Part shown: positions 1 to 64,000 of the stretch, piece after piece | Layout: every line of letters starts with the position of its first letter | Position numbering within the stretch: the first letter of the stretch is position 1 | NCBI RefSeq assembly: GCF_004681125.1 | Contig: NZ_SIHO01000003.1 | Span: forward strand, 338,122-402,121 | Direction: 5' to 3' | DNA length: 64,000 nucleotides | From: Glacieibacterium arshaanense | GTDB taxonomy: Bacteria; Pseudomonadota; Alphaproteobacteria; Sphingomonadales; Sphingomonadaceae | Translations under genes and position numbers: made by a program | The notes under the pieces: model-generated | Database searches by the model: none | Told to the model about the DNA's origin: nothing | What the model saw: only the letters and a program-made list of their open reading frames with translations

Positions 1-1
1 G

Positions 2-520
2 GACATGGACGAAGGGCTGCGGCGTTTCCTCAAACTGCGCCGCGATGTCAACCAACGCGGCCACGCCCCCGAACGCGTGCTTGAATCGATCGAGCGGCGT
101 GCGGCAGATGGCGCGCGTTTCATCGCGCCACAGGCCGCCGCCGCCGATGTCATTTTCCGGCTCGAACCGCGCCACCCGTCGGCGGTCGCCGATCCGGCGG
201 TCGCTATCGATGCATCGATGCTGCGGCTGGTGGTGACGCTGGCGCCAGGGCGCAATTTCGACCGCGCAGCACGCCTGCTGGCATCGCTGTCGGGCATCCG
301 CGTCATCGAAAGCGCCGATGACGACGGTCGGCTGCGGCTGCTGGTGGAGGGTGAACCGACCGCCGCGGATATCGCCGCCGCCGCACGCCGCATCGCGCCC
401 GACATGGACTGGTTGCTTTCTGCCGAACCGCGTTGGCAACCGGGGCTGTCGGGCGTGATGCAACTGATATTGCTCACTGAATTCGACCGCGCGCGCCGCC
501 GCCGGGGAGGCATGGCATGA
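2..520 (+). CDS. Uridine kinase/phosphoribulokinase-family protein, C-terminal part (cut by window edge)
   Basis: The reading frame is open from the first bases, so the gene starts upstream and only about 172 C-terminal residues are visible; the P-loop is outside the window. The visible part begins with an Arg-rich segment (LRRFLKLRRDVNQRG) followed by a PQ...AD stretch, the pattern of the lid and C-terminal region of uridine kinase/phosphoribulokinase-type P-loop kinases. The substrate cannot be told from this part. The stop overlaps the start of the HAD phosphatase gene by 4 bases (ATGA), so the two are translationally coupled. Family assignment is moderately sure and the substrate unknown. 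Confidence 0.6.
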   Translation, partial: DMDEGLRRFLKLRRDVNQRGHAPERVLESIERRAADGARFIAPQAAAADVIFRLEPRHPSAVADPAVAIDASMLRLVVTLAPGRNFDRAARLLASLSGIRVIESADDDGRLRLLVEGEPTAADIAAAARRIAPDMDWLLSAEPRWQPGLSGVMQLILLTEFDRARRRRGGMA

Positions 521-1251
521 AACTCCATAACGCTGATTTGTTCGCGCAGCGGCCGGCTGCAGTGCTGCTCGACCTCGACAATACGCTCTACGCCTACGCG
601 CCCTGCAACGCCGCCGGCATGGCCGCCGCCGCCGAACTGGCGTACAGCCTGCACGGTATTTCGGCCGCCGATTTCATGCAGTGTTTCAACGATGCACGTG
701 CCGAGTTGAAGGCGCGGCTGGGGCCGGTCGCGGCGTCGCATAGCCGGCTGCTGTATTTCCAGCGCACCATCGAACGCGCCGGTTTTGCCAGCCAGCCGTT
801 CGCGGTACTGCAGCTTGAGCAAGCATTCTGGCGTGCCTATCTCGACGCCGCCGTGCTGTTTCCGCACGCGCTCGATTTCCTCGATGACTTGCGCATTGCC
901 GGCGTGCCGGCGGTCATTGTCACCGACCTGACCGCGCAGATCCAGCTACGCAAGATGATCCTGCTCGGCATCGATAAGATGGTTGATTGGCTGGTGACCT
1001 CCGAAGAAAGCGGTGCCGACAAGCCGGCGGCATTGGGTTTCGAACTGGCGCTGGCGAAACTCGGCGGCGTCGAAGGCCCGGTGTGGTTCATCGGCGATTC
1101 GATCGACGGCGACATGGTTGGCGCAAAGGCGGCGATCGACGCGGTGACCTTGCTCAAGGTCGATCGCGGCGCGGTCAGCCACCCGGCGGTTGATGCCAGC
1201 TTCAGCGATTTCGCGGCGCTGCGCCGCCTGTTTGCCCGCACGTCGCTATGA
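517..1251 (+). CDS. HAD-superfamily hydrolase (phosphatase)
   Basis: This 244-residue protein has the HAD core in order. Motif I is LDLDNTLYAY near residue 20 (nucleophile Asp in DxDxT form), motif II is VIVTD near residue 137, a Lys lies in GADKPAALGF, and motif IV is FIGDSIDGD near residue 192. An alpha-helical cap fills the region between motifs I and II. It most resembles HAD phosphatases of the pyrimidine 5'-nucleotidase or sugar-phosphatase kind. It overlaps both neighbours by 4 bases, so it is read together with the kinase and the aldolase-like gene and probably removes a phosphate from the pathway intermediate. That role is inferred. Confidence 0.8.
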   Translation: MKLHNADLFAQRPAAVLLDLDNTLYAYAPCNAAGMAAAAELAYSLHGISAADFMQCFNDARAELKARLGPVAASHSRLLYFQRTIERAGFASQPFAVLQLEQAFWRAYLDAAVLFPHALDFLDDLRIAGVPAVIVTDLTAQIQLRKMILLGIDKMVDWLVTSEESGADKPAALGFELALAKLGGVEGPVWFIGDSIDGDMVGAKAAIDAVTLLKVDRGAVSHPAVDASFSDFAALRRLFARTSL

Positions 1252-2258
1252 CGGCGCTCGACGAACTGGCGGCGGTGTCGGCGCGCATCGGCGCCGATCC
1301 GTTGCTGGTGCAGGGGCCGGGCGGCAACAGCTCGGTCAAGTTTGGCGACGAGCTGTGGGTCAAGGCGTCGGGCGTCTGGCTGGCGCAGGCGCTTGAACGG
1401 CCGATCTTCACCGGGCTGTCGCTGGCGGCGGTGCATGCGGCGGTAGCACGCGGCGAAGTCGAGGATTTCACCGCCGCACGACTGCCCGGCAGCGATGCAG
1501 CGTTGCGCCCGTCAATCGAAACCGCGCTGCACGCGCTGCTGCCGCACGCCGCAGTTCTGCACGCGCACGCGGTCAATGCGATGGCGGTCAGCGTGCTCGC
1601 CGATGGTGCGGCGCGTGCGGCGAAAGCGCTCGACGGGCATCTGCGCTGGGCGTGGGTGCCCTACCACCGCCCTGGTGCGCCACTTGCCGCCGCGATTGCT
1701 CAGGTGCTCGCCGACACGCTCGCCGATGTGCTGCTGCTCGCCAACCACGGTATCGTCGTCGGCGCTGACACACCGCAAGCCGCCGAAGCGCTGCTGCGCG
1801 ATGTCGAGGCGCGACTGGCGCTGCCGGTGGCAACACTGCCCGAAGCCCCGGCAGGCGCCGGCGACGCCGACCATGAACGCCACGTTGCCGCCGACGGGCT
1901 GGCGCTCGACGCACGGCTGACGGCCATATTTGCCGCCGCGCCGCTATTCCCCGACCAGGTCGTGTTCGTCGGCGGCGCGGTGCCGGTGCTCCAGCCCGGC
2001 GAAGCGCTGGTCACCTGCGCGGCGCGTGTCCATGCCGCGACCGGCGTACTGCCCGCGCTGATCCTCGCCCCCGGTGTCGGCGCCTTCGCGCGCCGAAACC
2101 GTACACCGAGCGCCGATGCCGTGATCGCCGGGCTTGTCGAAGTCGCACGCCGCCTGCCGCTCGATGCCACCGTCACCGGGCTGCCCGACGGCGCTGTCGA
2201 CGCGCTGCTCAACTGGGATGCCGAGGCGTGGCGGCTGCAACAGGCGCAGGCCCGCTGA
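1248..2258 (+). CDS. Class II aldolase/adducin-family protein
   Basis: The 336-residue protein shows the class II aldolase fold signatures. These are GPGGNSSVK near residues 23-31, the zinc pair HAH at 105-107, and the third zinc histidine in ANHG at 165-168. Enzymes of this fold are zinc-dependent aldolases, epimerases or dehydratases acting on phosphorylated sugars. After about residue 200 there is a further region of roughly 130 residues that a plain 210-270 residue aldolase lacks. It shows no motif I recognise. The gene overlaps the HAD gene by 4 bases and the nucleotidyltransferase gene by 1 base (TGATG), so it belongs to one operon. The substrate is unknown. Confidence 0.8.
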   Translation: MTALDELAAVSARIGADPLLVQGPGGNSSVKFGDELWVKASGVWLAQALERPIFTGLSLAAVHAAVARGEVEDFTAARLPGSDAALRPSIETALHALLPHAAVLHAHAVNAMAVSVLADGAARAAKALDGHLRWAWVPYHRPGAPLAAAIAQVLADTLADVLLLANHGIVVGADTPQAAEALLRDVEARLALPVATLPEAPAGAGDADHERHVAADGLALDARLTAIFAAAPLFPDQVVFVGGAVPVLQPGEALVTCAARVHAATGVLPALILAPGVGAFARRNRTPSADAVIAGLVEVARRLPLDATVTGLPDGAVDALLNWDAEAWRLQQAQAR

Positions 2259-3967
2259 TGCAGATCATCATCCCCATGTCGGGCTTTGGCGAGCGATTCC
2301 GCCGCGCCGGCTATGACGTGCCCAAGCCGCTGATCCCCGTCGATGGCAAGCCGATCATCGGCCATGTCATCGATCTGTTCCCGGGCGAAACCGACTTCAT
2401 TTTTATCTGCAACCGCTACCATCTCGAAGAGCCCGCCTATGCGATGGCCGAAACCTTGCGCCGGCTGTGCCCGAAAGGCCGCATCGTCGCCATCGAGCCG
2501 CACCGCCACGGCCCGGTCTGGGCGGTGCTGCAGGCGCGCCAATACATCGACCCCGCCAAGCCGGTGTTCATCAACTATTGCGACTTCAGTTGCGTCTGGG
2601 ACTGGGCCGATTTCAAGGCGTTCGTGCGCGAAACCGCCTGCGCCGGCGCGGTGCCGGCCTACCGCGGCTTCCACCCGCACAGCCTGCACGGCAACAGCTA
2701 CGCCTTCATCAAGGAAACCGGCGGCTGGCTCACCGACATTCAGGAAAAGCAGGCCTGGACCGACGACCCCATGTCCGAATACGCGTCGAGCGGCGGCTAC
2801 TATTTCGACAGCGGCGCGCGTGCGCTCGAGATGCTCGACGCGCAGGTTGCCGAAGAACTGCGCGTCAACAACGAATTCTACGTCAGCCTCGCCTACAAGG
2901 TCATGGCGGCGCGCGGCCTCAAGGTCGCGGTGTATGAGTTGCAGCACTTCATGCAATGGGGCACCCCCGATGACCTCGCAGAATATCTCGGCTGGTCGCG
3001 CGCCTTCCGCCGGCTGGCGTTCGATGAAGCCCGCCGCGCGCGCCAGTCGGGTGCGGTGCTGGTGCCGATGGCGGGCTATGGCAAGCGCTTTGCCGACGCA
3101 GGCTACACGCTGACCAAGCCGTTGATTCCGGTGTCGGGCCGCCCGATGGTCATCCAGGCGACGCGCGACCTGCCCGACGCGCCGGTGACGCGCTTTGTCG
3201 TGCGCCGCGACCTGCCGATGCTCGACGCGCTGCTCCGCAAACTCCGCACCTCGTTCATCGGCACCTCGACGCTGGTGCTTGATGAAGGCACCGAGGGCCA
3301 GGCGGTGACCTGCCAGCTCGGCGTCGAAGCGCTCGACCCCAACGCACCGCTGACCATCGGCGCCTGCGACAACGCCATGCTCTACGACCCGGCGAAGTTC
3401 GAAGCTGCGATGCAGACCGGTGGCGCCGACATGCTCGTCTGGGTGGTACGCGGCCATGCCGATGGCAAGCTGCGGCCGACCAATTTCGGCTGGGTCGATA
3501 CCGATGACGCCGGCAACGTCACCGGCGTCCGCGTCAAGCAGGCCCCCGAAGACCCCGCCACCGCGCCGATGATCGTCGGCGCCTTCAGCTTCCGCCGCGC
3601 CGCCGATTTCAGCACCGCCGCCGCCGCGCTGGTGGCGCGGGGCGGCCGTGTCAACGGCGAGTTTTACGTCGACAGCCTGGTCACCGACGCCCTCGCCGCC
3701 GGGCTCGACGTGCGGCTGTTCGAAATCGACCACTACCTCGGCTGGGGCACCCCCAACGACCTCAAGACCTTCGAATATTGGCAGTCCGCCTTTTCGAAAT
3801 GGCCAAGCCACCCGTACCGCCTCGACCGCGACCGCCGGATTCCGCCAAGCCAGGTTGCCGCGCTCAGCGCCCGCTACGCCGCGCATCCGGCGCCAAGGCC
3901 GCACGGCCTCGCGCCGGTGGTGGCGCGGGTGTCGTGGGGTGAACGGTTGAAGTGGCTTTTCAAGTAG
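2258..3967 (+). CDS. Tandem (duplicated) nucleotidyltransferase-domain protein
   Basis: The 569-residue protein contains two NTP-transferase domains in a row. The first covers about residues 1-255 and opens with IPMSGFGERF and KPLIPVDGKP. The second covers about 265-515 and opens with VPMAGYGKRF and KPLIPVSGRP. Each has an acidic metal site (CDF near 108-110; CDN near 370-372) and a closing WGTPDDL or WGTPNDL near 234 and 497. Single-domain relatives occur in capsule and polysaccharide loci and make NDP-sugars or NDP-polyols. The ATG shares one base with the preceding stop. A longer frame upstream exists but lies inside the aldolase gene. Two active domains or one catalytic plus one structural domain are both possible. 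Confidence 0.8.
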   Translation: MQIIIPMSGFGERFRRAGYDVPKPLIPVDGKPIIGHVIDLFPGETDFIFICNRYHLEEPAYAMAETLRRLCPKGRIVAIEPHRHGPVWAVLQARQYIDPAKPVFINYCDFSCVWDWADFKAFVRETACAGAVPAYRGFHPHSLHGNSYAFIKETGGWLTDIQEKQAWTDDPMSEYASSGGYYFDSGARALEMLDAQVAEELRVNNEFYVSLAYKVMAARGLKVAVYELQHFMQWGTPDDLAEYLGWSRAFRRLAFDEARRARQSGAVLVPMAGYGKRFADAGYTLTKPLIPVSGRPMVIQATRDLPDAPVTRFVVRRDLPMLDALLRKLRTSFIGTSTLVLDEGTEGQAVTCQLGVEALDPNAPLTIGACDNAMLYDPAKFEAAMQTGGADMLVWVVRGHADGKLRPTNFGWVDTDDAGNVTGVRVKQAPEDPATAPMIVGAFSFRRAADFSTAAAALVARGGRVNGEFYVDSLVTDALAAGLDVRLFEIDHYLGWGTPNDLKTFEYWQSAFSKWPSHPYRLDRDRRIPPSQVAALSARYAAHPAPRPHGLAPVVARVSWGERLKWLFK

Positions 3968-3968
3968 A

Positions 3969-4060
3969 AGAGCCTCCGGCGGGCAGGCCTGAGGCCTGCA
4001 CCCATTTGAAGAACGCTAAACAATCGGGTGCAGGCCTCAAGCCTGCCCGCCGGAGGCTCT
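3969..4060. repeat. Palindromic intergenic repeat pair R1 (REP/BIME-like)
   Basis: Two 35-bp halves lie head to head at 3969-4003 and 4026-4060 with a 22-bp spacer. The outer arm reads AGAGCCTCCGGCGGGCAGG and its inverse in the second half. The inner stems are GCAGGCC-TGA-GGCCTGC and the same with one G-T wobble. The pair fills the gap between two convergent genes. Confidence 0.9.
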
Positions 4061-4883
4061 ATTGGCCTTCCACCCGCCGCAACACCAACCGGCTCGCCAT
4101 CGCGAAGGTCTCGGGCGCCAGCTTGATCAGCACGCTGTCCACCCAGTCGACGGCCTTCAGCAGCGGATCGGGCAGGTTGATGGTCTTGGTCTTGGCGATC
4201 ACCCCGCCCGACAGCGGGAACACCAGGCATTCGTTGAGCTCATAGCGTTCGATGACGAACTGCGGCACCGCGGCCGCAAACGCCTTGCGGTCGTGCCACA
4301 GCAGCTGCGGGATGGCGCAATTGGCGCTCCACGGATCGCGCGGGTCATTGGCGACGGCGCTGGGGTCGAACACGTCAACATCATACGACCAGCCCTCGTG
4401 CTTCATCAGCCACAGCAGAAAGCGCATGCTGAGCGAGGTATGAATTTCGTTGATCAGCACGCGGCCGCCGGGCTTCACCGCCTTCGCCAGCTGGTCGAAA
4501 AACGCCATCGGGCTGGCGAGGTGGTGGATCATGTGGCTGCACACCACTACGTCGAACTGCTCGCCCAGCTCGCCAATCGCCATCGCATCGACAATTCGGC
4601 TCGTCCACGGCCGCGGCTCGACATCGGACAGCGCCACCGGCGCCTCGACAAACAGCCCAAGGAACCCGGCGCCCGACCCGAGCTCGATCGCGTTCATGCC
4701 GGGCTTGATATAGTCGTTCATCCAGCCGAAGCGCTTTTCGAGCAGATAGCGCAGATTGTTCGGCCGCTTCGCCAGAAACCGCTGCCGCGCCCCGACGACA
4801 TCGCCCTCATTCGCCATCTTGTTGGCGTCATGGTCGGGGAAGAACTCGCCCCCCAGCAACATCGGTCGTGCAAAATTGCTCAT
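4059..4883 (-). CDS. Class I SAM-dependent methyltransferase
   Basis: The 274-residue protein has the SAM-binding motif I ELGSGAGFLG at about residues 67-76, an acidic residue after the second strand (LSDVEP), and post-motif strands VVVCSHMIHH and KPGGRVLINE. This is the Methyltransf_11 pattern. The N-terminal 60 residues form a helical cap. It is convergent with the nucleotidyltransferase gene and divergent from gtrA (84 bp apart), so it may serve the same envelope-polymer pathway, but the methyl acceptor is not visible. Confidence 0.8.
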   Translation of the reverse strand: MSNFARPMLLGGEFFPDHDANKMANEGDVVGARQRFLAKRPNNLRYLLEKRFGWMNDYIKPGMNAIELGSGAGFLGLFVEAPVALSDVEPRPWTSRIVDAMAIGELGEQFDVVVCSHMIHHLASPMAFFDQLAKAVKPGGRVLINEIHTSLSMRFLLWLMKHEGWSYDVDVFDPSAVANDPRDPWSANCAIPQLLWHDRKAFAAAVPQFVIERYELNECLVFPLSGGVIAKTKTINLPDPLLKAVDWVDSVLIKLAPETFAMASRLVLRRVEGQ

Positions 4884-4967
4884 GGCGCAACACTATGGAG
4901 CCGGCGACGCATTATCAAGCCGTGCCGCCCGCTGGCAATTGTCGCACGCAACCCATAAACATGCGCC

Positions 4968-5372
4968 ATGCCGCAAAACCCCGCCCGCGCCCGTGCCATC
5001 CAATGGTTCACCCAGGCCAGCCGCTTCGGTGTCGTCGGTGTTGTCGGCGCCGGGCTCGACTATCTCGCACTCACCCAGGCCGTCGCGCACGGCGCCTCGC
5101 CCTACGCCGCGCGGCCGTTCACGCTGGTCATCGCCGTCGTCGTCACCTGGTGGCTCAACCGCTCGCTCACCTTCGCCGCCAAGGCCCCGCCGAGCTGGCG
5201 CGAGTTCGGCCACTACGCGGCCATCACCACCACCGGCCTCGCGATCCAGCTCGCCGTCTATTGGGGCGGCCTCGCGCTCGGCGCCCCGATCTGGCTGGCC
5301 TTCCTCACCGGCATCGCCTCCTCGGTGGTATTCAGCTTCCTGCGCGTGCGCCGGATGTTCTCGAAGCGCTGA
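4968..5372 (+). CDS. GtrA-family membrane protein
   Basis: This 134-residue protein has four hydrophobic segments and the GtrA signature, including FGVVGVVGAGLDYL in the first helix and TWWLNRSLTF after the second. It ends in basic residues (RVRRMFSKR). GtrA proteins sit in the inner membrane and help move polyprenyl-linked sugars across it for O-antigen or teichoic-acid glucosylation. No glycosyltransferase partner lies beside it, although the nucleotidyltransferase operon is 1 kb away. The start has no clear ribosome binding site. Confidence 0.85.
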   Translation: MPQNPARARAIQWFTQASRFGVVGVVGAGLDYLALTQAVAHGASPYAARPFTLVIAVVVTWWLNRSLTFAAKAPPSWREFGHYAAITTTGLAIQLAVYWGGLALGAPIWLAFLTGIASSVVFSFLRVRRMFSKR

Positions 5373-5389
5373 GGGGAGGGCAATCAATC

Positions 5390-5425
5390 GGGTGCAGGCC
5401 TCAGGCCTGCCCGCCGGAGGCCCTT
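5390..5425. repeat. Palindromic intergenic repeat R2, single right half
   Basis: One copy of the right half of the repeat is present (inner stem GCAGGCC-TCA-GGCCTGC, outer arm GCCCGCCGGAGGCCCTT), without its partner. It lies in the 62-bp gap between the convergent gtrA and amidohydrolase genes. Confidence 0.85.
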
Positions 5426-5434
5426 CACTTCCCC

Positions 5435-7030
5435 CTACTTCGCCGCCCCGCCCCGTGCCGCCTTCTCCGCCGACACCTGTGCGCGGATTTCGGCGAGGAG
5501 CGCGGGGGCGTCGTAGACGATGCCGTCCTTGACCGTGTAGCGGATGCCGCCGACGGTCTCCAACCGGTTGGTTTGCGGGTTGAGGCGTTGGAAGCCGGTG
5601 CCGTAGAGCGTTTTGAAGTTCTGCAGCGGGTTTTCGGGGGCGATGACGATGTCGGCGCGTTGGCCGACGCGGACAGTGCCGAAGTCGGGGGCGCCGCCCT
5701 TGGGGTCGGTGAGCGTGCGGGCGCCTTCGATGGTGGCGGAGCGGATGACTTCGAGCGGCGAGAAGCCGGCTTCCTGCAGCAGCTCGAATTCCTGGATATA
5801 GCCGAAGCCCCAGATCTGGAAGATGAAGCCTGAGTCCGAGCCGGTGGTGACGCGGCCGCCCATGTTCTTGTAATCGTTCACCAGCGCCATGTAGCGTTTA
5901 TAGAAATTGCGCCAGGCGACTTCGTTGGCGGTGGTCCAGTCGAAGAAGTAGGAGCCGTGGTTGTCGCGGTTCGACTGGAAATAGTCCCACAGGCTGGGCA
6001 GCGTGTATTCGGCCTGCCAGTCGGCGTTGCGGGCGCGCATCAGGTCGCGTGATGCCGAGTAGATCGTCATCGTCGGGTCGAAGGTGACGCCGGTGGCTTT
6101 TTGCGCCTCCAGATACGCCTTCCATTCGGGCGAGCCGGGCTCAACGATCTGGTCCCAGATTTCGGCGATGCCGCCGAAGCGCGCCTGTTCATCGTTGAAG
6201 TTGTAGGTGGCGGGGCTGTCCTGCAGCGTCCGGCCGTTCAGCAGGCTTTCGAAATGGCCATAGAAATGCGTGACGGTGCCAAGCCCGGCCGCGGCGGCGT
6301 CGCGGGCGTTGAACTGCCCGACATAGGGCTGGCTGAGGTGCGCGACGGTGCCGAGGCCGAGTTTCTTCGCCTCGGCAATCGCGGCCTTTTCGACGTCGGG
6401 GCTGTCATCGCCGCGGTTGAAGAACTTGACGCCGTCGACGCCTTGTTTCGCCGCCCATTGCACCCAGGCGCGGGCCTGCGCGGGGGTGGTGACGTCGCCC
6501 TTGTCCCAGCCGCTGCCCAGCGTCTGATAGGCGTAGATGTGCGGTGCGGCGATCTGGTTGGCGGCGCTACGGCGCTTGTCCGACAGCGCGTGCGCGACAT
6601 CATCGCCGAACATTGGCACGCTGCGCACCGTGGTGACGCCGTGCGCCAGCCACAGCTTGTAGGCATACGACGGGTCGGGGGATTTCTGCGGGTCACCGTT
6701 GTGGCCGTGCATGTCGACAAAGCCGGGGAGCACGAACATGCCGGTGGCGTCGATCTCGCGCGTTGCCCCCTGCGGCTTGCGGTCGGGGCGCATCGGCAGG
6801 CCGGGTGTGCCGGCGGGGTTGATCGCGGTGATGCGGTCGCCCTGAATGACGATGTCGGCGGGGCCATACGGCGGCGCGCCGTCGCCCTGGATGATGGTGA
6901 CGCCGCGGACGACGAGCGTCGGGTAGGGGCCGGCGCCCTCCGCCGCGGTGCGCGCCGGCGTCGGCTGCATGTCGGCGGCAAGCACGGGCGCGGCGAAGGC
7001 GAGCAGCAGCGCGGCGAGGCGAAGTTTCAT
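5435..7030 (-). CDS. Secreted amidohydrolase-family metal enzyme
   Basis: The 531-residue protein begins with a signal peptide (cleavage likely after APVLAA, about residue 19). It carries the amidohydrolase metal-binding signature GFVDMHGHN near residue 107, further histidines in TVAHLSQ and VTHFYGH, and a late Asp in TTGSDSGF. The C-terminal strand returns to the small beta domain (GQRADIVIAPENP). Family members hydrolyse C-N bonds in peptides, imidazolonepropionate-like rings or xenobiotics. The substrate here is not deducible. The start is supported by an AGGGGAC ribosome binding site. Its N-terminus faces the GST gene across repeat R3. Confidence 0.85.
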   Translation of the reverse strand: MKLRLAALLLAFAAPVLAADMQPTPARTAAEGAGPYPTLVVRGVTIIQGDGAPPYGPADIVIQGDRITAINPAGTPGLPMRPDRKPQGATREIDATGMFVLPGFVDMHGHNGDPQKSPDPSYAYKLWLAHGVTTVRSVPMFGDDVAHALSDKRRSAANQIAAPHIYAYQTLGSGWDKGDVTTPAQARAWVQWAAKQGVDGVKFFNRGDDSPDVEKAAIAEAKKLGLGTVAHLSQPYVGQFNARDAAAAGLGTVTHFYGHFESLLNGRTLQDSPATYNFNDEQARFGGIAEIWDQIVEPGSPEWKAYLEAQKATGVTFDPTMTIYSASRDLMRARNADWQAEYTLPSLWDYFQSNRDNHGSYFFDWTTANEVAWRNFYKRYMALVNDYKNMGGRVTTGSDSGFIFQIWGFGYIQEFELLQEAGFSPLEVIRSATIEGARTLTDPKGGAPDFGTVRVGQRADIVIAPENPLQNFKTLYGTGFQRLNPQTNRLETVGGIRYTVKDGIVYDAPALLAEIRAQVSAEKAARGGAAK

Positions 7031-7079
7031 ATGTGGGTCCCCTTTGGTGATAGCGTAGCGGGGGATTGGGGAAGGTTAA

Positions 7080-7114
7080 AGAGCCTCCGGCGGGCAGGCG
7101 TGACGCCTGCACCC
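7080..7114. repeat. Palindromic intergenic repeat R3, single left half
   Basis: One left half is present, with inner stem GCAGGCG-TGA-CGCCTGC. Compared with the commonest version, both the C and its pairing G have been exchanged, so the stem is kept. It lies between two divergent genes. Confidence 0.85.
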
Positions 7115-7170
7115 ACTTGCTTGCGCGCGTACTTCCCGAAATAGTCGGCGCTTCAACTTCGGAGACCGTG

Positions 7171-7782
7171 ATGCAGCTGCTTTATTCGACGACCTCGCCT
7201 TATGCGCGCAAGTTGCGCGTCATCATTGCCGAACTGGGGCTGGAGGTCGCGTTCGTCGAAACCGCAGCGATGGAAAATCCGCCGGCGCTGCGCGCGGCGA
7301 ACCCGTTGACCAAGGTGCCTGCGCTGATCACCGGGCCGGAAGCGCATCAGGCGATTTTCGATTCGCCGGTGATTGCGGCGTATCTGCTGTCGCTCGACCC
7401 GAAGCAGACGTTGCTTCCCGCCACCGGCGACGCGCATTGGCAGGCCCTGACCATCGAAGCGCTATGCGACGGTATATTGGACGCCGCCATCGGCCTGCGG
7501 TTCGAAGCCGCGGCCGGCGGCACCGACCGGTCGCCAATGTGGGCGAACCGCATGCGTGCGGCGATCGACAATGCCATACTGGCGCTACCGGCGCGGCTGG
7601 CGGCCTATGAGAAGGTGGCGGGCGACGGCTTCGGCTATGCGCAAGCTTGCGCGGTTGTGGCGCTCGAATACCTCGATTTCCGCTTTCCCGATACCGACTG
7701 GCGCACCGCCGCCCCGGCATTGGCGCCATTCCACAAGCATTGGACCGACCGCGCCTCGCTGGCGACTACGCGCCCGGCCTAG
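7171..7782 (+). CDS. Glutathione S-transferase family protein
   Basis: The 203-residue protein starts MQLLYSTTSPYARKLRV, the N-terminal thioredoxin-fold segment with a Ser-rich glutathione site. The cis-proline loop NPLTKVPAL and a DSPVIAAYL helix follow, then an all-helical C-terminal domain. These enzymes conjugate or reduce electrophiles with glutathione in the cytoplasm. The ATG chosen is the one that begins the beta-1 strand; a longer frame upstream reads through the repeat and is not credible. Its 3' end overlaps the convergent acyltransferase gene by 17 bases. Confidence 0.88.
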   Translation: MQLLYSTTSPYARKLRVIIAELGLEVAFVETAAMENPPALRAANPLTKVPALITGPEAHQAIFDSPVIAAYLLSLDPKQTLLPATGDAHWQALTIEALCDGILDAAIGLRFEAAAGGTDRSPMWANRMRAAIDNAILALPARLAAYEKVAGDGFGYAQACAVVALEYLDFRFPDTDWRTAAPALAPFHKHWTDRASLATTRPA

Positions 7783-9745
7783 GCGCCGCGAGCAACGGGT
7801 CGATCACGGTGAACAAGCCGGTGGCGACACGCTGCGAACCGGCCGCGGAAAGATGGTCATTGTCGCGGAAATCGATGCTGTCGACGCTGCCGGCGCGACA
7901 GTTGGCGCCGTCACAGAAAAGCGGACGTGGCAGATAGATGGCGCTGCCGGTGGCCGCGGCGACATCGGCCAGCGTTGCATCGCCCAGGCTGGCCCAGGGC
8001 TGGTCCTTGATCGGCTTGTCCAGGCAGTCCGCATCGGCACGGCCGGCAAAACGTGCACGTTCAATGCATCGGCCGATACGCACGCTGAATTCTGGCGTAG
8101 TGCCGACCAGCACAACGCGGGCGTTCGGCGCGGCGCGGCGGAGGTCGGCGATAAGCGCAACAACCGCGGCGTTCAGGCCATCGCGCGCCATGGCAATCTG
8201 CGCCGCATCGGGCGTGCCGCCGCGAGCCAACAACGCGGCCCGTCGTTCAAGATTGTCCGCCCAGTGACCGCTGACGATGATGACGCGCAGTTCGGGATGG
8301 CGCGCGACCTCGACGAGGGCGGCACGGTTGAAACGCGCGCACAGGTCAGCCGAACCGGGGGCGCCGCGATAGACCGGGCTGCACCCATGTTTGGTGACTT
8401 GTCGGACGTTGAGTCCGCGCCCGGCCGCCGCCGCCATGATGCCGGGCGCGAGGTGATAGGCGTGCGAGTCGCCGAGCAACAGCACGTCGGCGGTCGCCCT
8501 TGCCGGGTCGGTGGTGCAATCGCGCCAGGCGCCGGGTTGCGCGGTGGCTTCACCCGCCGCGCAACGCGCCGCACTCGAGGTGTCGTCATGGACAAGTGGC
8601 TGAATGCGCGCCACGCCCGGCGCCGCGTGCCCGACAAGCCCGCCGCTGAACTGTAGCGCAGTGCCAATCAAAGCGACCAGCAGCAGGGCCGCGGCGGCAA
8701 GCGTCAGCAGTCTGGCACGCGTCATCGGCGTGCGGCAACGGTCACGCCAGGGCGCCTCGACAAAGCGTAGCGAAACATAGGTCAGTGCCCCGGCAATCAC
8801 GACTGCGGCAGCCGATTCCAGCGGCGTCAGCCCGCGGTCGAGCGCGATGCGCGGCAAAACCAGCGCAGGCCAGTGCCAAAGATACAGCGAGTAAGAGCCT
8901 CGCCCGATTGCCCGCATTGGCGCATTGGCCAGCAACGTCACAGCGCGTGGCTTGGCATGCGTGGTGGCATAAAGCACCAACGCCGCACCGAGACAGGCGG
9001 GCAGCGGTGTCGGCATGTACAACGCCAGCCTCTCATCGAGCCACAACATCGAGCCGAGGATCAGTGCCAGCCCTATGATCAGCAACGGTGCCGCCGACCG
9101 CTGCGCCGCCGGCAGTGGCGTCACCGCCAGTAGTGCACCCAAGCCGAGCTCCCACATCCGGAACGGCGTCAGATAGAACCCCACTGCGGGTGAGCGCTTC
9201 TGCATCCAGACAGCGGCGGCGAGCGAGGCGAGCACGATGAGTGCGACCACCAGCGGCAACAGCCGCGTGCGCTTCATTGCCACCAGCAGCAGCACCAGCA
9301 ACGGCCAGACGATGTAGAATTGCTCTTCGACCGCAAGCGACCAGATGTGCAGCAGCGGCATGTATTTTGTCGCCGCGGCGAAATAGCCGATGTCGCCATA
9401 GAAAAACACGTTGGAATAGAACAGCGCCGCGGCGCGTAGGCTGGCGCCATAAGCTTCGAGTTCGCTTGGCGGCATCACCGCCACCGCCCCCAGCGTCGTC
9501 AGCAGCAGGACGAACGCCAGCGCCGGGACGATGCGGCGGGCGCGGCGTTCGTAGAAGTCGGTGATCGATATGCGCTTCGTCGTCGCCTCGGCGGCCAGCA
9601 GCGAGGTGATCAGAAATCCCGAAATGACAAAGAACACGTCGACGCCAAGGAAGCCGCCAGGCAGAAGTCCGGGCCAGGCATGAAACAGCACGACACCGCC
9701 GACCGAGATAGCGCGCAATCCGTCAATCTCGCCGCGATGCTGCAC
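7766..9745 (-). CDS. OafA/YrhL-type acyltransferase with C-terminal SGNH domain
   Basis: The 659-residue membrane protein begins with the acyltransferase-3 signature (EIDGLRAISVGGVVLFHAW, then DVFFVISGFLIT) and has about ten hydrophobic helices up to residue 390. A periplasmic SGNH hydrolase-like domain follows, with block I LLGDSHAYH near residue 420 and the late catalytic Asp/His pair in DNDHLSAAG near the end. This two-domain form O-acetylates envelope polysaccharides: the membrane part passes the acetyl group outward and the SGNH part transfers it. Translation starts with GTG. The polysaccharide target is unknown. Confidence 0.9.
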   Translation of the reverse strand: MQHRGEIDGLRAISVGGVVLFHAWPGLLPGGFLGVDVFFVISGFLITSLLAAEATTKRISITDFYERRARRIVPALAFVLLLTTLGAVAVMPPSELEAYGASLRAAALFYSNVFFYGDIGYFAAATKYMPLLHIWSLAVEEQFYIVWPLLVLLLVAMKRTRLLPLVVALIVLASLAAAVWMQKRSPAVGFYLTPFRMWELGLGALLAVTPLPAAQRSAAPLLIIGLALILGSMLWLDERLALYMPTPLPACLGAALVLYATTHAKPRAVTLLANAPMRAIGRGSYSLYLWHWPALVLPRIALDRGLTPLESAAAVVIAGALTYVSLRFVEAPWRDRCRTPMTRARLLTLAAAALLLVALIGTALQFSGGLVGHAAPGVARIQPLVHDDTSSAARCAAGEATAQPGAWRDCTTDPARATADVLLLGDSHAYHLAPGIMAAAAGRGLNVRQVTKHGCSPVYRGAPGSADLCARFNRAALVEVARHPELRVIIVSGHWADNLERRAALLARGGTPDAAQIAMARDGLNAAVVALIADLRRAAPNARVVLVGTTPEFSVRIGRCIERARFAGRADADCLDKPIKDQPWASLGDATLADVAAATGSAIYLPRPLFCDGANCRAGSVDSIDFRDNDHLSAAGSQRVATGLFTVIDPLLAAPRPGA

Positions 9746-9861
9746 TGGGGCCCCGTTTCAAATCCGCTTGTATCGCGGTAACAAGCGGCTCAATTACGTT
9801 GAACGCATTTGCCCCGCAATGGTCGGGTGTATCTGAAGTCTGAAGCCCTGGGGAGCGCCGA

Positions 9862-10743
9862 ATGTCCGAAATCGAAGCCGTCCGCGAAATGCTGCGGGCC
9901 ATGACTGGCGGGCCGGCGCTGCCCGATGACCAGATGCGGGTGATGTACGAGCAATGGGGGCTGTCGCATCCGTTGCCGGCGGGGGCCGAGGTGACCAACA
10001 TTACGCTGGGCGGCGTGCCGGCGGAGAAAATCGTCACGCCAGGCGCGGCAGCGGATACCGCGCTGCTTTATGTGCACGGCGGCGGCTATGTCATCGGCTC
10101 GGCGGCCAGCCACCGCCATCTGGTCGCGGCGCTGGCGCAGGCCGGCTGGATGGTCGGCTATAACCTCGATTACCGGCGCGCCCCCGAAGCACGCTTTCCG
10201 GCGGCGGTCGATGACGCGCTGGCGGCGTATCGCGCGTTGCTCGACAGCGGCATCGCGGCCGGACGCATCATCATTGCCGGTGACTCGGCCGGCGGCGGGC
10301 TGACAGTGGCGACGGCGCTGGCGATCAAGGCCGCGGGGCTGCCGCAGCCGGCGGGGCTGTTCGCGATCAGCCCCTGGGTCGACCTGACGCAGAGCGGCGA
10401 CAGCTACACCGAGATGGCCGATGTCGACCTCATCTGCTCGAAGCCGGAACTCGACCGGCTGGCGGGGCTATATTGCGGCGATGACCGCGCCAACCCGCTG
10501 GCATCACCGCTCAAGGGCGACCTGTCGGGTCTGGCGCCGCTGCTCATCCATGTCGGGTCGGACGAAATCCTGCTTTCGGATGCGCTGCGGCTGTCCGAAC
10601 GCGCCGGGCTGGCGCGCGTGCCGGTGCGGCTGATGATTGCGCCACAGATGCCGCATGTCTGGCATTTCTTTACCACCGAATTGACCGCGGCGCAGACGGC
10701 AATTTCCCACGCCGGGGCCTGGATGCGCGAGCATCTGGGCTGA
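9862..10743 (+). CDS. Alpha/beta hydrolase, hormone-sensitive-lipase-type esterase
   Basis: The 293-residue protein has the oxyanion-hole motif HGGG at residues 72-75 and the nucleophile elbow GDSAGG around Ser142. The catalytic Asp is likely in HVGSDEILL and the catalytic His in MPHVWHFF. This is the bacterial HSL (family IV) esterase arrangement; such enzymes cut short to medium acyl esters in the cytoplasm. A GGGGAG ribosome binding site lies just upstream of the ATG. The following HD-GYP gene starts about 50 bp after the stop and could be cotranscribed. Confidence 0.9.
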   Translation: MSEIEAVREMLRAMTGGPALPDDQMRVMYEQWGLSHPLPAGAEVTNITLGGVPAEKIVTPGAAADTALLYVHGGGYVIGSAASHRHLVAALAQAGWMVGYNLDYRRAPEARFPAAVDDALAAYRALLDSGIAAGRIIIAGDSAGGGLTVATALAIKAAGLPQPAGLFAISPWVDLTQSGDSYTEMADVDLICSKPELDRLAGLYCGDDRANPLASPLKGDLSGLAPLLIHVGSDEILLSDALRLSERAGLARVPVRLMIAPQMPHVWHFFTTELTAAQTAISHAGAWMREHLG

Positions 10744-10795
10744 CGCTCAAACAGCGCGCTGACCGGCGCGCATGGCGTTCCGGGGAGGACGTGCT

Positions 10796-12091
10796 ATGGC
10801 GGAAGGCGCCAGTCTGAAGCAACGGATTGCCCGGCGAATGACGGTCATCAGCCTGTTGTTCGCGCTGATTGCCGGCCTCGGTGTCTATACGGGGGTGCAG
10901 TCGCTGCTGCTGTACACGATGGGGCACGTGTCGTTCGAATATCTCGACGGTTTGGTCGGCCATCATCAAGCGTCGGGTGGTGCGACATTGGTCGATTTGA
11001 CCGGACCGCTATCCGATGCGACGCAGTACCACCCGTTCGACATGGTGCGCATTTATGACGGCAGCGGGCATATCGTGTTCGAACGCCGCTACCGTCATGA
11101 AGAACAGCTCGCGCTCGTTGCCCCGCTCGGTGCCGGCACGTCCAAGCCGTCTTTGCCGACGCACCAGGCCATGCGACTGGCCAACCACGGTATCGCGATC
11201 CAGAGTTTCCACGTAGTGCCTTTCGCCAGGACCGCTGCCGCAGGCAGCAGCAATCTGATCGAGTTCACCGAAGTCATCGAACACGCGCAGCAGGTTCGCC
11301 TCGACCAGATTTCGGTCTTCGCCGCACTGGCGGCGATGGGCCTTGCCGGGCTGATGGGGCTGGTGGCCTATCCCGCCGTCGCCGCGCTGGTCGACCGCAA
11401 CAGCAATCTCGTCCGGCAGGTTGAATTTGCCTATATCAACCTGCTCAAGTCGCTGGGTATCGCCATTTCGCGGCGTGATTCCGAAACCGGTGAGCATTGC
11501 TACCGCACGACTTTAGTGGCGATTGCGATCGGCGAGGCGATGCAGCTCGAACTGGCGCCGATGCGGTCGCTGATCGCCGGCAGCCTGCTCCATGACATGG
11601 GCAAGATCGCTATCGACGATGCCATCCTGCGCAAGCCCGGCAAATTCACGCCCGAGGAAATGGACATCATGCGCGGCCACGTCAACGAAGGCGTGCGCAT
11701 CGTCGGTGACTTGCATACGATCCCCGGCGCGACCGATATCGTGGCGTTCCATCACGAACGCTGGGACGGCAAGGGTTATCCCAACGGGCTGGCGGGCCTC
11801 GACATTCCGCTGCTGGCGCGCATTTTTGCGGTGGCCGACGTCTTCGATGCGCTAAGTGCGCGGCGCAAGTACAAGGAGCCGTTTTCGTTCGACCGCGCAA
11901 TGGGACTGATCCGCGAAGGCGCGGGAACGCATTTCGACGCCGATATCGTCGTGCATTTCGAAACCATCGCCGCAGGACTTTATGACCGCATCGAAAACCA
12001 CGAAGCCGCCGAAACCATCGCGATGCTCGATGCCAAGCTGGCGCAATATTTCAGCGAAGCGGCCGGGTTCGAAATCGGCAGCGTGAGCTGA
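10796..12091 (+). CDS. Membrane HD-GYP domain protein, probable cyclic di-GMP phosphodiesterase
   Basis: The 431-residue protein has an N-terminal membrane helix (about residues 15-38), a periplasmic sensor-like region of about 130 residues, and a second membrane helix (about 180-200). A full HD-GYP domain follows, with HDMGK metal residues and the complete signature HHERWDGKGYPNGL. HD-GYP proteins hydrolyse cyclic di-GMP to pGpG or GMP. No receiver, PAS or GGDEF domain is attached, so the sensed signal would be periplasmic. The ATG at 10796 is preferred over one 24 bases upstream because GGGGAGG lies 7 bases before it. It is convergent with the Mla lipoprotein gene, 14 bases apart. Confidence 0.9.
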   Translation: MAEGASLKQRIARRMTVISLLFALIAGLGVYTGVQSLLLYTMGHVSFEYLDGLVGHHQASGGATLVDLTGPLSDATQYHPFDMVRIYDGSGHIVFERRYRHEEQLALVAPLGAGTSKPSLPTHQAMRLANHGIAIQSFHVVPFARTAAAGSSNLIEFTEVIEHAQQVRLDQISVFAALAAMGLAGLMGLVAYPAVAALVDRNSNLVRQVEFAYINLLKSLGIAISRRDSETGEHCYRTTLVAIAIGEAMQLELAPMRSLIAGSLLHDMGKIAIDDAILRKPGKFTPEEMDIMRGHVNEGVRIVGDLHTIPGATDIVAFHHERWDGKGYPNGLAGLDIPLLARIFAVADVFDALSARRKYKEPFSFDRAMGLIREGAGTHFDADIVVHFETIAAGLYDRIENHEAAETIAMLDAKLAQYFSEAAGFEIGSVS

Positions 12092-12105
12092 GCGCGCCGG
12101 CGTCG

Positions 12106-12723
12106 TCACTTCTTCGCCGTCGCCACCCAGTCGGCAACCTCGCCGGCGACGCGGTTGGCGGCATCGTTGAGCGCGGCGCCGACCACCGCCGGTGATTTGC
12201 CGGCAACCGGTGCGCTGGCGTCGAAGCGACGCGCGGCGATCAGCGTGCCGTTGGTGCTGTTGAGCACCGCGTCGTAGCGCACATTGACGTGCGGGTTGTC
12301 CGGTGTGCGGACATCAAGTCCGAATTCGGTGAGCGTGCCTGACAGCGTCATGTCGGCACGCGGTGACGGTCCACGCGGATCGATGACAATAAGCCCACGC
12401 GCGACGATGGTGTCGGCGAGCACGCGGCGGAACAGCCGGTTGGGCTGTTCGGACCATGTCGCACCGACCAGATATTGCAGTTCGACATCGCCGACCGCGA
12501 CGGGCACCCGCAACGTCTGCAACGCGCCGGCCGCTGCCGGCACCACCACCATCACCGTCGCAGGCTTGGCAGCCGGTGCGGCGATGACGGGTGTCGCGGT
12601 AGCGCGCAGCGTCAGCAAACTTGCCGGCGGTGTATCGTTGCCGCCGATCTGCACCAACGGGCCGCACGACGCGAGCAGCACCAGTGCCGCGAGCAGGAAC
12701 GGAGCGGTCGGGCGTGTGCGCAT
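12106..12723 (-). CDS. ABC-type transport auxiliary lipoprotein of the Mla/MCE system
   Basis: The 205-residue protein has a lipoprotein signal peptide with lipobox LASC (Cys at about residue 20). It then shows the ABC_trans_aux pattern, including QYLVGATWSEQPNRLFRRVL. Such outer-membrane lipoproteins (PqiC-like) work with MCE-domain lipid shuttles. It is the last gene of the permease, ATPase, MCE, lipoprotein operon and starts 1 base after the stop of the MCE gene. An upstream in-frame Met lies inside the MCE gene and was not used. Confidence 0.88.
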   Translation of the reverse strand: MRTRPTAPFLLAALVLLASCGPLVQIGGNDTPPASLLTLRATATPVIAAPAAKPATVMVVVPAAAGALQTLRVPVAVGDVELQYLVGATWSEQPNRLFRRVLADTIVARGLIVIDPRGPSPRADMTLSGTLTEFGLDVRTPDNPHVNVRYDAVLNSTNGTLIAARRFDASAPVAGKSPAVVGAALNDAANRVAGEVADWVATAKK

Positions 12724-12724
12724 G

Positions 12725-13678
12725 TTACTTGGCCTTTGCCGGGTCATAGTCGGGGAGGCGGCGGCCACCGATCAGCGCGCCGGCGGGATCTTCGTCGAGC
12801 TTGGCGGCCACCGCACCGAGCTGCGACGTCACCTCGCGCATTTCGCGCAGCAGCGCATTGGCATCGGGGGCGATCTGGTTCGACAGCTGGTCGACACCGG
12901 GTTGCGCTGCATCGAGCACGGCATCGAGCTTGCTGAGCGTGACGTTGGCGCTGACCACGGTCTTGCGCAGGTCGGTGATTAGTGGCCGCGCGTCCTCACT
13001 CATCACCACATTGGCGCTGTTCGACAGCTTTTCTACGGCCGCTGCAGCCTGTGTCGCTGCCGCCAGCGTCTTGCGCAGTTCGGCGATCGACGCCGCGATC
13101 TCGGGGCCGCGATCGGCGAGGGAGCCGCTTAGCCGGTCGGTGTTACGCAGGATGCCCTGCAGCGACTTCTGGTTTTCGGGACTGAGCACTTCGTTGAGGT
13201 GCTGGGTCAGTTCGGAAACCCGGTTGAGCAGCTGCGGCGCATTGGCGAGCAACTGGCCAAGCGCGCCGGGGCGGGTCGGGATGAGAGGCGCGCCGAACGG
13301 ACCAATTTCAGCAATCGGCTTTTCGCCGCGCATCGCGCCGGTCAACTGAATCTGGCTAACGCCGGTGAAGCCGATCGCTTCAATGCCGGCTGTCACGCCC
13401 TCCAGGATCGGTACATCGGCACCTAGTTCGACGCGGACGCGCACGACTTCGGGTTGGTTGGGGACGAGCGCAATGGTCTTGATCTGCCCGACCGGCACCC
13501 CGTTAAACGCCACTGCGCTGCCAACCGCAAGTCCACTCACCGACTGTCGGAACAGGATGTCATAGACCTTCTTGTCGTCACCCGAATAGCGCGCGATCCA
13601 CAGCACGAACGCGAACAGCGCGACGGTCAGCGCCAAAGCGACGGCCCCGACCAGAACATAGCTGCTGCGCGTTTCCAC
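12725..13678 (-). CDS. mlaD: MlaD-family MCE lipid-binding protein
   Basis: The 317-residue protein has one N-terminal membrane helix (about residues 8-28) and an MCE domain at about 38-115 (YDILFRQSVSGLAVGSAV, FNGVPVGQI). A long helical coiled-coil tail to the C-terminus follows, longer than in the 180-residue E. coli MlaD. It is anchored in the inner membrane and would carry phospholipids across the periplasm. The GTG start overlaps the stop of the ATPase gene by 1 base (TAGTG). Confidence 0.88.
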   Translation of the reverse strand: METRSSYVLVGAVALALTVALFAFVLWIARYSGDDKKVYDILFRQSVSGLAVGSAVAFNGVPVGQIKTIALVPNQPEVVRVRVELGADVPILEGVTAGIEAIGFTGVSQIQLTGAMRGEKPIAEIGPFGAPLIPTRPGALGQLLANAPQLLNRVSELTQHLNEVLSPENQKSLQGILRNTDRLSGSLADRGPEIAASIAELRKTLAAATQAAAAVEKLSNSANVVMSEDARPLITDLRKTVVSANVTLSKLDAVLDAAQPGVDQLSNQIAPDANALLREMREVTSQLGAVAAKLDEDPAGALIGGRRLPDYDPAKAK

Positions 13679-14466
13679 TAATCTTGCCCCTTATGCGCCG
13701 CGCGCCCACGCGGCCCTTTGAAATAAGCCTGAACCCAAGGATGATCAAATTCGAGCAGTTCGTCGATGGTACCGACCTTGAGCACCTTCTGGTCACCGAG
13801 CACCGCCACCCTGTCGCAGATGGCATAGAGTGTATCGAGGTCATGTGTAATCAGAAAGACCGTCAGCCCGAGCGTGTCGCGCAACGTCTTGATGAGCGTG
13901 TCGAAATTCGCCGCCGAAATCGGGTCTAGCCCGGCGGTAGGTTCATCAAGGAACAGCAGCTCTGGGTCGAGCGACAGCGCCCGCGCGAGGCCGGCGCGCT
14001 TGCGCATGCCGCCCGACAGTTGCGACGGGTACTTCGGTGCAGCGTCGATCGGCAGACCGACCATCGCGACTTTATAGCCCGAAATCTCGTTCATCAGCGC
14101 CGGTGGCAGGTTGAAGAACTCGCGCATCGGCACCTGAATGTTCTCCGCGACGGTCAGCGTCGAAAATAACGCCCCGTCCTGGAACAGAACGCCCCACTTG
14201 CGCCGAAGGTCCTTTGCGGCAGCTTCGTCGAGACCGGCGGTGTTGTGACCGAGCACTTCAATGTGCCCGGCGCTGAACGGCTGTAACCCGATGATCGAGC
14301 GCATCAACACCGACTTGCCGGTGCCCGAGCCGCCGACAACACCGAGGATTTCGCCGCGCTTGACCTCGAGGTCGAGGTTTTCGTGGACGTGCTGTTCGCC
14401 GAATGTGTTGGTCAGCCCGGTGACGCTGATCACCGTGTCGCCGGCGGGTTTGCGCTGGCTACTCAT
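13678..14466 (-). CDS. mlaF: ABC transporter ATPase of the Mla lipid system
   Basis: The 262-residue protein has Walker A GGSGTGKS at about residues 45-52, the ABC signature LSGGMRKRAGLARAL, Walker B LLFLDEPTAGLD and the H-loop LITHDL. The signature with MRKR is typical of the MlaF/Ttg2A branch of lipid-transport ATPases. It powers the permease encoded just upstream (4-base ATGA overlap). Confidence 0.92.
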   Translation of the reverse strand: MSSQRKPAGDTVISVTGLTNTFGEQHVHENLDLEVKRGEILGVVGGSGTGKSVLMRSIIGLQPFSAGHIEVLGHNTAGLDEAAAKDLRRKWGVLFQDGALFSTLTVAENIQVPMREFFNLPPALMNEISGYKVAMVGLPIDAAPKYPSQLSGGMRKRAGLARALSLDPELLFLDEPTAGLDPISAANFDTLIKTLRDTLGLTVFLITHDLDTLYAICDRVAVLGDQKVLKVGTIDELLEFDHPWVQAYFKGPRGRAAHKGQD

Positions 14467-15593
14467 CCGAAATCAATCGCGGTGAAGAACACGGCAAAGA
14501 AGGCGTCGAGCACAATGACGAGGAAAATCGATTCCACGACTGCCTGCGTCGTGCGGTTGCCGACCGATTCGGCATTGTCGCTGACCTGCATGCCCTGGAA
14601 GCAGCCGGTGATGGCGATGGCGATGCCGAACACCGGCGCCTTGATCAGCCCGATATAGACGTCATGGATCGGCACGACTTCCTGCAAACGCGTTGCGAAC
14701 GACGCCGGCGGGATGCCCATGGCGACCCAGACATACAGCCCGCCGCCGATGATGGCCATGATCGAGCCGTAGAACGACAGCAGCACCATCATCAGCGACA
14801 TCGCGATGACGCGCGGCAGCACCAGCACTTCGGTCGGTGACATGCCGATCGAGCGCATGGCATCGATCTCCTGCCCCAGCTTCATCGAGCCGATCTGCGC
14901 GGCAAAGGCGCTGCCTGATCGTCCGGCGACCATGATTGCCGTCAGCAGCACGCCCATTTCGCGCATCGTCGACCGGCCGATCAAGTTGACGACGAAGATG
15001 TCGGCACCGAACTGGCGTAGCTGCACTGCCCCCTGCTGTGCGACGACGATGCCGACAAGAAACAGCAGCAGCCCGATGATGCCGAGCGCGTTGAGCCCGA
15101 CGACTTCCATCTGGTGGACGACGGCGTTCCAGCGCAACGGCCGGCGCTCGAACACCGTCTGCGCTGCCACCGTCAACGTCATCCCGACGAAGGCCATAAA
15201 GTTGCCGAGCGTGTGCACGGCATTGATGAGCGAACCCCCGATCAGGTCTAGGCGGTGCAGCAGCCGGTTGGGCATCGCCGGGCGGATTTCGCAACTGGTG
15301 TCGTTTTCGGCGACCTCGTTAATCAGCAGCGTCGCCGCCGGCGAGGCATTTTCAAGCGTCGCCGCCACCCCCGACGCCTGCCAGTCGCGCAACAGCCGGT
15401 GCACCAGCCAGGCGCCCGCAGTGTCGATGCGCACAATGCCGCCAAGATCGATGGTCAACGGCCGCTGGTCGGGCTGCAGCGCCTGGAATGCCGGCACGAC
15501 GCCGCTGATATGCTTGATCGTCAGCCGGCCCGAAATCGCCAGTCGACGGTCGTGGTCGGTGCTGGTTTCGTCGAGTTGAGCGGCTTGCGACAT
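14463..15593 (-). CDS. mlaE: MlaE-family permease with fused N-terminal STAS domain
   Basis: The 376-residue protein starts with about 110 residues of STAS-like sequence (LAISGRLTIKHISG, then LTIDLGGIVRIDTAGAWLV). The MlaE permease domain follows from about residue 130, with five to six membrane helices and the conserved EIDAMRSIGMSP coupling loop. In E. coli the STAS protein MlaB is separate and binds the ATPase; here the equivalent appears to be joined to the permease. The start at 15593 has a GGGAG ribosome binding site. It is the first gene of the operon and is divergent from the HAD-IB gene with only 79 bp between. Confidence 0.9.
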   Translation of the reverse strand: MSQAAQLDETSTDHDRRLAISGRLTIKHISGVVPAFQALQPDQRPLTIDLGGIVRIDTAGAWLVHRLLRDWQASGVAATLENASPAATLLINEVAENDTSCEIRPAMPNRLLHRLDLIGGSLINAVHTLGNFMAFVGMTLTVAAQTVFERRPLRWNAVVHQMEVVGLNALGIIGLLLFLVGIVVAQQGAVQLRQFGADIFVVNLIGRSTMREMGVLLTAIMVAGRSGSAFAAQIGSMKLGQEIDAMRSIGMSPTEVLVLPRVIAMSLMMVLLSFYGSIMAIIGGGLYVWVAMGIPPASFATRLQEVVPIHDVYIGLIKAPVFGIAIAITGCFQGMQVSDNAESVGNRTTQAVVESIFLVIVLDAFFAVFFTAIDFG

Positions 15594-15672
15594 GAGTCTC
15601 CCGTGGCCTACATCCTGCACGGCGTAAAGCCTCAACTTGCGTTAACCGCCCACCATCATCAAGGTTGCACGC

Positions 15673-16332
15673 ATGCAGCACCTCGCCGTCTATGACCTCG
15701 ACAAGACCATCACCCACCGCGCCACCTACGCCGCGTGGCTGCTGTTCTGGGCGCGGCAACAGGCGCCGTGGCGGTTGCTGCTGGTGCCGATGAGCGCAGT
15801 GGCAGGGCTGCTCTACGTGCTTAAGCTGATTAACCGCGCGCGGCTAAAGACGATCAACCATGCACTGTTGATGGGGCGCGCCGATGTGGCGACAGTGGCG
15901 GCCGAAGCGGCAGCGTTTGCCACGCATCAGGTCGCGACCAACGTCCGCGCCGGCGCGCTGGCGCAAATCGCCGCAGACCGCGCCGAAGGCCGGCGCATCG
16001 TCATCGCGACGGCATCCTACCGCTTCTACGCCGGCGCCATCGGCGCGGCGCTCGGCATTGACGATGTCATCGGCACGCGCGCGGTTATCGCCGGCGGTGC
16101 GCTGCTACCGCAAATCGACGGCGAAAACTGCTACGCCGCCGCCAAGCGCGCGATGGTCGAGGACTGGCTGGCTGCGCATGCGCTCACCGGTGCGCCGATG
16201 CGCTTCTATTCGGACCACCCGTCGGACGCGCCGATGTTCGAATTGGCTGACGAGCCGGTCGCGGCGAACCCGAACCGCGCGCTGCGGGCGCTGGCGCAGG
16301 CGCGCGACTGGGCGGTTGTCGACTGGGAATGA
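15673..16332 (+). CDS. HAD-IB family phosphatase
   Basis: The 219-residue protein has motif I YDLDKTIT near residue 7, motif II VIATASYRFY near residue 115 and motif IV FYSDHPSDAP near residue 176. This is the HAD subfamily IB pattern shared by phosphoserine phosphatases and lipid-phosphate phosphatases. A hydrophobic stretch around residues 35-55 suggests membrane contact. Being divergent from the Mla operon it might act on a lipid phosphate, but that is a guess. A convergent metalloprotease gene follows across hairpin R4. Confidence 0.8.
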   Translation: MQHLAVYDLDKTITHRATYAAWLLFWARQQAPWRLLLVPMSAVAGLLYVLKLINRARLKTINHALLMGRADVATVAAEAAAFATHQVATNVRAGALAQIAADRAEGRRIVIATASYRFYAGAIGAALGIDDVIGTRAVIAGGALLPQIDGENCYAAAKRAMVEDWLAAHALTGAPMRFYSDHPSDAPMFELADEPVAANPNRALRALAQARDWAVVDWE

Positions 16333-16337
16333 GTGAA

Positions 16338-16381
16338 GGGCCTCCGGCGGGCAGGGACGCTTCCCTGCCCGCCGGAGGCGC
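16338..16381. repeat. Palindromic repeat R4: one perfect 18-bp hairpin
   Basis: Bases 16340-16357 pair without mismatch with 16362-16379 around a 4-base loop (CGCT). The left arm is the usual outer arm plus GCAGGGA and the right arm is its exact inverse. It looks like a left half joined directly to a right half, with the CACCC ends and the spacer lost. It lies between two convergent genes and could end transcription from both sides. Confidence 0.9.
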
Positions 16382-16388
16382 TTTCGTC

Positions 16389-17582
16389 TTAGGCGACCGC
16401 CACCCGGCGGCGACGCAGTGCGCCGCCCACCATGCCGAAGCCGGTGATCATCATCGCCCAGCTTGCCGGTTCGGGAACGTTGGCGATTGCCGCGCGGTAC
16501 ACCGCGTTCGTGGTGCTGAGATAGGTGTAGCTGGCGTTGTTGACGACGTTGACCGAGGTGTTCCAGCCAATGGCATCGAACGCTGCGAGGTCGAGCGCGG
16601 TGACGATGCCGCGCTGCCCATAGGCCGCCGTCGGGTCCATGATGCCGAGCTGCGTCGCGCCGGATGCCGCATCCTTCCAATGCGACGCCTGGCGGCCGTC
16701 GCCGTTATAGGCGCCGGTCGAGAACAGGCCGCTACCATATGCGGTGACGCCGCCATCGACCGAGAAGTAGCTGGCGGTCTTGACCGACCAGTCGAGCACC
16801 GGCGCGGTGCCGACGACGAGGTTCGTCGGGTCGGTGCTGTAGCGGAACATGTCGAGCACCGTGCCCACGGCATAGTTGTTGAGGTTGGTGTTGCTCGACC
16901 GGCTCGGGCCGCTGGGGCCGCCATAATAGTCGTAGGTGTCGACGCCGCTGATAAAGCCGAGCGCATGGCCGATTTCGTGGATAGCGACGCCGATGAAGTC
17001 CATCTGGCCGGCTGTGATGCCGTCATCGGGGTTGAAATCGAACGCGAATGCCGAGCTGAAGGTGATCGACGCATCGGCACCGGCCGCGACTGCGTAGCCG
17101 AGCGCCTTCAGATTGGCGCTGGTGGCGACGATGTTCTTGTTGTTGGCGCTGGTATCGGTGTCATAGACCTTCGACGCGGTGTTGACGCCGGACTTGGTCG
17201 CGGGTGTCTTGTAGCCCGATGTGATGACCTTGAGCGCGCCATTGGTCAGCGTCGGCATGTGCGACGTCGCCAGCGTATCGAGCGCCGAGGTCTTGTTGGC
17301 GAGCAGCTGCGTCTGGATCGAGGTTGCGGTGGTCGAAAGCTGGCGGCTGCCGGTCGAACCGATGATGCCGGCGCCGAGTGCGCTGTAACCAACATTGAGC
17401 TCCACAGTGACGTTGTTGGTCAGGGCTTGTTCCCAGAACGCCGCGGCGGCTTTGAACCCGGTTTCAGCCTGGCTGCCGGCGGTGACGCCGCCGGTGTTGG
17501 TGAGCTTGATGATCACGGCCTGCGCGGGCTGTGCAACAACCGCGCCGACGAGCAATGCGGCGATGGGGAATCCAGCTTTCAT
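16389..17582 (-). CDS. Secreted zinc metalloprotease (NF038122-like) with PEPxxWA-CTERM anchor
   Basis: The 397-residue protein has a signal peptide (MKAGFPIAALLVGAVVAQ, cleavage near AQA). The zinc site HEIGHALGF is at about residues 202-210, with an Asp/Met-turn-like region after it. It ends with the sorting tag VPEPASWAMMITGFG, a short hydrophobic helix and RRRR. The tag directs cleavage by an exosortase in the inner membrane and transfer to the cell surface. It is a paralogue of the protease at 20305-21450; both share TGGVT, LGxGIxG and the zinc region. The Met at 17582 is preferred because AGGA lies 8 bases before it. No exosortase gene is in the window. Confidence 0.85.
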   Translation of the reverse strand: MKAGFPIAALLVGAVVAQPAQAVIIKLTNTGGVTAGSQAETGFKAAAAFWEQALTNNVTVELNVGYSALGAGIIGSTGSRQLSTTATSIQTQLLANKTSALDTLATSHMPTLTNGALKVITSGYKTPATKSGVNTASKVYDTDTSANNKNIVATSANLKALGYAVAAGADASITFSSAFAFDFNPDDGITAGQMDFIGVAIHEIGHALGFISGVDTYDYYGGPSGPSRSSNTNLNNYAVGTVLDMFRYSTDPTNLVVGTAPVLDWSVKTASYFSVDGGVTAYGSGLFSTGAYNGDGRQASHWKDAASGATQLGIMDPTAAYGQRGIVTALDLAAFDAIGWNTSVNVVNNASYTYLSTTNAVYRAAIANVPEPASWAMMITGFGMVGGALRRRRVAVA

Positions 17583-17656
17583 TTCGTTCATCCTGCAAAA
17601 TCGACCCCGCCGATAGTCGACTACATTTACAACTTCAATGCAAGACCGTGAACTTA

Positions 17657-18076
17657 CTACATGCAGCGGATTAACTTGGCCCGGCGGCCCTGGGTCAGCG
17701 TGTAGCTGGTCATGCGGTCAGCGCCGGCGGGCTGGACCTGCAGGATCATCGTGCTGCCGCTGACGCTGCCGACATATTGCGCGCCGACCTTGGCGGGCTT
17801 GGCGTCGGCATTTTGCGGGCCCGGCGTAAAGGCCTCGTGCGTGCCTGTGGCGGTGAATTCACCATTGTCGTTCGGATGGACCGCGCCCGAAAGCGTGCCC
17901 TGCGCGCAGTCATAGTCGATGGTGCCGCCGTCGGCGGTGAGCGTCAGATTGATGCCGCGGCCGCCCCATTCGCCGGTCAAGGCCGGGCCGTACGGGTGTG
18001 CTGCGGCGCAGGCCATGACGGTCAATCCTCCCAGCACCACCAACATCGAAGTTCGTGCGACGTTGAACCTTGCCAT
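17657..18076 (-). CDS. Small exported protein of unknown function, possible lipoprotein
   Basis: This 139-residue protein has an N-terminal hydrophobic segment with a possible lipobox VMAC near residue 23, then a small beta-rich domain (TGEWGGRGINLTLTADGGTI) and two or more cysteines (DCAQG; RCM at the end). I do not recognise the family. It lies between two PEP-CTERM genes on the same strand but has no CTERM tag itself. A role alongside the secreted proteins is only suggested by position. Confidence 0.6.
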   Translation of the reverse strand: MARFNVARTSMLVVLGGLTVMACAAAHPYGPALTGEWGGRGINLTLTADGGTIDYDCAQGTLSGAVHPNDNGEFTATGTHEAFTPGPQNADAKPAKVGAQYVGSVSGSTMILQVQPAGADRMTSYTLTQGRRAKLIRCM

Positions 18077-18116
18077 ATCTATGTCCCTTCGGCGCGTGTG
18101 CGACGCAGACTAACAC

Positions 18117-18150
18117 AAAAGGGGCGGCGCACGCGAATGCACCGCCCCCC
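18117..18150 (-). terminator. Rho-independent terminator after the PEP-CTERM gene
   Basis: Read on the minus strand, GGGGCGGTGCA pairs with TGCGCCGCCCC (one mismatch) around a short loop and is followed by TTTTGTGTT. It lies between the stop at 18187 and the next gene start at 18076. Confidence 0.75.
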
Positions 18151-18186
18151 TGTGTCAGACCAGCCGGAACTGGCTGGCGCTTTGGC

Positions 18187-19875
18187 TTACGCCGTGGCGA
18201 CCGACTTGCGCTGGCGGCGCATCGCGCCACCGATGAAGCCGAAGCCGGTGATCATCATCGCCCAGCTCGCCGGTTCGGGGACCGAACCAACGTTCAGGCC
18301 GGCGATCCACGTGCCCCAGCGCGTACCGCCGGTGCCGCCGGGGTGGCCGTTGGCGGCGTTGTTGGGTTCACGGGCAAATTCGCCGATCAGGTAGAAGCCG
18401 TGGTTGGTACCCGGATCGACGCTGACCTGCGCATAGTCACCCCAGCGCTGGCGACCGGCCGGCGGTGCGCCGTCGACGCTGCCGTTGTGGTAGGTGCTGG
18501 TCGGGCTGACCTTGAGCAGCATTTCCGAACCAACCTTGACCAGCTTGCCGGCAGCGCTGGTCTTGAAGACCTGTGCCATCACGCTGATGTTGCCGTCGGC
18601 CAGACCGTCGCCGTTGGCGTCGGTGGTTTCCGAACCCGAACGGTTGTAGGTGATGACCACCTGGCCGAGCGCGTTGACGGCGATGGCGCCTTCCCAATAA
18701 TCATGGGTGGCATCACCGATGTTGCCCTGATCAATGATTGCCTTGGTGTTGGCATCGATGATCGTGTAGCGGACCTGCGCATAATCAAGGCCGTCGCCGT
18801 CCGAGTTGACGGTGTTGACCATGTAGATGCGACCGCCGACTTCATAGGCGCTGCTGCTGATGCGCTCGTCACCGGTGGTGACGGTGCGGGCATAGATCGA
18901 ACCGATCGGTGCCGGCAGCGGGTTGGGCTGACGCGCATTACCGGCGAACACGAACGGATCCATGTTGAGGTAGGTCGCATCACCAGCCGGCACGGTTGCG
19001 CCGGTGGCATCGCTCGAGGTCAGGCCATTGACGTCGAAGGCGACATTGTCTTCCCAGAACAGCGACGCGGCAACAACGTGACCGGTCGAACCGGCGCTGC
19101 TGCTGTTGACGCCCTGCTGTGCAAAGCCCTTGTCGATCGTCGTCGCCGGATAGGCCGTGGTGAACTGCTTCATGTTCGTCACGGTCGGCGTGCTGTTATT
19201 GAACAGGCTGTCGATCGGGATGACATTGAGCGTCGTGCCGCGGAAGTTACCGCTTGCGTTGAAGTTGTTGGTGCCGATGTAGACCGCGTTCTTGTCGAGC
19301 GCGAGCGTCGGATAGTCGGCGGTGCCGCCGGCGAAGCCGGTGAACTGCGTCGTCTTCCAGCCGCCCATCGCGTCATCGGTATCCGAAATCGCGATTTGCA
19401 GGTTGGCGACGCTGGCCGCAAACGACATGACAATCCAGCGCTTGGCGTCGGCGTTGTACATCACGCGCGTGTCACCGTTGGCACCGGTCTTGCCGACCGA
19501 AGCCCACCAGGCAACGTCGCTGACCATCGACTGCAGAGCGCCGGTCGACTTGTTGTAAATGGCGTACGCACCGTTGGTAGCTTCGAAATACTGCGTCATG
19601 CCGACCGCACCGATGGTGTCCGGCGGGATGAAGTTGCGCGCGAAGCGGGCGCCATCATACTGGCTGATGCCTTCCCACTGGATGAAGACCGGGCTGGCGC
19701 TGTTGATGATCGGCGCAGTCAGGCCGTTCATGTCGAGCGACACGTCGGTCGCCGGACGAATGGTCGGACCCCAATAGCTCTTGTCGATGAAGTACGGCTT
19801 GGCATCCAGCGCATGCGCGGCGGACGAGGCCAACAGGGCGCCCAATGCGCCTGCAAGCAGATATTTGGTTTTCAC
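18187..19875 (-). CDS. Large secreted PEPxxWA-CTERM protein, probable beta-propeller-like
   Basis: The 562-residue protein starts at a GTG with a strong AAGGGGAA ribosome binding site (19875), which places a clean signal peptide at the N-terminus (KTKYLLAGALGALLASSAAHA). A longer ATG frame upstream would put 25 charged residues before the signal and is unlikely. The body is rich in beta strands and includes PPDTIGAVG, AIYNKSTGAL and repeated Asp/Gly turns, as in secreted propeller-like or sialidase-like proteins, but I see no catalytic signature. It ends with VPEPASWAMMITGFG, a hydrophobic helix and basic residues, the exosortase sorting tag. The function is unknown. Confidence 0.8.
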   Translation of the reverse strand: MKTKYLLAGALGALLASSAAHALDAKPYFIDKSYWGPTIRPATDVSLDMNGLTAPIINSASPVFIQWEGISQYDGARFARNFIPPDTIGAVGMTQYFEATNGAYAIYNKSTGALQSMVSDVAWWASVGKTGANGDTRVMYNADAKRWIVMSFAASVANLQIAISDTDDAMGGWKTTQFTGFAGGTADYPTLALDKNAVYIGTNNFNASGNFRGTTLNVIPIDSLFNNSTPTVTNMKQFTTAYPATTIDKGFAQQGVNSSSAGSTGHVVAASLFWEDNVAFDVNGLTSSDATGATVPAGDATYLNMDPFVFAGNARQPNPLPAPIGSIYARTVTTGDERISSSAYEVGGRIYMVNTVNSDGDGLDYAQVRYTIIDANTKAIIDQGNIGDATHDYWEGAIAVNALGQVVITYNRSGSETTDANGDGLADGNISVMAQVFKTSAAGKLVKVGSEMLLKVSPTSTYHNGSVDGAPPAGRQRWGDYAQVSVDPGTNHGFYLIGEFAREPNNAANGHPGGTGGTRWGTWIAGLNVGSVPEPASWAMMITGFGFIGGAMRRQRKSVATA

Positions 19876-20024
19876 GTTTGTTCCCCTTGTTTGATAGCCC
19901 GCACGAATGCGGCCTGGGGGGAAGAAATGCTCTTTCGGAGCACTTGGCAACAGAAATGTTCATGCTGCGGCAAGCTTTGGTCATTTTGTCGCATTTTGCG
20001 TGACGCGCCTGTTGCGTTTGTCAA

Positions 20025-20040
20025 AAAATATTACACTTTT
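20025..20040 (+). promoter_or_regulatory. 16-bp motif shared with the 50342 PEP-CTERM promoter region
   Basis: The sequence AAAATATTACACTTTT occurs here and, identically, at 50342-50357. In both places it is in an AT-rich region upstream of a PEP-CTERM gene, but relative to the gene it is in opposite orientations. It may be a binding site for a shared regulator. This is inference from identity alone. Confidence 0.4.
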
Positions 20041-20246
20041 GAGCTGTGCTCGGAATTAAGATATTGAAATTGATAGACAAAAAATGCAGCGCAAAATGCG
20101 ATTTTTTCGCGGATTATCGATGGCAAAATGGCAAACAAGCCCATTTGCGGTCCCGCGAATCACGTCGAAAGCAGGAGATTCGTCTGATTCGTTGCAGCGG
20201 CAATGCCAATATTCCGACCGTCGCAAAATCAGCGATTCAAATGCAA

Positions 20247-20280
20247 GGCGGGCCGGAATCCGCCTGGATTCCGGCCCGCC
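20247..20280 (-). terminator. Strong hairpin after the second metalloprotease gene
   Basis: GGCGGGCCGGAATCC (20247-20261) pairs perfectly over 15 bp with 20266-20280 around a 4-base loop. On the minus strand it lies 25 bases after the stop of the metalloprotease gene and is followed by TTGCATTT, a weak T-tract. A terminator is the likely role. Confidence 0.7.
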
Positions 20281-20304
20281 CGAATGTGGCAAATGCCTTG
20301 GCGC

Positions 20305-21450
20305 TTAAGCCGTGGCGAAGCCGGTGCGGCGGCGACGGAGCGCGCCACCAATCATGCCGAAGCCGGTGATCATCATCGCCCAGGCCGCCGGTTCGGGCAC
20401 ATGCGTCGAGGCGAATGCCATGTCGGCGGTCGAGAACGAATAGTCCGGGTCGCTGAGGACATCGACATTGGTGTTCCAGCCGATGGCATCGAGCGCGGCG
20501 AGATCGAGCCCCGAGACGGAGTCGGTCAGCCCGTTGCAGATATAGGGGTTCATGATGCCGAGGAAGTTCGAGCAGGTGCCCGGGGCCTTCCAGTGCGACG
20601 CCTGCCAGCCATCGCCGTTGATGGCGCCCGTCGACCAATAGCCGCCGTTGAAGACCGTCTGGCCACCGTCGAGCGAGAAATAGCTATCGGTGCCGAACGT
20701 CCAGTCGAGCACGCCGGGCGCGCTGTAGCGGAACATGTCGAGGCCGTAGCCCCACCAGAAGTCATCGACCGGATAGCCGCCGCCGACGCTGTAGTCGAAG
20801 TCCTGCGCACCGCTCAGGAAGCCGAGCGCATGGCCCATTTCGTGCACCGCGACGCCGACAAAGTCATATTTGCCGGCGGTGATGCCGTTGCGCGGATTGA
20901 AGTCGAACGCGAAGGTGCTCGAAAAGGTGATGTCGGCGTCGATGACGGTGTCGAAGCCGCCGACCAGCGCCTTTACGTTGGCCGTCGACAACGCCAGCGT
21001 CGCGCTGATCGCGGTGTTATCGGGCGCGATGCGCGACCCCGACGCGGCCACGCCTTCGAGCGTCGAGACGTTGAAGTATTCGGGCACAGTCACCGTCAGG
21101 CTGCCAGTGCTGCTGGTCGGTGCCAGGCCAGCGACTGCCTGCGCATCAAGCGCGCTGTTGCCAGTGACGGCGAGCAGGAACTTATAATCATCGACGGGGA
21201 CATAGGTGAACAGGCTGCTGCTGGTACCTCCAAGGATGCCCGGCCCGAGCGGTGCGAAGCCGACGTTGAAATTGACGATGGCGTCGTTGGTCAGCACGCT
21301 TTCCCAATACTGCGCCGCGAGCTTGAAACCGGCTTCGGCGGGCGATCCGGTGACGCCGCCGGTATCGATGAGATTGATCTTGAGCGCCGATGCAGGCGAT
21401 GCGGCAAGCACTGCGCCAACGGCAGCAGCGACGAGAAGCTTGGACTTCAT
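20305..21450 (-). CDS. Secreted zinc metalloprotease (NF038122-like) with PEPxxWA-CTERM anchor, paralogue 2
   Basis: The 381-residue protein has a signal peptide (MKSKLLVAAAVGAVLAASPA), the zinc motif HEMGHALGF, and the C-terminal tag VPEPAAWAMMITGFG with a hydrophobic helix and RRRR. The start at 21450 is supported by AGGGGAA just upstream. It aligns along its length with the protease at 16389-17582 and likely arose by duplication; the propeller-like gene and a small exported gene now separate them. It would be exported by Sec, cut by an exosortase and retained at the surface. The protease substrate is unknown. Confidence 0.85.
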   Translation of the reverse strand: MKSKLLVAAAVGAVLAASPASALKINLIDTGGVTGSPAEAGFKLAAQYWESVLTNDAIVNFNVGFAPLGPGILGGTSSSLFTYVPVDDYKFLLAVTGNSALDAQAVAGLAPTSSTGSLTVTVPEYFNVSTLEGVAASGSRIAPDNTAISATLALSTANVKALVGGFDTVIDADITFSSTFAFDFNPRNGITAGKYDFVGVAVHEMGHALGFLSGAQDFDYSVGGGYPVDDFWWGYGLDMFRYSAPGVLDWTFGTDSYFSLDGGQTVFNGGYWSTGAINGDGWQASHWKAPGTCSNFLGIMNPYICNGLTDSVSGLDLAALDAIGWNTNVDVLSDPDYSFSTADMAFASTHVPEPAAWAMMITGFGMIGGALRRRRTGFATA

Positions 21451-21558
21451 GCTAATTCCCCTGAATTGAGCCACCGCCGAGGCGCGGTTAACAGGGAATT
21501 TGCCACAATTTCTTGCGTTTGCAAGCACTGCTTTGCCGCAATGCAGCGCCACAGGGGC

Positions 21559-21584
21559 GGGCGCCGCCGTTGCCGGCGACGCCC
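21559..21584 (-). terminator. GC-rich hairpin after aconitase gene
   Basis: GGGCGCCGCC (21559-21568) pairs with GGCGACGCCC (21575-21584), one mismatch, around a 6-base loop. It lies just after the aconitase stop on the minus strand. There is no T-tract, so it may be a weak terminator or an end-stabilising hairpin. Confidence 0.45.
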
Positions 21585-21591
21585 TGACCGG

Positions 21592-24276
<2,685 letters not shown>

Positions 24277-24436
24277 GGGCGTCTCCTCGCATGAATCGAA
24301 TTTGCGATGGCCTTAACGCAACTGCAGCATGGGGGAAACAGCCTTGGCAAAAAAGGCTGCGAATTTGCTGGCGAGACGGGTGCGCTGGCGAGGGGAATGT
24401 GGTCAGTCTTTACGGGTGTAAGGGCTGTTAAGTTGA

Positions 24437-24567
24437 AGAGCCTCCGGCGGGCAGGCCTCAGGCCTGCACCAATAATTTGCCGCGGTTCCACAGAACGCGA
24501 TGTCGCGTCAGACAGCACCCACCCAAACCTATGGTGCAGGCCTGAGGCCTGCCCGCCGGAGGCTCTT
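24437..24567. repeat. Palindromic intergenic repeat pair R5
   Basis: The halves at 24437-24470 and 24533-24567 face each other across a 62-bp spacer that is longer than, and unrelated to, the conserved 22-bp spacer of R1, R8 and R12. The inner stems are GCAGGCC with GGCCTGC in both halves, with TCA and TGA loops. Confidence 0.88.
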
Positions 24568-24572
24568 TCGTC

Positions 24573-24608
24573 AGGGCTTATCATTGCGATATCGCAACGA
24601 TAAGCCCT
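24573..24608. repeat. 36-bp near-perfect palindrome with no loop
   Basis: AGGGCTTATCATTGCGAT is followed directly by its inverse with one mismatch (24573-24608). It is unrelated to the REP-like family and lies 8 bases after the DUF885 stop. It could be a terminator hairpin without a T-tract or a protein-binding dyad. Confidence 0.7.
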
Positions 24609-24616
24609 TCATGACG

Positions 24617-26443
24617 TCACGCGCCGGCGATGTAGCGGTCGATGACCTTGGCCAGCACTTCGAGCGGCACGCCGCCGGTCGATACCACGGCGTCGTTGAA
24701 GCTTTGCAGCGTGAACTTCGGGCCCATCGCGGCTTGTGCCTTGGCGCGCAGCCGGACGATTTCGTTATGGCCGATCTTGTAGCCGCAAGCCTGGCCGGGC
24801 GAGGCGCAATAGCGATCGATTTCGCTGGTGACGGCGCCGCGGGCGCGACCGGTGTTGGCGACCATGTAATCGATGGCTTGCTGGCGCGTCCATTTTTTGG
24901 CGTGCATGCCGGTATCGACGACGAGGCGCACGGCGCGGAAGTTGAGCGCCTGCAGGAAGCCGACCTGCCAGAACGGCTGGTCCTTATACATGCCGATTTC
25001 GCTGACGAGCTGCTCGGCGTAGAGCGCCCAGCCTTCGACAAAGGCGTTAAAGCCGAGCAGCGAGCTGATCAGCGGCAGCTTGTCCTGGTTTTCGGCGATG
25101 AACGCGCCCTGCCAGGCGTGGCCGGGGATCGCTTCGTGAGCGGTCAGCGACGCCAGCGTGTAGCTCGGCCAATAGCCGGTGTCCTTGAGGTTCACGTAGT
25201 AGATTGCCGGGCGCTTACCGTCGAGCGAGGCGAAATTCATGTAGCCGAGGCCGGCGCCGTCCTGAATATCTTCGGGCACGCGCTTGACGGTGACATTGGC
25301 GTTGAGCTTGAGGTTCGACAGCATCGGCATTTTCGGGCGCACGTCATCGATGCGCGCCTGGATGAACTTGATGATTTCGGCGCGGCCCTTGTCGTCGTTC
25401 GAAAACAGGAACTTGGGGTCGGCGGTCATTGCCGACAGCCGGTCACCGACGCTGCCCTGCGTCAGGCCCTGCGCGCGCAGCACCTTGTCCATGCCGGCCT
25501 GCAATTCGGCGGTCTGGCGTAGGCCGGTCTTGTGGATTTCGTCGGCCGACAGCGTCGTCGTCGTGCTGCCCTTGAGCAGCCATTCGTAATAGGCCTCGCC
25601 GTCGGGCAGCTTCCACATGCCGGCATCGCTGTTGGCCTTGGGCTGGATTGCCTTAAGTGCGGCAATCTGCCGATCGAGCGCCGGATAGATCTTGCCGGTG
25701 GTGATGCTGGCGGCCTGCGCGCTCGGGTCGGCGGCACCGCTGATTTTCGCGGCGTGCGCGGCGAGGGCGGTGACCATGCGCTGGCTGGCGGCCGGCGTGG
25801 CGCGGAAGCCCGCCATCTGGCCGAGCGCGTTCGACATCAGGAAGTCGGGCAGGATGACGCCCTTGCCGGCATCGGCTTGGATGCGCGCGGTTTCCTGATC
25901 GAGCTGGGTGGCGAAGCCTTCCATGCGCGACAGGTAGCTGTCGATGTCGCCCTTGGTTTCGACGCGCTGATACGTCGACAGGAACTCGGGCATGTTCTGA
26001 TAGGCGCCGTTCTGCTGGCTGACGACATAGGGGATGCCGCCGCTGGTGCCGGTGTAGCCATAATGGAAGCGGTCGCCGCCTTCGATGCCGAGGTCGAGCG
26101 CGAACATCGTCATTTCATATTGCGCGGTGTCGGCGCCGCTGAAGCCCTTGGTATCGAGCGCCTTCATTTGCGCCTTGAACGCCTTGAGGTCAGCGAGATT
26201 CTTGGCGGCGGCCGCCGGCGACAGGTCGCTGACCTTGCCGGCGAGTGCGGCGAGCTTGCCGGTGTCGAGGCCGATCGTCGTCGCGGTTTCGGGCGAGGCG
26301 ACCAGCATCTGTTCGGCAATCGACTGCAACACGGCGGCAAGCTGGGCATTGCCGGTGGCGGCTGCCTTGGCGGCCCAGGCGGGCAGCATCGCGGCAAAGC
26401 CGGCAATGGCTGCAGTGTTCAGAACGTCGCGACGGTTGAGCAT
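24617..26443 (-). CDS. DUF885-family protein with twin-arginine signal
   Basis: The 608-residue protein begins MLNRRDVLNTAAIAGFAAML, a twin-arginine-type signal, so it is probably exported folded to the periplasm. The body is DUF885, a family distantly like M32/M2-type zinc peptidases; the likely zinc motif is HEAIPGH in LASLTAHEAIPGHAWQGAF, with a downstream Glu in FVEGWALYAEQL. The start at 26443 has AGGGAG just upstream, while the longer frame has no such support. Family and zinc site are clear; the peptide substrate is unknown. Confidence 0.85.
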   Translation of the reverse strand: MLNRRDVLNTAAIAGFAAMLPAWAAKAAATGNAQLAAVLQSIAEQMLVASPETATTIGLDTGKLAALAGKVSDLSPAAAAKNLADLKAFKAQMKALDTKGFSGADTAQYEMTMFALDLGIEGGDRFHYGYTGTSGGIPYVVSQQNGAYQNMPEFLSTYQRVETKGDIDSYLSRMEGFATQLDQETARIQADAGKGVILPDFLMSNALGQMAGFRATPAASQRMVTALAAHAAKISGAADPSAQAASITTGKIYPALDRQIAALKAIQPKANSDAGMWKLPDGEAYYEWLLKGSTTTTLSADEIHKTGLRQTAELQAGMDKVLRAQGLTQGSVGDRLSAMTADPKFLFSNDDKGRAEIIKFIQARIDDVRPKMPMLSNLKLNANVTVKRVPEDIQDGAGLGYMNFASLDGKRPAIYYVNLKDTGYWPSYTLASLTAHEAIPGHAWQGAFIAENQDKLPLISSLLGFNAFVEGWALYAEQLVSEIGMYKDQPFWQVGFLQALNFRAVRLVVDTGMHAKKWTRQQAIDYMVANTGRARGAVTSEIDRYCASPGQACGYKIGHNEIVRLRAKAQAAMGPKFTLQSFNDAVVSTGGVPLEVLAKVIDRYIAGA

Positions 26444-26607
26444 AAAAGAACTCCCTGAATTCTGGTTGGCGCGACGGTAGGCAGGCGCTGGCGTGCACGC
26501 AAGCGCGTCAATGGCGGTTTCGACGAACGACGTGCGGGTGCCGACGAACGTCGCGCGGCAAACGCGACGGTTGGACAATTGCCGCGCTCGCTCCTAGATG
26601 CGCAGCC

Positions 26608-27414
26608 ATGATGCGGCACTTTCTCAAGATGCACGGACTGGGCAACGACTTTGTCGTGTTCGATGCGCGCGAAACCCCGCTGGCGCTGACCAGCGCGCAA
26701 GTGCGCGGGCTGGCCGACCGGCATACCGGCATCGGCTGCGACCAGTTGATCGTCATCGAGGCGTCCGACAAGGCGGACGCGTTCATGCGCATCTATAATG
26801 CCGATGGCGGCGAGGTTGAAGCTTGCGGCAATGCATCACGCTGCGTGGCGACGCTCCTCGGCGCGACGGCAACGATCGACAGCGCCGCGGGCATTCTCGA
26901 TGCGGCTGCGAGTGATGCCGCCGCGACCATCCTTTATCCGCCGCCGCGCTTAGGCTGGGACGAAATCCCGCTCGCCTATGCGATGGACACGCACGATATG
27001 CCGGTCGGCTGGGACGAACTCGAACGGCCGATTGCGGTCAATGTTGGCAACCCACACGTCATCTTCTTCGTGCCCGATGTCGATGCGGTGCCGTTGGATA
27101 CGCTCGGGCCGGTGATCGAACATGACGCGCTGTTTCCCGTGCGCATCAACGTCAATGTCGCGCAGGTCGTGGCGCGCGACCACATCCGGCTGCGCGTCTG
27201 GGAGCGCGGTGTCGGGTTGACGCGCGCTTGCGGCACCGGTGCGTGCGCGACTGCAGTTGCGGCGATGCGGCGCGGGCTCACCGAGCGCAAGGTCAATGTC
27301 GATCTGCCCGGCGGCCGGCTGGTCATCGAATGGCGCGCCGACGGCCAGATCGCCATGACCGGCCCGGCGGCGACGTCATTCAGCGGCGAAGTCGACCTCG
27401 ACGCCTTTGCATGA
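26608..27414 (+). CDS. dapF: Diaminopimelate epimerase
   Basis: The 268-residue cytoplasmic enzyme converts LL- to meso-diaminopimelate for lysine and peptidoglycan synthesis. Both catalytic cysteines are present: Cys73 in EACGNASRC and Cys208 in RACGTGACAT. The N-terminus MHGLGNDFVVFD is diagnostic. Two adjacent ATG codons could serve as start. It overlaps mtaB by 4 bases, and dapF-mtaB-ftsY form one operon. Confidence 0.97.
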   Translation: MMRHFLKMHGLGNDFVVFDARETPLALTSAQVRGLADRHTGIGCDQLIVIEASDKADAFMRIYNADGGEVEACGNASRCVATLLGATATIDSAAGILDAAASDAAATILYPPPRLGWDEIPLAYAMDTHDMPVGWDELERPIAVNVGNPHVIFFVPDVDAVPLDTLGPVIEHDALFPVRINVNVAQVVARDHIRLRVWERGVGLTRACGTGACATAVAAMRRGLTERKVNVDLPGGRLVIEWRADGQIAMTGPAATSFSGEVDLDAFA

Positions 27415-28640
27415 AGCCGGCTGAAATCATCAATTTCGGCTGCCGCCTCAATATCGCCGAGGCCGCGACCGCACACGCTGCTGCACCGGCCGGCAGCATC
27501 GTCGTCAACAGCTGCGCAGTGACCGCCGAAGCGGTGCGCCAGGCGCGCCAGGCGGTGCGGCGCGCACACCGCGAACGGCCCGATGCCAACATCATCGTCA
27601 CCGGCTGCGCGGCGCAGCTCGACCCGGCGGGGTTCGCGGCGCTGCCCGGCGTGGCGATGGTGCTCGGCAACCGCGAGAAGCTCGACGCGGCGCGCTACGA
27701 TCTGGCGGGCGCCAATGACCGCGCCCGCGTCGGCGACATTTTCGCCGTGCGCGACGCGCCGCTAGCGGTATCCGACAGCGTCAGCCATACGCGCGGCTTC
27801 GTCGCGGTGCAGAACGGTTGCGACCATCGCTGCACCTTCTGCGTGATACCGTTGGCTCGCGGGGTGTCGCGGTCAGTGCCCGCCGGTGCGGTAATCGAGC
27901 GCATCAAGGTGCTGGTCGGGCAGGGCGTCAACGAAATCGTCCTTACCGGCGTTGACCTGACCTCCTACGGTCCCGACCTGCCCGGCGCGCCGACACTCGG
28001 CCTGCTGGTGCAGCGCATCTTGCAGCATGTCCCCGACCTGCCGCGTCTGCGGCTTTCGTCGATCGACAGCATCGAAGTCGATGCTGCGCTGTTCGATGTG
28101 CTGGCGACCGACGCGCGGGTCATGCCGCAGCTGCACCTGTCGCTGCAATCGGGCGACGACCTGATTTTGAAGCGCATGAAGCGCCGCCATGCCCGCGCGC
28201 AGGCGGTCGAGTTCTGCCAGTCACTCCGCGCCCGCCGCCCCGAAATGGTGTTCGGCGCCGACCTGATCGCCGGCTTCCCGACCGAAACCGACGCGGCGTT
28301 TGAAAACACTCTGGCGCTGGTCGATGATTGTGGGCTGACGCGGCTGCACGTCTTTGCCTATTCCGAACGCGACGGCACACCCGCCGCGCGCATGCCGCAA
28401 CTGCCGGTAAGCGTCCGCCGCGACCGCACCGCACGATTGCGCGCGCTTGGCGCGGAACGCCAACGCGACTGGCTGGGCGAACAAGTCGGCAAGCCACAGC
28501 GCGTGCTGGTCGAAGCCGGCGGGCTGACTGGCCATGCCGAAAGCTTCGCGCGCGTCCGACTTGACCGTTCGCACCCGCGTGGCGCAATCGTCGATGTAAC
28601 CGCGCGCCACGTCGCCGGTGACCTGTTGGAGTGCGCATGA
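27411..28640 (+). CDS. mtaB: tRNA N6-threonylcarbamoyladenosine methylthiotransferase
   Basis: The 409-residue radical-SAM enzyme adds a methylthio group to t6A37 of tRNA. The N-terminal MTTase domain has cluster cysteines at 11, 35 and 65. The radical-SAM motif CDHRCTFC gives cysteines 136, 140 and 143, and a substrate-like C-terminal domain follows. Of the family types it fits MtaB better than MiaB because of the short N-terminus and the NFGCRLN motif. It is coupled to dapF and ftsY by ATGA overlaps. Confidence 0.93.
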   Translation: MKPAEIINFGCRLNIAEAATAHAAAPAGSIVVNSCAVTAEAVRQARQAVRRAHRERPDANIIVTGCAAQLDPAGFAALPGVAMVLGNREKLDAARYDLAGANDRARVGDIFAVRDAPLAVSDSVSHTRGFVAVQNGCDHRCTFCVIPLARGVSRSVPAGAVIERIKVLVGQGVNEIVLTGVDLTSYGPDLPGAPTLGLLVQRILQHVPDLPRLRLSSIDSIEVDAALFDVLATDARVMPQLHLSLQSGDDLILKRMKRRHARAQAVEFCQSLRARRPEMVFGADLIAGFPTETDAAFENTLALVDDCGLTRLHVFAYSERDGTPAARMPQLPVSVRRDRTARLRALGAERQRDWLGEQVGKPQRVLVEAGGLTGHAESFARVRLDRSHPRGAIVDVTARHVAGDLLECA

Positions 28641-29557
28641 CCGAAAAGACCGGCTGGCTGGCGAAACTCAAGGCGGGGCTGTCGCGCTCGACCGACAAGC
28701 TCGGCGACAATCTCGCCGGGCTGTTCGTGCGCGCCAAGCTCGACGACGCGATGCTCGACGATATCGAGGAAGCGCTGATCGCCTCCGACCTCGGCCCGGC
28801 GATGGCGGCGCGCGTCACGGCCCGCCTGCGCGACGAGAAGTTCGACCGCGACATCGACCTCGCCGGCGTGCGCGACACTGTCGCCGCAGAAATCGGCAGC
28901 GTGCTCGGCCAGGTCGCCAAGCCGCTTGAAGTCATCGCCTTTCCGCGGCCGCAGGTCATCCTCGTCGTCGGCGTCAACGGCTCGGGCAAGACCACCACCA
29001 TCGCCAAGCTCGCGCACCTGTTTATCGAACAGGACTACCGCGTCATGCTGGCGGCGGGTGACACCTTCCGCGCTGCCGCCATCGCGCAGCTCAAAATCTG
29101 GGGCGAACGCGCCGGCGCCAAGGTCGTGTCGGGCGAACAGGGCGCCGATGCGGCGGGGCTCGCCTTCACTGCACTCGAACGCGCGCGCGCCGAAGGCGTC
29201 GATGTGCTGATCATCGACACCGCCGGCCGGCTGCAGAACAAGTCGGGACTGATGGACGAGCTCGCGAAGATCAAGCGCGTGCTCAAAAAGGCCATGCCCG
29301 CCGCGCCGCACGACGTCGTGCTGGTGCTCGACGCCACCACCGGCCAGAACGCGCTCAACCAGATCGAAGTCTTCCAGGAAGTCGCCGGCGTCACCGGACT
29401 GGTGATGACCAAACTCGACGGCACCGCGCGCGGCGGCGTCCTCGTCGCAGCCGCCGAAAAGTTCAAGCTGCCGATCCATGCGGTGGGCGTCGGCGAAGGC
29501 ATGGGCGACTTGCGACCGTTCGATGCGGGTGAGTTTGCAAGGGCTTTGGCAGGGTAA
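28637..29557 (+). CDS. ftsY: Signal recognition particle receptor FtsY
   Basis: The 306-residue GTPase receives the SRP-ribosome complex at the inner membrane. The NG domain is complete: helical N domain (about 1-95), P-loop GVNGSGKTTT (about residue 114), DTFRAAA, DTAGR and TKLDGTARGG. The acidic A domain seen in E. coli is absent, as is common in alphaproteobacteria. The ATG overlaps the mtaB stop; a GTG two codons upstream is also possible. Its SRP partner Ffh is encoded 2.6 kb downstream. Confidence 0.95.
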   Translation: MTEKTGWLAKLKAGLSRSTDKLGDNLAGLFVRAKLDDAMLDDIEEALIASDLGPAMAARVTARLRDEKFDRDIDLAGVRDTVAAEIGSVLGQVAKPLEVIAFPRPQVILVVGVNGSGKTTTIAKLAHLFIEQDYRVMLAAGDTFRAAAIAQLKIWGERAGAKVVSGEQGADAAGLAFTALERARAEGVDVLIIDTAGRLQNKSGLMDELAKIKRVLKKAMPAAPHDVVLVLDATTGQNALNQIEVFQEVAGVTGLVMTKLDGTARGGVLVAAAEKFKLPIHAVGVGEGMGDLRPFDAGEFARALAG

Positions 29558-29558
29558 A

Positions 29559-29587
29559 GAGCCTCAGGCCTGCCCGCCGGAGGCCCT
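29559..29587. repeat. Palindromic repeat R6, deletion remnant
   Basis: The first seven bases of a left half (AGAGCCT) run directly into the inner part of a right half (CAGGCCTGCCCGCCGG then AGGCCCTT). This is what deletion between the two matching CCT tracts of a pair would leave. It lies between ftsY and the next gene. Confidence 0.7.
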
Positions 29588-29674
29588 TCAATCTTCCCCG
29601 TTGTTGACCTTGGCAAGGCACCGGTGCATCGTGGCCAAGTTCGGCGCGGGGCGCCATATTGAGGGGTAACTACC

Positions 29675-30043
29675 ATGAGTCTCAGCGAATTCCTGCGCGA
29701 CGCGTTCATCATCTTCATGCTGGTGACATGGTTCTGGCTGATGATCACCGTCATTGCCGACCTGTTCCGCCATGACGACATTTCGGGCTTCAAGAAGGTG
29801 CTGTGGATCATCTTCTTCGGCGTTGCACCCTATATCGGCGTGTTCGCGTACCTGATTTTCCACGGCCACGGCATGGGTGCACGCAACGTCGAACGCGCCA
29901 ACAAGGCCCGGGAGGAACTGCGCCAGGTTGTCGGCTACAGCGTCGCCGATGAACTGACCAAGCTCGACGCGTTGAAGAAGGCCGGTTCGATAAGCGACGC
30001 GGAATACAAGACGCTCCGCGACCGCGCTCTAGCGAACGGCTAA
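29675..30043 (+). CDS. Membrane protein with PLDc_N-like helices and C-terminal SHOCT domain
   Basis: The 122-residue protein has two membrane helices (about residues 10-28 and 42-62) separated by a short acidic loop, a pattern like the phospholipase-D N-terminal (PLDc_N) membrane unit. A C-terminal SHOCT motif follows (LTKLDALKKAGSISDAEY, about 94-111). SHOCT motifs are short oligomerisation elements; the function is unknown. GAGGGG lies upstream of the ATG. It is convergent with the cytochrome gene, 15 bases apart. Confidence 0.75.
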   Translation: MSLSEFLRDAFIIFMLVTWFWLMITVIADLFRHDDISGFKKVLWIIFFGVAPYIGVFAYLIFHGHGMGARNVERANKAREELRQVVGYSVADELTKLDALKKAGSISDAEYKTLRDRALANG

Positions 30044-30058
30044 GGCTGGGGCGAACGT

Positions 30059-30988
30059 CTAAGCCGGACCCAGCGTCCGCGCCATTTGCGCAGGGTTGTA
30101 CAGCGACTGGTTTTCGTGCGCGGCGAGCGTGGCGCGCCAGCCCGGCAGGGCGGCACGCCAGCTGTCTAGTTGGGCGGTGTCGCCGCGCCGCACTGCGCTC
30201 AGCGCCGTCGCGAGGTCGGCATCGGCGCGCCTTAACAGCGCGCGGTCGTTCGCCAATGCGGCACCGGCATAACGTTCATTGACCAGCCCAAGCTGTGACC
30301 GCGCGGCGAGCAGCAACACGGCGGCAGTGTCGCGGTCGTTGCTGGTTAGCGCGGCCTGCGCGGCGACGACCGCGCGGTCGGCATCGGCGAGCGTGGTGGC
30401 GAGCGTCAACGGTTCCACTGCACGCGTCGGGCAGGCGGATGGCGACAGTGCGCGGACATAGGCGGCCAGTCCGGCGCGCACCACTGGCGGGGGCGGCGCG
30501 CCATCGAATTCATCTACCACCAGCCCGTTGATGAAGTCGGCGAGTGCCGGCGATGCGGGGTCGCGGCTGATTTTGTGCGTCGCGGCGCTGAGGTCGGGGA
30601 TCGGCACCGGATTGGCGATGCCATCGCCGCGGTGCGAACTGAACAGCGACGAGGTGACGTCGGCGGTGCCCGGCGCGCCCGACAGGCCTGGGAAGGCGAA
30701 ATCGGGATTGCCGCGGCCCTGGCGGTGGCAGGCGTTGCAGCTCAAGCCGGCGCGTGACGCCTGCCCGCCGAGCAGCAGCGGCGAGCGGAATGCGGCGCGC
30801 CCGATTTCGACTGAAGCGTCACCGATGGCAGCGGGTGACAGACATTCGGTCGGTTGCGTGGTCAGCGCGGCGATGCGGTCGGTGCCCGGCGCTAGCCAGC
30901 GCAGCGCGCGCAACGGCACATCGGCGGGGGCGGCGGCGACCGCAAGCAGCAGCGCCAGCGCGGCGATCGACCTGCGCGCGATGCTCAC
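30059..30988 (-). CDS. Periplasmic c-type cytochrome with one heme site
   Basis: The 309-residue protein has a signal peptide (RRSIAALALLLAVAAAPA) and one heme-binding CNACH at about residue 97 in SRAGLSCNACHRQG. Methionines and histidines that could be the sixth ligand occur later. The first half resembles the cytochrome domain of di-heme peroxidase-like proteins, but the second CxxCH is missing. The C-terminal 120 residues are Ala/Leu-rich helix. The GTG start overlaps the stop of the TPR gene by 4 bases (GTGA), so they are coupled. The electron partner is not known. Confidence 0.75.
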   Translation of the reverse strand: MSIARRSIAALALLLAVAAAPADVPLRALRWLAPGTDRIAALTTQPTECLSPAAIGDASVEIGRAAFRSPLLLGGQASRAGLSCNACHRQGRGNPDFAFPGLSGAPGTADVTSSLFSSHRGDGIANPVPIPDLSAATHKISRDPASPALADFINGLVVDEFDGAPPPPVVRAGLAAYVRALSPSACPTRAVEPLTLATTLADADRAVVAAQAALTSNDRDTAAVLLLAARSQLGLVNERYAGAALANDRALLRRADADLATALSAVRRGDTAQLDSWRAALPGWRATLAAHENQSLYNPAQMARTLGPA

Positions 30989-31899
30989 ACGCCCTTGGCG
31001 TCGATCCAGCGGCGCAAATCTTCGGCCTCGATGCAGCCGAAGCTGCATTGCGCCTCAAGTGCGGCGAGCATGGCACGCGCACCGGCGATGTCGCCGCGTT
31101 CAGCCTTGAGCTCGCCGTAATACTCCGTGGCGCCGCGGTGCGTCGGGGCAATCGCCAGCGCCTGGCGGTAATAGCTTTCGGCGCGGTCATACTGGCCGAG
31201 CTTGCGGTAGGTGAAGCCGATATAGGTCAGCACATCGGGGTGCGGGCCGAACGCCGCCTTGGCGGCATCGAGCGCGACCAGTGCCTCACCGTAGCGGTGT
31301 TCGTTGATCAGGCTGACGGCGTGGAGATAGGCGCCATCACCGGCCGCCGCATCGGCAAACAACAGACTCGGCGGCGGCGCCAGTGCCGCGGTCTTGCCGG
31401 CGGTTTGCGCGGCTTCGACCGCTGCGACAGCGGATTTGAGGTCGGCAGCCTGCGGGCAGGCATCGCCGCAGGTCGCGGCCTGGCTCTTGAGTGTCGCGAG
31501 TTCGGCGGCGCCCTTGTCGGCGTCACCAATCTTGAACAGCGTCACCGCATAGTCGCGCCGCGTCGCCAGCATCGCCGGATTGATCTTGAGCGCCTTTTCA
31601 TACGCCTTGGCGGCGCCCTTCAGGTCGCCGTCGCCGGCCTTGGCGAGCCCCGACATATAAAGTGCGTTGGCGTCCTTGGGGGTGACGGCGAGTACCTTCT
31701 TGAACGCCTTGTCGGCGGCCTTGTAGTCGCCGGCCTTGAGCGCCTCGCTGCCCTTGGCATATTCGACTGCGGGGTCATATTGCGGCGTGGAGTCGCTCGG
31801 CATGCTGCTGAAGCCGCCACCACCGCCGCCGCCCGAGGCGTAGGCAGGAACCGCGGCAATGGCCGCGATCAGGGCGATTCGGGCGAAGCGGTGCAACAT
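30985..31899 (-). CDS. Exported tetratricopeptide-repeat protein
   Basis: The 304-residue protein has a signal peptide (FARIALIAAIAAVPAYA), a run of glycines just after it, and two sets of TPR units at about residues 50-125 and 190-280 (GDYKAADKAFKKVL; GQYDRAESYYRQALAIAP). Cysteine pairs occur in TCGDAC and CSFGC. TPRs bind partner proteins in the periplasm. It is coupled to the cytochrome gene downstream and may scaffold or mature it. The Met at 31899 is preferred because GGAG lies upstream and the signal peptide then starts cleanly. Confidence 0.78.
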   Translation of the reverse strand: MLHRFARIALIAAIAAVPAYASGGGGGGGFSSMPSDSTPQYDPAVEYAKGSEALKAGDYKAADKAFKKVLAVTPKDANALYMSGLAKAGDGDLKGAAKAYEKALKINPAMLATRRDYAVTLFKIGDADKGAAELATLKSQAATCGDACPQAADLKSAVAAVEAAQTAGKTAALAPPPSLLFADAAAGDGAYLHAVSLINEHRYGEALVALDAAKAAFGPHPDVLTYIGFTYRKLGQYDRAESYYRQALAIAPTHRGATEYYGELKAERGDIAGARAMLAALEAQCSFGCIEAEDLRRWIDAKGV

Positions 31900-32127
31900 G
31901 GCATCAAACTCCATCAGGGCCGTGTGGCGCGAAGCTAGCATAGTGGATGCGCCAAGTCAGCCATGCCGAGCGCAGGAAAAAGCGCACTTTGCTTGACCGC
32001 AAACCGGCTTTGCCGTAACAGCCGCGCATCCCGCCGCAAGGTGTGACCGATATTCAACGTCCACGGACGTACGCCGGCCTGCGAAGACTCGCACGCCGGC
32101 GCAAGTTCGTTTGGAGCAATGTAGACG

Positions 32128-33564
32128 ATGTTTGAAAGCCTTTCCGACCGCCTTGGCGGCGTGTTCGACAAGCTTCGGGGGCGCGGTGCGCTGACCGAGC
32201 TCGACGTGCGCGCGGCGATGCGCGAGGTGCGGATTGCGCTGCTCGAAGCCGATGTGGCGCTGCCCGTCGTCAAGACCTTCATCGACCAGGTCACCGCCGA
32301 TGCGATCGGCGCCGATGTCATCCGCTCCATCACGCCGGGGCAGATGGTCGTCAAGATCGTCAACGATGCGCTGGTCGATATGCTCGGCGGCGATAGCGCG
32401 CCGCTCAATGTTGATGTCACGCCGCCCGCCGTCATCATGATGGTCGGTCTGCAGGGATCGGGTAAAACCACCACCACCGCGAAGATCGCCAAGCGCCTCA
32501 ACGAGAAATTCGGCAAGAAGGTGCTGATGGCGTCGCTCGACGTCGCGCGTCCGGCCGCCCAGGAACAGCTACGTGTGCTCGGTGAGCAGATTTCGGTGGC
32601 GACGCTGCCGATTATCGCCGGCCAGGGCCCGGTTGAAATCGCCCAGCGCGCCAAGTCGGCGGCGAAGCTGCAGGGCTTCGACGTGCTGCTGCTCGACACC
32701 GCCGGTCGCCTGCATGTCGATACCGCGCTGATGGACGAAATGCGCGCTGTCGCCGGTGTCGGTGCGCCGGATGAAATCCTGCTGGTCGTCGACAGCCTGA
32801 CCGGCCAGGACGCGGTCAATGTCGCGTCGTCGTTCTCGGGCCAGGTTGAACTGACCGGCGTCGTGCTGACCCGCATGGACGGCGATGCCCGCGGTGGTGC
32901 CGCACTCAGCATGCGCTCGGTGACCGGCAAGCCGATCAAGTTCGCCGGCACCGGTGAAAAGCTCGACGCGCTCGAGGAATTCTCGCCGTCGCGCGTTGCC
33001 GGTCGCATCCTCGGCATGGGCGACGTTGTCGGGCTGGTCGAACGCGCCGCCGAAACCTTCGAGGCCGAAGCTTCGGAGAAAATGGCCGCACGGCTCGCCA
33101 AGGGCCAGTTCGACATGAACGACCTGCGCTCGCAGCTCAGTCAGATGCAGAAGATGGGCGGCCTCGGCGCGCTGGCCGGCATGATCCCCGGCATGGCCAA
33201 GGCCAAGGCAGCGATGGCGAACGGCGGCCCCGACGACAAGACGCTTGGCCGCATGGAAGCCGTCATCTGCTCGATGACGCCCAAGGAACGCGCCAAGCCC
33301 GACCTGATCAACGCCAAGCGCAAGATCCGTATTGCCAAGGGCGCCGGCACCACGGTGCAGGAAGTCAACAAGCTGATGAAAATGCATCAGGAAATGGAAA
33401 CTGCGATGAAGCGCCTGCGCAAGATGGGCGGCATGAAGGGCATGATGGCGATGCTCGGGAAGATGGGCGGCGGCGCTGGCGGTCCCGGTGGCGGGCTCGG
33501 CGGGCTGCTCGGTGGCGGCGGTGGCGGCCTCCCGCCGGGTTTCGACAAGCTGATGAAACGATAG
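32128..33564 (+). CDS. ffh: Signal recognition particle protein Ffh
   Basis: The 478-residue GTPase binds signal sequences and 4.5S RNA and hands ribosomes to FtsY. N, G and M domains are present: P-loop LQGSGKTTT near residue 110, DVARPAAQEQ, DTAGR, TRMDGDARGG, and the Met-rich M domain from about 325. The C-terminus ends in a Gly-rich tail (about 35 residues, more than half Gly) before GFDKLMKR. The 4.5S RNA gene was not seen in the window. Confidence 0.96.
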   Translation: MFESLSDRLGGVFDKLRGRGALTELDVRAAMREVRIALLEADVALPVVKTFIDQVTADAIGADVIRSITPGQMVVKIVNDALVDMLGGDSAPLNVDVTPPAVIMMVGLQGSGKTTTTAKIAKRLNEKFGKKVLMASLDVARPAAQEQLRVLGEQISVATLPIIAGQGPVEIAQRAKSAAKLQGFDVLLLDTAGRLHVDTALMDEMRAVAGVGAPDEILLVVDSLTGQDAVNVASSFSGQVELTGVVLTRMDGDARGGAALSMRSVTGKPIKFAGTGEKLDALEEFSPSRVAGRILGMGDVVGLVERAAETFEAEASEKMAARLAKGQFDMNDLRSQLSQMQKMGGLGALAGMIPGMAKAKAAMANGGPDDKTLGRMEAVICSMTPKERAKPDLINAKRKIRIAKGAGTTVQEVNKLMKMHQEMETAMKRLRKMGGMKGMMAMLGKMGGGAGGPGGGLGGLLGGGGGGLPPGFDKLMKR

Positions 33565-33578
33565 GAATTACGAACGAC

Positions 33579-33707
33579 AGAGCCTCCGGCGGGCAGGGAC
33601 TTGTCCCTGCACCCGTGAATTGACGGGCATAAAAACAAGCACCGCGCTTGTGGGATGCACCGACCAAGCAATTGGGTGCAGGCCTCAGGCCTGCCCGCCG
33701 GAGGCTT
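33579..33707. repeat. Palindromic intergenic repeat pair R7 with mismatched inner stems
   Basis: The left half (33579-33614) has inner stem GCAGGGA-CTTG-TCCCTGC and the right half (33674-33707) has GCAGGCC-TCA-GGCCTGC. The two halves therefore cannot pair with each other in the inner part, while each folds on itself. The pair lies between ffh and rpsP. Confidence 0.88.
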
Positions 33708-33763
33708 TAAAAGATTACGAACCAACTGCAATTTCAACTGTTTAGAACGAAGGAAGACTGAAA

Positions 33764-34327
33764 ATGGCCATTGCAATTCGCCTCGCCCGTGGCGGCATGA
33801 AGAAGCGTCCCTACTACCGCATCGTGGTGTCGGATTCGCGCAACGCGCGCGACGGCAAGTTCCTCGAAAAGATCGGCACGTACAACCCGCTGCTGCCGAA
33901 GGACAACGCCGAGCGCGTCAAGCTCGACGGCGAGCGTGCGGCGTACTGGCTGTCGGTCGGCGCACAGCCGTCGGACCGCGTTGCCCGTTTCCTCGATGCC
34001 GCCGGCCTGCGCACCCGCGCTGCCAAGAACAACCCCAACAAGGGTCTGCCGGGCGACAAGGCCAAGGAACGCGTCGAAGCCGCCGCGATGAAGGCTGCCG
34101 AAGCGATCGAAGCCGCTGAAGCTGCTGAAGTCGCCAAGGCGGAAGCTGCTGTCGCGGCTGCCGCTGCGGCTGCCGAAGCTGCTGCTGCACCGGCTGTCGA
34201 AGAAGTCGCTGATGTGGCCGCTGAAGAAGTTGCTGCCGAAGCGGTTGCTGAAGAAGCACCTGCCGCTGAAGCAGCTGCTGAAGAAGCGCCGGCCGAAGAA
34301 ACCCCGGCCGAAGAAACCCAGGCCTGA
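33764..34327 (+). CDS. rpsP: 30S ribosomal protein S16 with long Ala/Glu-rich tail
   Basis: The first about 80 residues ([20 protein letters not shown] and onward) are a normal S16 core, which binds 16S rRNA during 30S assembly. The protein then continues to 187 residues, whereas S16 is usually 80-110. The extension from about residue 105 is Ala/Glu/Val-rich with almost no aromatic residues and reads like a helical or disordered acidic tail. It is in frame with strong codon periodicity and starts the rpsP-rimM-trmD-rplS operon. Confidence 0.95.
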
Positions 34328-34374
34328 GCTTGATTGCCGCGCTGCCCTGACCGGGGTGGCGCGGCATTCGATCT

Positions 34375-34884
34375 ATGACCGACACCGTCATCCTCGCCGC
34401 GATTGCGGGTGCCCATGGCATCAAGGGCGAGGTGCGGTTGAAGCTGTTTGCCGAAAGTCTCGAGAGCCTGCAGCGCCACAAGGCGTTTGCGGCGACGCGT
34501 GGCAGCGAGGCGCGCACGCTGACGCTGAAATCGATGCGCCCCGACAAGGCCGGCGCCATCGCGCGCTTTGCCGAAATCGCCAACCGCACCGCTGCCGAGG
34601 GGATGCGCGGCATGACGCTTGCGGTGCCGCGCGATGCGCTGCCGCCGCTGGCCGAGGGCGAATTTTACCACACCGACCTGATCGGCCGCGCGGTGGTATC
34701 GACCGATGGCGTCGAGGTCGGCAGCGTCATCGCTGTTGAAAACTTCGGCGCCGGCGACATCCTCGAAATCCGCAAAGCTGACGGCAAGACCTTCATGGTG
34801 CCGTTCAACCCGCAGGCTGTGCCCGAAGTCGGCGCCGCGCCGGGGTCGCCGGTCACGCTCAACCCGAATTTCATCGACGTCTGA
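34375..34884 (+). CDS. rimM: 16S rRNA processing protein RimM
   Basis: The 169-residue protein helps mature the 30S head and binds S19. It has the N-terminal RimM domain ([18 protein letters not shown]) and the PRC-barrel domain ([11 protein letters not shown], then [12 protein letters not shown]). The order rpsP-rimM-trmD-rplS is conserved in proteobacteria. Confidence 0.95.
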
Positions 34885-34886
34885 CC

Positions 34887-35642
34887 GTGACCCGTCCGGC
34901 ACCCTGGGCCGCCACCGTCCTGACGCTCTACCCCGAGATGTTCCCCGGGCCGCTTGGCGTCAGCCTTGCAGGCCGCGCGATGGAGGACGGCGTCTGGTCG
35001 CTCGCCGCGCGCAACATCCGCGACTTCGCCACTGACAAGCACCGCACCGTTGATGACACGCCGGCGGGCGGCGGGCCGGGCATGGTGCTGCGTGCCGATG
35101 TGCTGTCGGCAGCGGTTGCCGGCGCGCGCGGGCCGGGGCCGGTGCTGGCGATGAGCCCGCGCGGCAAAACGCTGACGCAGCGCCAAGTGCGCGACCTCGC
35201 GGCGGGGCCGGGGGTGACGCTCCTGTGCGGTCGCTTCGAAGGTTTCGACGAGCGGCTGTTCGACGCGCCGTTGCCCGACGGCAGCTTCATCGAACCGGTC
35301 AGCATCGGCGATTATATCCTGTCGGGCGGCGAACCGGCGGCGCTGGTTCTGCTCGATGCTTGCGTCCGGCTGCTTCCCGGTGTAATGGGCGCGGCTTCCA
35401 GCGGACATGACGAGAGCTTCGAAAGCGGCCTTCTCGAATATCCGCATTATACCCGCCCTCCCGAATGGGAAGGCTTATTGATCCCCGAAGTGTTGCGATC
35501 GGGGGATCATGCGAAAATCGCCGCCTGGCGATTGGCGCAGTCCGAAACGGACACACGGCTACGGCGGCCGGACCTGTGGGAGCGCCATCTCGGTGCTCGG
35601 GTCCAGTCGCCCTCTGGTGCGCACAAGAAGAAGGAAAAATGA
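34887..35642 (+). CDS. trmD: tRNA (guanine-N1)-methyltransferase
   Basis: The 251-residue SPOUT enzyme methylates G37 of tRNA. It shows [13 protein letters not shown], the GGGPGMVLR loop, [12 protein letters not shown] and the knot segment [20 protein letters not shown]. It starts with GTG two bases after the rimM stop and ends one base before the rplS start. Confidence 0.96.
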
Positions 35643-35643
35643 G

Positions 35644-36018
35644 ATGAATCTCATTCAACAGATCGAAGCCGAGCAGATTGCGAAGTTTCTCGAAGCCAAG
35701 AAGATCCCGACGTTCCGCGCCGGTGACACGCTGCGCGTCGGCGTGAAGGTCGTCGAAGGCGAGCGTTCGCGCGTCCAGAACTACGAAGGCGTGTGCATCG
35801 CGCGTTCGAACAAGGCGATGGGCAGCAACTTCACCGTCCGCAAGATCAGCTTCGGTGAAGGCGTCGAGCGCGTCTTCCCGCTGTATTCGCCGAACATCGA
35901 GTCGATCGAAGTCGTGCGCCGCGGTGTCGTGCGTCGTGCCAAGCTGTATTATCTGCGTGGCCGTTCGGGCAAGTCAGCGCGTATTGCCGAGCTGCGGGAT
36001 CCGAAGCGGGAAGCTTAA
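35644..36018 (+). CDS. rplS: 50S ribosomal protein L19
   Basis: The 124-residue protein at the 30S/50S interface has the family pattern: N-terminal helix [51 protein letters not shown] and [15 protein letters not shown]. It is the last gene of the rpsP operon. The ATG at 35644 follows the trmD stop by one base; the region upstream in the same frame belongs to trmD. Confidence 0.97.
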
Positions 36019-36335
36019 GCCGGCAAGGCGCAAGGCGAAATTTGCGCACTTCGCGCGAATTTCGACTTGGGCCGAGACTCGGCGCAAGCCGGCCGGCGGG
36101 GCGGCGGGTAAATCCCGCCGAACCCGTCCGACGGCGTGGCTTTGCCACGACGCCCTTACTTTCTTGCTTTCTAAATACACCCCACGGCACCTCTTCCCGG
36201 GCCGCGCTGCCGCGCGTCTCTCGCCCTCTCCCCGACGGGGCGAGGGAGGCGACGCGCCCACCGGTTCCCCCCGCGCGTCCAACCGAATCCCCCGCGCCCT
36301 AGCCGCACGCCCCCGCAGCGCCTAGAATCCCGCCA
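36019..36335. other. Hairpin-rich intergenic region between rplS and ybgC
   Basis: The 317-bp gap has no gene-like frame but four inverted repeats. At 36036-36064 CGAAATT pairs with AATTTCG and an inner GCGC/GCGC. At about 36103-36119 GGCGGG pairs with CCCGCC. At about 36133-36153 GTGGC pairs with GCCAC. At 36224-36246 CCCTC-CCCC pairs with GGGG-GAGGG. The first is the best candidate for the end of the rpsP operon. The promoter of the tol operon should be at the right side. None matches the REP-like family. Confidence 0.55.
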
Positions 36336-36791
36336 ATGACCGACCTCCCCTATCAGGGCCGCTTCGAAGCCGGCGTCCACCGCTTCGCCGTGCGCGTCTA
36401 TTTTGAAGACACCGACCTCACCGGCATCGTCTATCACGCCAACTATCTGCGCTTCATGGAGCGCGGCCGCTCGGACATGCTGCGTTGCATCGGCATCGAG
36501 CAGCAGGCGGTGATGGCGGCGGGCGAGGGCTATTACGCCGTCCACGACATGGCGATGACCTGGCACGCCCCGGCCCGGCTCGACGATGCGCTCGTCGTCC
36601 ACAGTCGCGTCGTGCAGGTGCGCGCCGCCGCAACGGTGATCGCGCAGGACATCTGGCGCGGGTCGACGAAGCTCACCAGCGGCGTGGTGACCGCGGCATG
36701 GCTCGGCGCCAATGGCCGGCCGCAACGCCAGCCCCGCGACTGGGACGCCCGCTTCAAGGCGCTACTGGCTCAAACGGCCGCGAACGGCTAG
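36336..36791 (+). CDS. ybgC: YbgC-type acyl-CoA thioesterase of the Tol-Pal cluster
   Basis: The 151-residue hot-dog-fold protein has the 4HBT signature RVYFEDTDLTGIVYHANYL with the catalytic Asp in it. YbgC hydrolyses acyl-CoA or acyl-ACP thioesters and by tradition heads the tol-pal cluster. tolQ starts 9 bases after its stop. Confidence 0.92.
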   Translation: MTDLPYQGRFEAGVHRFAVRVYFEDTDLTGIVYHANYLRFMERGRSDMLRCIGIEQQAVMAAGEGYYAVHDMAMTWHAPARLDDALVVHSRVVQVRAAATVIAQDIWRGSTKLTSGVVTAAWLGANGRPQRQPRDWDARFKALLAQTAANG

Positions 36792-36800
36792 GACACCCAC

Positions 36801-37507
36801 ATGCAAGCACCGCTTTCCGTCGCCGCCAAGGCCGCCACCGATCTTTCGCCGTTCGCGCTGTTCCTGCAGTCGGACATTGTCGTCAAAGTCGTCATGCTCG
36901 GGCTGCTCGCCGCGAGCGTCTGGTCGTGGGCGATCATCATCGACCGGTCGCGCCGGCTGCGCGAAATCAACAACGAGGCCAAGCGCTTCGAAGCGATGTT
37001 CTGGAAGGCCGAATCGCTCGACGGCATGTACGAGCCGGCGGTCAAATCAACGCACCCGTCAGCCAAACTGTTCGTCGCCGGGCTCAACGAATGGCGCCGC
37101 AGCCTGGCCAAGGGCCGCATCGACCGCGAAGGCGTACGCGCCCGGCTGACCTCGATCATGGGCGTGGCGATTGCGCGCGAAATCGACGACCTCGGTGACC
37201 GCCTCAACGTGCTCGCCACCATCGGCGCCGTCGCACCGTTCGTCGGGCTTTTCGGCACTGTGTGGGGCATCATGCGCAGCTTCACTTCAATCGCCGCGTC
37301 TCAGAACACGACGCTCGCGGTAGTGGCGCCGGGCATTGCCGAGGCGCTGTTCGCCACCGCCATCGGGCTGTTTGCCGCCATCCCCGCAGTCATCGGCTAC
37401 AACCGGCTGCTGCACGGGCTGGCGAAACTCGAAGCGCGGCTGTCGGCGTTTGCCGAGGAATTCCACGGCCTGCTGTCGCGCCAGCTCGACAGCATGGACG
37501 AAAAATA

Positions 37508-37508
<1 letters not shown>
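36801..37508 (+). CDS. tolQ: Tol-Pal system proton channel protein TolQ
   Basis: The 235-residue inner-membrane protein has three membrane helices (about residues 25-45, 140-165 and 178-200) and the MotA/TolQ/ExbB signature with APFVGLFGTVWGIM. With TolR it uses the proton gradient to drive TolA and outer-membrane constriction. Its stop overlaps the tolR start (TAATG). Confidence 0.95.
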
Positions 37509-37993
<485 letters not shown>

Positions 37994-38000
37994 GCTTTGC

Positions 38001-38774
38001 GTGAATAGCGAACGCATCACGCTGGTCGGTGTCGGGGTGGCGCATCTCGCGCTGCTCGGGCTGCTGTCGCTGAGCTGGCAGATGGCGTTCCGCGAACTGC
38101 CGCAGTTTGAGGAAGCCGTGCCGGTCGAGGTGGTCGCCATCGCCGAAACCACCAAGGTCACCGAACTGCCCAAGCCGTCGATGGAAGCCGCTCCGCAGGA
38201 AAACATCGCGCCGTCACCCGAACCCGCGCCCGTTCCCGATGCCGCACCCGAACCGGTCAACCCCGACACCCCGTCACCGGACCCCAAGCCGGTGACCAAG
38301 GCCGAGCCGCCCAAACAACCCGCCGCGCGGCTCGATGCGCAGGAGCTGTCGAACCTGATCGACAAGAGCCTGCCCAAGGCCAAGGTCAAACCGCGCAACA
38401 CCGCCGATTTTGCCAAGTCGATCGAACTCGCCATCCCCAAGGGCGCGCGCCTAGACGCGCGCGCCACCGCCAGCCTCGAGGCCGCCATCCGGTCGCAGAT
38501 CGCACCCTGCTGGAACCCGCCGATCGGCGGCGCCGACGTCAAGAAAATGACCGTCGTCCTGCACATCGACCTGCAACGCGACGGCAGCGTCATCGGCCGC
38601 CCGACCGTGGTCAGCCAGACCGGCGCGACCGCGGGCAATGCCGACTACGCCCGGGCGTTCGCCGAAACCGCCCGCCGCGCGGTGCTGCGCTGCTCGCCGC
38701 TCAAACTGCCGCCGGAAATGTTCGAGGCGTGGAAGTCGTTCGAGTTGAACTTTGATCCGAGCGAGATGACGTAA
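38001..38774 (+). CDS. tolA: Cell envelope protein TolA (TonB/TolA C-terminal domain)
   Basis: The 257-residue protein starts with GTG, has one membrane helix (about 8-26), a Pro/Glu/Lys-rich spacer, and a C-terminal TolA/TonB-like domain with LEAAIRSQIAPCWNPP and two cysteines (PCWNPP; RCSPL) that may form a disulfide. It links the TolQR motor to the outer membrane. Unusually, tolB and pal do not follow; a repeat pair and unrelated convergent genes do. Confidence 0.9.
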   Translation: MNSERITLVGVGVAHLALLGLLSLSWQMAFRELPQFEEAVPVEVVAIAETTKVTELPKPSMEAAPQENIAPSPEPAPVPDAAPEPVNPDTPSPDPKPVTKAEPPKQPAARLDAQELSNLIDKSLPKAKVKPRNTADFAKSIELAIPKGARLDARATASLEAAIRSQIAPCWNPPIGGADVKKMTVVLHIDLQRDGSVIGRPTVVSQTGATAGNADYARAFAETARRAVLRCSPLKLPPEMFEAWKSFELNFDPSEMT

Positions 38775-38867
38775 AGAGCCTCCGGCGGGCAGGCCTGAGG
38801 CCTGCACCCGATTGAAGAGCGCCAAAATAATGGGAGCAGGCCTCAGGCCTGCCCGCCGGAGGCTCTT
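38775..38867. repeat. Palindromic intergenic repeat pair R8
   Basis: Halves at 38775-38809 and 38832-38867 face each other with the same kind of 22-bp spacer as R1 and R12 (GATTGAAGAGCG...AAAAT). The right half runs into the stop codon of the convergent GST gene. Inner stems are GCAGGCC/GGCCTGC with TGA and TCA loops. Confidence 0.9.
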
Positions 38868-39765
38868 AAGCCGGCAATACAATCTGTCCGATACGCGGGA
38901 AATGCACCGCCACTGTCCCGACTTGGGCATCGTCGCGCAGGATGGTGATGCCGGCGGCCGACAAGCGCGCCAGCCGGCCGGTGATGACATTGGCGCCGGG
39001 GTCTTCGGTGCGCACGGTGACCAACTGGCCGGCGGTGAAGCCCGATGCGGCATCGACGGCGGTTTCGACTTCGGGGATGGCGGCGGTGGCGATGGCCAGC
39101 GCGTCGGCGGCAGTAATTTCGCTGCGGTGGCCGTGGCCGATCGCGGTGACGCGGGCGGCCCAGGCGGCGAGCGCCGGCTTGCCGGCCGTGAAGGCACCGC
39201 CGCGCGTCGTCGCGACGAACCACACCAGCATGTAGAGCGCCGCATCGGCATAGCCCGGCGCCTCGCCGCCGATGTAGGTGCGGCCGTCGGACAGCGTCGT
39301 GTCGATCCACGCGAAGCCGGTTTCGACTTGCGTCGGCAGATGCCCGGCGCCGGCGAGCGCACGCTCCTTGCCAAAGCCGAACAGCGCGGCGCGGTCGTCC
39401 CAGAACGCCTGCGGAATCGTGTCGGCAACTGGCGCCAGCGCGGTCACCGCGCACGCCCCGAACATCGGCCCGCCGGCCCAGCCGGCAATGACGCGCGCCA
39501 GTGCGCCGAGCGGTGCCGGAAACAGCGTCGGTTCGGGACTGTGCGCTTCAATCGCATCAATGATGATGGCGCTGTCGCAATAGATATCGGCACCGATCTG
39601 CAGCACTGGCGTCTTGCGGTAGCCGCCGGTTAGCGGCGCCAGTTCAGGCTTGGCCCCCATGTTGGGGATCAGCACCGACTTCCACGACGCCCCCTTGATG
39701 CCGAGCGCGATGCGCACGAGCTCGCTGACCGGCGAGGATTCATAGTGGTGGAGGATGAAGTCCAT
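38866..39765 (-). CDS. Glutathione S-transferase family protein
   Basis: The 299-residue protein begins MDFILHHYESSPVSELVRI, a thioredoxin-fold GST N-terminus with Ser/Pro at the active site. It has the cis-Pro loop KTPVLQIG and the DSAIIIDAIE helix, then a longer C-terminal helical domain than a standard 200-residue GST. An extra C-terminal stretch of about 70 residues (after residue 225) is beta-rich and unlike GSTs. AAAGGAA lies before the start. It is probably a cytoplasmic detoxification enzyme; the substrate is unknown. Confidence 0.8.
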   Translation of the reverse strand: MDFILHHYESSPVSELVRIALGIKGASWKSVLIPNMGAKPELAPLTGGYRKTPVLQIGADIYCDSAIIIDAIEAHSPEPTLFPAPLGALARVIAGWAGGPMFGACAVTALAPVADTIPQAFWDDRAALFGFGKERALAGAGHLPTQVETGFAWIDTTLSDGRTYIGGEAPGYADAALYMLVWFVATTRGGAFTAGKPALAAWAARVTAIGHGHRSEITAADALAIATAAIPEVETAVDAASGFTAGQLVTVRTEDPGANVITGRLARLSAAGITILRDDAQVGTVAVHFPRIGQIVLPA

Positions 39766-39779
39766 GGACAGATTCCTTT

Positions 39780-39873
39780 AAGGGCCTCCGGTGGGCAGGG
39801 GTGACCCCTGCGCCCAGATGCTTGCGCTCTTCAATCGGGTGCAGGGCCCAAGGCCCTGCCCGCCGGAGGCTCT
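39780..39873. repeat. Palindromic intergenic repeat pair R9
   Basis: The left half (39780-39815) has stem GCAGGGG-TGA-CCCCTGC and the right half (39837-39873) has GCAGGGCC-CAA-GGCCCTGC. Both stems differ from the common form and are internally complementary. The spacer contains CGCTCTTCAATC, the inverse of the spacer start in R1, R8 and R12. Confidence 0.88.
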
Positions 39874-41331
39874 TTAGGCCTTCAATTCCTTCGCCAAAGC
39901 CTTCTTGGTCTTGTCGCCATACGGCGGCTTGAACCCGGCAATCGCCGCAAGGTCGAGCTTGGGCTGTTTGTAGATCGATTTGGCGTGGCTGAAGGTGCGG
40001 AAGCCCTCCAACCCGTGGTACGAGCCCATGCCCGACGGGCCGACGCCGCCAAACGGCAGGTCTTCGACGGCGATGTGGAAGATGACGTCATTGACGGTGA
40101 CGCCGCCCGACACGGTGCGGTCGAGGTAGGTGCGTTCCTCAGCGGCGTCGGTGCCGAACCAGTAGAGCGCCAGCGGGCGGGCGTGCGAGTTGACGTAGTC
40201 GATCGCTTCCGACGGGCTGTCATAGGTCTTGATCGGCAGCAGCGGGCCGAAGATTTCTTCCTGCATCACCGCCATGTCGTCGGTGACGTTCTGGATGATG
40301 TGCAGCGGCATCTTGTTGGTGTTGGCGCCGCTGAAATCCTCATTGCCGGGGTTGACGACGATGACGTTGGCGCCCTTGGCGCGCGCGTCGGCGACGAGGC
40401 TTTCGAGGCGGTCGCGGTTCTTGCCGTTGATGACCGAGGTGTAGTCGGGATTGGCGAGCAGCGTCGGATACTGCTTGGCGACCGCCGCCTGCAGCCCGGC
40501 GACGACCGCGGCTTCGGATTCGGGCGGCACCATCATGTAATCAGGCGCAAGGCAGATCTGCCCGGCGTTCATCATCTTGCCGAGCGCGACGCGGTCGGTG
40601 GCGCTGGCAATGTCGGCCGATTTCGAGATGATCGTCGGCGACTTGCCGCCGAGCTCAAGCGTCAGCGGCACGAGGTTCTTGGCGGCGGCAGCCATGACAT
40701 GCTTCGCCACCGCAGTACCGCCGGTGAAGATCATGTGGTCGAACGCCAGTTCCGAAAACGCCTTGCCGACCTCAGGGCCGCCGGTGATGACCGCGACTTC
40801 TTCGGGCGCGAAATATTTGGCGATGAGCGTCTTCATCAGCTCCGACGTCGCCGGGGTGAATTCGGACGGCTTGATCATCGCGCGGTTGCCGGCGCCGAGC
40901 ACGTTGGCGAGCGGCGAGAAGGTCAGCACGACGGGGAAGTTCCACGGCGCAATGATGCCGACGACGCCCTTGGGTTGGTATTCGATATGCGCGCGTGCGC
41001 CGAGCAGCCACAAAGGGAAATCCATCGGCCGGGTTTCGGGGCGCATCCAGCCTTCGAAGTGCTTGAGTGTATGCTTGAAGGATTTGATCGACGACATGAT
41101 GTCGGTGATTTCGGACTGTTCCTTCGACCGGTGGCCGAAATCTTCGGACATCGCGCCGACAAAGCCATCGACGTTTTCGAGCAGCAGCTTGAGCCCGCGG
41201 TTGAGCCGGTCACGACGCGATGCGACGCTGACCGGCAGCTCGGCGTGGAAGCTGTCCTGCTGGCGACGCAGGATATCCTGCATCGCAGCCGCCTCGCGTG
41301 CGTCCCAGACCTGTGTTTGCGTGGTGGCCAT
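39874..41331 (-). CDS. Coniferyl-aldehyde-dehydrogenase-type NAD(P)-dependent aldehyde dehydrogenase
   Basis: The 485-residue protein has the ALDH active-site motifs LELGGKSP (catalytic Glu, near residue 215) and MNAGQICLAPDY (catalytic Cys, near residue 250), plus VVGIIAPWNFPV and IFTGGTAVAKHV for the cofactor. The C-x-A-P-D-Y form after the cysteine and the C-terminal YKQPKLDL are typical of the coniferyl aldehyde dehydrogenase group. These oxidise aromatic or aliphatic aldehydes to acids. The start has AGGGGAAA. It is in the same direction as the GST gene, with R9 between. Confidence 0.9.
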   Translation of the reverse strand: MATTQTQVWDAREAAAMQDILRRQQDSFHAELPVSVASRRDRLNRGLKLLLENVDGFVGAMSEDFGHRSKEQSEITDIMSSIKSFKHTLKHFEGWMRPETRPMDFPLWLLGARAHIEYQPKGVVGIIAPWNFPVVLTFSPLANVLGAGNRAMIKPSEFTPATSELMKTLIAKYFAPEEVAVITGGPEVGKAFSELAFDHMIFTGGTAVAKHVMAAAAKNLVPLTLELGGKSPTIISKSADIASATDRVALGKMMNAGQICLAPDYMMVPPESEAAVVAGLQAAVAKQYPTLLANPDYTSVINGKNRDRLESLVADARAKGANVIVVNPGNEDFSGANTNKMPLHIIQNVTDDMAVMQEEIFGPLLPIKTYDSPSEAIDYVNSHARPLALYWFGTDAAEERTYLDRTVSGGVTVNDVIFHIAVEDLPFGGVGPSGMGSYHGLEGFRTFSHAKSIYKQPKLDLAAIAGFKPPYGDKTKKALAKELKA

Positions 41332-41438
41332 GATCGTTTCCCCTCGAATTGGCGTGCAGCCAGCACCTTAACGTCAACGCGGCGAATCACAAATGGCTGT
41401 CAACGAACGGCGGAGTTGGGCTAGGGACAAGGGATTGA

Positions 41439-41533
41439 AGAGCCTCCGGCGGGCAGGCGTGACGCCTGCACCCGATTGTTGTGCAGATGCCAATTCTGGT
41501 TGCAGGCGTGACGCCTGCCCGCCGGAGGCTCTT
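41439..41533. repeat. Palindromic intergenic repeat pair R10
   Basis: Halves at 41439-41473 and 41499-41533 both carry the GCAGGCG-TGA-CGCCTGC stem version also seen in R3. The pair lies between two divergent genes, about 30 bp before the wzi-like start. Confidence 0.9.
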
Positions 41534-41562
41534 CAAGGCTCGTCTTCGCAAAGGTTGCGTCC

Positions 41563-43119
41563 ATGCGTTTTGCCGTTCCGATAGCCCTTCTGTTGGCCAC
41601 CGTCGCCATCCCGGCGCTTGCCGACCCGTTCGCGCAAATCACCGACCGGCGCTTCCGCCAGGATATCGTCACCATGAAGGCGGCGGGGCTCATCATCGGG
41701 CCGATCGACAGCTGGCCGATGGCGTGGGCGCAGATCGACAAGGGGCTCGACAATGCTGCCGATGGCCGCGTGCTGGCGCCCGATGTTGCGGCCGCTGTCG
41801 CGCGCGTCGGGGCGCTGAGCGACCTGGCGCACAAGAACATGGTTGTTGAGCTGCGCGCCAACGCCACCAATGGCGCGGCGCTGGCGCGCGATTTCAACGG
41901 CACGGCGCGCGAGAATTTCGACGGCTCGGCGAAAGTCGATTTAACGTCGGGCAATTTCAGCGCCAACATCGGTATTCGTTACGCGCCAAACCAGCGCGGC
42001 AACGATTATGACTTCTCGCCGTCGCAAATTGCTGCGGTGTGGGGCAACTGGGTCTGGTATGCCGGCTACACCAACATCTGGGCCGGACCCGGTGAGGACG
42101 GTGCACTGCTCTTTTCCAACAGCGCGCGGCCGATGCCGAAGATCGGCTTCAAGCGGCTGGTGCCGTACACGATGGACGTGCCGATCCTCAAATGGCTCGG
42201 GCCGACGAGCTTCGAGATGTTCCTGGCGTTCCAGAACGAGCCGCGCGACTATCCAGACGCCTGGGTCATCGGCACCCGGTTGAGCTTCGAGCCGTTCGTC
42301 GGCATGACGCTGAGCTTCAACCGCATGCAGCAATTGTGCGGGCAGGGCCGGCCATGCGGGTGGAGCCAGATCTGGGGCTCGTTCACCGGCATCAACAACG
42401 GCGACAACTCGGGAACGAGCGAACAGTCGTTCTTCGCGCAGCCCGGCAACCAGATCGCCGGTTTCGATATCAGTTATGTCCACCGCTTCGGGCAGGTAAC
42501 GGCGAAAATCTATGCCGAGGCTGAAGCCGAAGACGCCGACAATATCGTCCTCGAACAATATGCCCGCATGATCGGCGCGTCGTTCAGCGGCCCGATCGGC
42601 ACCAAGGGCGCAACATGGCAGGCTGGCGTCGAATATAGCGACACACTGGCATCACAGCTTTTCGAAGGCACCTTCCTGAGCGGCGCGTTGGGCAACAAGA
42701 CCTGGCCGACGTCGATGTACAATAACCAGCTCTACTATTCCGGCTTCACCTATAACGTGAAACCGATCGGCTACTGGACCGATGGCGACAGCAACAATCT
42801 GGCGTTCTCGGGGTCGCTGACCGATACCTCGAACCGTCGCTGGTACGGGTCGGTGCGCTTCACCAACATCAACACCAGCAACCTGGGTGACCCCGGCCAG
42901 CCGATCATCTTTCCCGATCCGCCGAGCCGCGAAGGCTATATCGCCTATCGCATTTCGGCCAACGAGGAGAGCATCAACATCGTCACCGGCGGCGTGCTGT
43001 GGCCAACGCAGTTCGGCGATATCACGCTCGAAGCCCGCTACCAGAGCGACTCCCCCAACACGCCGGGTTATGTCGATAAACAGGCGCAGGTCGAATTCGG
43101 GTATTTGGGGCGCTTTTAA
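41563..43119 (+). CDS. Wzi-type capsule assembly outer-membrane protein
   Basis: The 518-residue protein has a signal peptide (MRFAVPIALLLATVAIPALA) and a C-terminal beta-barrel with alternating aromatic residues that ends in Phe (VEFGYLGRF), as outer-membrane barrels do. The N-terminal helical region (DRRFRQDIVTMKAAGLIIG) and the barrel segments match the capsule assembly Wzi family, which helps retain capsular polysaccharide. No wza/wzc genes are near; the nucleotidyltransferase and acyltransferase genes at the left end may act on the same polymer. Confidence 0.8.
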   Translation: MRFAVPIALLLATVAIPALADPFAQITDRRFRQDIVTMKAAGLIIGPIDSWPMAWAQIDKGLDNAADGRVLAPDVAAAVARVGALSDLAHKNMVVELRANATNGAALARDFNGTARENFDGSAKVDLTSGNFSANIGIRYAPNQRGNDYDFSPSQIAAVWGNWVWYAGYTNIWAGPGEDGALLFSNSARPMPKIGFKRLVPYTMDVPILKWLGPTSFEMFLAFQNEPRDYPDAWVIGTRLSFEPFVGMTLSFNRMQQLCGQGRPCGWSQIWGSFTGINNGDNSGTSEQSFFAQPGNQIAGFDISYVHRFGQVTAKIYAEAEAEDADNIVLEQYARMIGASFSGPIGTKGATWQAGVEYSDTLASQLFEGTFLSGALGNKTWPTSMYNNQLYYSGFTYNVKPIGYWTDGDSNNLAFSGSLTDTSNRRWYGSVRFTNINTSNLGDPGQPIIFPDPPSREGYIAYRISANEESINIVTGGVLWPTQFGDITLEARYQSDSPNTPGYVDKQAQVEFGYLGRF

Positions 43120-43249
43120 GGGCCTCCGGCGGGCAGGGCCTCAGGCCCTGCACCCATCTTGTGCACGCGCTGCATAAGCTAGCGCAGTGATTAATGCACC
43201 TGAGCAAGTATCGGGCGCAGGGCCTAAGGCCCTGCCCGCCGGAGGCCCT

Positions 43250-43250
<1 letters not shown>
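43118..43250. repeat. Palindromic intergenic repeat pair R11
   Basis: Halves at 43118-43155 and 43213-43250 use the 8-bp stem GCAGGGCC/GGCCCTGC with TCA and TAA loops. The pair fills the gap between the convergent wzi-like and ftsH genes; the left half begins at the wzi-like stop and the right half reaches the ftsH stop. Confidence 0.9.
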
Positions 43251-45190
<1,940 letters not shown>

Positions 45191-45344
45191 GGGTTCAGGC
45201 TTTCCGGTTCAATTCGGCTGACGATACTTCCCCAAGATAGGAAGCCGCCGCCAGCATGCAATCAGGGCGCGGCATTTCGTCCTTCCGCACCTGCGTTCAC
45301 CCCTAAATACGGCGCTTTGGCGCAAAGGGGAAGTGGGGCGCCGT

Positions 45345-46307
45345 TCAGGCCAATCGACGCAGGCGCCAGCGCGGCCCGCCGCGCACCTGAACGCCTGCCA
45401 GCGTCGCGGCGTGGCCTGCCGCGCACGCCGCCATCAGCCGCTCGATATCGGGGCCGCGCGGCGTCGCATCGGGGCTGAGCGTCCGCAGCGCTCGCAGCAG
45501 TACGCGGCGGGTGATTTCGTCGGGCAGGCCGGCGACATCGAGCCAGAGCACGTCGCCTTCGACCTCGACGCGGCTATTCCATGCGAGGCCCGCGGCCCAG
45601 CCGAGTGCGGTTTCAGCCTGCGCCAGATGCTGCGCGCTCCTCGCCAGCCGGTCCGGGTCGAGCCACGGTGTTGCCGCCAGCAGCGCCCTTGCACCGGTGC
45701 GGTCGAAGCGCGGCGCATGGTTAGCGGGGTCGTCGACCGCCTGCAAACCCGTCGCAGCTACCAATGCCACCAGTTCGGCGTGTGTCGCGCCGAGCAATGG
45801 CCGCAGCAATGTCACACCTTGCCCCAGATCACGGTGCGGACGCGGCCCGATCAGCCCTGCCAGCCCGGCACCGCGCGCTAGTCGCATCAGCAAGGTTTCG
45901 GCGACATCGTCGCGGTGGTGCGCCGTGGCGAGCCAGTTGACGCCGTGCGCCGCACACCAGTCGCGCATCAGCGCGTAGCGCGCCTCGCGGGCAGCGGCCT
46001 GCAGGTTCGCAGCGGGCTTGGCGCCCTCCCAGCGCAGCGTGACATGGTCGATGCCGCGCGCAGCGCAGACATCGGCGACCATCGCCGCCTCCGCCGCCGC
46101 ATCGGCGCGCAGGCCGTGATCGACGGTCAGCGCGACAGTGCGTGTCCCTAGCGCCGCATGCGCCAGCAGCAGCAGCCCCAGACTGTCAGGGCCACCCGAA
46201 ACCGCAATCGCAATGCGCTCATCGGCCGCCCAGGGGCGACCGCGCAAACGGGTCAGTTCGGCATCAAAATGCGCGGCGTCGGTCGCAGGCGGGCTCAGCC
46301 GTCGCAC
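45345..46307 (-). CDS. tilS: tRNA(Ile)-lysidine synthase
   Basis: The roughly 320-residue enzyme changes C34 of tRNA-Ile2 to lysidine using ATP and lysine. It has the PP-loop SGGPDSLGL, DHGLRADAAAEA, and the TAHHRDDVAETLLMRL segment. The start is uncertain: a GTG at 46307 inside the end of cpoB (13-base overlap) is the most reasonable; no ATG fits. The C-terminal domains are shorter than in E. coli TilS, as in other alphaproteobacteria. Confidence 0.9.
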   Translation of the reverse strand: MRRLSPPATDAAHFDAELTRLRGRPWAADERIAIAVSGGPDSLGLLLLAHAALGTRTVALTVDHGLRADAAAEAAMVADVCAARGIDHVTLRWEGAKPAANLQAAAREARYALMRDWCAAHGVNWLATAHHRDDVAETLLMRLARGAGLAGLIGPRPHRDLGQGVTLLRPLLGATHAELVALVAATGLQAVDDPANHAPRFDRTGARALLAATPWLDPDRLARSAQHLAQAETALGWAAGLAWNSRVEVEGDVLWLDVAGLPDEITRRVLLRALRTLSPDATPRGPDIERLMAACAAGHAATLAGVQVRGGPRWRLRRLA

Positions 46308-47233
46308 TTCGCCGTGGTGCGCGCCTTGGCAACTGCATCCTTTTGGGACGCAGTCAGCTTGGCGCCATAGACCGCCTGCAGCTCGTTGTACGCCTTGCAC
46401 GCCTGCTCGGGCTTCTTGAGCGCGGTCAGCGCGCCGCCCAGCCCGATCAGGCTGTCGGCGCCACGGTCGCTCTTGGGGTATTTCTGATAGCCGTCGAGGA
46501 AGGCCTTCGCCGCCTGCGCCGACTGGCCCTGTGCCATATAGCTACGCCCCAGCCAATATTGCGCGCTCGCGGCGCGCGGCGCCTTGGGATAGGTGCTCAG
46601 GAAGTCGAGCAGCGCCGGCTCGGCCTTTTCATAGTCCTTGGCTGCGACGGGGGCATAGGCTTGCCGCCACGCCGCCTCGACGGGGTCGAGCTTGGGGTCG
46701 GCCTTTGCCGCATCGGTCTTGGTGGCATCGGCCTTCACGGTGTCGGTCTTGGCGGTGTCGCCCTTCGTGGGGGCTTTCGCGCCGGGTTTGGCAGCCGCCG
46801 GTGCGGCGACAGCGGCATCGGCAGCCGGGCGTGCGCCGGTTTCAAGCGCACCAATGCGGTATTCGGCATCACCGCGGAACTTGGCGAGCGCCTCTTCAAG
46901 TTGGCGCTGCTTGAACTGCAGTGTCTCGACGGTGCCGGTGAGCGTACGGACTTCGCGTTCGAGCCCGTCGACCCGCGCCGTCAAGTCGGCAACCGGCGAG
47001 GTTGCGGGCGAGCCAACTGCTTCGGCGGGAGCTGCTGCGGGCGTGGTGATTTCGGGGACCAGCCCCTTGTCGCCGCCGGGAAATACCTTGCGCTGCACCG
47101 CGCGCATTTCGCCTTCGAGCTTCGAAACGCGCGGCGCCAGCTGTTCGGCAGTCTGAGCAACCACGGGCGCACCTGCGAGTAACGCCGCGAGGCCAGCGGT
47201 CAGCAACAACGAACGCGACAGGGGTCGGTGCAT
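46295..47233 (-). CDS. cpoB: Tol-Pal coordinator CpoB/YbgF
   Basis: The 312-residue periplasmic protein has a signal peptide (LLLTAGLAALLAGAPVVAQ), an N-terminal coiled coil (about 30-140), a Lys/Asp/Ala-rich low-complexity linker (about 150-190) and C-terminal TPR units (DYEKAEPALLDFLSTYPKA; QYWLGRSYMAQGQSAQAA). CpoB couples peptidoglycan synthesis with Tol-Pal constriction. It overlaps the rodZ-like gene upstream (TGATG). It is 8 kb from tolQRA and on the opposite strand. Confidence 0.9.
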   Translation of the reverse strand: MHRPLSRSLLLTAGLAALLAGAPVVAQTAEQLAPRVSKLEGEMRAVQRKVFPGGDKGLVPEITTPAAAPAEAVGSPATSPVADLTARVDGLEREVRTLTGTVETLQFKQRQLEEALAKFRGDAEYRIGALETGARPAADAAVAAPAAAKPGAKAPTKGDTAKTDTVKADATKTDAAKADPKLDPVEAAWRQAYAPVAAKDYEKAEPALLDFLSTYPKAPRAASAQYWLGRSYMAQGQSAQAAKAFLDGYQKYPKSDRGADSLIGLGGALTALKKPEQACKAYNELQAVYGAKLTASQKDAVAKARTTAKCDG

Positions 47234-48099
47234 CAGCGCGACGCCGTGGCGGGGGCTGCGGCAGCGGCGGGCGCCGCAGCCGCACTGCGCGCGACGAGGT
47301 CGGCGGGCGCGAGGCTGACATCCTTGACGGTCTGCGCCGGGCCGCCGATCGGTGGCAGCGCCTTGCCGCCAACCGCAATGCCAAGCACGCCGGCCTTGCC
47401 GGTCCATAGCTTCAGGCCGGGCGGGTCAGCGGGGACGACATAGACCTCGTCGGCCTTGATGATGCCCGATTTCACGCTGACTTTCTGCGCATCATAGATT
47501 TTGACCCAGACGTCTTCGGTCGGTGTCAGCGTCACCTGGCCCCCGACAGGCGCGGCAACAGGAGCGGTGCTGGGCGCTGCGGCCACCGGCGGGGCAACGG
47601 CCGCACCCGGCGACGCGATGCTGACATCGGGTGTAACTGTCGGTGCCGGCGTTGTGGAAGGTGCCGGCGCGGCAATCACCACCGGTGGCGGTGGCGGCGC
47701 CTTGTCAAACAACCCGGCCGCATAGGCGATCAGCCCGCCGAGCAGCGCCACGACGGCGACGATGCTGAACATCACCAGCTCGCGTGGCGGCAGCCGGCGT
47801 TCGTCGAGCGGTTCGAGCGCGATGGCAGCGGGCACATGCGCAGTCTTGCTGGTTTCGGCACGGAACTGCGCGGCGGCAGCTTCGGGATCGACGCCCACGG
47901 CGCGCGCCAGCGTCTTGACGAAGCCGATGGTGTAGGGAAGCGCCGGCAGGCTTTCATGCGCATCGGCCTCGATGGCGCGTAGGTGGCGCACCGGCACGCG
48001 AGTATCACGCGCGATGTCGACGAGGTCGAGCCCGGCGGCGACGCGCGCTGCTGCAAGCTTGGCACCGATGCGTTCGCGCCCGCTTGCCGTTTCGTTCAC
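47233..48099 (-). CDS. RodZ-like membrane protein with HTH and DUF4115 domains
   Basis: The about 288-residue protein has a helix-turn-helix of the HTH_25 kind at residues 8-75 (IGAKLAAARVAAGLDLVDIA), one membrane helix (about 108-130), a Pro/Ala linker and a periplasmic DUF4115 domain (LTPTEDVWVKIYDAQ). This is the RodZ layout; RodZ ties MreB to the cell-wall machinery. The start is uncertain: GTG at 48099 gives a clean N-terminus, and longer GTG starts exist. Confidence 0.82.
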   Translation of the reverse strand: MNETASGRERIGAKLAAARVAAGLDLVDIARDTRVPVRHLRAIEADAHESLPALPYTIGFVKTLARAVGVDPEAAAAQFRAETSKTAHVPAAIALEPLDERRLPPRELVMFSIVAVVALLGGLIAYAAGLFDKAPPPPPVVIAAPAPSTTPAPTVTPDVSIASPGAAVAPPVAAAPSTAPVAAPVGGQVTLTPTEDVWVKIYDAQKVSVKSGIIKADEVYVVPADPPGLKLWTGKAGVLGIAVGGKALPPIGGPAQTVKDVSLAPADLVARSAAAAPAAAAAPATASR

Positions 48100-48383
48100 C
48101 GCTGCCGCTTCTTTGTCCAATGTGCTGGTCCCATGCTTTACGCCACGCGCCGGCAAACCGCTGTTCGCGTGCCGTCCGTGTGCTGTCTTTAGTCGCTGTG
48201 CGTGCGGTCGGGCAAGGTTGCGCGGCTGTGTTGCCAAGTCAACTGCGTGAAGGCCGTGGCGGCTCCAAATCGCGCCAAATCGAGGCATGCCTATTTTGCA
48301 ACGCAACAAAGAGGTGGCCGTTGCGCGACAAACACGCTATGGCGCGGCCTTCAATTTCCACCCCCTATATTCAGGATGCCCGC

Positions 48384-50222
48384 ATGCGCTTGCGCAATAT
48401 CGCGATTATCGCGCACGTCGACCATGGCAAGACCACGCTCGTCGACCAACTTTTCCGCCAGTCGGGAACCTTCCGTGAAAACCAGCGTGTCGCCGAACGC
48501 GCAATGGATTCGAACGACCTCGAAAAAGAACGCGGCATCACCATTCTCGCCAAGTGCACGTCGATCGAATGGACCGACAAGACCACCAACGAACTGACGC
48601 ACATCAACATCGTCGACACCCCCGGCCACGCCGATTTCGGCGGCGAAGTCGAACGCATCCTGTCGATGGTCGATGGCGTCGTGCTGCTCGTGGATGCCGC
48701 CGAAGGCCCGATGCCGCAGACCAAGTTCGTCACCGGCAAAGCACTGGCACTCGGCCTGCGCCCGATCGTCGTCGTCAACAAAATCGACCGTCCCGACGCG
48801 CGCGCCCAGGAAGTCCTCGACGAGGTTTTCGACCTGTTCGTGACCTTGGAAGCCAACGACGACCAGCTCGATTTCCCGGTCATTTTTGCTTCGGGCCGCA
48901 ATGGCTATGCCGGTCGAGATTCGGATGTGCGTTCGGGCGACCTGACGCCGCTGTTCGAAACCATCGTCGCGCACGTGCCGCCGCCGGCCGCCGACGTTGA
49001 CGGTGAATTCAAGATGCTGGTGTCGCTGCTCGACCGCGACAACTTCGTCGGCCGCATCCTGACCGGGCGCATCCTGTCGGGCACGCTCAAGCTCAACACC
49101 CAGATCCGCGCGCTCAGCCCCGACGGCAAGGTCGTCGAAGAAGGCCGCGCCTCGAAGATCTTCGCGTTCCGCGGCCTCGAACGCGTACCGGTCGATGAAG
49201 CCCGCGCCGGCGACATCATCGCACTTGCCGGTTTCAGCAAGGCAACCGTCGCCGACACCATCGCCGACATCACCGTCACCGAGCCGCTGCACGCGCAGCC
49301 GATCGATCCGCCGACGCTGTCGATGACCTTTGCCGTCAACGATTCGCCGTACGCGGGCCGCGACGGTTCGAAGGTCACCAGCCGGATGATTTCGGATCGC
49401 CTTGTTCGCGAAGCCGAAGGCAATGTTGCGGTCAAGGTCACCGAAAGCGCGTCGAAGGATGCGTTCGAAGTCGCCGGCCGCGGCGAATTGCAGCTCGGCG
49501 TGCTCATCGAAACGATGCGCCGCGAAGGCTTCGAGCTGTCGATTTCGCGCCCGCGCGTCATCTATGGCACCGATGAAAACGGCAAGCGCACCGAGCCGTA
49601 TGAAATCGTCGTCATCGACGTCGACGAGCAGTATTCGGGCACCGTCGTCGAAAAGATGGCCGGCCGCAAAGCCGAAATGACCGACATGCGCCCGTCGGGC
49701 GGCGGCAAGACCCGCCTGACCTTCTCTGCACCGGCGCGGGGCCTCATCGGCTACCACGGCGAGTTCCTGTCGGATACGCGCGGCACCGGCATCATGAACC
49801 GGCTGTTCGAAAAATACGGCCCCTACAAGGGCGCCGTCTCGGGCCGCGGCAACGGCGTGCTGATTTCGACCGAAACCGGTGAAGCTGTCGGCTATGCGCT
49901 CGGCTATCTGCAGCCGCGCGGCACGCTGATGATCGAACCCGGCGAAGCGGTCTACCAGGGCATGGTCATCGGCGAAAACGCCCGTGACGAGGACCTTGAA
50001 GTCAATCCGCTCAAGTCGAAGGCGCTGACCAACTTCCGCGCCAGCGGCAAGGACGACGCCATCCAGCTCAGCCCGCCCAAGCGCCTGACGCTCGAGCAGG
50101 CGATCGCCTACATCGAGGAAGACGAACTGGTCGAAGTGACGCCGAACTTCATCCGGCTCCGCAAGATTCACCTCGATCCCAACGAACGCAAGAAGGCCAG
50201 CCGCGCCAAGAACGCCGGCTGA
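48384..50222 (+). CDS. typA: Translational GTPase TypA/BipA
   Basis: The 612-residue GTPase helps 50S assembly and growth under stress. It has G1 HVDHGKTT at residues 11-18, the switch region [12 protein letters not shown]3 [11 protein letters not shown]4 NKID, then domains II, III and V and the BipA-specific C-terminal domain. The ATG at 48384 has AGGA at 8 bases; an in-frame ATG upstream would add about 15 residues without family support. Confidence 0.96.
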
Positions 50223-50227
50223 ACGAT

Positions 50228-50260
50228 ATATCGGGCGGCGGTGTCGCCGTCGCCCGATAT
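50228..50260 (+). terminator. Hairpin after typA
   Basis: ATATCGGGCG (50228-50237) pairs perfectly with 50251-50260, with further inner pairing. It lies 5 bases after the typA stop. There is no T-tract, so termination strength is uncertain. Confidence 0.5.
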
Positions 50261-50341
50261 GGCCCGGAATGCTGCACTGCAACCACCTCGGCAGCAGCGT
50301 CCTGGCACTGTGCGCGCCGTAACATTGGCCATAACTGTTCG

Positions 50342-50357
50342 AAAATATTACACTTTT
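50342..50357 (+). promoter_or_regulatory. 16-bp motif upstream of the sigma-54 promoter
   Basis: AAAATATTACACTTTT is identical to 20025-20040. It begins an AT-rich stretch (to about 50405) that also holds the dyads CTTTTCAAAAG and ATTTCAAATACTTGAAAT. It lies 57-72 bp upstream of the -24 box, a plausible place for an activator site. Confidence 0.45.
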
Positions 50358-50413
50358 CAAAAGTTAACAAATTTTAATTTAACAATTTCAAATACTTGAA
50401 ATTGTTTCTCGCT

Positions 50414-50430
50414 TGGCACGCGAATTGCTT
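50414..50430 (+). promoter_or_regulatory. Sigma-54 (RpoN) promoter, -24/-12
   Basis: TGGCACGCGAATTGCTT matches the consensus TGGCAC-N5-TTGCW at every defined base, with GG and GC separated by exactly 10 bases. It lies 52 bp before the start codon of the PEP-CTERM gene. Sigma-54 promoters need an enhancer-binding activator; in PEP-CTERM systems a PrsR-type activator is known. Confidence 0.85.
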
Positions 50431-50481
50431 GGCTTAGTGCGATGGGGTTCACCCCGTGTCCAAAGTCAAAGGGTTCAAACC

Positions 50482-51078
50482 ATGTCATTCCGCTCCGCTC
50501 TCATCGCTGCCGCGCTTGTCGCCGGCGTTGCAACGCCGGCTTCGGCAGTGACCAACCTGATCATCAACGGCGGGTTTGAGACCGGCACATTCGCGGGCTG
50601 GACCCGGACGAGCACTGCGCCCAGCGGAGCCAGCACCACGGCCATCACCACCGTGCCGGCCGAAGTGCACAGCGGTACCTATGCTGCCAAGCTGCGCACG
50701 GTTGGCGCCAATACGACGAATACGCTGTCGCAGACGATTGCGACCGTGAACGCCCGCCCTTATGTGCTGACCTATTGGCTGCGCAACAATGATAACCGCG
50801 GCCGCGTGATTGATTCGTTGACGGTGACAGCGGGTCCGTCGTCGGCATTCTATGCCAACCGCCCGAGCTTCGCCTACACGCCGTTCAACCAGTATTTTGT
50901 TGCCAACAGCACCTCGTCAATCATCAGCTTCGCGTTCAAGCATGTGTCGCCCGGCTTCTACCTCGATGACGTCTCCGTCTCGATGGTTCCCGAACCCGCA
51001 GCCTGGGGCCTGATGGTCGCCGGCTTCGGCATGGTCGGCTTCGCGATGCGCCGCCGCGTGCGCACCGTCGCTGCCTAA
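50482..51078 (+). CDS. Small secreted PEPxxWA-CTERM protein
   Basis: The 198-residue protein has a signal peptide (MSFRSALIAAALVAGVATPA), a body that begins NLIINGGFETGTFAGW, a pattern seen in carbohydrate-binding-like jelly-roll domains, and the C-terminal tag VPEPAAWGLMVAGFG with a hydrophobic helix and RRRVR. It would be sorted by an exosortase and may bind or form part of extracellular polymer. It has its own sigma-54 promoter and terminator, so it is a single-gene unit. A longer upstream frame crosses the promoter and was rejected. Confidence 0.85.
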   Translation: MSFRSALIAAALVAGVATPASAVTNLIINGGFETGTFAGWTRTSTAPSGASTTAITTVPAEVHSGTYAAKLRTVGANTTNTLSQTIATVNARPYVLTYWLRNNDNRGRVIDSLTVTAGPSSAFYANRPSFAYTPFNQYFVANSTSSIISFAFKHVSPGFYLDDVSVSMVPEPAAWGLMVAGFGMVGFAMRRRVRTVAA

Positions 51079-51100
51079 TCTGCGAGAGTAATTCGAACGC

Positions 51101-51133
51101 AAGCGGGCGGGGGAAACTCCGCCCGCTTTTGTT
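51101..51133 (+). terminator. Rho-independent terminator after the PEP-CTERM gene
   Basis: GCGGGCGG (51103-51110) pairs with CCGCCCGC (51119-51126) around GGGAAACT and is followed by TTTTGTTTG. It lies 24 bases after the stop. Confidence 0.85.
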
Positions 51134-51190
51134 TGTGCAACTTTTCGGAACGCCATGCGTTGAACCGGCTTAATAACCGGAGTTCACGAC

Positions 51191-51553
51191 ATGGATAAAA
51201 TCGAAACCGTCACCGTCCGCGATGACATGCTTAACCGCGCGCCGGTCTATGTCGAACGCCGCAGCGTTCTGCCCTGGCTGATTGTCGTCGCGCTTGTCGC
51301 GCTCGGCATCGTTGCAGCGTTCGCATTCGGCCTGATCGACATCAACCAGACGAAAAAGGGCGCGCTGCCCGACGTCAAGGTCGAGACCAGCGGCGGCGCC
51401 TTACCCTCGTTCGATGTCGATACCGCCAAGGTCAATGTGCAGACCCGCACCGAAGCAGTTAATGTTCCGCACGTTGAGGTCGGCAGCACAACCAAGGACG
51501 TCGAAGTGCCGACGGTCAGCGTCGAACGCGCCGATACAGCGCCGAAGGACTGA
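51191..51553 (+). CDS. Small membrane-anchored protein of unknown function
   Basis: The 120-residue protein has a charged N-terminus (about 26 residues), one membrane helix (LPWLIVVALVALGIVAAFAF, about 27-47), and a periplasmic or cytoplasmic tail rich in alternating Val and polar residues (VNVQTRTEAVNVPHVEVG; VEVPTVSVE). The alternation suggests short beta strands repeated three to four times. I do not recognise the family. The start is ATG just after AACCGGAG. Confidence 0.7.
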   Translation: MDKIETVTVRDDMLNRAPVYVERRSVLPWLIVVALVALGIVAAFAFGLIDINQTKKGALPDVKVETSGGALPSFDVDTAKVNVQTRTEAVNVPHVEVGSTTKDVEVPTVSVERADTAPKD

Positions 51554-51597
51554 CGCCCATTTGGCAGGATTGCCGTCGCGCGCTATGCGTGACGGCG

Positions 51598-52077
51598 ATG
51601 ACCGCGCTGCGCCCTACGCCGTTTCCCGCTTCTGCCGCGATGTCGCGCGCGCTTGATGCCGCACGCGACGCGTCCAGCCGCGGCGAGGTCCCCGTAGGCG
51701 CCGTGGTCACTGATGCTGCCGGCACCATACTGGCCGTCGCCGGCAACCGCACGCGCGAACTCAACGACCCGACCGCGCACGCGGAAATGCTCGCCATCCG
51801 CGCCGCCTGTACGGCACTCGGCAGCGAGCGGCTGATCGGCTGCGACCTCCACGTCACGCTTGAGCCCTGCCCAATGTGCGCGGCCGCCATCGGTTTCGCG
51901 CGGCTCGAACGGCTCTATTACGGCGCCCCCGACCCGAAAGGTGGCGGCGTCGACCACGGCGCCCGCGTCTTCAGCCACGCGACCTGCCACCACGCGCCGC
52001 AAGTCTATGGCGGCATCGCCGAAACCGACGCGGCGACGCTGCTTCGCGACTTTTTCGCGGCGCGGCGTCAGGCGTAA
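51598..52077 (+). CDS. tadA: tRNA-specific adenosine deaminase (CDA-fold nucleoside deaminase)
   Basis: The about 159-residue zinc enzyme has the deaminase motifs HAE at residues 61-63 and PCPMC at 90-94. TadA makes inosine at the wobble base of tRNA-Arg. A GTG at 51589 or the Met 14 codons further in are alternative starts. Its 3' end overlaps the convergent SMP-30 gene by 10 bases. Guanine or cytosine deaminase is a less likely alternative. Confidence 0.85.
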   Translation: MTALRPTPFPASAAMSRALDAARDASSRGEVPVGAVVTDAAGTILAVAGNRTRELNDPTAHAEMLAIRAACTALGSERLIGCDLHVTLEPCPMCAAAIGFARLERLYYGAPDPKGGGVDHGARVFSHATCHHAPQVYGGIAETDAATLLRDFFAARRQA

Positions 52078-52985
52078 AACGCCAGCTTCAGGCCCGGCCG
52101 CGGCCAGCGGCACTTCGCCAGCTTGCCGGTGGTCGACAGGCAGACCCAGGCGTCCATCATGTCGGCGCCGCCGAACACGATGTTGGTGGTCAGCAGATCA
52201 GGGAAATCGAACCATTCGTGCGCGCCGGTGGTGGGGTGAATGCTGCAGATGCCGGGGTGATCGAGCAAAGTTGCCTGCGCGATATTGCCGTTGGCCTCGA
52301 TCGCCATCGAATCGAGAAACACGCGTGTCGCATAGCCGGTGACGATGCGGCCCGGCGCAGCACCGAGCGGCGACGGCGCGACGGTACCCGGCCCGGTGAT
52401 GTCGAACGCCAGCACCAGCCGCTCGGTGGTCAGCGCGGTGTAGACAGTCTTGCCATCGGGCGATAGGCCGACACCGTTCATGTTGGGTCCGCGCACCGCG
52501 CAGGTGATGCTGCTGCCATCGGCCTTGGCATAGTAGAGCCCGCCGTAGGTGGTGCCCATGTCGTTGTGCTTGCCGAGGTCGGTGAACCAGAAGCCACCGG
52601 TCGAATCGAAGACGATGTCGTTCGGGCCGCTCAGGCTGCCGCCCTCGATCTTCTGGTACAGCCGCTCGATCTTGCCGGTCGACAGGTCGATGCGTTCGAT
52701 GCGGCCGGTTTCATAATCTTCGGCCTGGGCGCCGGGAATCCGCAGCCCGTCCATCATCGACCATTTGAAGCCGCCGTTATTGCACACGTACAGCGCGCCG
52801 TCGGGACCTATCGCTGCACCGTTGGGACCGCCGCCGGGCTTGGCAATGACCTGCTTGCGGCCGTCGGGCAGCACCCGCGTCACCTGCCCGAGCGCGATTT
52901 CAACGAGCACGATCGAGCCGTCCTCCATCCAGATCGGGCCTTCGGGAAAAGCGAGATCTTCGGCGACGATGCTGTGCGGATACAT
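52068..52985 (-). CDS. SMP-30/gluconolactonase-like beta-propeller protein
   Basis: The 305-residue protein has the SMP-30 pattern: LAFPEGPIWMEDGSIVLVEI at the start, GGGPNGAAIGPDGALYVCNN, and SGPNDIVFDSTGGFWFTD, with the metal ligands Glu, Asn and Asp expected there. These enzymes hydrolyse sugar lactones. A GGGAGG ribosome binding site supports the Met at 52985 rather than the one five codons upstream. The substrate is not known. Confidence 0.88.
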   Translation of the reverse strand: MYPHSIVAEDLAFPEGPIWMEDGSIVLVEIALGQVTRVLPDGRKQVIAKPGGGPNGAAIGPDGALYVCNNGGFKWSMMDGLRIPGAQAEDYETGRIERIDLSTGKIERLYQKIEGGSLSGPNDIVFDSTGGFWFTDLGKHNDMGTTYGGLYYAKADGSSITCAVRGPNMNGVGLSPDGKTVYTALTTERLVLAFDITGPGTVAPSPLGAAPGRIVTGYATRVFLDSMAIEANGNIAQATLLDHPGICSIHPTTGAHEWFDFPDLLTTNIVFGGADMMDAWVCLSTTGKLAKCRWPRPGLKLAFYA

Positions 52986-53061
52986 GGTGGTTCCTCCCAA
53001 GGTGTTGGTTTTTTTTCGATAGAAGCGGCGCAGGCAGGCGAGTGCAAGCAGATTCGACGAA

Positions 53062-53154
53062 AGAGCCTCCGGCGGGCAGGCCAGAGGCCTGCACCCGATT
53101 GAAGAGCGTTCAAAAATCGGGTGCAGGCCTCTGGCCTGCCCGCCGGAGGCCCTT
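53062..53154. repeat. Palindromic intergenic repeat pair R12
   Basis: Halves at 53062-53096 and 53119-53154 are inverse copies, including the loop bases (GGCC-AGA-GGCC and GGCC-TCT-GGCC). The spacer is of the R1/R8 type (GATTGAAGAGCG...AAAAATC). The pair lies between divergent genes. Confidence 0.9.
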
Positions 53155-53213
53155 CCTTCGTCTGCCGATCTGCATTAACTTAGTTCACGTTACGTTCGCA
53201 TGAAGGATGCCCG

Positions 53214-54605
53214 TTGGACCCGATGATTTTGATTGCCGTCGCTGTCGTACTGGCGGTGACCGCGCTGGCCTGCTGGCTGCTGTGGGGTCGCCCGCTCGCC
53301 GCCGCACGCGCCGACACCGCGCGCCACGTCGCGACGATCAGCGCCGCTGCAGTCGCCGAGCGCGGCTATGAGGTCGAGCTGGCCAACTTGCGTGGCGTCG
53401 GCGAGCGGCTGACCAAGGTCGATAGCGAACGCGCCGCGCTTGCCGAGGAATTGGCGGGGTTGAAGGCGCAGGCCGACGAACGCGACCGCCAGCACCTGAG
53501 CCAGCTGGCATTGCTCAACGAGAAGTTCGCGGCAGTGGCGACACAGGCGCTTGATGGCGCGCAGGCGAAGTTTGCAGCGGCGGCCGAGGAAGCGCTGCTG
53601 CGTCACCGCGAGGCCGCCGGTGCGGGCCTCGAAATCAACCGCAACCAGATGGCCGAGCTGATCGCGCCGATGCGCGAGACGCTGGGCAAATATGAGGAGC
53701 AGCTCGCAGCCATCGAAAAGACCCGCGCAGAGGGCTACGGCCAGCTGACGCAGCTGCTCGACCAAGTGGCGCGCGGACAGGACCGCGTCGCTGGCGCGAC
53801 GCAGAAGCTCGAAAACGTCCTGCGCTCGTCGGGCAAGGCGGCGGGGCGCTGGGGCGAAGAACAGTGCCGCAACGTCCTCGAGTTGGCGGGTCTGGTCGAC
53901 GGCGTCGATTTCACCGCACAGACCTCGGTCGAAAGCGAAGGCGGCCGCCAACGACCCGATTTCACCGTCACGCTGCCCGGCGGCCGCAAGCTGGTCATCG
54001 ACGTCAAATGCTCGCTCGACGCCTATGTCGCGGCGGTCGAGGCCGAAGACGGCCCCGAACGTGCGCGGCATCTGAAGGCGCATGCCGCCGCGGTGCGCAC
54101 CCACGCCACCGGCCTTGCCAGCAAATCCTATGAAAAATCGGTCGAAGGCGCCGTCGATTTCGTCGTGCTGTTCGTGCCCGGCGAAAACTTCCTGTCGGCC
54201 GCGCTCGAACAGGACCGCGCGCTGATGAACGACTTCATGACGCGCCGCCTCGTGCTCGCTGGCCCGATCAACCTCATCGCCGTCGCGCGCACCGTCGCCG
54301 CGATGCGCGACCAGGCGCGGCTCGCCGAACAGGCCGCCGAAATCGCCAAGCTGGGCCGTGAACTCTACGACTCGCTGCGCATCATGGGCGGCAACTTCAG
54401 CGCCGTGCAGAAAAGCCTCGATGGCGCAGTGATGAACTGGAACAAGCTCGTCGCGCAGGTCGACAGCCGCGTCATGCTGCGCGCCAAACGCTTCGAACAA
54501 CTCGGTGCGACCACTGGCCTCGAAGCAATCGCCGAGCTGAAGGCCATTGAAGCCGTGCCGATGTTGCCGACGCACACCGAACTGCTGCCACCGGCGAGCG
54601 ACTAG
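53214..54605 (+). CDS. rmuC: DNA recombination protein RmuC
   Basis: The 463-residue protein has an N-terminal membrane helix (ILIAVAVVLAVTALACWLLW), a coiled coil (about 50-190) and the RmuC nuclease-like core (GRWGEEQCRNVLELAGL, RPDFTVTLPGGRKLVIDVKC). RmuC limits inversions and rearrangements between short inverted repeats in E. coli, which is notable in a window full of inverted repeats. It probably starts at TTG (53214) with AAGGA 7 bases upstream; an in-frame ATG three codons later is too far from that site. Confidence 0.92.
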   Translation: MDPMILIAVAVVLAVTALACWLLWGRPLAAARADTARHVATISAAAVAERGYEVELANLRGVGERLTKVDSERAALAEELAGLKAQADERDRQHLSQLALLNEKFAAVATQALDGAQAKFAAAAEEALLRHREAAGAGLEINRNQMAELIAPMRETLGKYEEQLAAIEKTRAEGYGQLTQLLDQVARGQDRVAGATQKLENVLRSSGKAAGRWGEEQCRNVLELAGLVDGVDFTAQTSVESEGGRQRPDFTVTLPGGRKLVIDVKCSLDAYVAAVEAEDGPERARHLKAHAAAVRTHATGLASKSYEKSVEGAVDFVVLFVPGENFLSAALEQDRALMNDFMTRRLVLAGPINLIAVARTVAAMRDQARLAEQAAEIAKLGRELYDSLRIMGGNFSAVQKSLDGAVMNWNKLVAQVDSRVMLRAKRFEQLGATTGLEAIAELKAIEAVPMLPTHTELLPPASD

Positions 54606-55294
54606 CCGATTCGCGCCGCTGCCAGTGTCGCGTTGACCAGTGCATCGGTGGCGTCGACCAGCGGCACGGGCGCCTGTGTCAAAATCAGCGGCACTTCGGT
54701 GCACGCCGCGATCAGGACGTCGGCGCCCTGTGCGGCCAGTGCGCCGGCAATCGCCGCCATGGCTGCGCGCGTCGTATCATCATGGCGGCCAGCTTTGACG
54801 GCTTCGATGCAAGCGCCAAACGCCTCGCGCTCGGGCTCGAGGACTTCGATTCCAGCTGCCTGCAACGGTCGATGGTAGAGCCCGGCATCGAGCGTCGCCG
54901 CAACACCGAGCACGCCGACACGGCGCGCACCAAGCGCGAGCACGCGTGCCACCGCGGCATCGACGAGGTTGACGAAGCGTGCGGCGGGCGTTTCGGCGAT
55001 AGCCCCGATAATGGCGTCGGCCCAGCCATGCGCCGCGTTGCACGGCATCGCCAGAACCTGTGCACCCTGCGCCACAAGGCCACGCGCCATTGCGGCAAGT
55101 GCCGGACCAGGCGATGCACCGCCGTGGCGGGCGGCGTTGCGATCGGGGACGTGGGGGTTCGAATCGAGCAGCAGACGCGGATAATCGCAGTCGCGCGTCG
55201 CGCCGCAGCCCAGTACCAGACGCGTGATGAAATCGGCGCTGGCGAGTGGCCCCATGCCGCCGATCACGCCGATCGGCCGCCAGTTGCCGGTCAT
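54602..55294 (-). CDS. Aspartate/glutamate racemase-family protein
   Basis: The 230-residue protein has GVIGGMGPLAS near the N-terminus and the two catalytic cysteines in MPCNAAH (Cys85) and ACTEVPL (Cys198), the pattern of PLP-independent amino-acid racemases. It starts with an ATGA overlap on the D-cysteine desulfhydrase-like gene, so the two are coupled. The open frame continues upstream inside that gene but has no start signal. The substrate may be aspartate or another amino acid. Confidence 0.85.
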   Translation of the reverse strand: MTGNWRPIGVIGGMGPLASADFITRLVLGCGATRDCDYPRLLLDSNPHVPDRNAARHGGASPGPALAAMARGLVAQGAQVLAMPCNAAHGWADAIIGAIAETPAARFVNLVDAAVARVLALGARRVGVLGVAATLDAGLYHRPLQAAGIEVLEPEREAFGACIEAVKAGRHDDTTRAAMAAIAGALAAQGADVLIAACTEVPLILTQAPVPLVDATDALVNATLAAARIG

Positions 55295-56301
55295 TGCGGC
55301 TGCAGCACCGGGTCGCGCAACGCCGGCGCATAAGCGTGCAGCGACGGGCTGCCGCCGGTATGGATGAAAAGCACACGCTCGCCGCGACGCAACACACCTT
55401 CGCGCGCCAGCCCGATTAGCCCGGCCATCGCCTTGCCGGTGTAAACGGGGTCGAGCATAATCCCTTCGACCGACGCCAGCAGGCGCACCGCTTCGACCAT
55501 CGACGGCGTCGGCAGTGAGTAGCCCGGCCCGACCCAGCGATCGAGCGCGCTGACGGCGCTGCGGTCCGGCACCGGCGTGCCCAGCAGTGCCGCGGTCGTC
55601 ACCGCGAGCGCATGAACATTGGCTTCCTGCTCGGCCTGCGGGCGCCGCACATTGATGCCGGTGAGCGGGATGCCGGCATTGAGCGCGGTCAGCCCGACGA
55701 GCAGCCCGGCGTGGGTGCCGGCGCTGCCACTGGCGACGATGATCCGGTCGATTGCCACGCCCTGATCGAACGATTGCGCCATGATTTCCTGCGCACACGA
55801 TGCATAGCCGAGTGCACCCAGGGGATTGGAACCGCCGCCGGGAATGACATAGGCGCGCCGGCCCAACGCTGCGACCGCTGCCGCTTCGGCGGCCATCGCT
55901 GCGCCGAGGTCACTGCCGAGCGCCACCGGCGTGATGCTTTCAACACCCATCAAATCGAACAGCAGGTTGTTTCCCAGCGCATCGGGGCTGTAAGTACCGG
56001 GCACACGTTCCTCGATGATCAGCCGGCAGTGCAGGCCTTCGCGCGCCGCAGCTGCCAGCGTCAGCCGACAGTGGTTCGACTGTGGTGCACCCACCGTGAC
56101 CAGCGTGTCTGCCCCTTCGCGGAGCGCCTCGGCAACAAGGAATTCGAGTTTGCGGGTCTTGTTGCCGCCGCCGGCCAGCCCGAGCAGATCGTCGCGCTTG
56201 ATCCACAATTCGGGGCCAAGCAATGCCGAAAGGCGCGGCAGCGGTTCGAGCGGGGTGAAGCCGGCGGTGTAGCGGCGACGCGGAAAACGAGCAAGGTTCA
56301 T
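55291..56301 (-). CDS. D-cysteine desulfhydrase/ACC deaminase-family PLP enzyme
   Basis: The 336-residue fold-type II PLP enzyme has the PLP lysine in GGGNKTRKLEFL (Lys48) and the substrate-binding QSNHCRLT. The family includes D-cysteine desulfhydrase (releases sulfide, pyruvate and ammonia) and 1-aminocyclopropane-1-carboxylate deaminase. The neighbouring racemase favours a D-amino-acid substrate, so desulfhydrase is more likely, but this is inference. The Met at 56301 has AGGA at a suitable distance. It is the third gene after copA and copB. Confidence 0.82.
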   Translation of the reverse strand: MNLARFPRRRYTAGFTPLEPLPRLSALLGPELWIKRDDLLGLAGGGNKTRKLEFLVAEALREGADTLVTVGAPQSNHCRLTLAAAAREGLHCRLIIEERVPGTYSPDALGNNLLFDLMGVESITPVALGSDLGAAMAAEAAAVAALGRRAYVIPGGGSNPLGALGYASCAQEIMAQSFDQGVAIDRIIVASGSAGTHAGLLVGLTALNAGIPLTGINVRRPQAEQEANVHALAVTTAALLGTPVPDRSAVSALDRWVGPGYSLPTPSMVEAVRLLASVEGIMLDPVYTGKAMAGLIGLAREGVLRRGERVLFIHTGGSPSLHAYAPALRDPVLQPQ

Positions 56302-56344
56302 CAAGGTATCCTGCCTGCCGGGCGGGCAGCGCGCAACCTTTGAG

Positions 56345-57232
56345 TCAGAACCAGCTCCGCACCCCGACGACAAACCGCGTCGCCGTCGGCGCCTCGCCGT
56401 CGGCGCGGGCGTAGCTGGCCGTGGTGCCGGTCTTGCCGTCGAACGACAGGCCGATGTAGGGCGCGAATTTGCGGCTGATTTCGTAGCGCAGTCGCAGCCC
56501 GAGTTCGGCATTGACGAGGCCGGCGCCGACGCGCTGCGCCGGCATGTCCTGCGCCGATAGGTTGAACTCGGCGCGCGGTTGCAGGATCAATTTTTGCGTG
56601 ATGCGCTGGTCATAGCTCAGCATCAGGCGGCCGAGCACGTCGCCGCCGGTGGATACAAAGCCAGAGGCTTCGACGTCGAACCAATAGGGGGCGAGGCCTT
56701 CGATGCCGAACGCGGCGTAAGTCAGTGGCGGGCCGGGTTCGAAGTCGTGGCGGACGCCGGCTTGCAGGTTCCAATACGGGTCGATAGCACGGCTGTAGAG
56801 CGCCTGGACTTCGCCGCTGTCGAGTGTCGCGGCACCTTCGCCCTCGCTCTTGATGACGAGCCGATTGATGTCGCCGCCGAACCAGGCTTGCGCGTCCCAG
56901 CGGTAGCCGGTCTGCCCATCGCCGAACTGCGCTTCGGCGAGGTTGAAGATGATCTGCGCGAAGCTGCCGCTGTGTTCGCGCATCATGTTCGCGCGGGCGG
57001 CTGCCATTTCGGCGGGCGGGAAGTCGCGGTCGGCCCAATGGTCGGTGGGCGGCGCGGGGGCGGGCGCATTGCCGACCGCGGAGGCGGGCGGCGGCGCGGC
57101 GGGTTCGGGCGCGCTGACCTCCATGTCCATTTCGCTCGGCACGGGGGTGGGCGCCACCGTGTGCCCGGCATGCGGATCCTGCGCCTGTGCGGCGGTGGCG
57201 GCGCAAAGCAGCAAGGCTGCGAGCACCCTCAT
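56345..57232 (-). CDS. copB: Copper resistance outer-membrane protein CopB
   Basis: The 295-residue protein has a signal peptide (MRVLAALLLCAATAAQAQ), a short His/Met-containing N-terminal region (DPHAGHT; MDMEV), and then the CopB barrel domain that ends in Phe (VVGVRSWF). CopB is an outer-membrane barrel that works with CopA in copper tolerance. The Met-rich region is much shorter than in Pseudomonas CopB. It overlaps copA by 4 bases. Confidence 0.92.
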   Translation of the reverse strand: MRVLAALLLCAATAAQAQDPHAGHTVAPTPVPSEMDMEVSAPEPAAPPPASAVGNAPAPAPPTDHWADRDFPPAEMAAARANMMREHSGSFAQIIFNLAEAQFGDGQTGYRWDAQAWFGGDINRLVIKSEGEGAATLDSGEVQALYSRAIDPYWNLQAGVRHDFEPGPPLTYAAFGIEGLAPYWFDVEASGFVSTGGDVLGRLMLSYDQRITQKLILQPRAEFNLSAQDMPAQRVGAGLVNAELGLRLRYEISRKFAPYIGLSFDGKTGTTASYARADGEAPTATRFVVGVRSWF

Positions 57233-58911
57233 GCCGGGCGCACGCTGACGATGCGCATCATGCCGGCGTGCATATGCAGCAGCATATGGCAGTGGAATGC
57301 CCAGTCGCCGAGCGCATCAGCGGTGAAATCGAAGCTGACCAGCCCGCCGGGTTGGACGTTGACAGTGTGCTTGCGCGGCGCATGGTCGCCATGGCCGGTC
57401 ACCAGCTCGAAGAAATGCCCGTGCAGGTGGATCGGGTGGTTCATCATCGTGTCGTTGACCAGCGTGATGCGGACGCGCTCGCCTTCGATGAACGGGATCG
57501 GGTGGCGCGCGTCGGTGAAGGCGACACCGTCGAACGACCACATATAGCGTTCCATGTTGCCGGTCAGGTGCAGCTCCAGCGCCCGCGACGGCGCGCGCGT
57601 GTCGGGGTTGGGCGTCGCGGCCTTGAGGTCGCGATAGGTAAGCACCTTGTGCCCGACATCGGTCAGGCCGGTGCCGGGCTCGCCGGTGCGGTCGGTCGGC
57701 ATCGGCGAGATCATCTGCACGCCGGGCCCCATCTTGACCTGCGGCGCGAAGCTGCCGTCGCGCATGTCGTGTTGCATTGAACCATGGTCCATGCCGGCCA
57801 TGCCACCCATACCCATGTCGGTCATCGTCAGCAGCGGCCGCGCGCGCAGCGGCGGCACCGGCGCCACCATGCCGGGGCGCGGTGCCAGCGTGGCGCGCGC
57901 CATGCCTGACCGGTCGATGGTTTCGGCGACGATGGTGTAGGCGGTATCCGCGGCCGGGGTCACGATGATGTCAAAGGTTTCGGCCACCGCAATCTGCAGT
58001 TCGTCGACGGTCACCGGCTGGACATCGAGCCCGTCTGCTCCGACCACGGTCAGCGCTAGCCCGGGGATGCGCAGGTTGAAGATCGTCATGCCCGCCGCGT
58101 TGATGACGCGCAGCCGGACGCGCTCGCCGGGCTTGAACAGCGCCGTCCAGTTGTCTGCGGGGCCGTAGCCATTGACGACATAGGTGAAGGTCGTGGCGGT
58201 CGCGTCCGAAATGTCGGTCGGGTCCATGCGCATGCCGGCCCAGCCGAGGCGCTCGACCGCGGGCTGGTCCTTGCCGGCGAGCAGCCCGGCGAGCGTCTGC
58301 TTCTGCTCGTTATAGTAGCCCGGCTGGAGCTTGAGGTTGCGGTAGATGCTGTGCGGGTGCGTCACGCTATGGTCCGACAGCACCAGCACATGCTCGCGGT
58401 CATAGGGCGCGCGGTCGGCACCGGCGGGATCGATGACGATCGGGCCATAGTGCCCCATCATCTCCTGCAGCCCCGAATGGCTGTGATACCAATAGGTCCC
58501 CGACTGGCGGATGGGGAATTCATAGACGAACGTCGACTTGGGCTTGATGCCGGGGAAGCTGACGCCGGGCACGCCGTCGAACTGCGCCGGCAGCAGCAAG
58601 CCGTGCCAGTGGATCGAGCTGTCCTCGTCGAGATGGTTGGTCACGCTCAGCCGGACGTTCTGGCCTTCACGCAGCCGTAGCAGCGGGCCGGGCACACTGC
58701 CGTTGACGGCGACGGCGTGTGTGGTGCGGCCATCGACGCTGACCATAGCATGGCCGATGTCGAGCTTGATGTCGGTGCCGCTGACGCTGGTCAGCGCGGG
58801 GGCATCGAGGCCGGGACTGACGCGCTGCGCCCACGCCGGCAGTGCCAGCGCCCCGCCGGCGAACATGGCGCCGCGCAGCAGGTCACGTCGGTTGGGGGGG
58901 AAGCGGGTCAC
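57229..58911 (-). CDS. copA: Copper resistance multicopper oxidase CopA
   Basis: The 560-residue periplasmic oxidase has a twin-arginine signal (NRRDLLRGAMFAGG), three cupredoxin domains and all copper motifs: HWHG, YWYHSHSG, HPIHLHGHFF and HCHMLLHMHAGM. A Met/His-rich stretch (MGMGGMAGMDHGSM) in the middle can bind extra copper. CopA oxidises Cu(I) to the less toxic Cu(II). Translation starts with GTG. It heads a four-gene unit copA-copB-PLP enzyme-racemase. No copper sensor gene is adjacent. Confidence 0.95.
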   Translation of the reverse strand: MTRFPPNRRDLLRGAMFAGGALALPAWAQRVSPGLDAPALTSVSGTDIKLDIGHAMVSVDGRTTHAVAVNGSVPGPLLRLREGQNVRLSVTNHLDEDSSIHWHGLLLPAQFDGVPGVSFPGIKPKSTFVYEFPIRQSGTYWYHSHSGLQEMMGHYGPIVIDPAGADRAPYDREHVLVLSDHSVTHPHSIYRNLKLQPGYYNEQKQTLAGLLAGKDQPAVERLGWAGMRMDPTDISDATATTFTYVVNGYGPADNWTALFKPGERVRLRVINAAGMTIFNLRIPGLALTVVGADGLDVQPVTVDELQIAVAETFDIIVTPAADTAYTIVAETIDRSGMARATLAPRPGMVAPVPPLRARPLLTMTDMGMGGMAGMDHGSMQHDMRDGSFAPQVKMGPGVQMISPMPTDRTGEPGTGLTDVGHKVLTYRDLKAATPNPDTRAPSRALELHLTGNMERYMWSFDGVAFTDARHPIPFIEGERVRITLVNDTMMNHPIHLHGHFFELVTGHGDHAPRKHTVNVQPGGLVSFDFTADALGDWAFHCHMLLHMHAGMMRIVSVRPA

Positions 58912-58977
58912 GCCCGGTCAAATAGTGACGAACGCGCAGCAACGCCAGCGACAGCGGTGCCGCACGTGCGTCGTGGC

Positions 58978-59220
58978 TCAGTTGTCCTTGACGACGGCTT
59001 CGGGGCGATCGTCGCCGTCGGCGGTTTCGTCGTGCCAGCGGCCCGCGGCATCTTCGAATTCAATCGGCACGGTATCGCCCGACAGGCCATGTTCTATCGC
59101 AGCGGCTTCGGCAGCGCGCGTTGCTTCGGCGTGCGTCGCATAGGTTTCGGTGAACACGTCGCCGACCTTGTAGGTCCAGCCGCCATCATGTTCGACAACT
59201 TCATAAACGATTCGGGTCAT
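58978..59220 (-). CDS. Small DUF2188-like protein
   Basis: The 80-residue protein has the pattern YEVVEHDGGWTYKVGDVF, then THAEATRAAEAAA and a terminal strand, like the DUF2188 beta-alpha fold. It is acidic at the C-terminus. The Met at 59220 has AAGGACG just before it. The function is unknown; such proteins are often found near stress genes. Confidence 0.7.
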   Translation of the reverse strand: MTRIVYEVVEHDGGWTYKVGDVFTETYATHAEATRAAEAAAIEHGLSGDTVPIEFEDAAGRWHDETADGDDRPEAVVKDN

Positions 59221-59261
59221 GTACGCGTCCTTGCAGCGGGTTGACCCGTTCAACGCTGCAA

Positions 59262-60074
59262 CTACGCCACGGTTCCGCGGCGCTGCTGGTTGAGCACTTC
59301 GTAGAGCAGCACCGCGGTCGCCACCGCGACATTGAGCGAATCGGCCTTGCCGCGCATCGGCAGCTTGACCAGCGCGTCGCAGGCTTCCTCATATTCGGGC
59401 GGCAGCCCCGACTGCTCGTTGCCCATGAATACAAAGGTCGGCGCGGTGTACGTCACCGCCTGATAGTCGGTGTCGGAGTTTAGCGAGGCACCGACGAGCA
59501 TGCCGGGGCCTTGGCGCAGCCAGCGGAAAAATCCTGGCCCGTCGCTCTGCACGATCGTCTGCGTGAACAATGCGCCCATCGAAGCGCGCACCGATTCGAC
59601 GCTGAACGGATCGCACGATGCATCGAGCAGGATGACGCCGCCGGCGCCGACCGCATCGCAGGTGCGAAGGATGGTGCCGAGGTTGCCGGGGTCCTTGAGC
59701 GATTCGCAGACCACCCAGATCGACGCGCTGTTGCGGTCGACCGAGGCCAGCAGCGTCGGGTTCTGGCGATAGACGCCGACGACCGCCTGCGGATTGTCCT
59801 TCTCGGTAATCTTGTGGAGGATGTCGCGGCTGGTTTCGATGACCTGCCCGCCTGAGGCTTCGACGGCGCCGATCAGCGCCTCGACCAGCGGGTGGCCGTG
59901 TGCGCCCTCGGCAAACACCAGGATTTCGGGGACGACGCCGGCTTCGAGCGCTTCGGTCAGGATGCGCAGCCCTTCGGCAAGGAAGCGGCCCTCGAGGCGG
60001 CGGAACTTTTTGTCGCGCAAGGCGCGGATACGCTTGATGGTAGCGTTCGAATGGCTGGCGATGCGGTCGATCAT
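59262..60074 (-). CDS. TrmH/SpoU-family RNA 2'-O-methyltransferase
   Basis: The 270-residue protein has an N-terminal substrate-binding domain (RIRALRDKKFRRLEGRFLAEG) and a SPOUT knot with VCESLKDPGNLGTILRTCDA, FVFMGNEQSGL and KADSLNVAVATAVLLYEV. It methylates a ribose in rRNA or tRNA; the exact site cannot be told. The start at 60074 is supported by AGGA. Confidence 0.9.
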   Translation of the reverse strand: MIDRIASHSNATIKRIRALRDKKFRRLEGRFLAEGLRILTEALEAGVVPEILVFAEGAHGHPLVEALIGAVEASGGQVIETSRDILHKITEKDNPQAVVGVYRQNPTLLASVDRNSASIWVVCESLKDPGNLGTILRTCDAVGAGGVILLDASCDPFSVESVRASMGALFTQTIVQSDGPGFFRWLRQGPGMLVGASLNSDTDYQAVTYTAPTFVFMGNEQSGLPPEYEEACDALVKLPMRGKADSLNVAVATAVLLYEVLNQQRRGTVA

Positions 60075-60093
60075 GGCTGCTGTCCTGCACATA

Positions 60094-60125
60094 AAACTGC
60101 GGCGTGACCAGACCGGTCACGCCGC
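60094..60125 (-). terminator. Rho-independent terminator after the PEP-CTERM gene
   Basis: GCGGCGTGACC (60099-60109) pairs perfectly over 11 bp with 60115-60125. On the minus strand the hairpin is followed by AGTTTTATG. It ends the 60159-60932 gene and lies just upstream of the methyltransferase start. Confidence 0.8.
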
Positions 60126-60158
60126 ATGGATAGGACAGAAGCTGTCAGCCCGCGAAAA

Positions 60159-60932
60159 TCAGGCGGTAACGACCTGCTTGCGGCGACGGCGCAACGCGAC
60201 ACCAAGGCCGCCGAAGCCGGTCACCATCAGCGCCCAGCTGGCGGGTTCGGGGATGGTCGCGGTGACCGTTGCCGAATCGCTGCCGAACGAGCCGCCGGTG
60301 GCGCCGCGGAAGCTATTGAGTGCCTTCTGAGCATTCGTCACGCCGAACGGGCTGGTCATCGCGTTGAAGCCGATCGAGAAATCGAAGTTGGTCGCGCCGC
60401 TGAAATCGAGGAAATCAGACGCCAGCGCGATGATGCTGCCGGCGCCGGTCGACGCCGAGAAGCTGCCCGAAGTGCCGCCGGTGCCGCCGACGATGGTGGC
60501 GTTGGTGAACGTTCCGCTGAGCAGGTTGGCGCCGGTGTTATACGTCGTAAAGCCCACGGTCAGCGGCGCTGCGCCGGCATAGGTGAAGGCAAAGCTGCCG
60601 TTCACCGGCGTCTGCGCGAGGAACGACGCCACCGGCGTCGCGGCGACCGACGACGTTGCGGTCAAGGTCAGCTTGGAGGCAACCGGGCCCAGTGCTGCGA
60701 GCACCGGCTTGAGGAAGCTGAAATCCACCGACGCGGCACCCGGTGTCGTGCTGCCCGATGAGGAGATAGTGTACAGCTGTCCGCCAACACCGCTGGGCGC
60801 GCGCACCCAGCGCATCGTCGAGCCGGTGACGACCTGATTGTAGATGGCAATCGTCGCAACCGTGGCGGTTGCCGGCGTGTATGCGACCGTTGACGAAGCC
60901 AACGCCGATGCGATCAAAATACGTTTACGCAC
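60159..60932 (-). CDS. Secreted PEPxxWA-CTERM protein of unknown function
   Basis: The 257-residue protein starts with GTG (GGAGGGG 7 bases before), has a signal peptide (ILIASALASSTVAYTPATA), a Ser/Thr/Gly/Ala-rich beta body and the tag IPEPASWALMVTGFG with a hydrophobic helix and RRRRK. It would be sorted by an exosortase and released or held at the surface. It has no recognisable enzymatic motif. About 125 bp separate it from the glycosylase gene; I see no sigma-54 boxes there. Confidence 0.82.
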   Translation of the reverse strand: MRKRILIASALASSTVAYTPATATVATIAIYNQVVTGSTMRWVRAPSGVGGQLYTISSSGSTTPGAASVDFSFLKPVLAALGPVASKLTLTATSSVAATPVASFLAQTPVNGSFAFTYAGAAPLTVGFTTYNTGANLLSGTFTNATIVGGTGGTSGSFSASTGAGSIIALASDFLDFSGATNFDFSIGFNAMTSPFGVTNAQKALNSFRGATGGSFGSDSATVTATIPEPASWALMVTGFGGLGVALRRRRKQVVTA

Positions 60933-61058
60933 AAATAACCCCTCCGTGATTCGAGCGCTTTTACGGTGGCATGATCAATCCACCGTGTAAATGCATGTTA
61001 TCGTTAATATGATTTTACGGCGACCTGTGGCAAAGAGTCTACAGCCGCAAAATGTCGT

Positions 61059-61676
61059 TCATATTACCGCGGTCTTGTAGTGATGCCACATAAACACCGC
61101 GACCGATCCGCGGTGGGGGGCCCAGCTTTCGGCCAGCGTGCGCGTTAACTTTTCCGACGGTTTCGCATCGAGTCCGAGGATACGGCCGGTCTCGATCTGC
61201 ACCGCCAGATCGCCCGCCGGCCAGATGTCGGTGCGGCCTTCGGAAAACAACAGATAGATCTCCGCCGACCAGCGTCCGATGCCTTTAACTTCAACGAGTT
61301 GCGCGATGGCAGCCTCGTCATCGGCGGGCAGTGCATCAAAGTCGAGTGCGCCACTGGCGGTGGCGTGCGCGAGGCTCTGCATATAGCCGATTTTCTGCCG
61401 CGACAGCCCGCCGGCGCGCAATTCCTCGTCGCTGCGCGCCAGCCAAGCGGTCGGATCCTCGACGTCGCCGACGATGCCGGCGCATTTCGCCCAGATGCTG
61501 TCGGCGGCCTTGAACGACACTTGCTGGCCGACAATCGTGCGCAGCAGCGTCACCATGCCACGGCCGCGGATACGTTCTTCGGGGTAGCCGACGCGGGCGA
61601 TGGCGGCGGCGATTCGCGAATCGTCTGCCGCAACAGCATCGAGTCCGGCGCGCAATTGCGCAGCAGTCAGTCCCAT
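61059..61676 (-). CDS. AlkA-type DNA-3-methyladenine glycosylase
   Basis: The 205-residue base-excision glycosylase has the helix-hairpin-helix LVEVKGIGRWSAEIYLL (about 127-143) and the catalytic Asp in IWPAGDLAVQ (Asp156). It lacks the N-terminal beta domain of E. coli AlkA, which is usual for the short family members. It removes alkylated purines from DNA. Confidence 0.9.
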   Translation of the reverse strand: MGLTAAQLRAGLDAVAADDSRIAAAIARVGYPEERIRGRGMVTLLRTIVGQQVSFKAADSIWAKCAGIVGDVEDPTAWLARSDEELRAGGLSRQKIGYMQSLAHATASGALDFDALPADDEAAIAQLVEVKGIGRWSAEIYLLFSEGRTDIWPAGDLAVQIETGRILGLDAKPSEKLTRTLAESWAPHRGSVAVFMWHHYKTAVI

Positions 61677-61766
61677 CGGTCAGCCCTCGTTTGACTTGGC
61701 GACTTGAACAAGCCGCCCCGCGCGTTAATAGGCAATGCGCAACTTGCAGTCGACAGGACACCGAGC

Positions 61767-62084
61767 ATGACCAAGATCACCGTCGTCAACCGGGGCGGCG
61801 CCGCCACCGAAGTCGCCGCGCAGCCGGGCCTGTCGGTGATGGAGATCATCCGCGACGCCGGCTTTGACGAATTGCTGGCGCTGTGCGGTGGCTGCTGCAG
61901 TTGCGCCACCTGCCATGTCGTGGTCGACCCGGCGTGGTCGGAACGCGTCGGCAAGCCGAGCCCTGACGAAGACGAGTTGCTCGGCAGCTCCGACCACCGC
62001 ACCGCGACGTCGCGGCTGTCGTGCCAGATCAACTTCACGCCGGCGCTCGACGGCCTGAAGGTCACCATCGCCCCCGAAGACTAA
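61767..62084 (+). CDS. [2Fe-2S] ferredoxin, adrenodoxin/putidaredoxin type
   Basis: The 105-residue protein has ligands Cys40, Cys46, Cys49 and Cys86 with spacing C-x5-C-x2-C-x36-C, the vertebrate/bacterial adrenodoxin type that reduces cytochrome P450s or dioxygenases. Two extra cysteines (43 and 44) lie between the first ligands. The Met at 61767 gives the standard N-terminus; the longer frame does not. No P450 or reductase is adjacent. Confidence 0.92.
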
Positions 62085-62129
62085 GTCCGGGATTGGGCAT
62101 TTCGGGCGTTTAGCTGCTAGCATTGCCGG

Positions 62130-63281
62130 ATGGCGCTCGAACAGCTTCGCAACCAGGGCTTTTTCGCCGACAAGAACCGTGCGTTCTGGATCCTCCAGGG
62201 CGGCGGATGGTCGGCGTATCTACTGTTGCGCGCGCTGGGCGGGCTCGCCAACCGCATGGGGCTTACTTTCATCCTGCCGACGATCATCGTGACCGCGACG
62301 GGGTTTTCGCTGACGCTGTTGATGGCGGCCGCCTATCGCCGCATCATCCGCATGAAGCCGGTCTATGTGTGGACGCTGTCGCTGCTGATTCTAGGTGGCG
62401 CCTCGGCGCTGTTCTCGGTGATCGAGGTCTGGGCGCACGCGACCTTCTATGAGCCCGGCTGGCGACCGCAGGGCATCGAGTTTCTCGGCGCCATCCTGCT
62501 CGACTTCTCGGTGCTCGGCGCCTGGACCGGGCTCTATTACGGCATCAACTATTACCTGCTACTGTCGGCGCAGTCCGAGCGCATGCTCAAGGTCGCGGCG
62601 CAGGCCAACTCGGCGCAGCTCGAAATGTTGCGCTACCAGCTCAACCCGCATTTCCTGTTCAACACGCTCAATTCGATCTCGACGCTGGTGCTGCTCAAGG
62701 ATACGGCGCGCGCCAATGCCATGCTGTCGCGGCTGAGCTCGTTCCTGCGCTACAGCCTCGTCGGCGAACGCGAGGGGCTGGCGACGGTGGCGCAGGAGAT
62801 CGAGGCGCTCAAACTCTACCTCGAAATCGAGCGCACGCGCTTCGAAGATCGGCTGCGCACGCGCTTCGATGTCACCCCCGAAGCCTTGGAAGGCCGCATC
62901 CCGTCGCTGCTGCTCCAGCCGATCGTCGAGAACGCCATCAAATATGCGGTGACGCCGATGGAGGAGGGCGCCGAGATCCATATCGATGCCCGCGTTATGG
63001 GCGAACGGCTGATCGTCACTGTCACCGACACCGGCCCGGGCCTGGGCGAAGCGCCCTTGCAGGACGAGCTTCCCGCCACCACTTCAGGGACTGGTGTTGG
63101 CCTCGCCAACATTCGCGACCGTTTGCAGCAAGCCTACGGCAGCGACCAACGCTTTGAAATTGCGGAGAATGTGCCGCACGGTCTGATCGTGCTCGTCGAT
63201 ATTCCGTACCAAATCTTGGACACGCGGCCGAATTCGGCTAGTGTGGCCGCTGCAACGACCCCGGGGGGCAAACCCGAGTAA
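62130..63281 (+). CDS. LytS-type sensor histidine kinase
   Basis: The 383-residue kinase has four membrane helices in the first 150 residues, the His_kinase domain with LRYQLNPHFLFNTLNSIS (His174) and a HATPase domain (IVENAIKYAV; DTGPGLG; GVGLANIRDRL). Its partner is the LytTR regulator 21 bases downstream. No cytoplasmic sensor domain is present, so the signal is likely sensed by the membrane part. Confidence 0.93.
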   Translation: MALEQLRNQGFFADKNRAFWILQGGGWSAYLLLRALGGLANRMGLTFILPTIIVTATGFSLTLLMAAAYRRIIRMKPVYVWTLSLLILGGASALFSVIEVWAHATFYEPGWRPQGIEFLGAILLDFSVLGAWTGLYYGINYYLLLSAQSERMLKVAAQANSAQLEMLRYQLNPHFLFNTLNSISTLVLLKDTARANAMLSRLSSFLRYSLVGEREGLATVAQEIEALKLYLEIERTRFEDRLRTRFDVTPEALEGRIPSLLLQPIVENAIKYAVTPMEEGAEIHIDARVMGERLIVTVTDTGPGLGEAPLQDELPATTSGTGVGLANIRDRLQQAYGSDQRFEIAENVPHGLIVLVDIPYQILDTRPNSASVAAATTPGGKPE

Positions 63282-63302
63282 CTGCACCCAAGGACGTCAA
63301 TC

Positions 63303-64000
63303 ATGCCAATCCGGACGATCCTCGTCGATGACGAGCGACTGGCCATTCAAGGGCTCGAACTGCGCCTCGGCGCATTTGAAGACATCGAAATCGTCGAACG
63401 CTGCGCCAATGGCCGTGAAGCGATCCGCGCCATCCGCACGTTGAAGCCCGATCTGGTGTTTCTCGACATCCAGATGCCGGGCTTCGACGGCTTTTCGGTG
63501 GTCAGCGGCCTCGCCGACATCGAGCCGCCGCTTTTCGTTTTCGTGACCGCCTACGGCGAGCACGCGCTCAAGGCATTCGAAGCCCATGCCGTCGACTATC
63601 TGATGAAGCCCGTCGACGAAGACCGGCTCGCCGCGACCATCGAGCGCGTCCGCCAGCGCCTGACCGAAAAGCGCAGCTGCGAGGAAAGCGGCCGGCTCAA
63701 GGAAATCCTCGAAGCCGTCGCTCCCGAAGCGCTGCCCGAAGACATGGCCGCCGCCGCCGACGAACCGGCATCGAGCCGCTTCGAAAAGGTCATCAACATC
63801 AAGGACCGCGGCCAGATCTTCCGCGTCGAAGTCGCCGACATCGAACGCATCGATGCGGCGGGCGACTATATGTGCATTTACACCGCCGACCAGACGCTGA
63901 TCCTGCGCGAAACGATGAAGGACCTCGACAAGCGCCTCGACCCGCGCAAATTCCAGCGCATCCACCGCTCGACAATCGTCAACCTCGACAACGTCAAATC
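63303..64000 (+). CDS. LytTR-family response regulator (cut by window edge)
   Basis: At least 232 residues are visible with no stop before the end of the window. The receiver domain has the phosphorylated Asp55 in LVFLDIQMPG, a Thr in FVTAYGEHAL and the Lys in MKPVDED. A linker of about 35 residues leads to a LytTR DNA-binding domain (from about residue 165; VADIERIDAAGDYMCIYT, RIHRSTIVN). AAGGACG lies before the ATG. With the kinase upstream it forms a two-component system; its targets are unknown. Confidence 0.93.
   Translation, partial: MPIRTILVDDERLAIQGLELRLGAFEDIEIVERCANGREAIRAIRTLKPDLVFLDIQMPGFDGFSVVSGLADIEPPLFVFVTAYGEHALKAFEAHAVDYLMKPVDEDRLAATIERVRQRLTEKRSCEESGRLKEILEAVAPEALPEDMAAAADEPASSRFEKVINIKDRGQIFRVEVADIERIDAAGDYMCIYTADQTLILRETMKDLDKRLDPRKFQRIHRSTIVNLDNVK

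Follow-up and report, generated by a model that had tools for sequence, protein, structure and literature searches.

What compound do four overlapping genes at the beginning of a stretch of the Glacieibacterium arshaanense genome serve to make? The preliminary description of this stretch, a window of 64,000 nucleotides, had read them as a uridine kinase/PRK-like protein, a HAD phosphatase, a class II aldolase and a fused nucleotidyltransferase in a pathway to an NDP-activated sugar or polyol. The open reading frame list confirmed four plus-strand genes in a row at the window start, with successive overlaps of 4, 4 and 1 bases when the transferase start is taken at ATG 2258. From this codon the transferase reads MQIIIPMSG and the start is conserved; the alternative start, GTG 2228, would enlarge the last overlap to 31 bases. 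The labels of the last three genes were borne out by Pfam, which identified the HAD phosphatase (517–1251, plus strand; HAD, 1.9e-17), the FucA/RhaD-type class II aldolase (1248–2258, plus strand; Aldolase_II, 9e-17) and a 569-aa sugar-type nucleotidyltransferase with two domains (2258–3967, plus strand; NTP_transf_3, 1e-14, in two stretches).

The window edge cuts the operon, and the four visible genes are the 3' tail of a set of seven to eight genes. Upstream DNA (L009) revealed that the operon starts with genes for a 587-aa membrane protein, a GT2 glycosyltransferase and a GDPD-like protein, and it completed the first gene of the window. The gene set described earlier was thus largely right but incomplete, as the GDPD-like and GT2 genes lay upstream, outside its view. 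Downstream, a SAM-dependent methyltransferase (4059–4883, minus strand), which we regard as accessory, and a GtrA-type small membrane protein (4968–5372, plus strand) had also been taken to fit a surface polymer as end product, and relatives of both sit in the cassette elsewhere: seven other loci have a methyltransferase of 44–50% identity between the transferase and GT2, and in several relatives GtrA comes after the transferase. The OafA-type acyltransferase proposed as a further member was unsupported, since its family was not recognized among the 45 recurring clusters listed; the window's own gene lies outside the stretch used. Directly 3' of the operon lies a REPIN-like inverted repeat pair (3970–4059, no strand given) outside the pathway, which may double as the transcription end. 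We found no support for the operon being part of a capsule locus of G. arshaanense; the upstream frames are of acyl-CoA, SDR and TetR types, as judged by eye, and the downstream gene encodes an amidohydrolase.

The first gene had been only partly described. It does encode a PRK-type kinase, but the kinase is one half of a membrane-protein fusion that the window cuts, leaving the C-terminal 172 of 683 residues (1–520, plus strand; whole gene at C4:336590–338641, or L009:10591–12642). The fragment alone matched PRK/uridine kinase at 4.6e-9, while the full-length protein has a complete PRK domain (2e-27) and nine predicted hydrophobic segments; its GT87 match (8.8e-4, 19.5 bits) is below the Pfam cut-off of 25 bits. 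The two parts shared one open reading frame in 62 of the 63 loci having both, and with the full-length protein being such a fusion of GT87-like and PRK-type parts, a plain uridine kinase was rejected. As in phosphoribulokinase, with which it shares its fold family, the kinase carries the DDYHxxDR, YDH and K-x2-RD-x3-RG motifs; the residues, to which we assign P-loop and Ru5P-binding roles, are kept in 58–61 of 65 sequences. In contrast to phosphoribulokinase, the cassette kinase is joined to a membrane protein and has mostly lost the Glu that precedes GLH in the solved PRKs of the alignment, this position being Ser/Thr in 48/65 and Glu in 2/65. RuBisCO (PF00016) was not matched in the G. arshaanense genome (positive control, 5/14), and a Calvin-cycle kinase was rejected on this ground. 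A single kinase match at 1e-15 was present in this genome, with 8 of 12 first-look candidates scored.

The nearest curated family of the HAD protein was NF053830, ribulose-1,5-bisphosphate 5-phosphatase, with 188.4 bits against 68 bits for the next family, but this score lies far below the curated cut-off of 330 bits. All 41 HAD members scanned, hand-picked from 67 listed with a few at another start, matched NF053830, and other HAD families matched the same members. In the aldolase, the motifs GGN, K-x-SG, ET, HxH and NHG, which we take to be the class II active site, were conserved to 90% or more across 64 sequences. The GDPD/PLC-like protein has a TIM-barrel fold with the H, E-x-D and H residues; its structure model reached a pLDDT of 97.3, and the nearest solved structures were GDPDs. 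Its active-site H, E, D, H and K were invariant in 44/44 members, hand-picked from 83 listed, a few with another start.

The double transferase has the nucleotidyltransferase fold with G-x-G-x-R, the Lys and the metal Asp, and nucleotide-binding motifs are found in both domains. The top match of one of its domains in both sequence and fold was PDB 4evw, a nucleoside-diphosphate-sugar pyrophosphorylase of V. cholerae, which differs in having a single domain and is nearer to the sister-cluster transferase of L190 (59.7 bits) than to that of the window (33.9 bits). We know of no published function for this protein. The second Asp is confined to domain B: in the E-x-Y-x-D/S motif, domain A has Ser in 84/85 sequences and domain B has Asp in 82/85. 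This substitution, and the presence of GMPPA/GMPPB complexes among the structural matches, would suit an arrangement in which only domain B is catalytic and domain A, as in GMPPA/GMPPB, is a regulatory or substrate-binding pseudoenzyme. We consider this possible but doubtful, as domain A still retains G-x-G-x-R, the Lys and one Asp in 79–85 of 85 sequences, and the 13.7-kb stretch of phage-type L207 has one transferase match, with the domain-A-like YCD spelling, beside its kinase–aldolase. Such an arrangement would be compatible with the main reading given below.

The conservation of the gene set was then assessed across genomes. In a scan of named genomes, the double nucleotidyltransferase had 80 relatives. 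Flanks of 8 kb or more on each side were available for 47, which were counted as untruncated; the other 33 were left out of that count. All six partners were present in 34 of the 47 untruncated loci, and at least five in 41. Since these loci were found by the transferase alone, this recurrence indicates linkage beyond chance. Full sets lay on one strand in 43 of 46 cases, with a median span of 7,326 bp. Over 81 loci, we counted GT2 in 70, the GT87-like protein in 65 and GtrA in 38, the last being an undercount because a single query was used. Four untruncated loci held only the transferase, GT2 and GDPD (L096, L099, L100 and L102) and one only the transferase and GT2 (L104), so that the kinase–HAD–aldolase part is not universal. 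Among 289 alphaproteobacterial genomes, three strong kinase matches (G000, G183 and G155; 1e-42 or lower) all fell among the four genomes with a full double transferase; the kinase was not found in the fourth (G023; loci L102 and L022), a genome that is 71% complete with an untruncated locus. Transferase rows covered 11 phyla and six-partner sets six. A transferase tree of 104 rows, restricted to frames of 480–640 aa with every fourth viral row plus named ones, was built by a quick method and left 39 of 97 forks open. A family-wide trait was rejected, as only 2 of 149 Sphingomonadaceae genomes, G. arshaanense and one of the same genus, had the cassette. No description of the cassette was found in the open full-text literature, where most subscription papers are absent, in agreement with the earlier statement that no such pathway was known.

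The cassette also occurs on phage contigs and on two plasmids of E. coli. On one E. coli plasmid, the transferase is followed by GtrA, GT2, GDPD, fusion, HAD and aldolase, and the succession of GtrA, GT2 and polytopic transferase-like protein is found on plasmids of both E. coli and Azospirillum. Two phage-type stretches of about 11 kb each, from contigs of 111 and 63 kb, contained GDPD and aldolase together with split transferases and a kinase standing on its own, and neither GT2 nor GT87 was matched in them; the soluble enzyme set can thus be one unit. One of the two, L177, additionally has the HAD, and its module is followed by a TAGT glycosyltransferase (2.2e-10), which matched the PHROG beta-glucosyl-HMC-alpha-glucosyltransferase (1.8e-9), and a T4 baseplate protein. 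Such GT2/GT87-free modules, one beside a DNA-type TAGT glycosyltransferase, suggest that the cassette product is probably a glycosyl donor. In S-SM2, GT61 and an aldolase come after the transferase, and in phage-type L207 and L208 kinase and aldolase share one open reading frame. The transferase directly follows tail/lysis or endolysin genes in L105 and L106; both contigs end at the transferase, so that the lysis genes adjoin this one gene and not a complete cassette in the DNA seen. Cyanophage-type aldolases matched the cassette aldolase weakly (58–92 bits among the scores listed). An acyltransferase-like frame was noticed by eye near the cassette on the phage-type contig L204.

The cassette shares features with known systems. 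Gtr seroconversion modules of temperate phages consist of GtrA, GtrB and a type-specific Gtr. The cassette similarly groups a small GtrA, a GT2 and a polytopic transferase-like protein, and in two phage contigs its transferase gene lies beside lysis genes; in contrast to Gtr modules, it brings its own donor pathway, has its membrane protein joined to a kinase, and shows the GT2 motif W-x-HAD-x-QT. Sister clusters in L024 and on plasmids of Rhizobium (L189), P. aeruginosa (L190) and Tropicibacter (L191) likewise contain a GDPD-like protein, two related nucleotidyltransferase matches and a HAD phosphatase, whereas the PRK-type kinase and class II aldolase were not seen in the stretches examined. 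A WavE-family gene was present near the cluster in L190. The LPS core of V. cholerae contains fructose.

Gene content and order, the fusion, the conserved active-site motifs, the breadth, and phage and plasmid carriage can all be read directly from the DNA, and we consider it likely that the cassette is a dedicated nucleotide-sugar pathway joined to Gtr-type polyprenyl-linked transfer. From these features, we infer a step order, a glycosyl-donor product, a polyprenyl route and a surface acceptor. The PRK-type kinase, HAD, class II aldolase, GDPD/PLC-like phosphodiesterase and two nucleotidyltransferase domains would build a nucleotide-activated sugar from a central sugar phosphate, and GT2 would then load the sugar onto polyprenyl phosphate. 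GtrA-type proteins carry polyprenyl-linked sugars, and here GtrA would move the linked sugar across the membrane, where a surface glycan would receive it from the kinase-fused GT87-like protein. Accessory roles would fall to the methyltransferase and the large membrane protein. The cassette would thereby be a horizontally moving surface-glycosylation unit that supplies its own unusual sugar donor. As a leading guess, held tentatively, the intermediates may be ketose phosphates, with kinase and HAD giving a ketose-1-phosphate that the aldolase makes, cleaves or epimerizes.

Two other pathways were weighed against this reading. A CDP-polyol pathway, with glycerol, ribitol or a similar compound destined for a phosphopolyol polymer or decoration, would suit the weak resemblance of the transferase to cytidylyltransferases (IspD, 9.2e-5; G1P_cyt_trans, 8e-5; both below cut-off) and the presence of a GDPD-like enzyme, as such enzymes act on polyol phosphodiesters. 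We consider it improbable, since neither a reductase nor a CDP-polyol phosphotransferase was recognized by eye among the recurring clusters listed, and the genes adjoining the module are glycosyltransferases (GT2, GT87-like, GT61 and TAGT). The gene set does look like a route to a nucleotide-activated compound, as the preliminary description proposed; given these neighbours, a sugar is likelier than a polyol.

A known catabolic or storage pathway had been named as what would speak against the original proposal, and the kinase–HAD–aldolase part does resemble a catabolic route. The haloarchaeal non-carboxylating pentose bisphosphate pathway, which leads from RuBP through ribulose-1-phosphate to DHAP, has an adjacent RuBP-5-phosphatase-related HAD and class II aldolase with ketose-1-phosphate chemistry, its RuBP phosphatase and Ru1P aldolase having been assayed from one operon (PMC9700705). 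Together with the PRK motifs of the kinase, the affinity of the HAD to NF053830 and the loci that hold transferase, GT2 and GDPD without the three enzymes, this could suggest a shunt from Ru5P via RuBP and ribulose-1-phosphate to DHAP and glycolaldehyde with no more than a loose connection to the glycosyltransferases. However, RuBP in the haloarchaeal pathway is made by ribose-1,5-bisphosphate isomerase, and its enzymes, as listed in the abstract, include no nucleotidyl- or glycosyltransferase (PMC9700705). The cassette context is non-catabolic: the enzymes are tightly linked to the transferase, GDPD and GT2 in the 34 complete loci, the kinase is nearly always fused to GT87, and phage-type modules unite kinase–HAD–aldolase-type enzymes with two transferases. 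A catabolic shunt is therefore very improbable.

Within the preferred nucleotide-sugar reading, a more specific scheme can be drawn, in which the cassette would be how a ketofuranose, for instance that of a pentulose, becomes activated with a nucleotide, a route missing so far. Ketose-1-phosphate would come from kinase and HAD, with stereochemistry set by the aldolase; one transferase domain would form NDP-1-ketose; the GDPD/PLC-like enzyme, working via a 1,2-cyclic phosphate, would transfer the O-1 phosphate to the anomeric oxygen, O-2; and the other domain would form the NDP-2-ketose donor, used by bacteria on surface glycans and by some phages on DNA bases. Taken jointly, these steps are unlikely to hold throughout.

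If the main reading is true, the cassette would represent an undescribed nucleotide-sugar pathway that names such as "uridine kinase", "HAD hydrolase" and "class II aldolase" have hidden; the rows found place its transferase in 11 phyla, and phages as well as two E. coli plasmids carry it. Studying it could help to explain how unusual sugars come to be part of surface glycans, how phages convert their hosts and, possibly, how phage DNA is modified with sugars.

The four genes at window positions 2-3967 reported in the preliminary description were all present in one direction, with overlaps of 4, 4 and 1 bases, and the upstream DNA that it called for (L009, from the same genome) completed the operon. 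The added members on contig C4 (NZ_SIHO01000003.1) encoded a 587-aa membrane protein (C4:333514-335277), a GT2 glycosyltransferase (C4:335287-336003), a GDPD-like protein (C4:about 336018-336599) and a 683-aa protein (C4:336590-338641). The kinase in that description proved to be a fragment, namely the C-terminal 172 residues of the 683-aa protein, which contained a strong PRK domain, nine hydrophobic segments and a weak GT87 match under the cut-off. The genome measures 3.26 Mb and is 99.97% complete, and the window occupies C4:338122-402121.

Two REPIN-like pairs (L009:7370-7498 and window 3970-4059) enclosed the operon, which here begins with the gene for the 587-aa membrane protein and ends with that for the transferase. 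The window element consisted of near-perfect inverted 34-bp repeats with a DNA fold z-score of -13, and ten further arms were present (for example, 24438-24565, 38776-38865 and 53063-53152). Twelve arms were found in the window at up to 3 mismatches and none in 100 shuffles; the genome carries dozens of arms, and nearly all of its 60 matches to the query were the repeat.

A scan with the double transferase as sole query covered 84,980 species, with one genome apiece, and confirmed 149 relatives; the best 80 were kept, and their surroundings were searched with profiles of the remaining families. Across L009 and these best 80 of 149 relatives, we found the transferase in 81 loci, GT2 in 70, GDPD in 69, aldolase in 67, GT87-like in 65, kinase in 64, HAD in 60 and, with a single query, GtrA in 38. 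The conservation that the preliminary description proposed to check was evident in the 47 of the best 80 loci that were untruncated (at least 8 kb on either side): 34 held all six partners, seven held five, one held four, four held two and one held one. Among all best 80 loci, 46 had six partners (in 43 of these, the whole set lay on a single strand) and 58 had at least five. Kinase and GT87 shared one ORF in 62 of 63 cases; in the sole exception, L053, they formed two adjacent ORFs, probably a broken gene. The aldolase position varied (ahead or behind), and L021 and L025 had two operons; because gene order varies across loci, linkage has outlasted rearrangement. The nearest named record among the best 80 of 149 relatives was an uncultured Polymorphobacter MAG (partial transferase, 96% identity). 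In the L022 locus of genome G023, rhamnulokinase-type kinase-like and L-rhamnose isomerase-like frames were seen by eye between transferase and GT2 (L022:5659-8700). Sister clusters (L189, L190, L191 and L024) contained GDPD, HAD and related nucleotidyltransferases, and the PRK-type kinase and class II aldolase were absent from their examined stretches. No published account of the cassette was found in the open-access literature searched, a scope outside which most subscription papers fall.

The PRK motifs DDYHxxDR and KxxRDxxxRG were preserved in the kinase (among 65 sequences, H 58, R 58, K 58, R 59, D 61 and R 60), and the position before GLH, Glu in PRK, was Ser/Thr in 48 of 65. The nearest curated family of the HAD protein was RuBP 5-phosphatase (188 bits vs 68 for the next), with the window protein below the cut-off; all 41 HAD members scanned matched this family, and other HAD families matched the same members. 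Catalytic motifs of the aldolase were conserved in 64 sequences. In the GDPD-like protein, H6, N9, E24, D26, H38 and K64 were invariant (n=44), and its model (pLDDT 97.3) had the GDPDs 3ks6 and 1zcc as top solved matches. The transferase model (pLDDT 92.7; best match, 4evw) revealed a sugar-nucleotidyltransferase fold in both domains, and the second metal position was Ser in domain A (84/85) and Asp in domain B (82/85). The functions ascribed to single positions in PRK, FucA, GDPD and nucleotidyltransferases are background assumptions.

In PMC9700705, a haloarchaeal RuBP phosphatase and ribulose-1-phosphate aldolase with assayed activities are encoded in one operon. Judged from sequence, the cassette, which adds a PRK-type kinase ahead of such enzymes, has the parts for converting a ketose-5-phosphate to a ketose-1-phosphate, a step that kinase and HAD might perform together. 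Ketose-1-phosphates are substrates of class II aldolases, and the aldolase may catalyze cleavage, condensation or epimerisation in either direction. GDPD-type phosphodiesterases can form cyclic phosphates; the presence of one beside two nucleotidyltransferase domains would be compatible with a shift of the phosphate to the anomeric position. GT2, GtrA and the GT87-like protein are compatible with transfer via polyprenyl phosphate, in which case the kinase should face the cytoplasm.

The gene was rare: 8 of 289 genomes in a class sample matched at 1e-20, and in four of these the match spanned the entire double protein; in the family, the count was 2 of 149, both of one genus and one being this genome. 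Transferase rows in the tree came from 11 phyla, and six-partner sets, by row title, from Pseudomonadota, Acidobacteriota, Cyanobacteriota, Bacillota, Bdellovibrionota and Tectimicrobiota; isolated odd placements are unsure because many rows are MAGs. Classes were intermixed in the tree, as for Roseibium with Marinagarivorans and Neisseriaceae (95%). Plasmid copies (L184-L186) and phage-contig copies (L105, L106, L108 and L141) fell within a mostly proteobacterial branch, and 17 viral rows, including the cultured phages S-SM2 and Bellamy, formed a separate branch (100% SH-aLRT). Among 5,426 complete E. coli genomes, the cassette occurred in two, in both cases complete and on a plasmid (one typed IncR) (L184:6022-14984 and L211:3774-12736); in strain ES3, it lay between two same-direction IS26 copies. 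The E. coli plasmid transferase was 90.6% identical to that of L105, where baseplate, tail fibre, endolysin and spanin-like genes precede it. In L106, a weak holin match and an endolysin precede the transferase, and an integrase/invertase-type gene is present; both contigs end at the transferase. A place after tail or lysis genes is a usual site of lysogenic-conversion genes.

In 79 viral contigs with the transferase (near-copies included), 67 had an ORF longer than 480 aa, and a nearby aldolase match, mostly weak where scores were given, was seen in 59; GDPD was found in 16, GT2 in five, kinase in four, HAD in three and GT87 in two. The S-SM2 transferase is followed by GT61 and aldolase. By the cassette of L204, a 71-kb viral-collection contig, Rz1-type spanin-like and acyltransferase-like frames were seen by eye (13367-15538), the latter with no PHROG match. 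Viral contig L177 encoded GDPD, aldolase, transferase A, transferase B, kinase and HAD, followed by a TAGT glycosyltransferase (L177:7950-8852) adjoining this soluble sugar module and a T4 baseplate protein; a new DNA base sugar is a possible product. L178 had the same enzymes, with no match found for HAD, plus a 457-aa protein without assignment. Kinase and aldolase formed one ORF in L207 and L208 and were adjacent in L209, with a double transferase farther along. Within the 11-17 kb of each contig searched, the cassette GT2 and GT87 had no match in L177, L178, L207 or L208, and L209 had GT2 at 13 bits only and no GT87 match. This sets a soluble, probably donor-making unit apart from the membrane unit.
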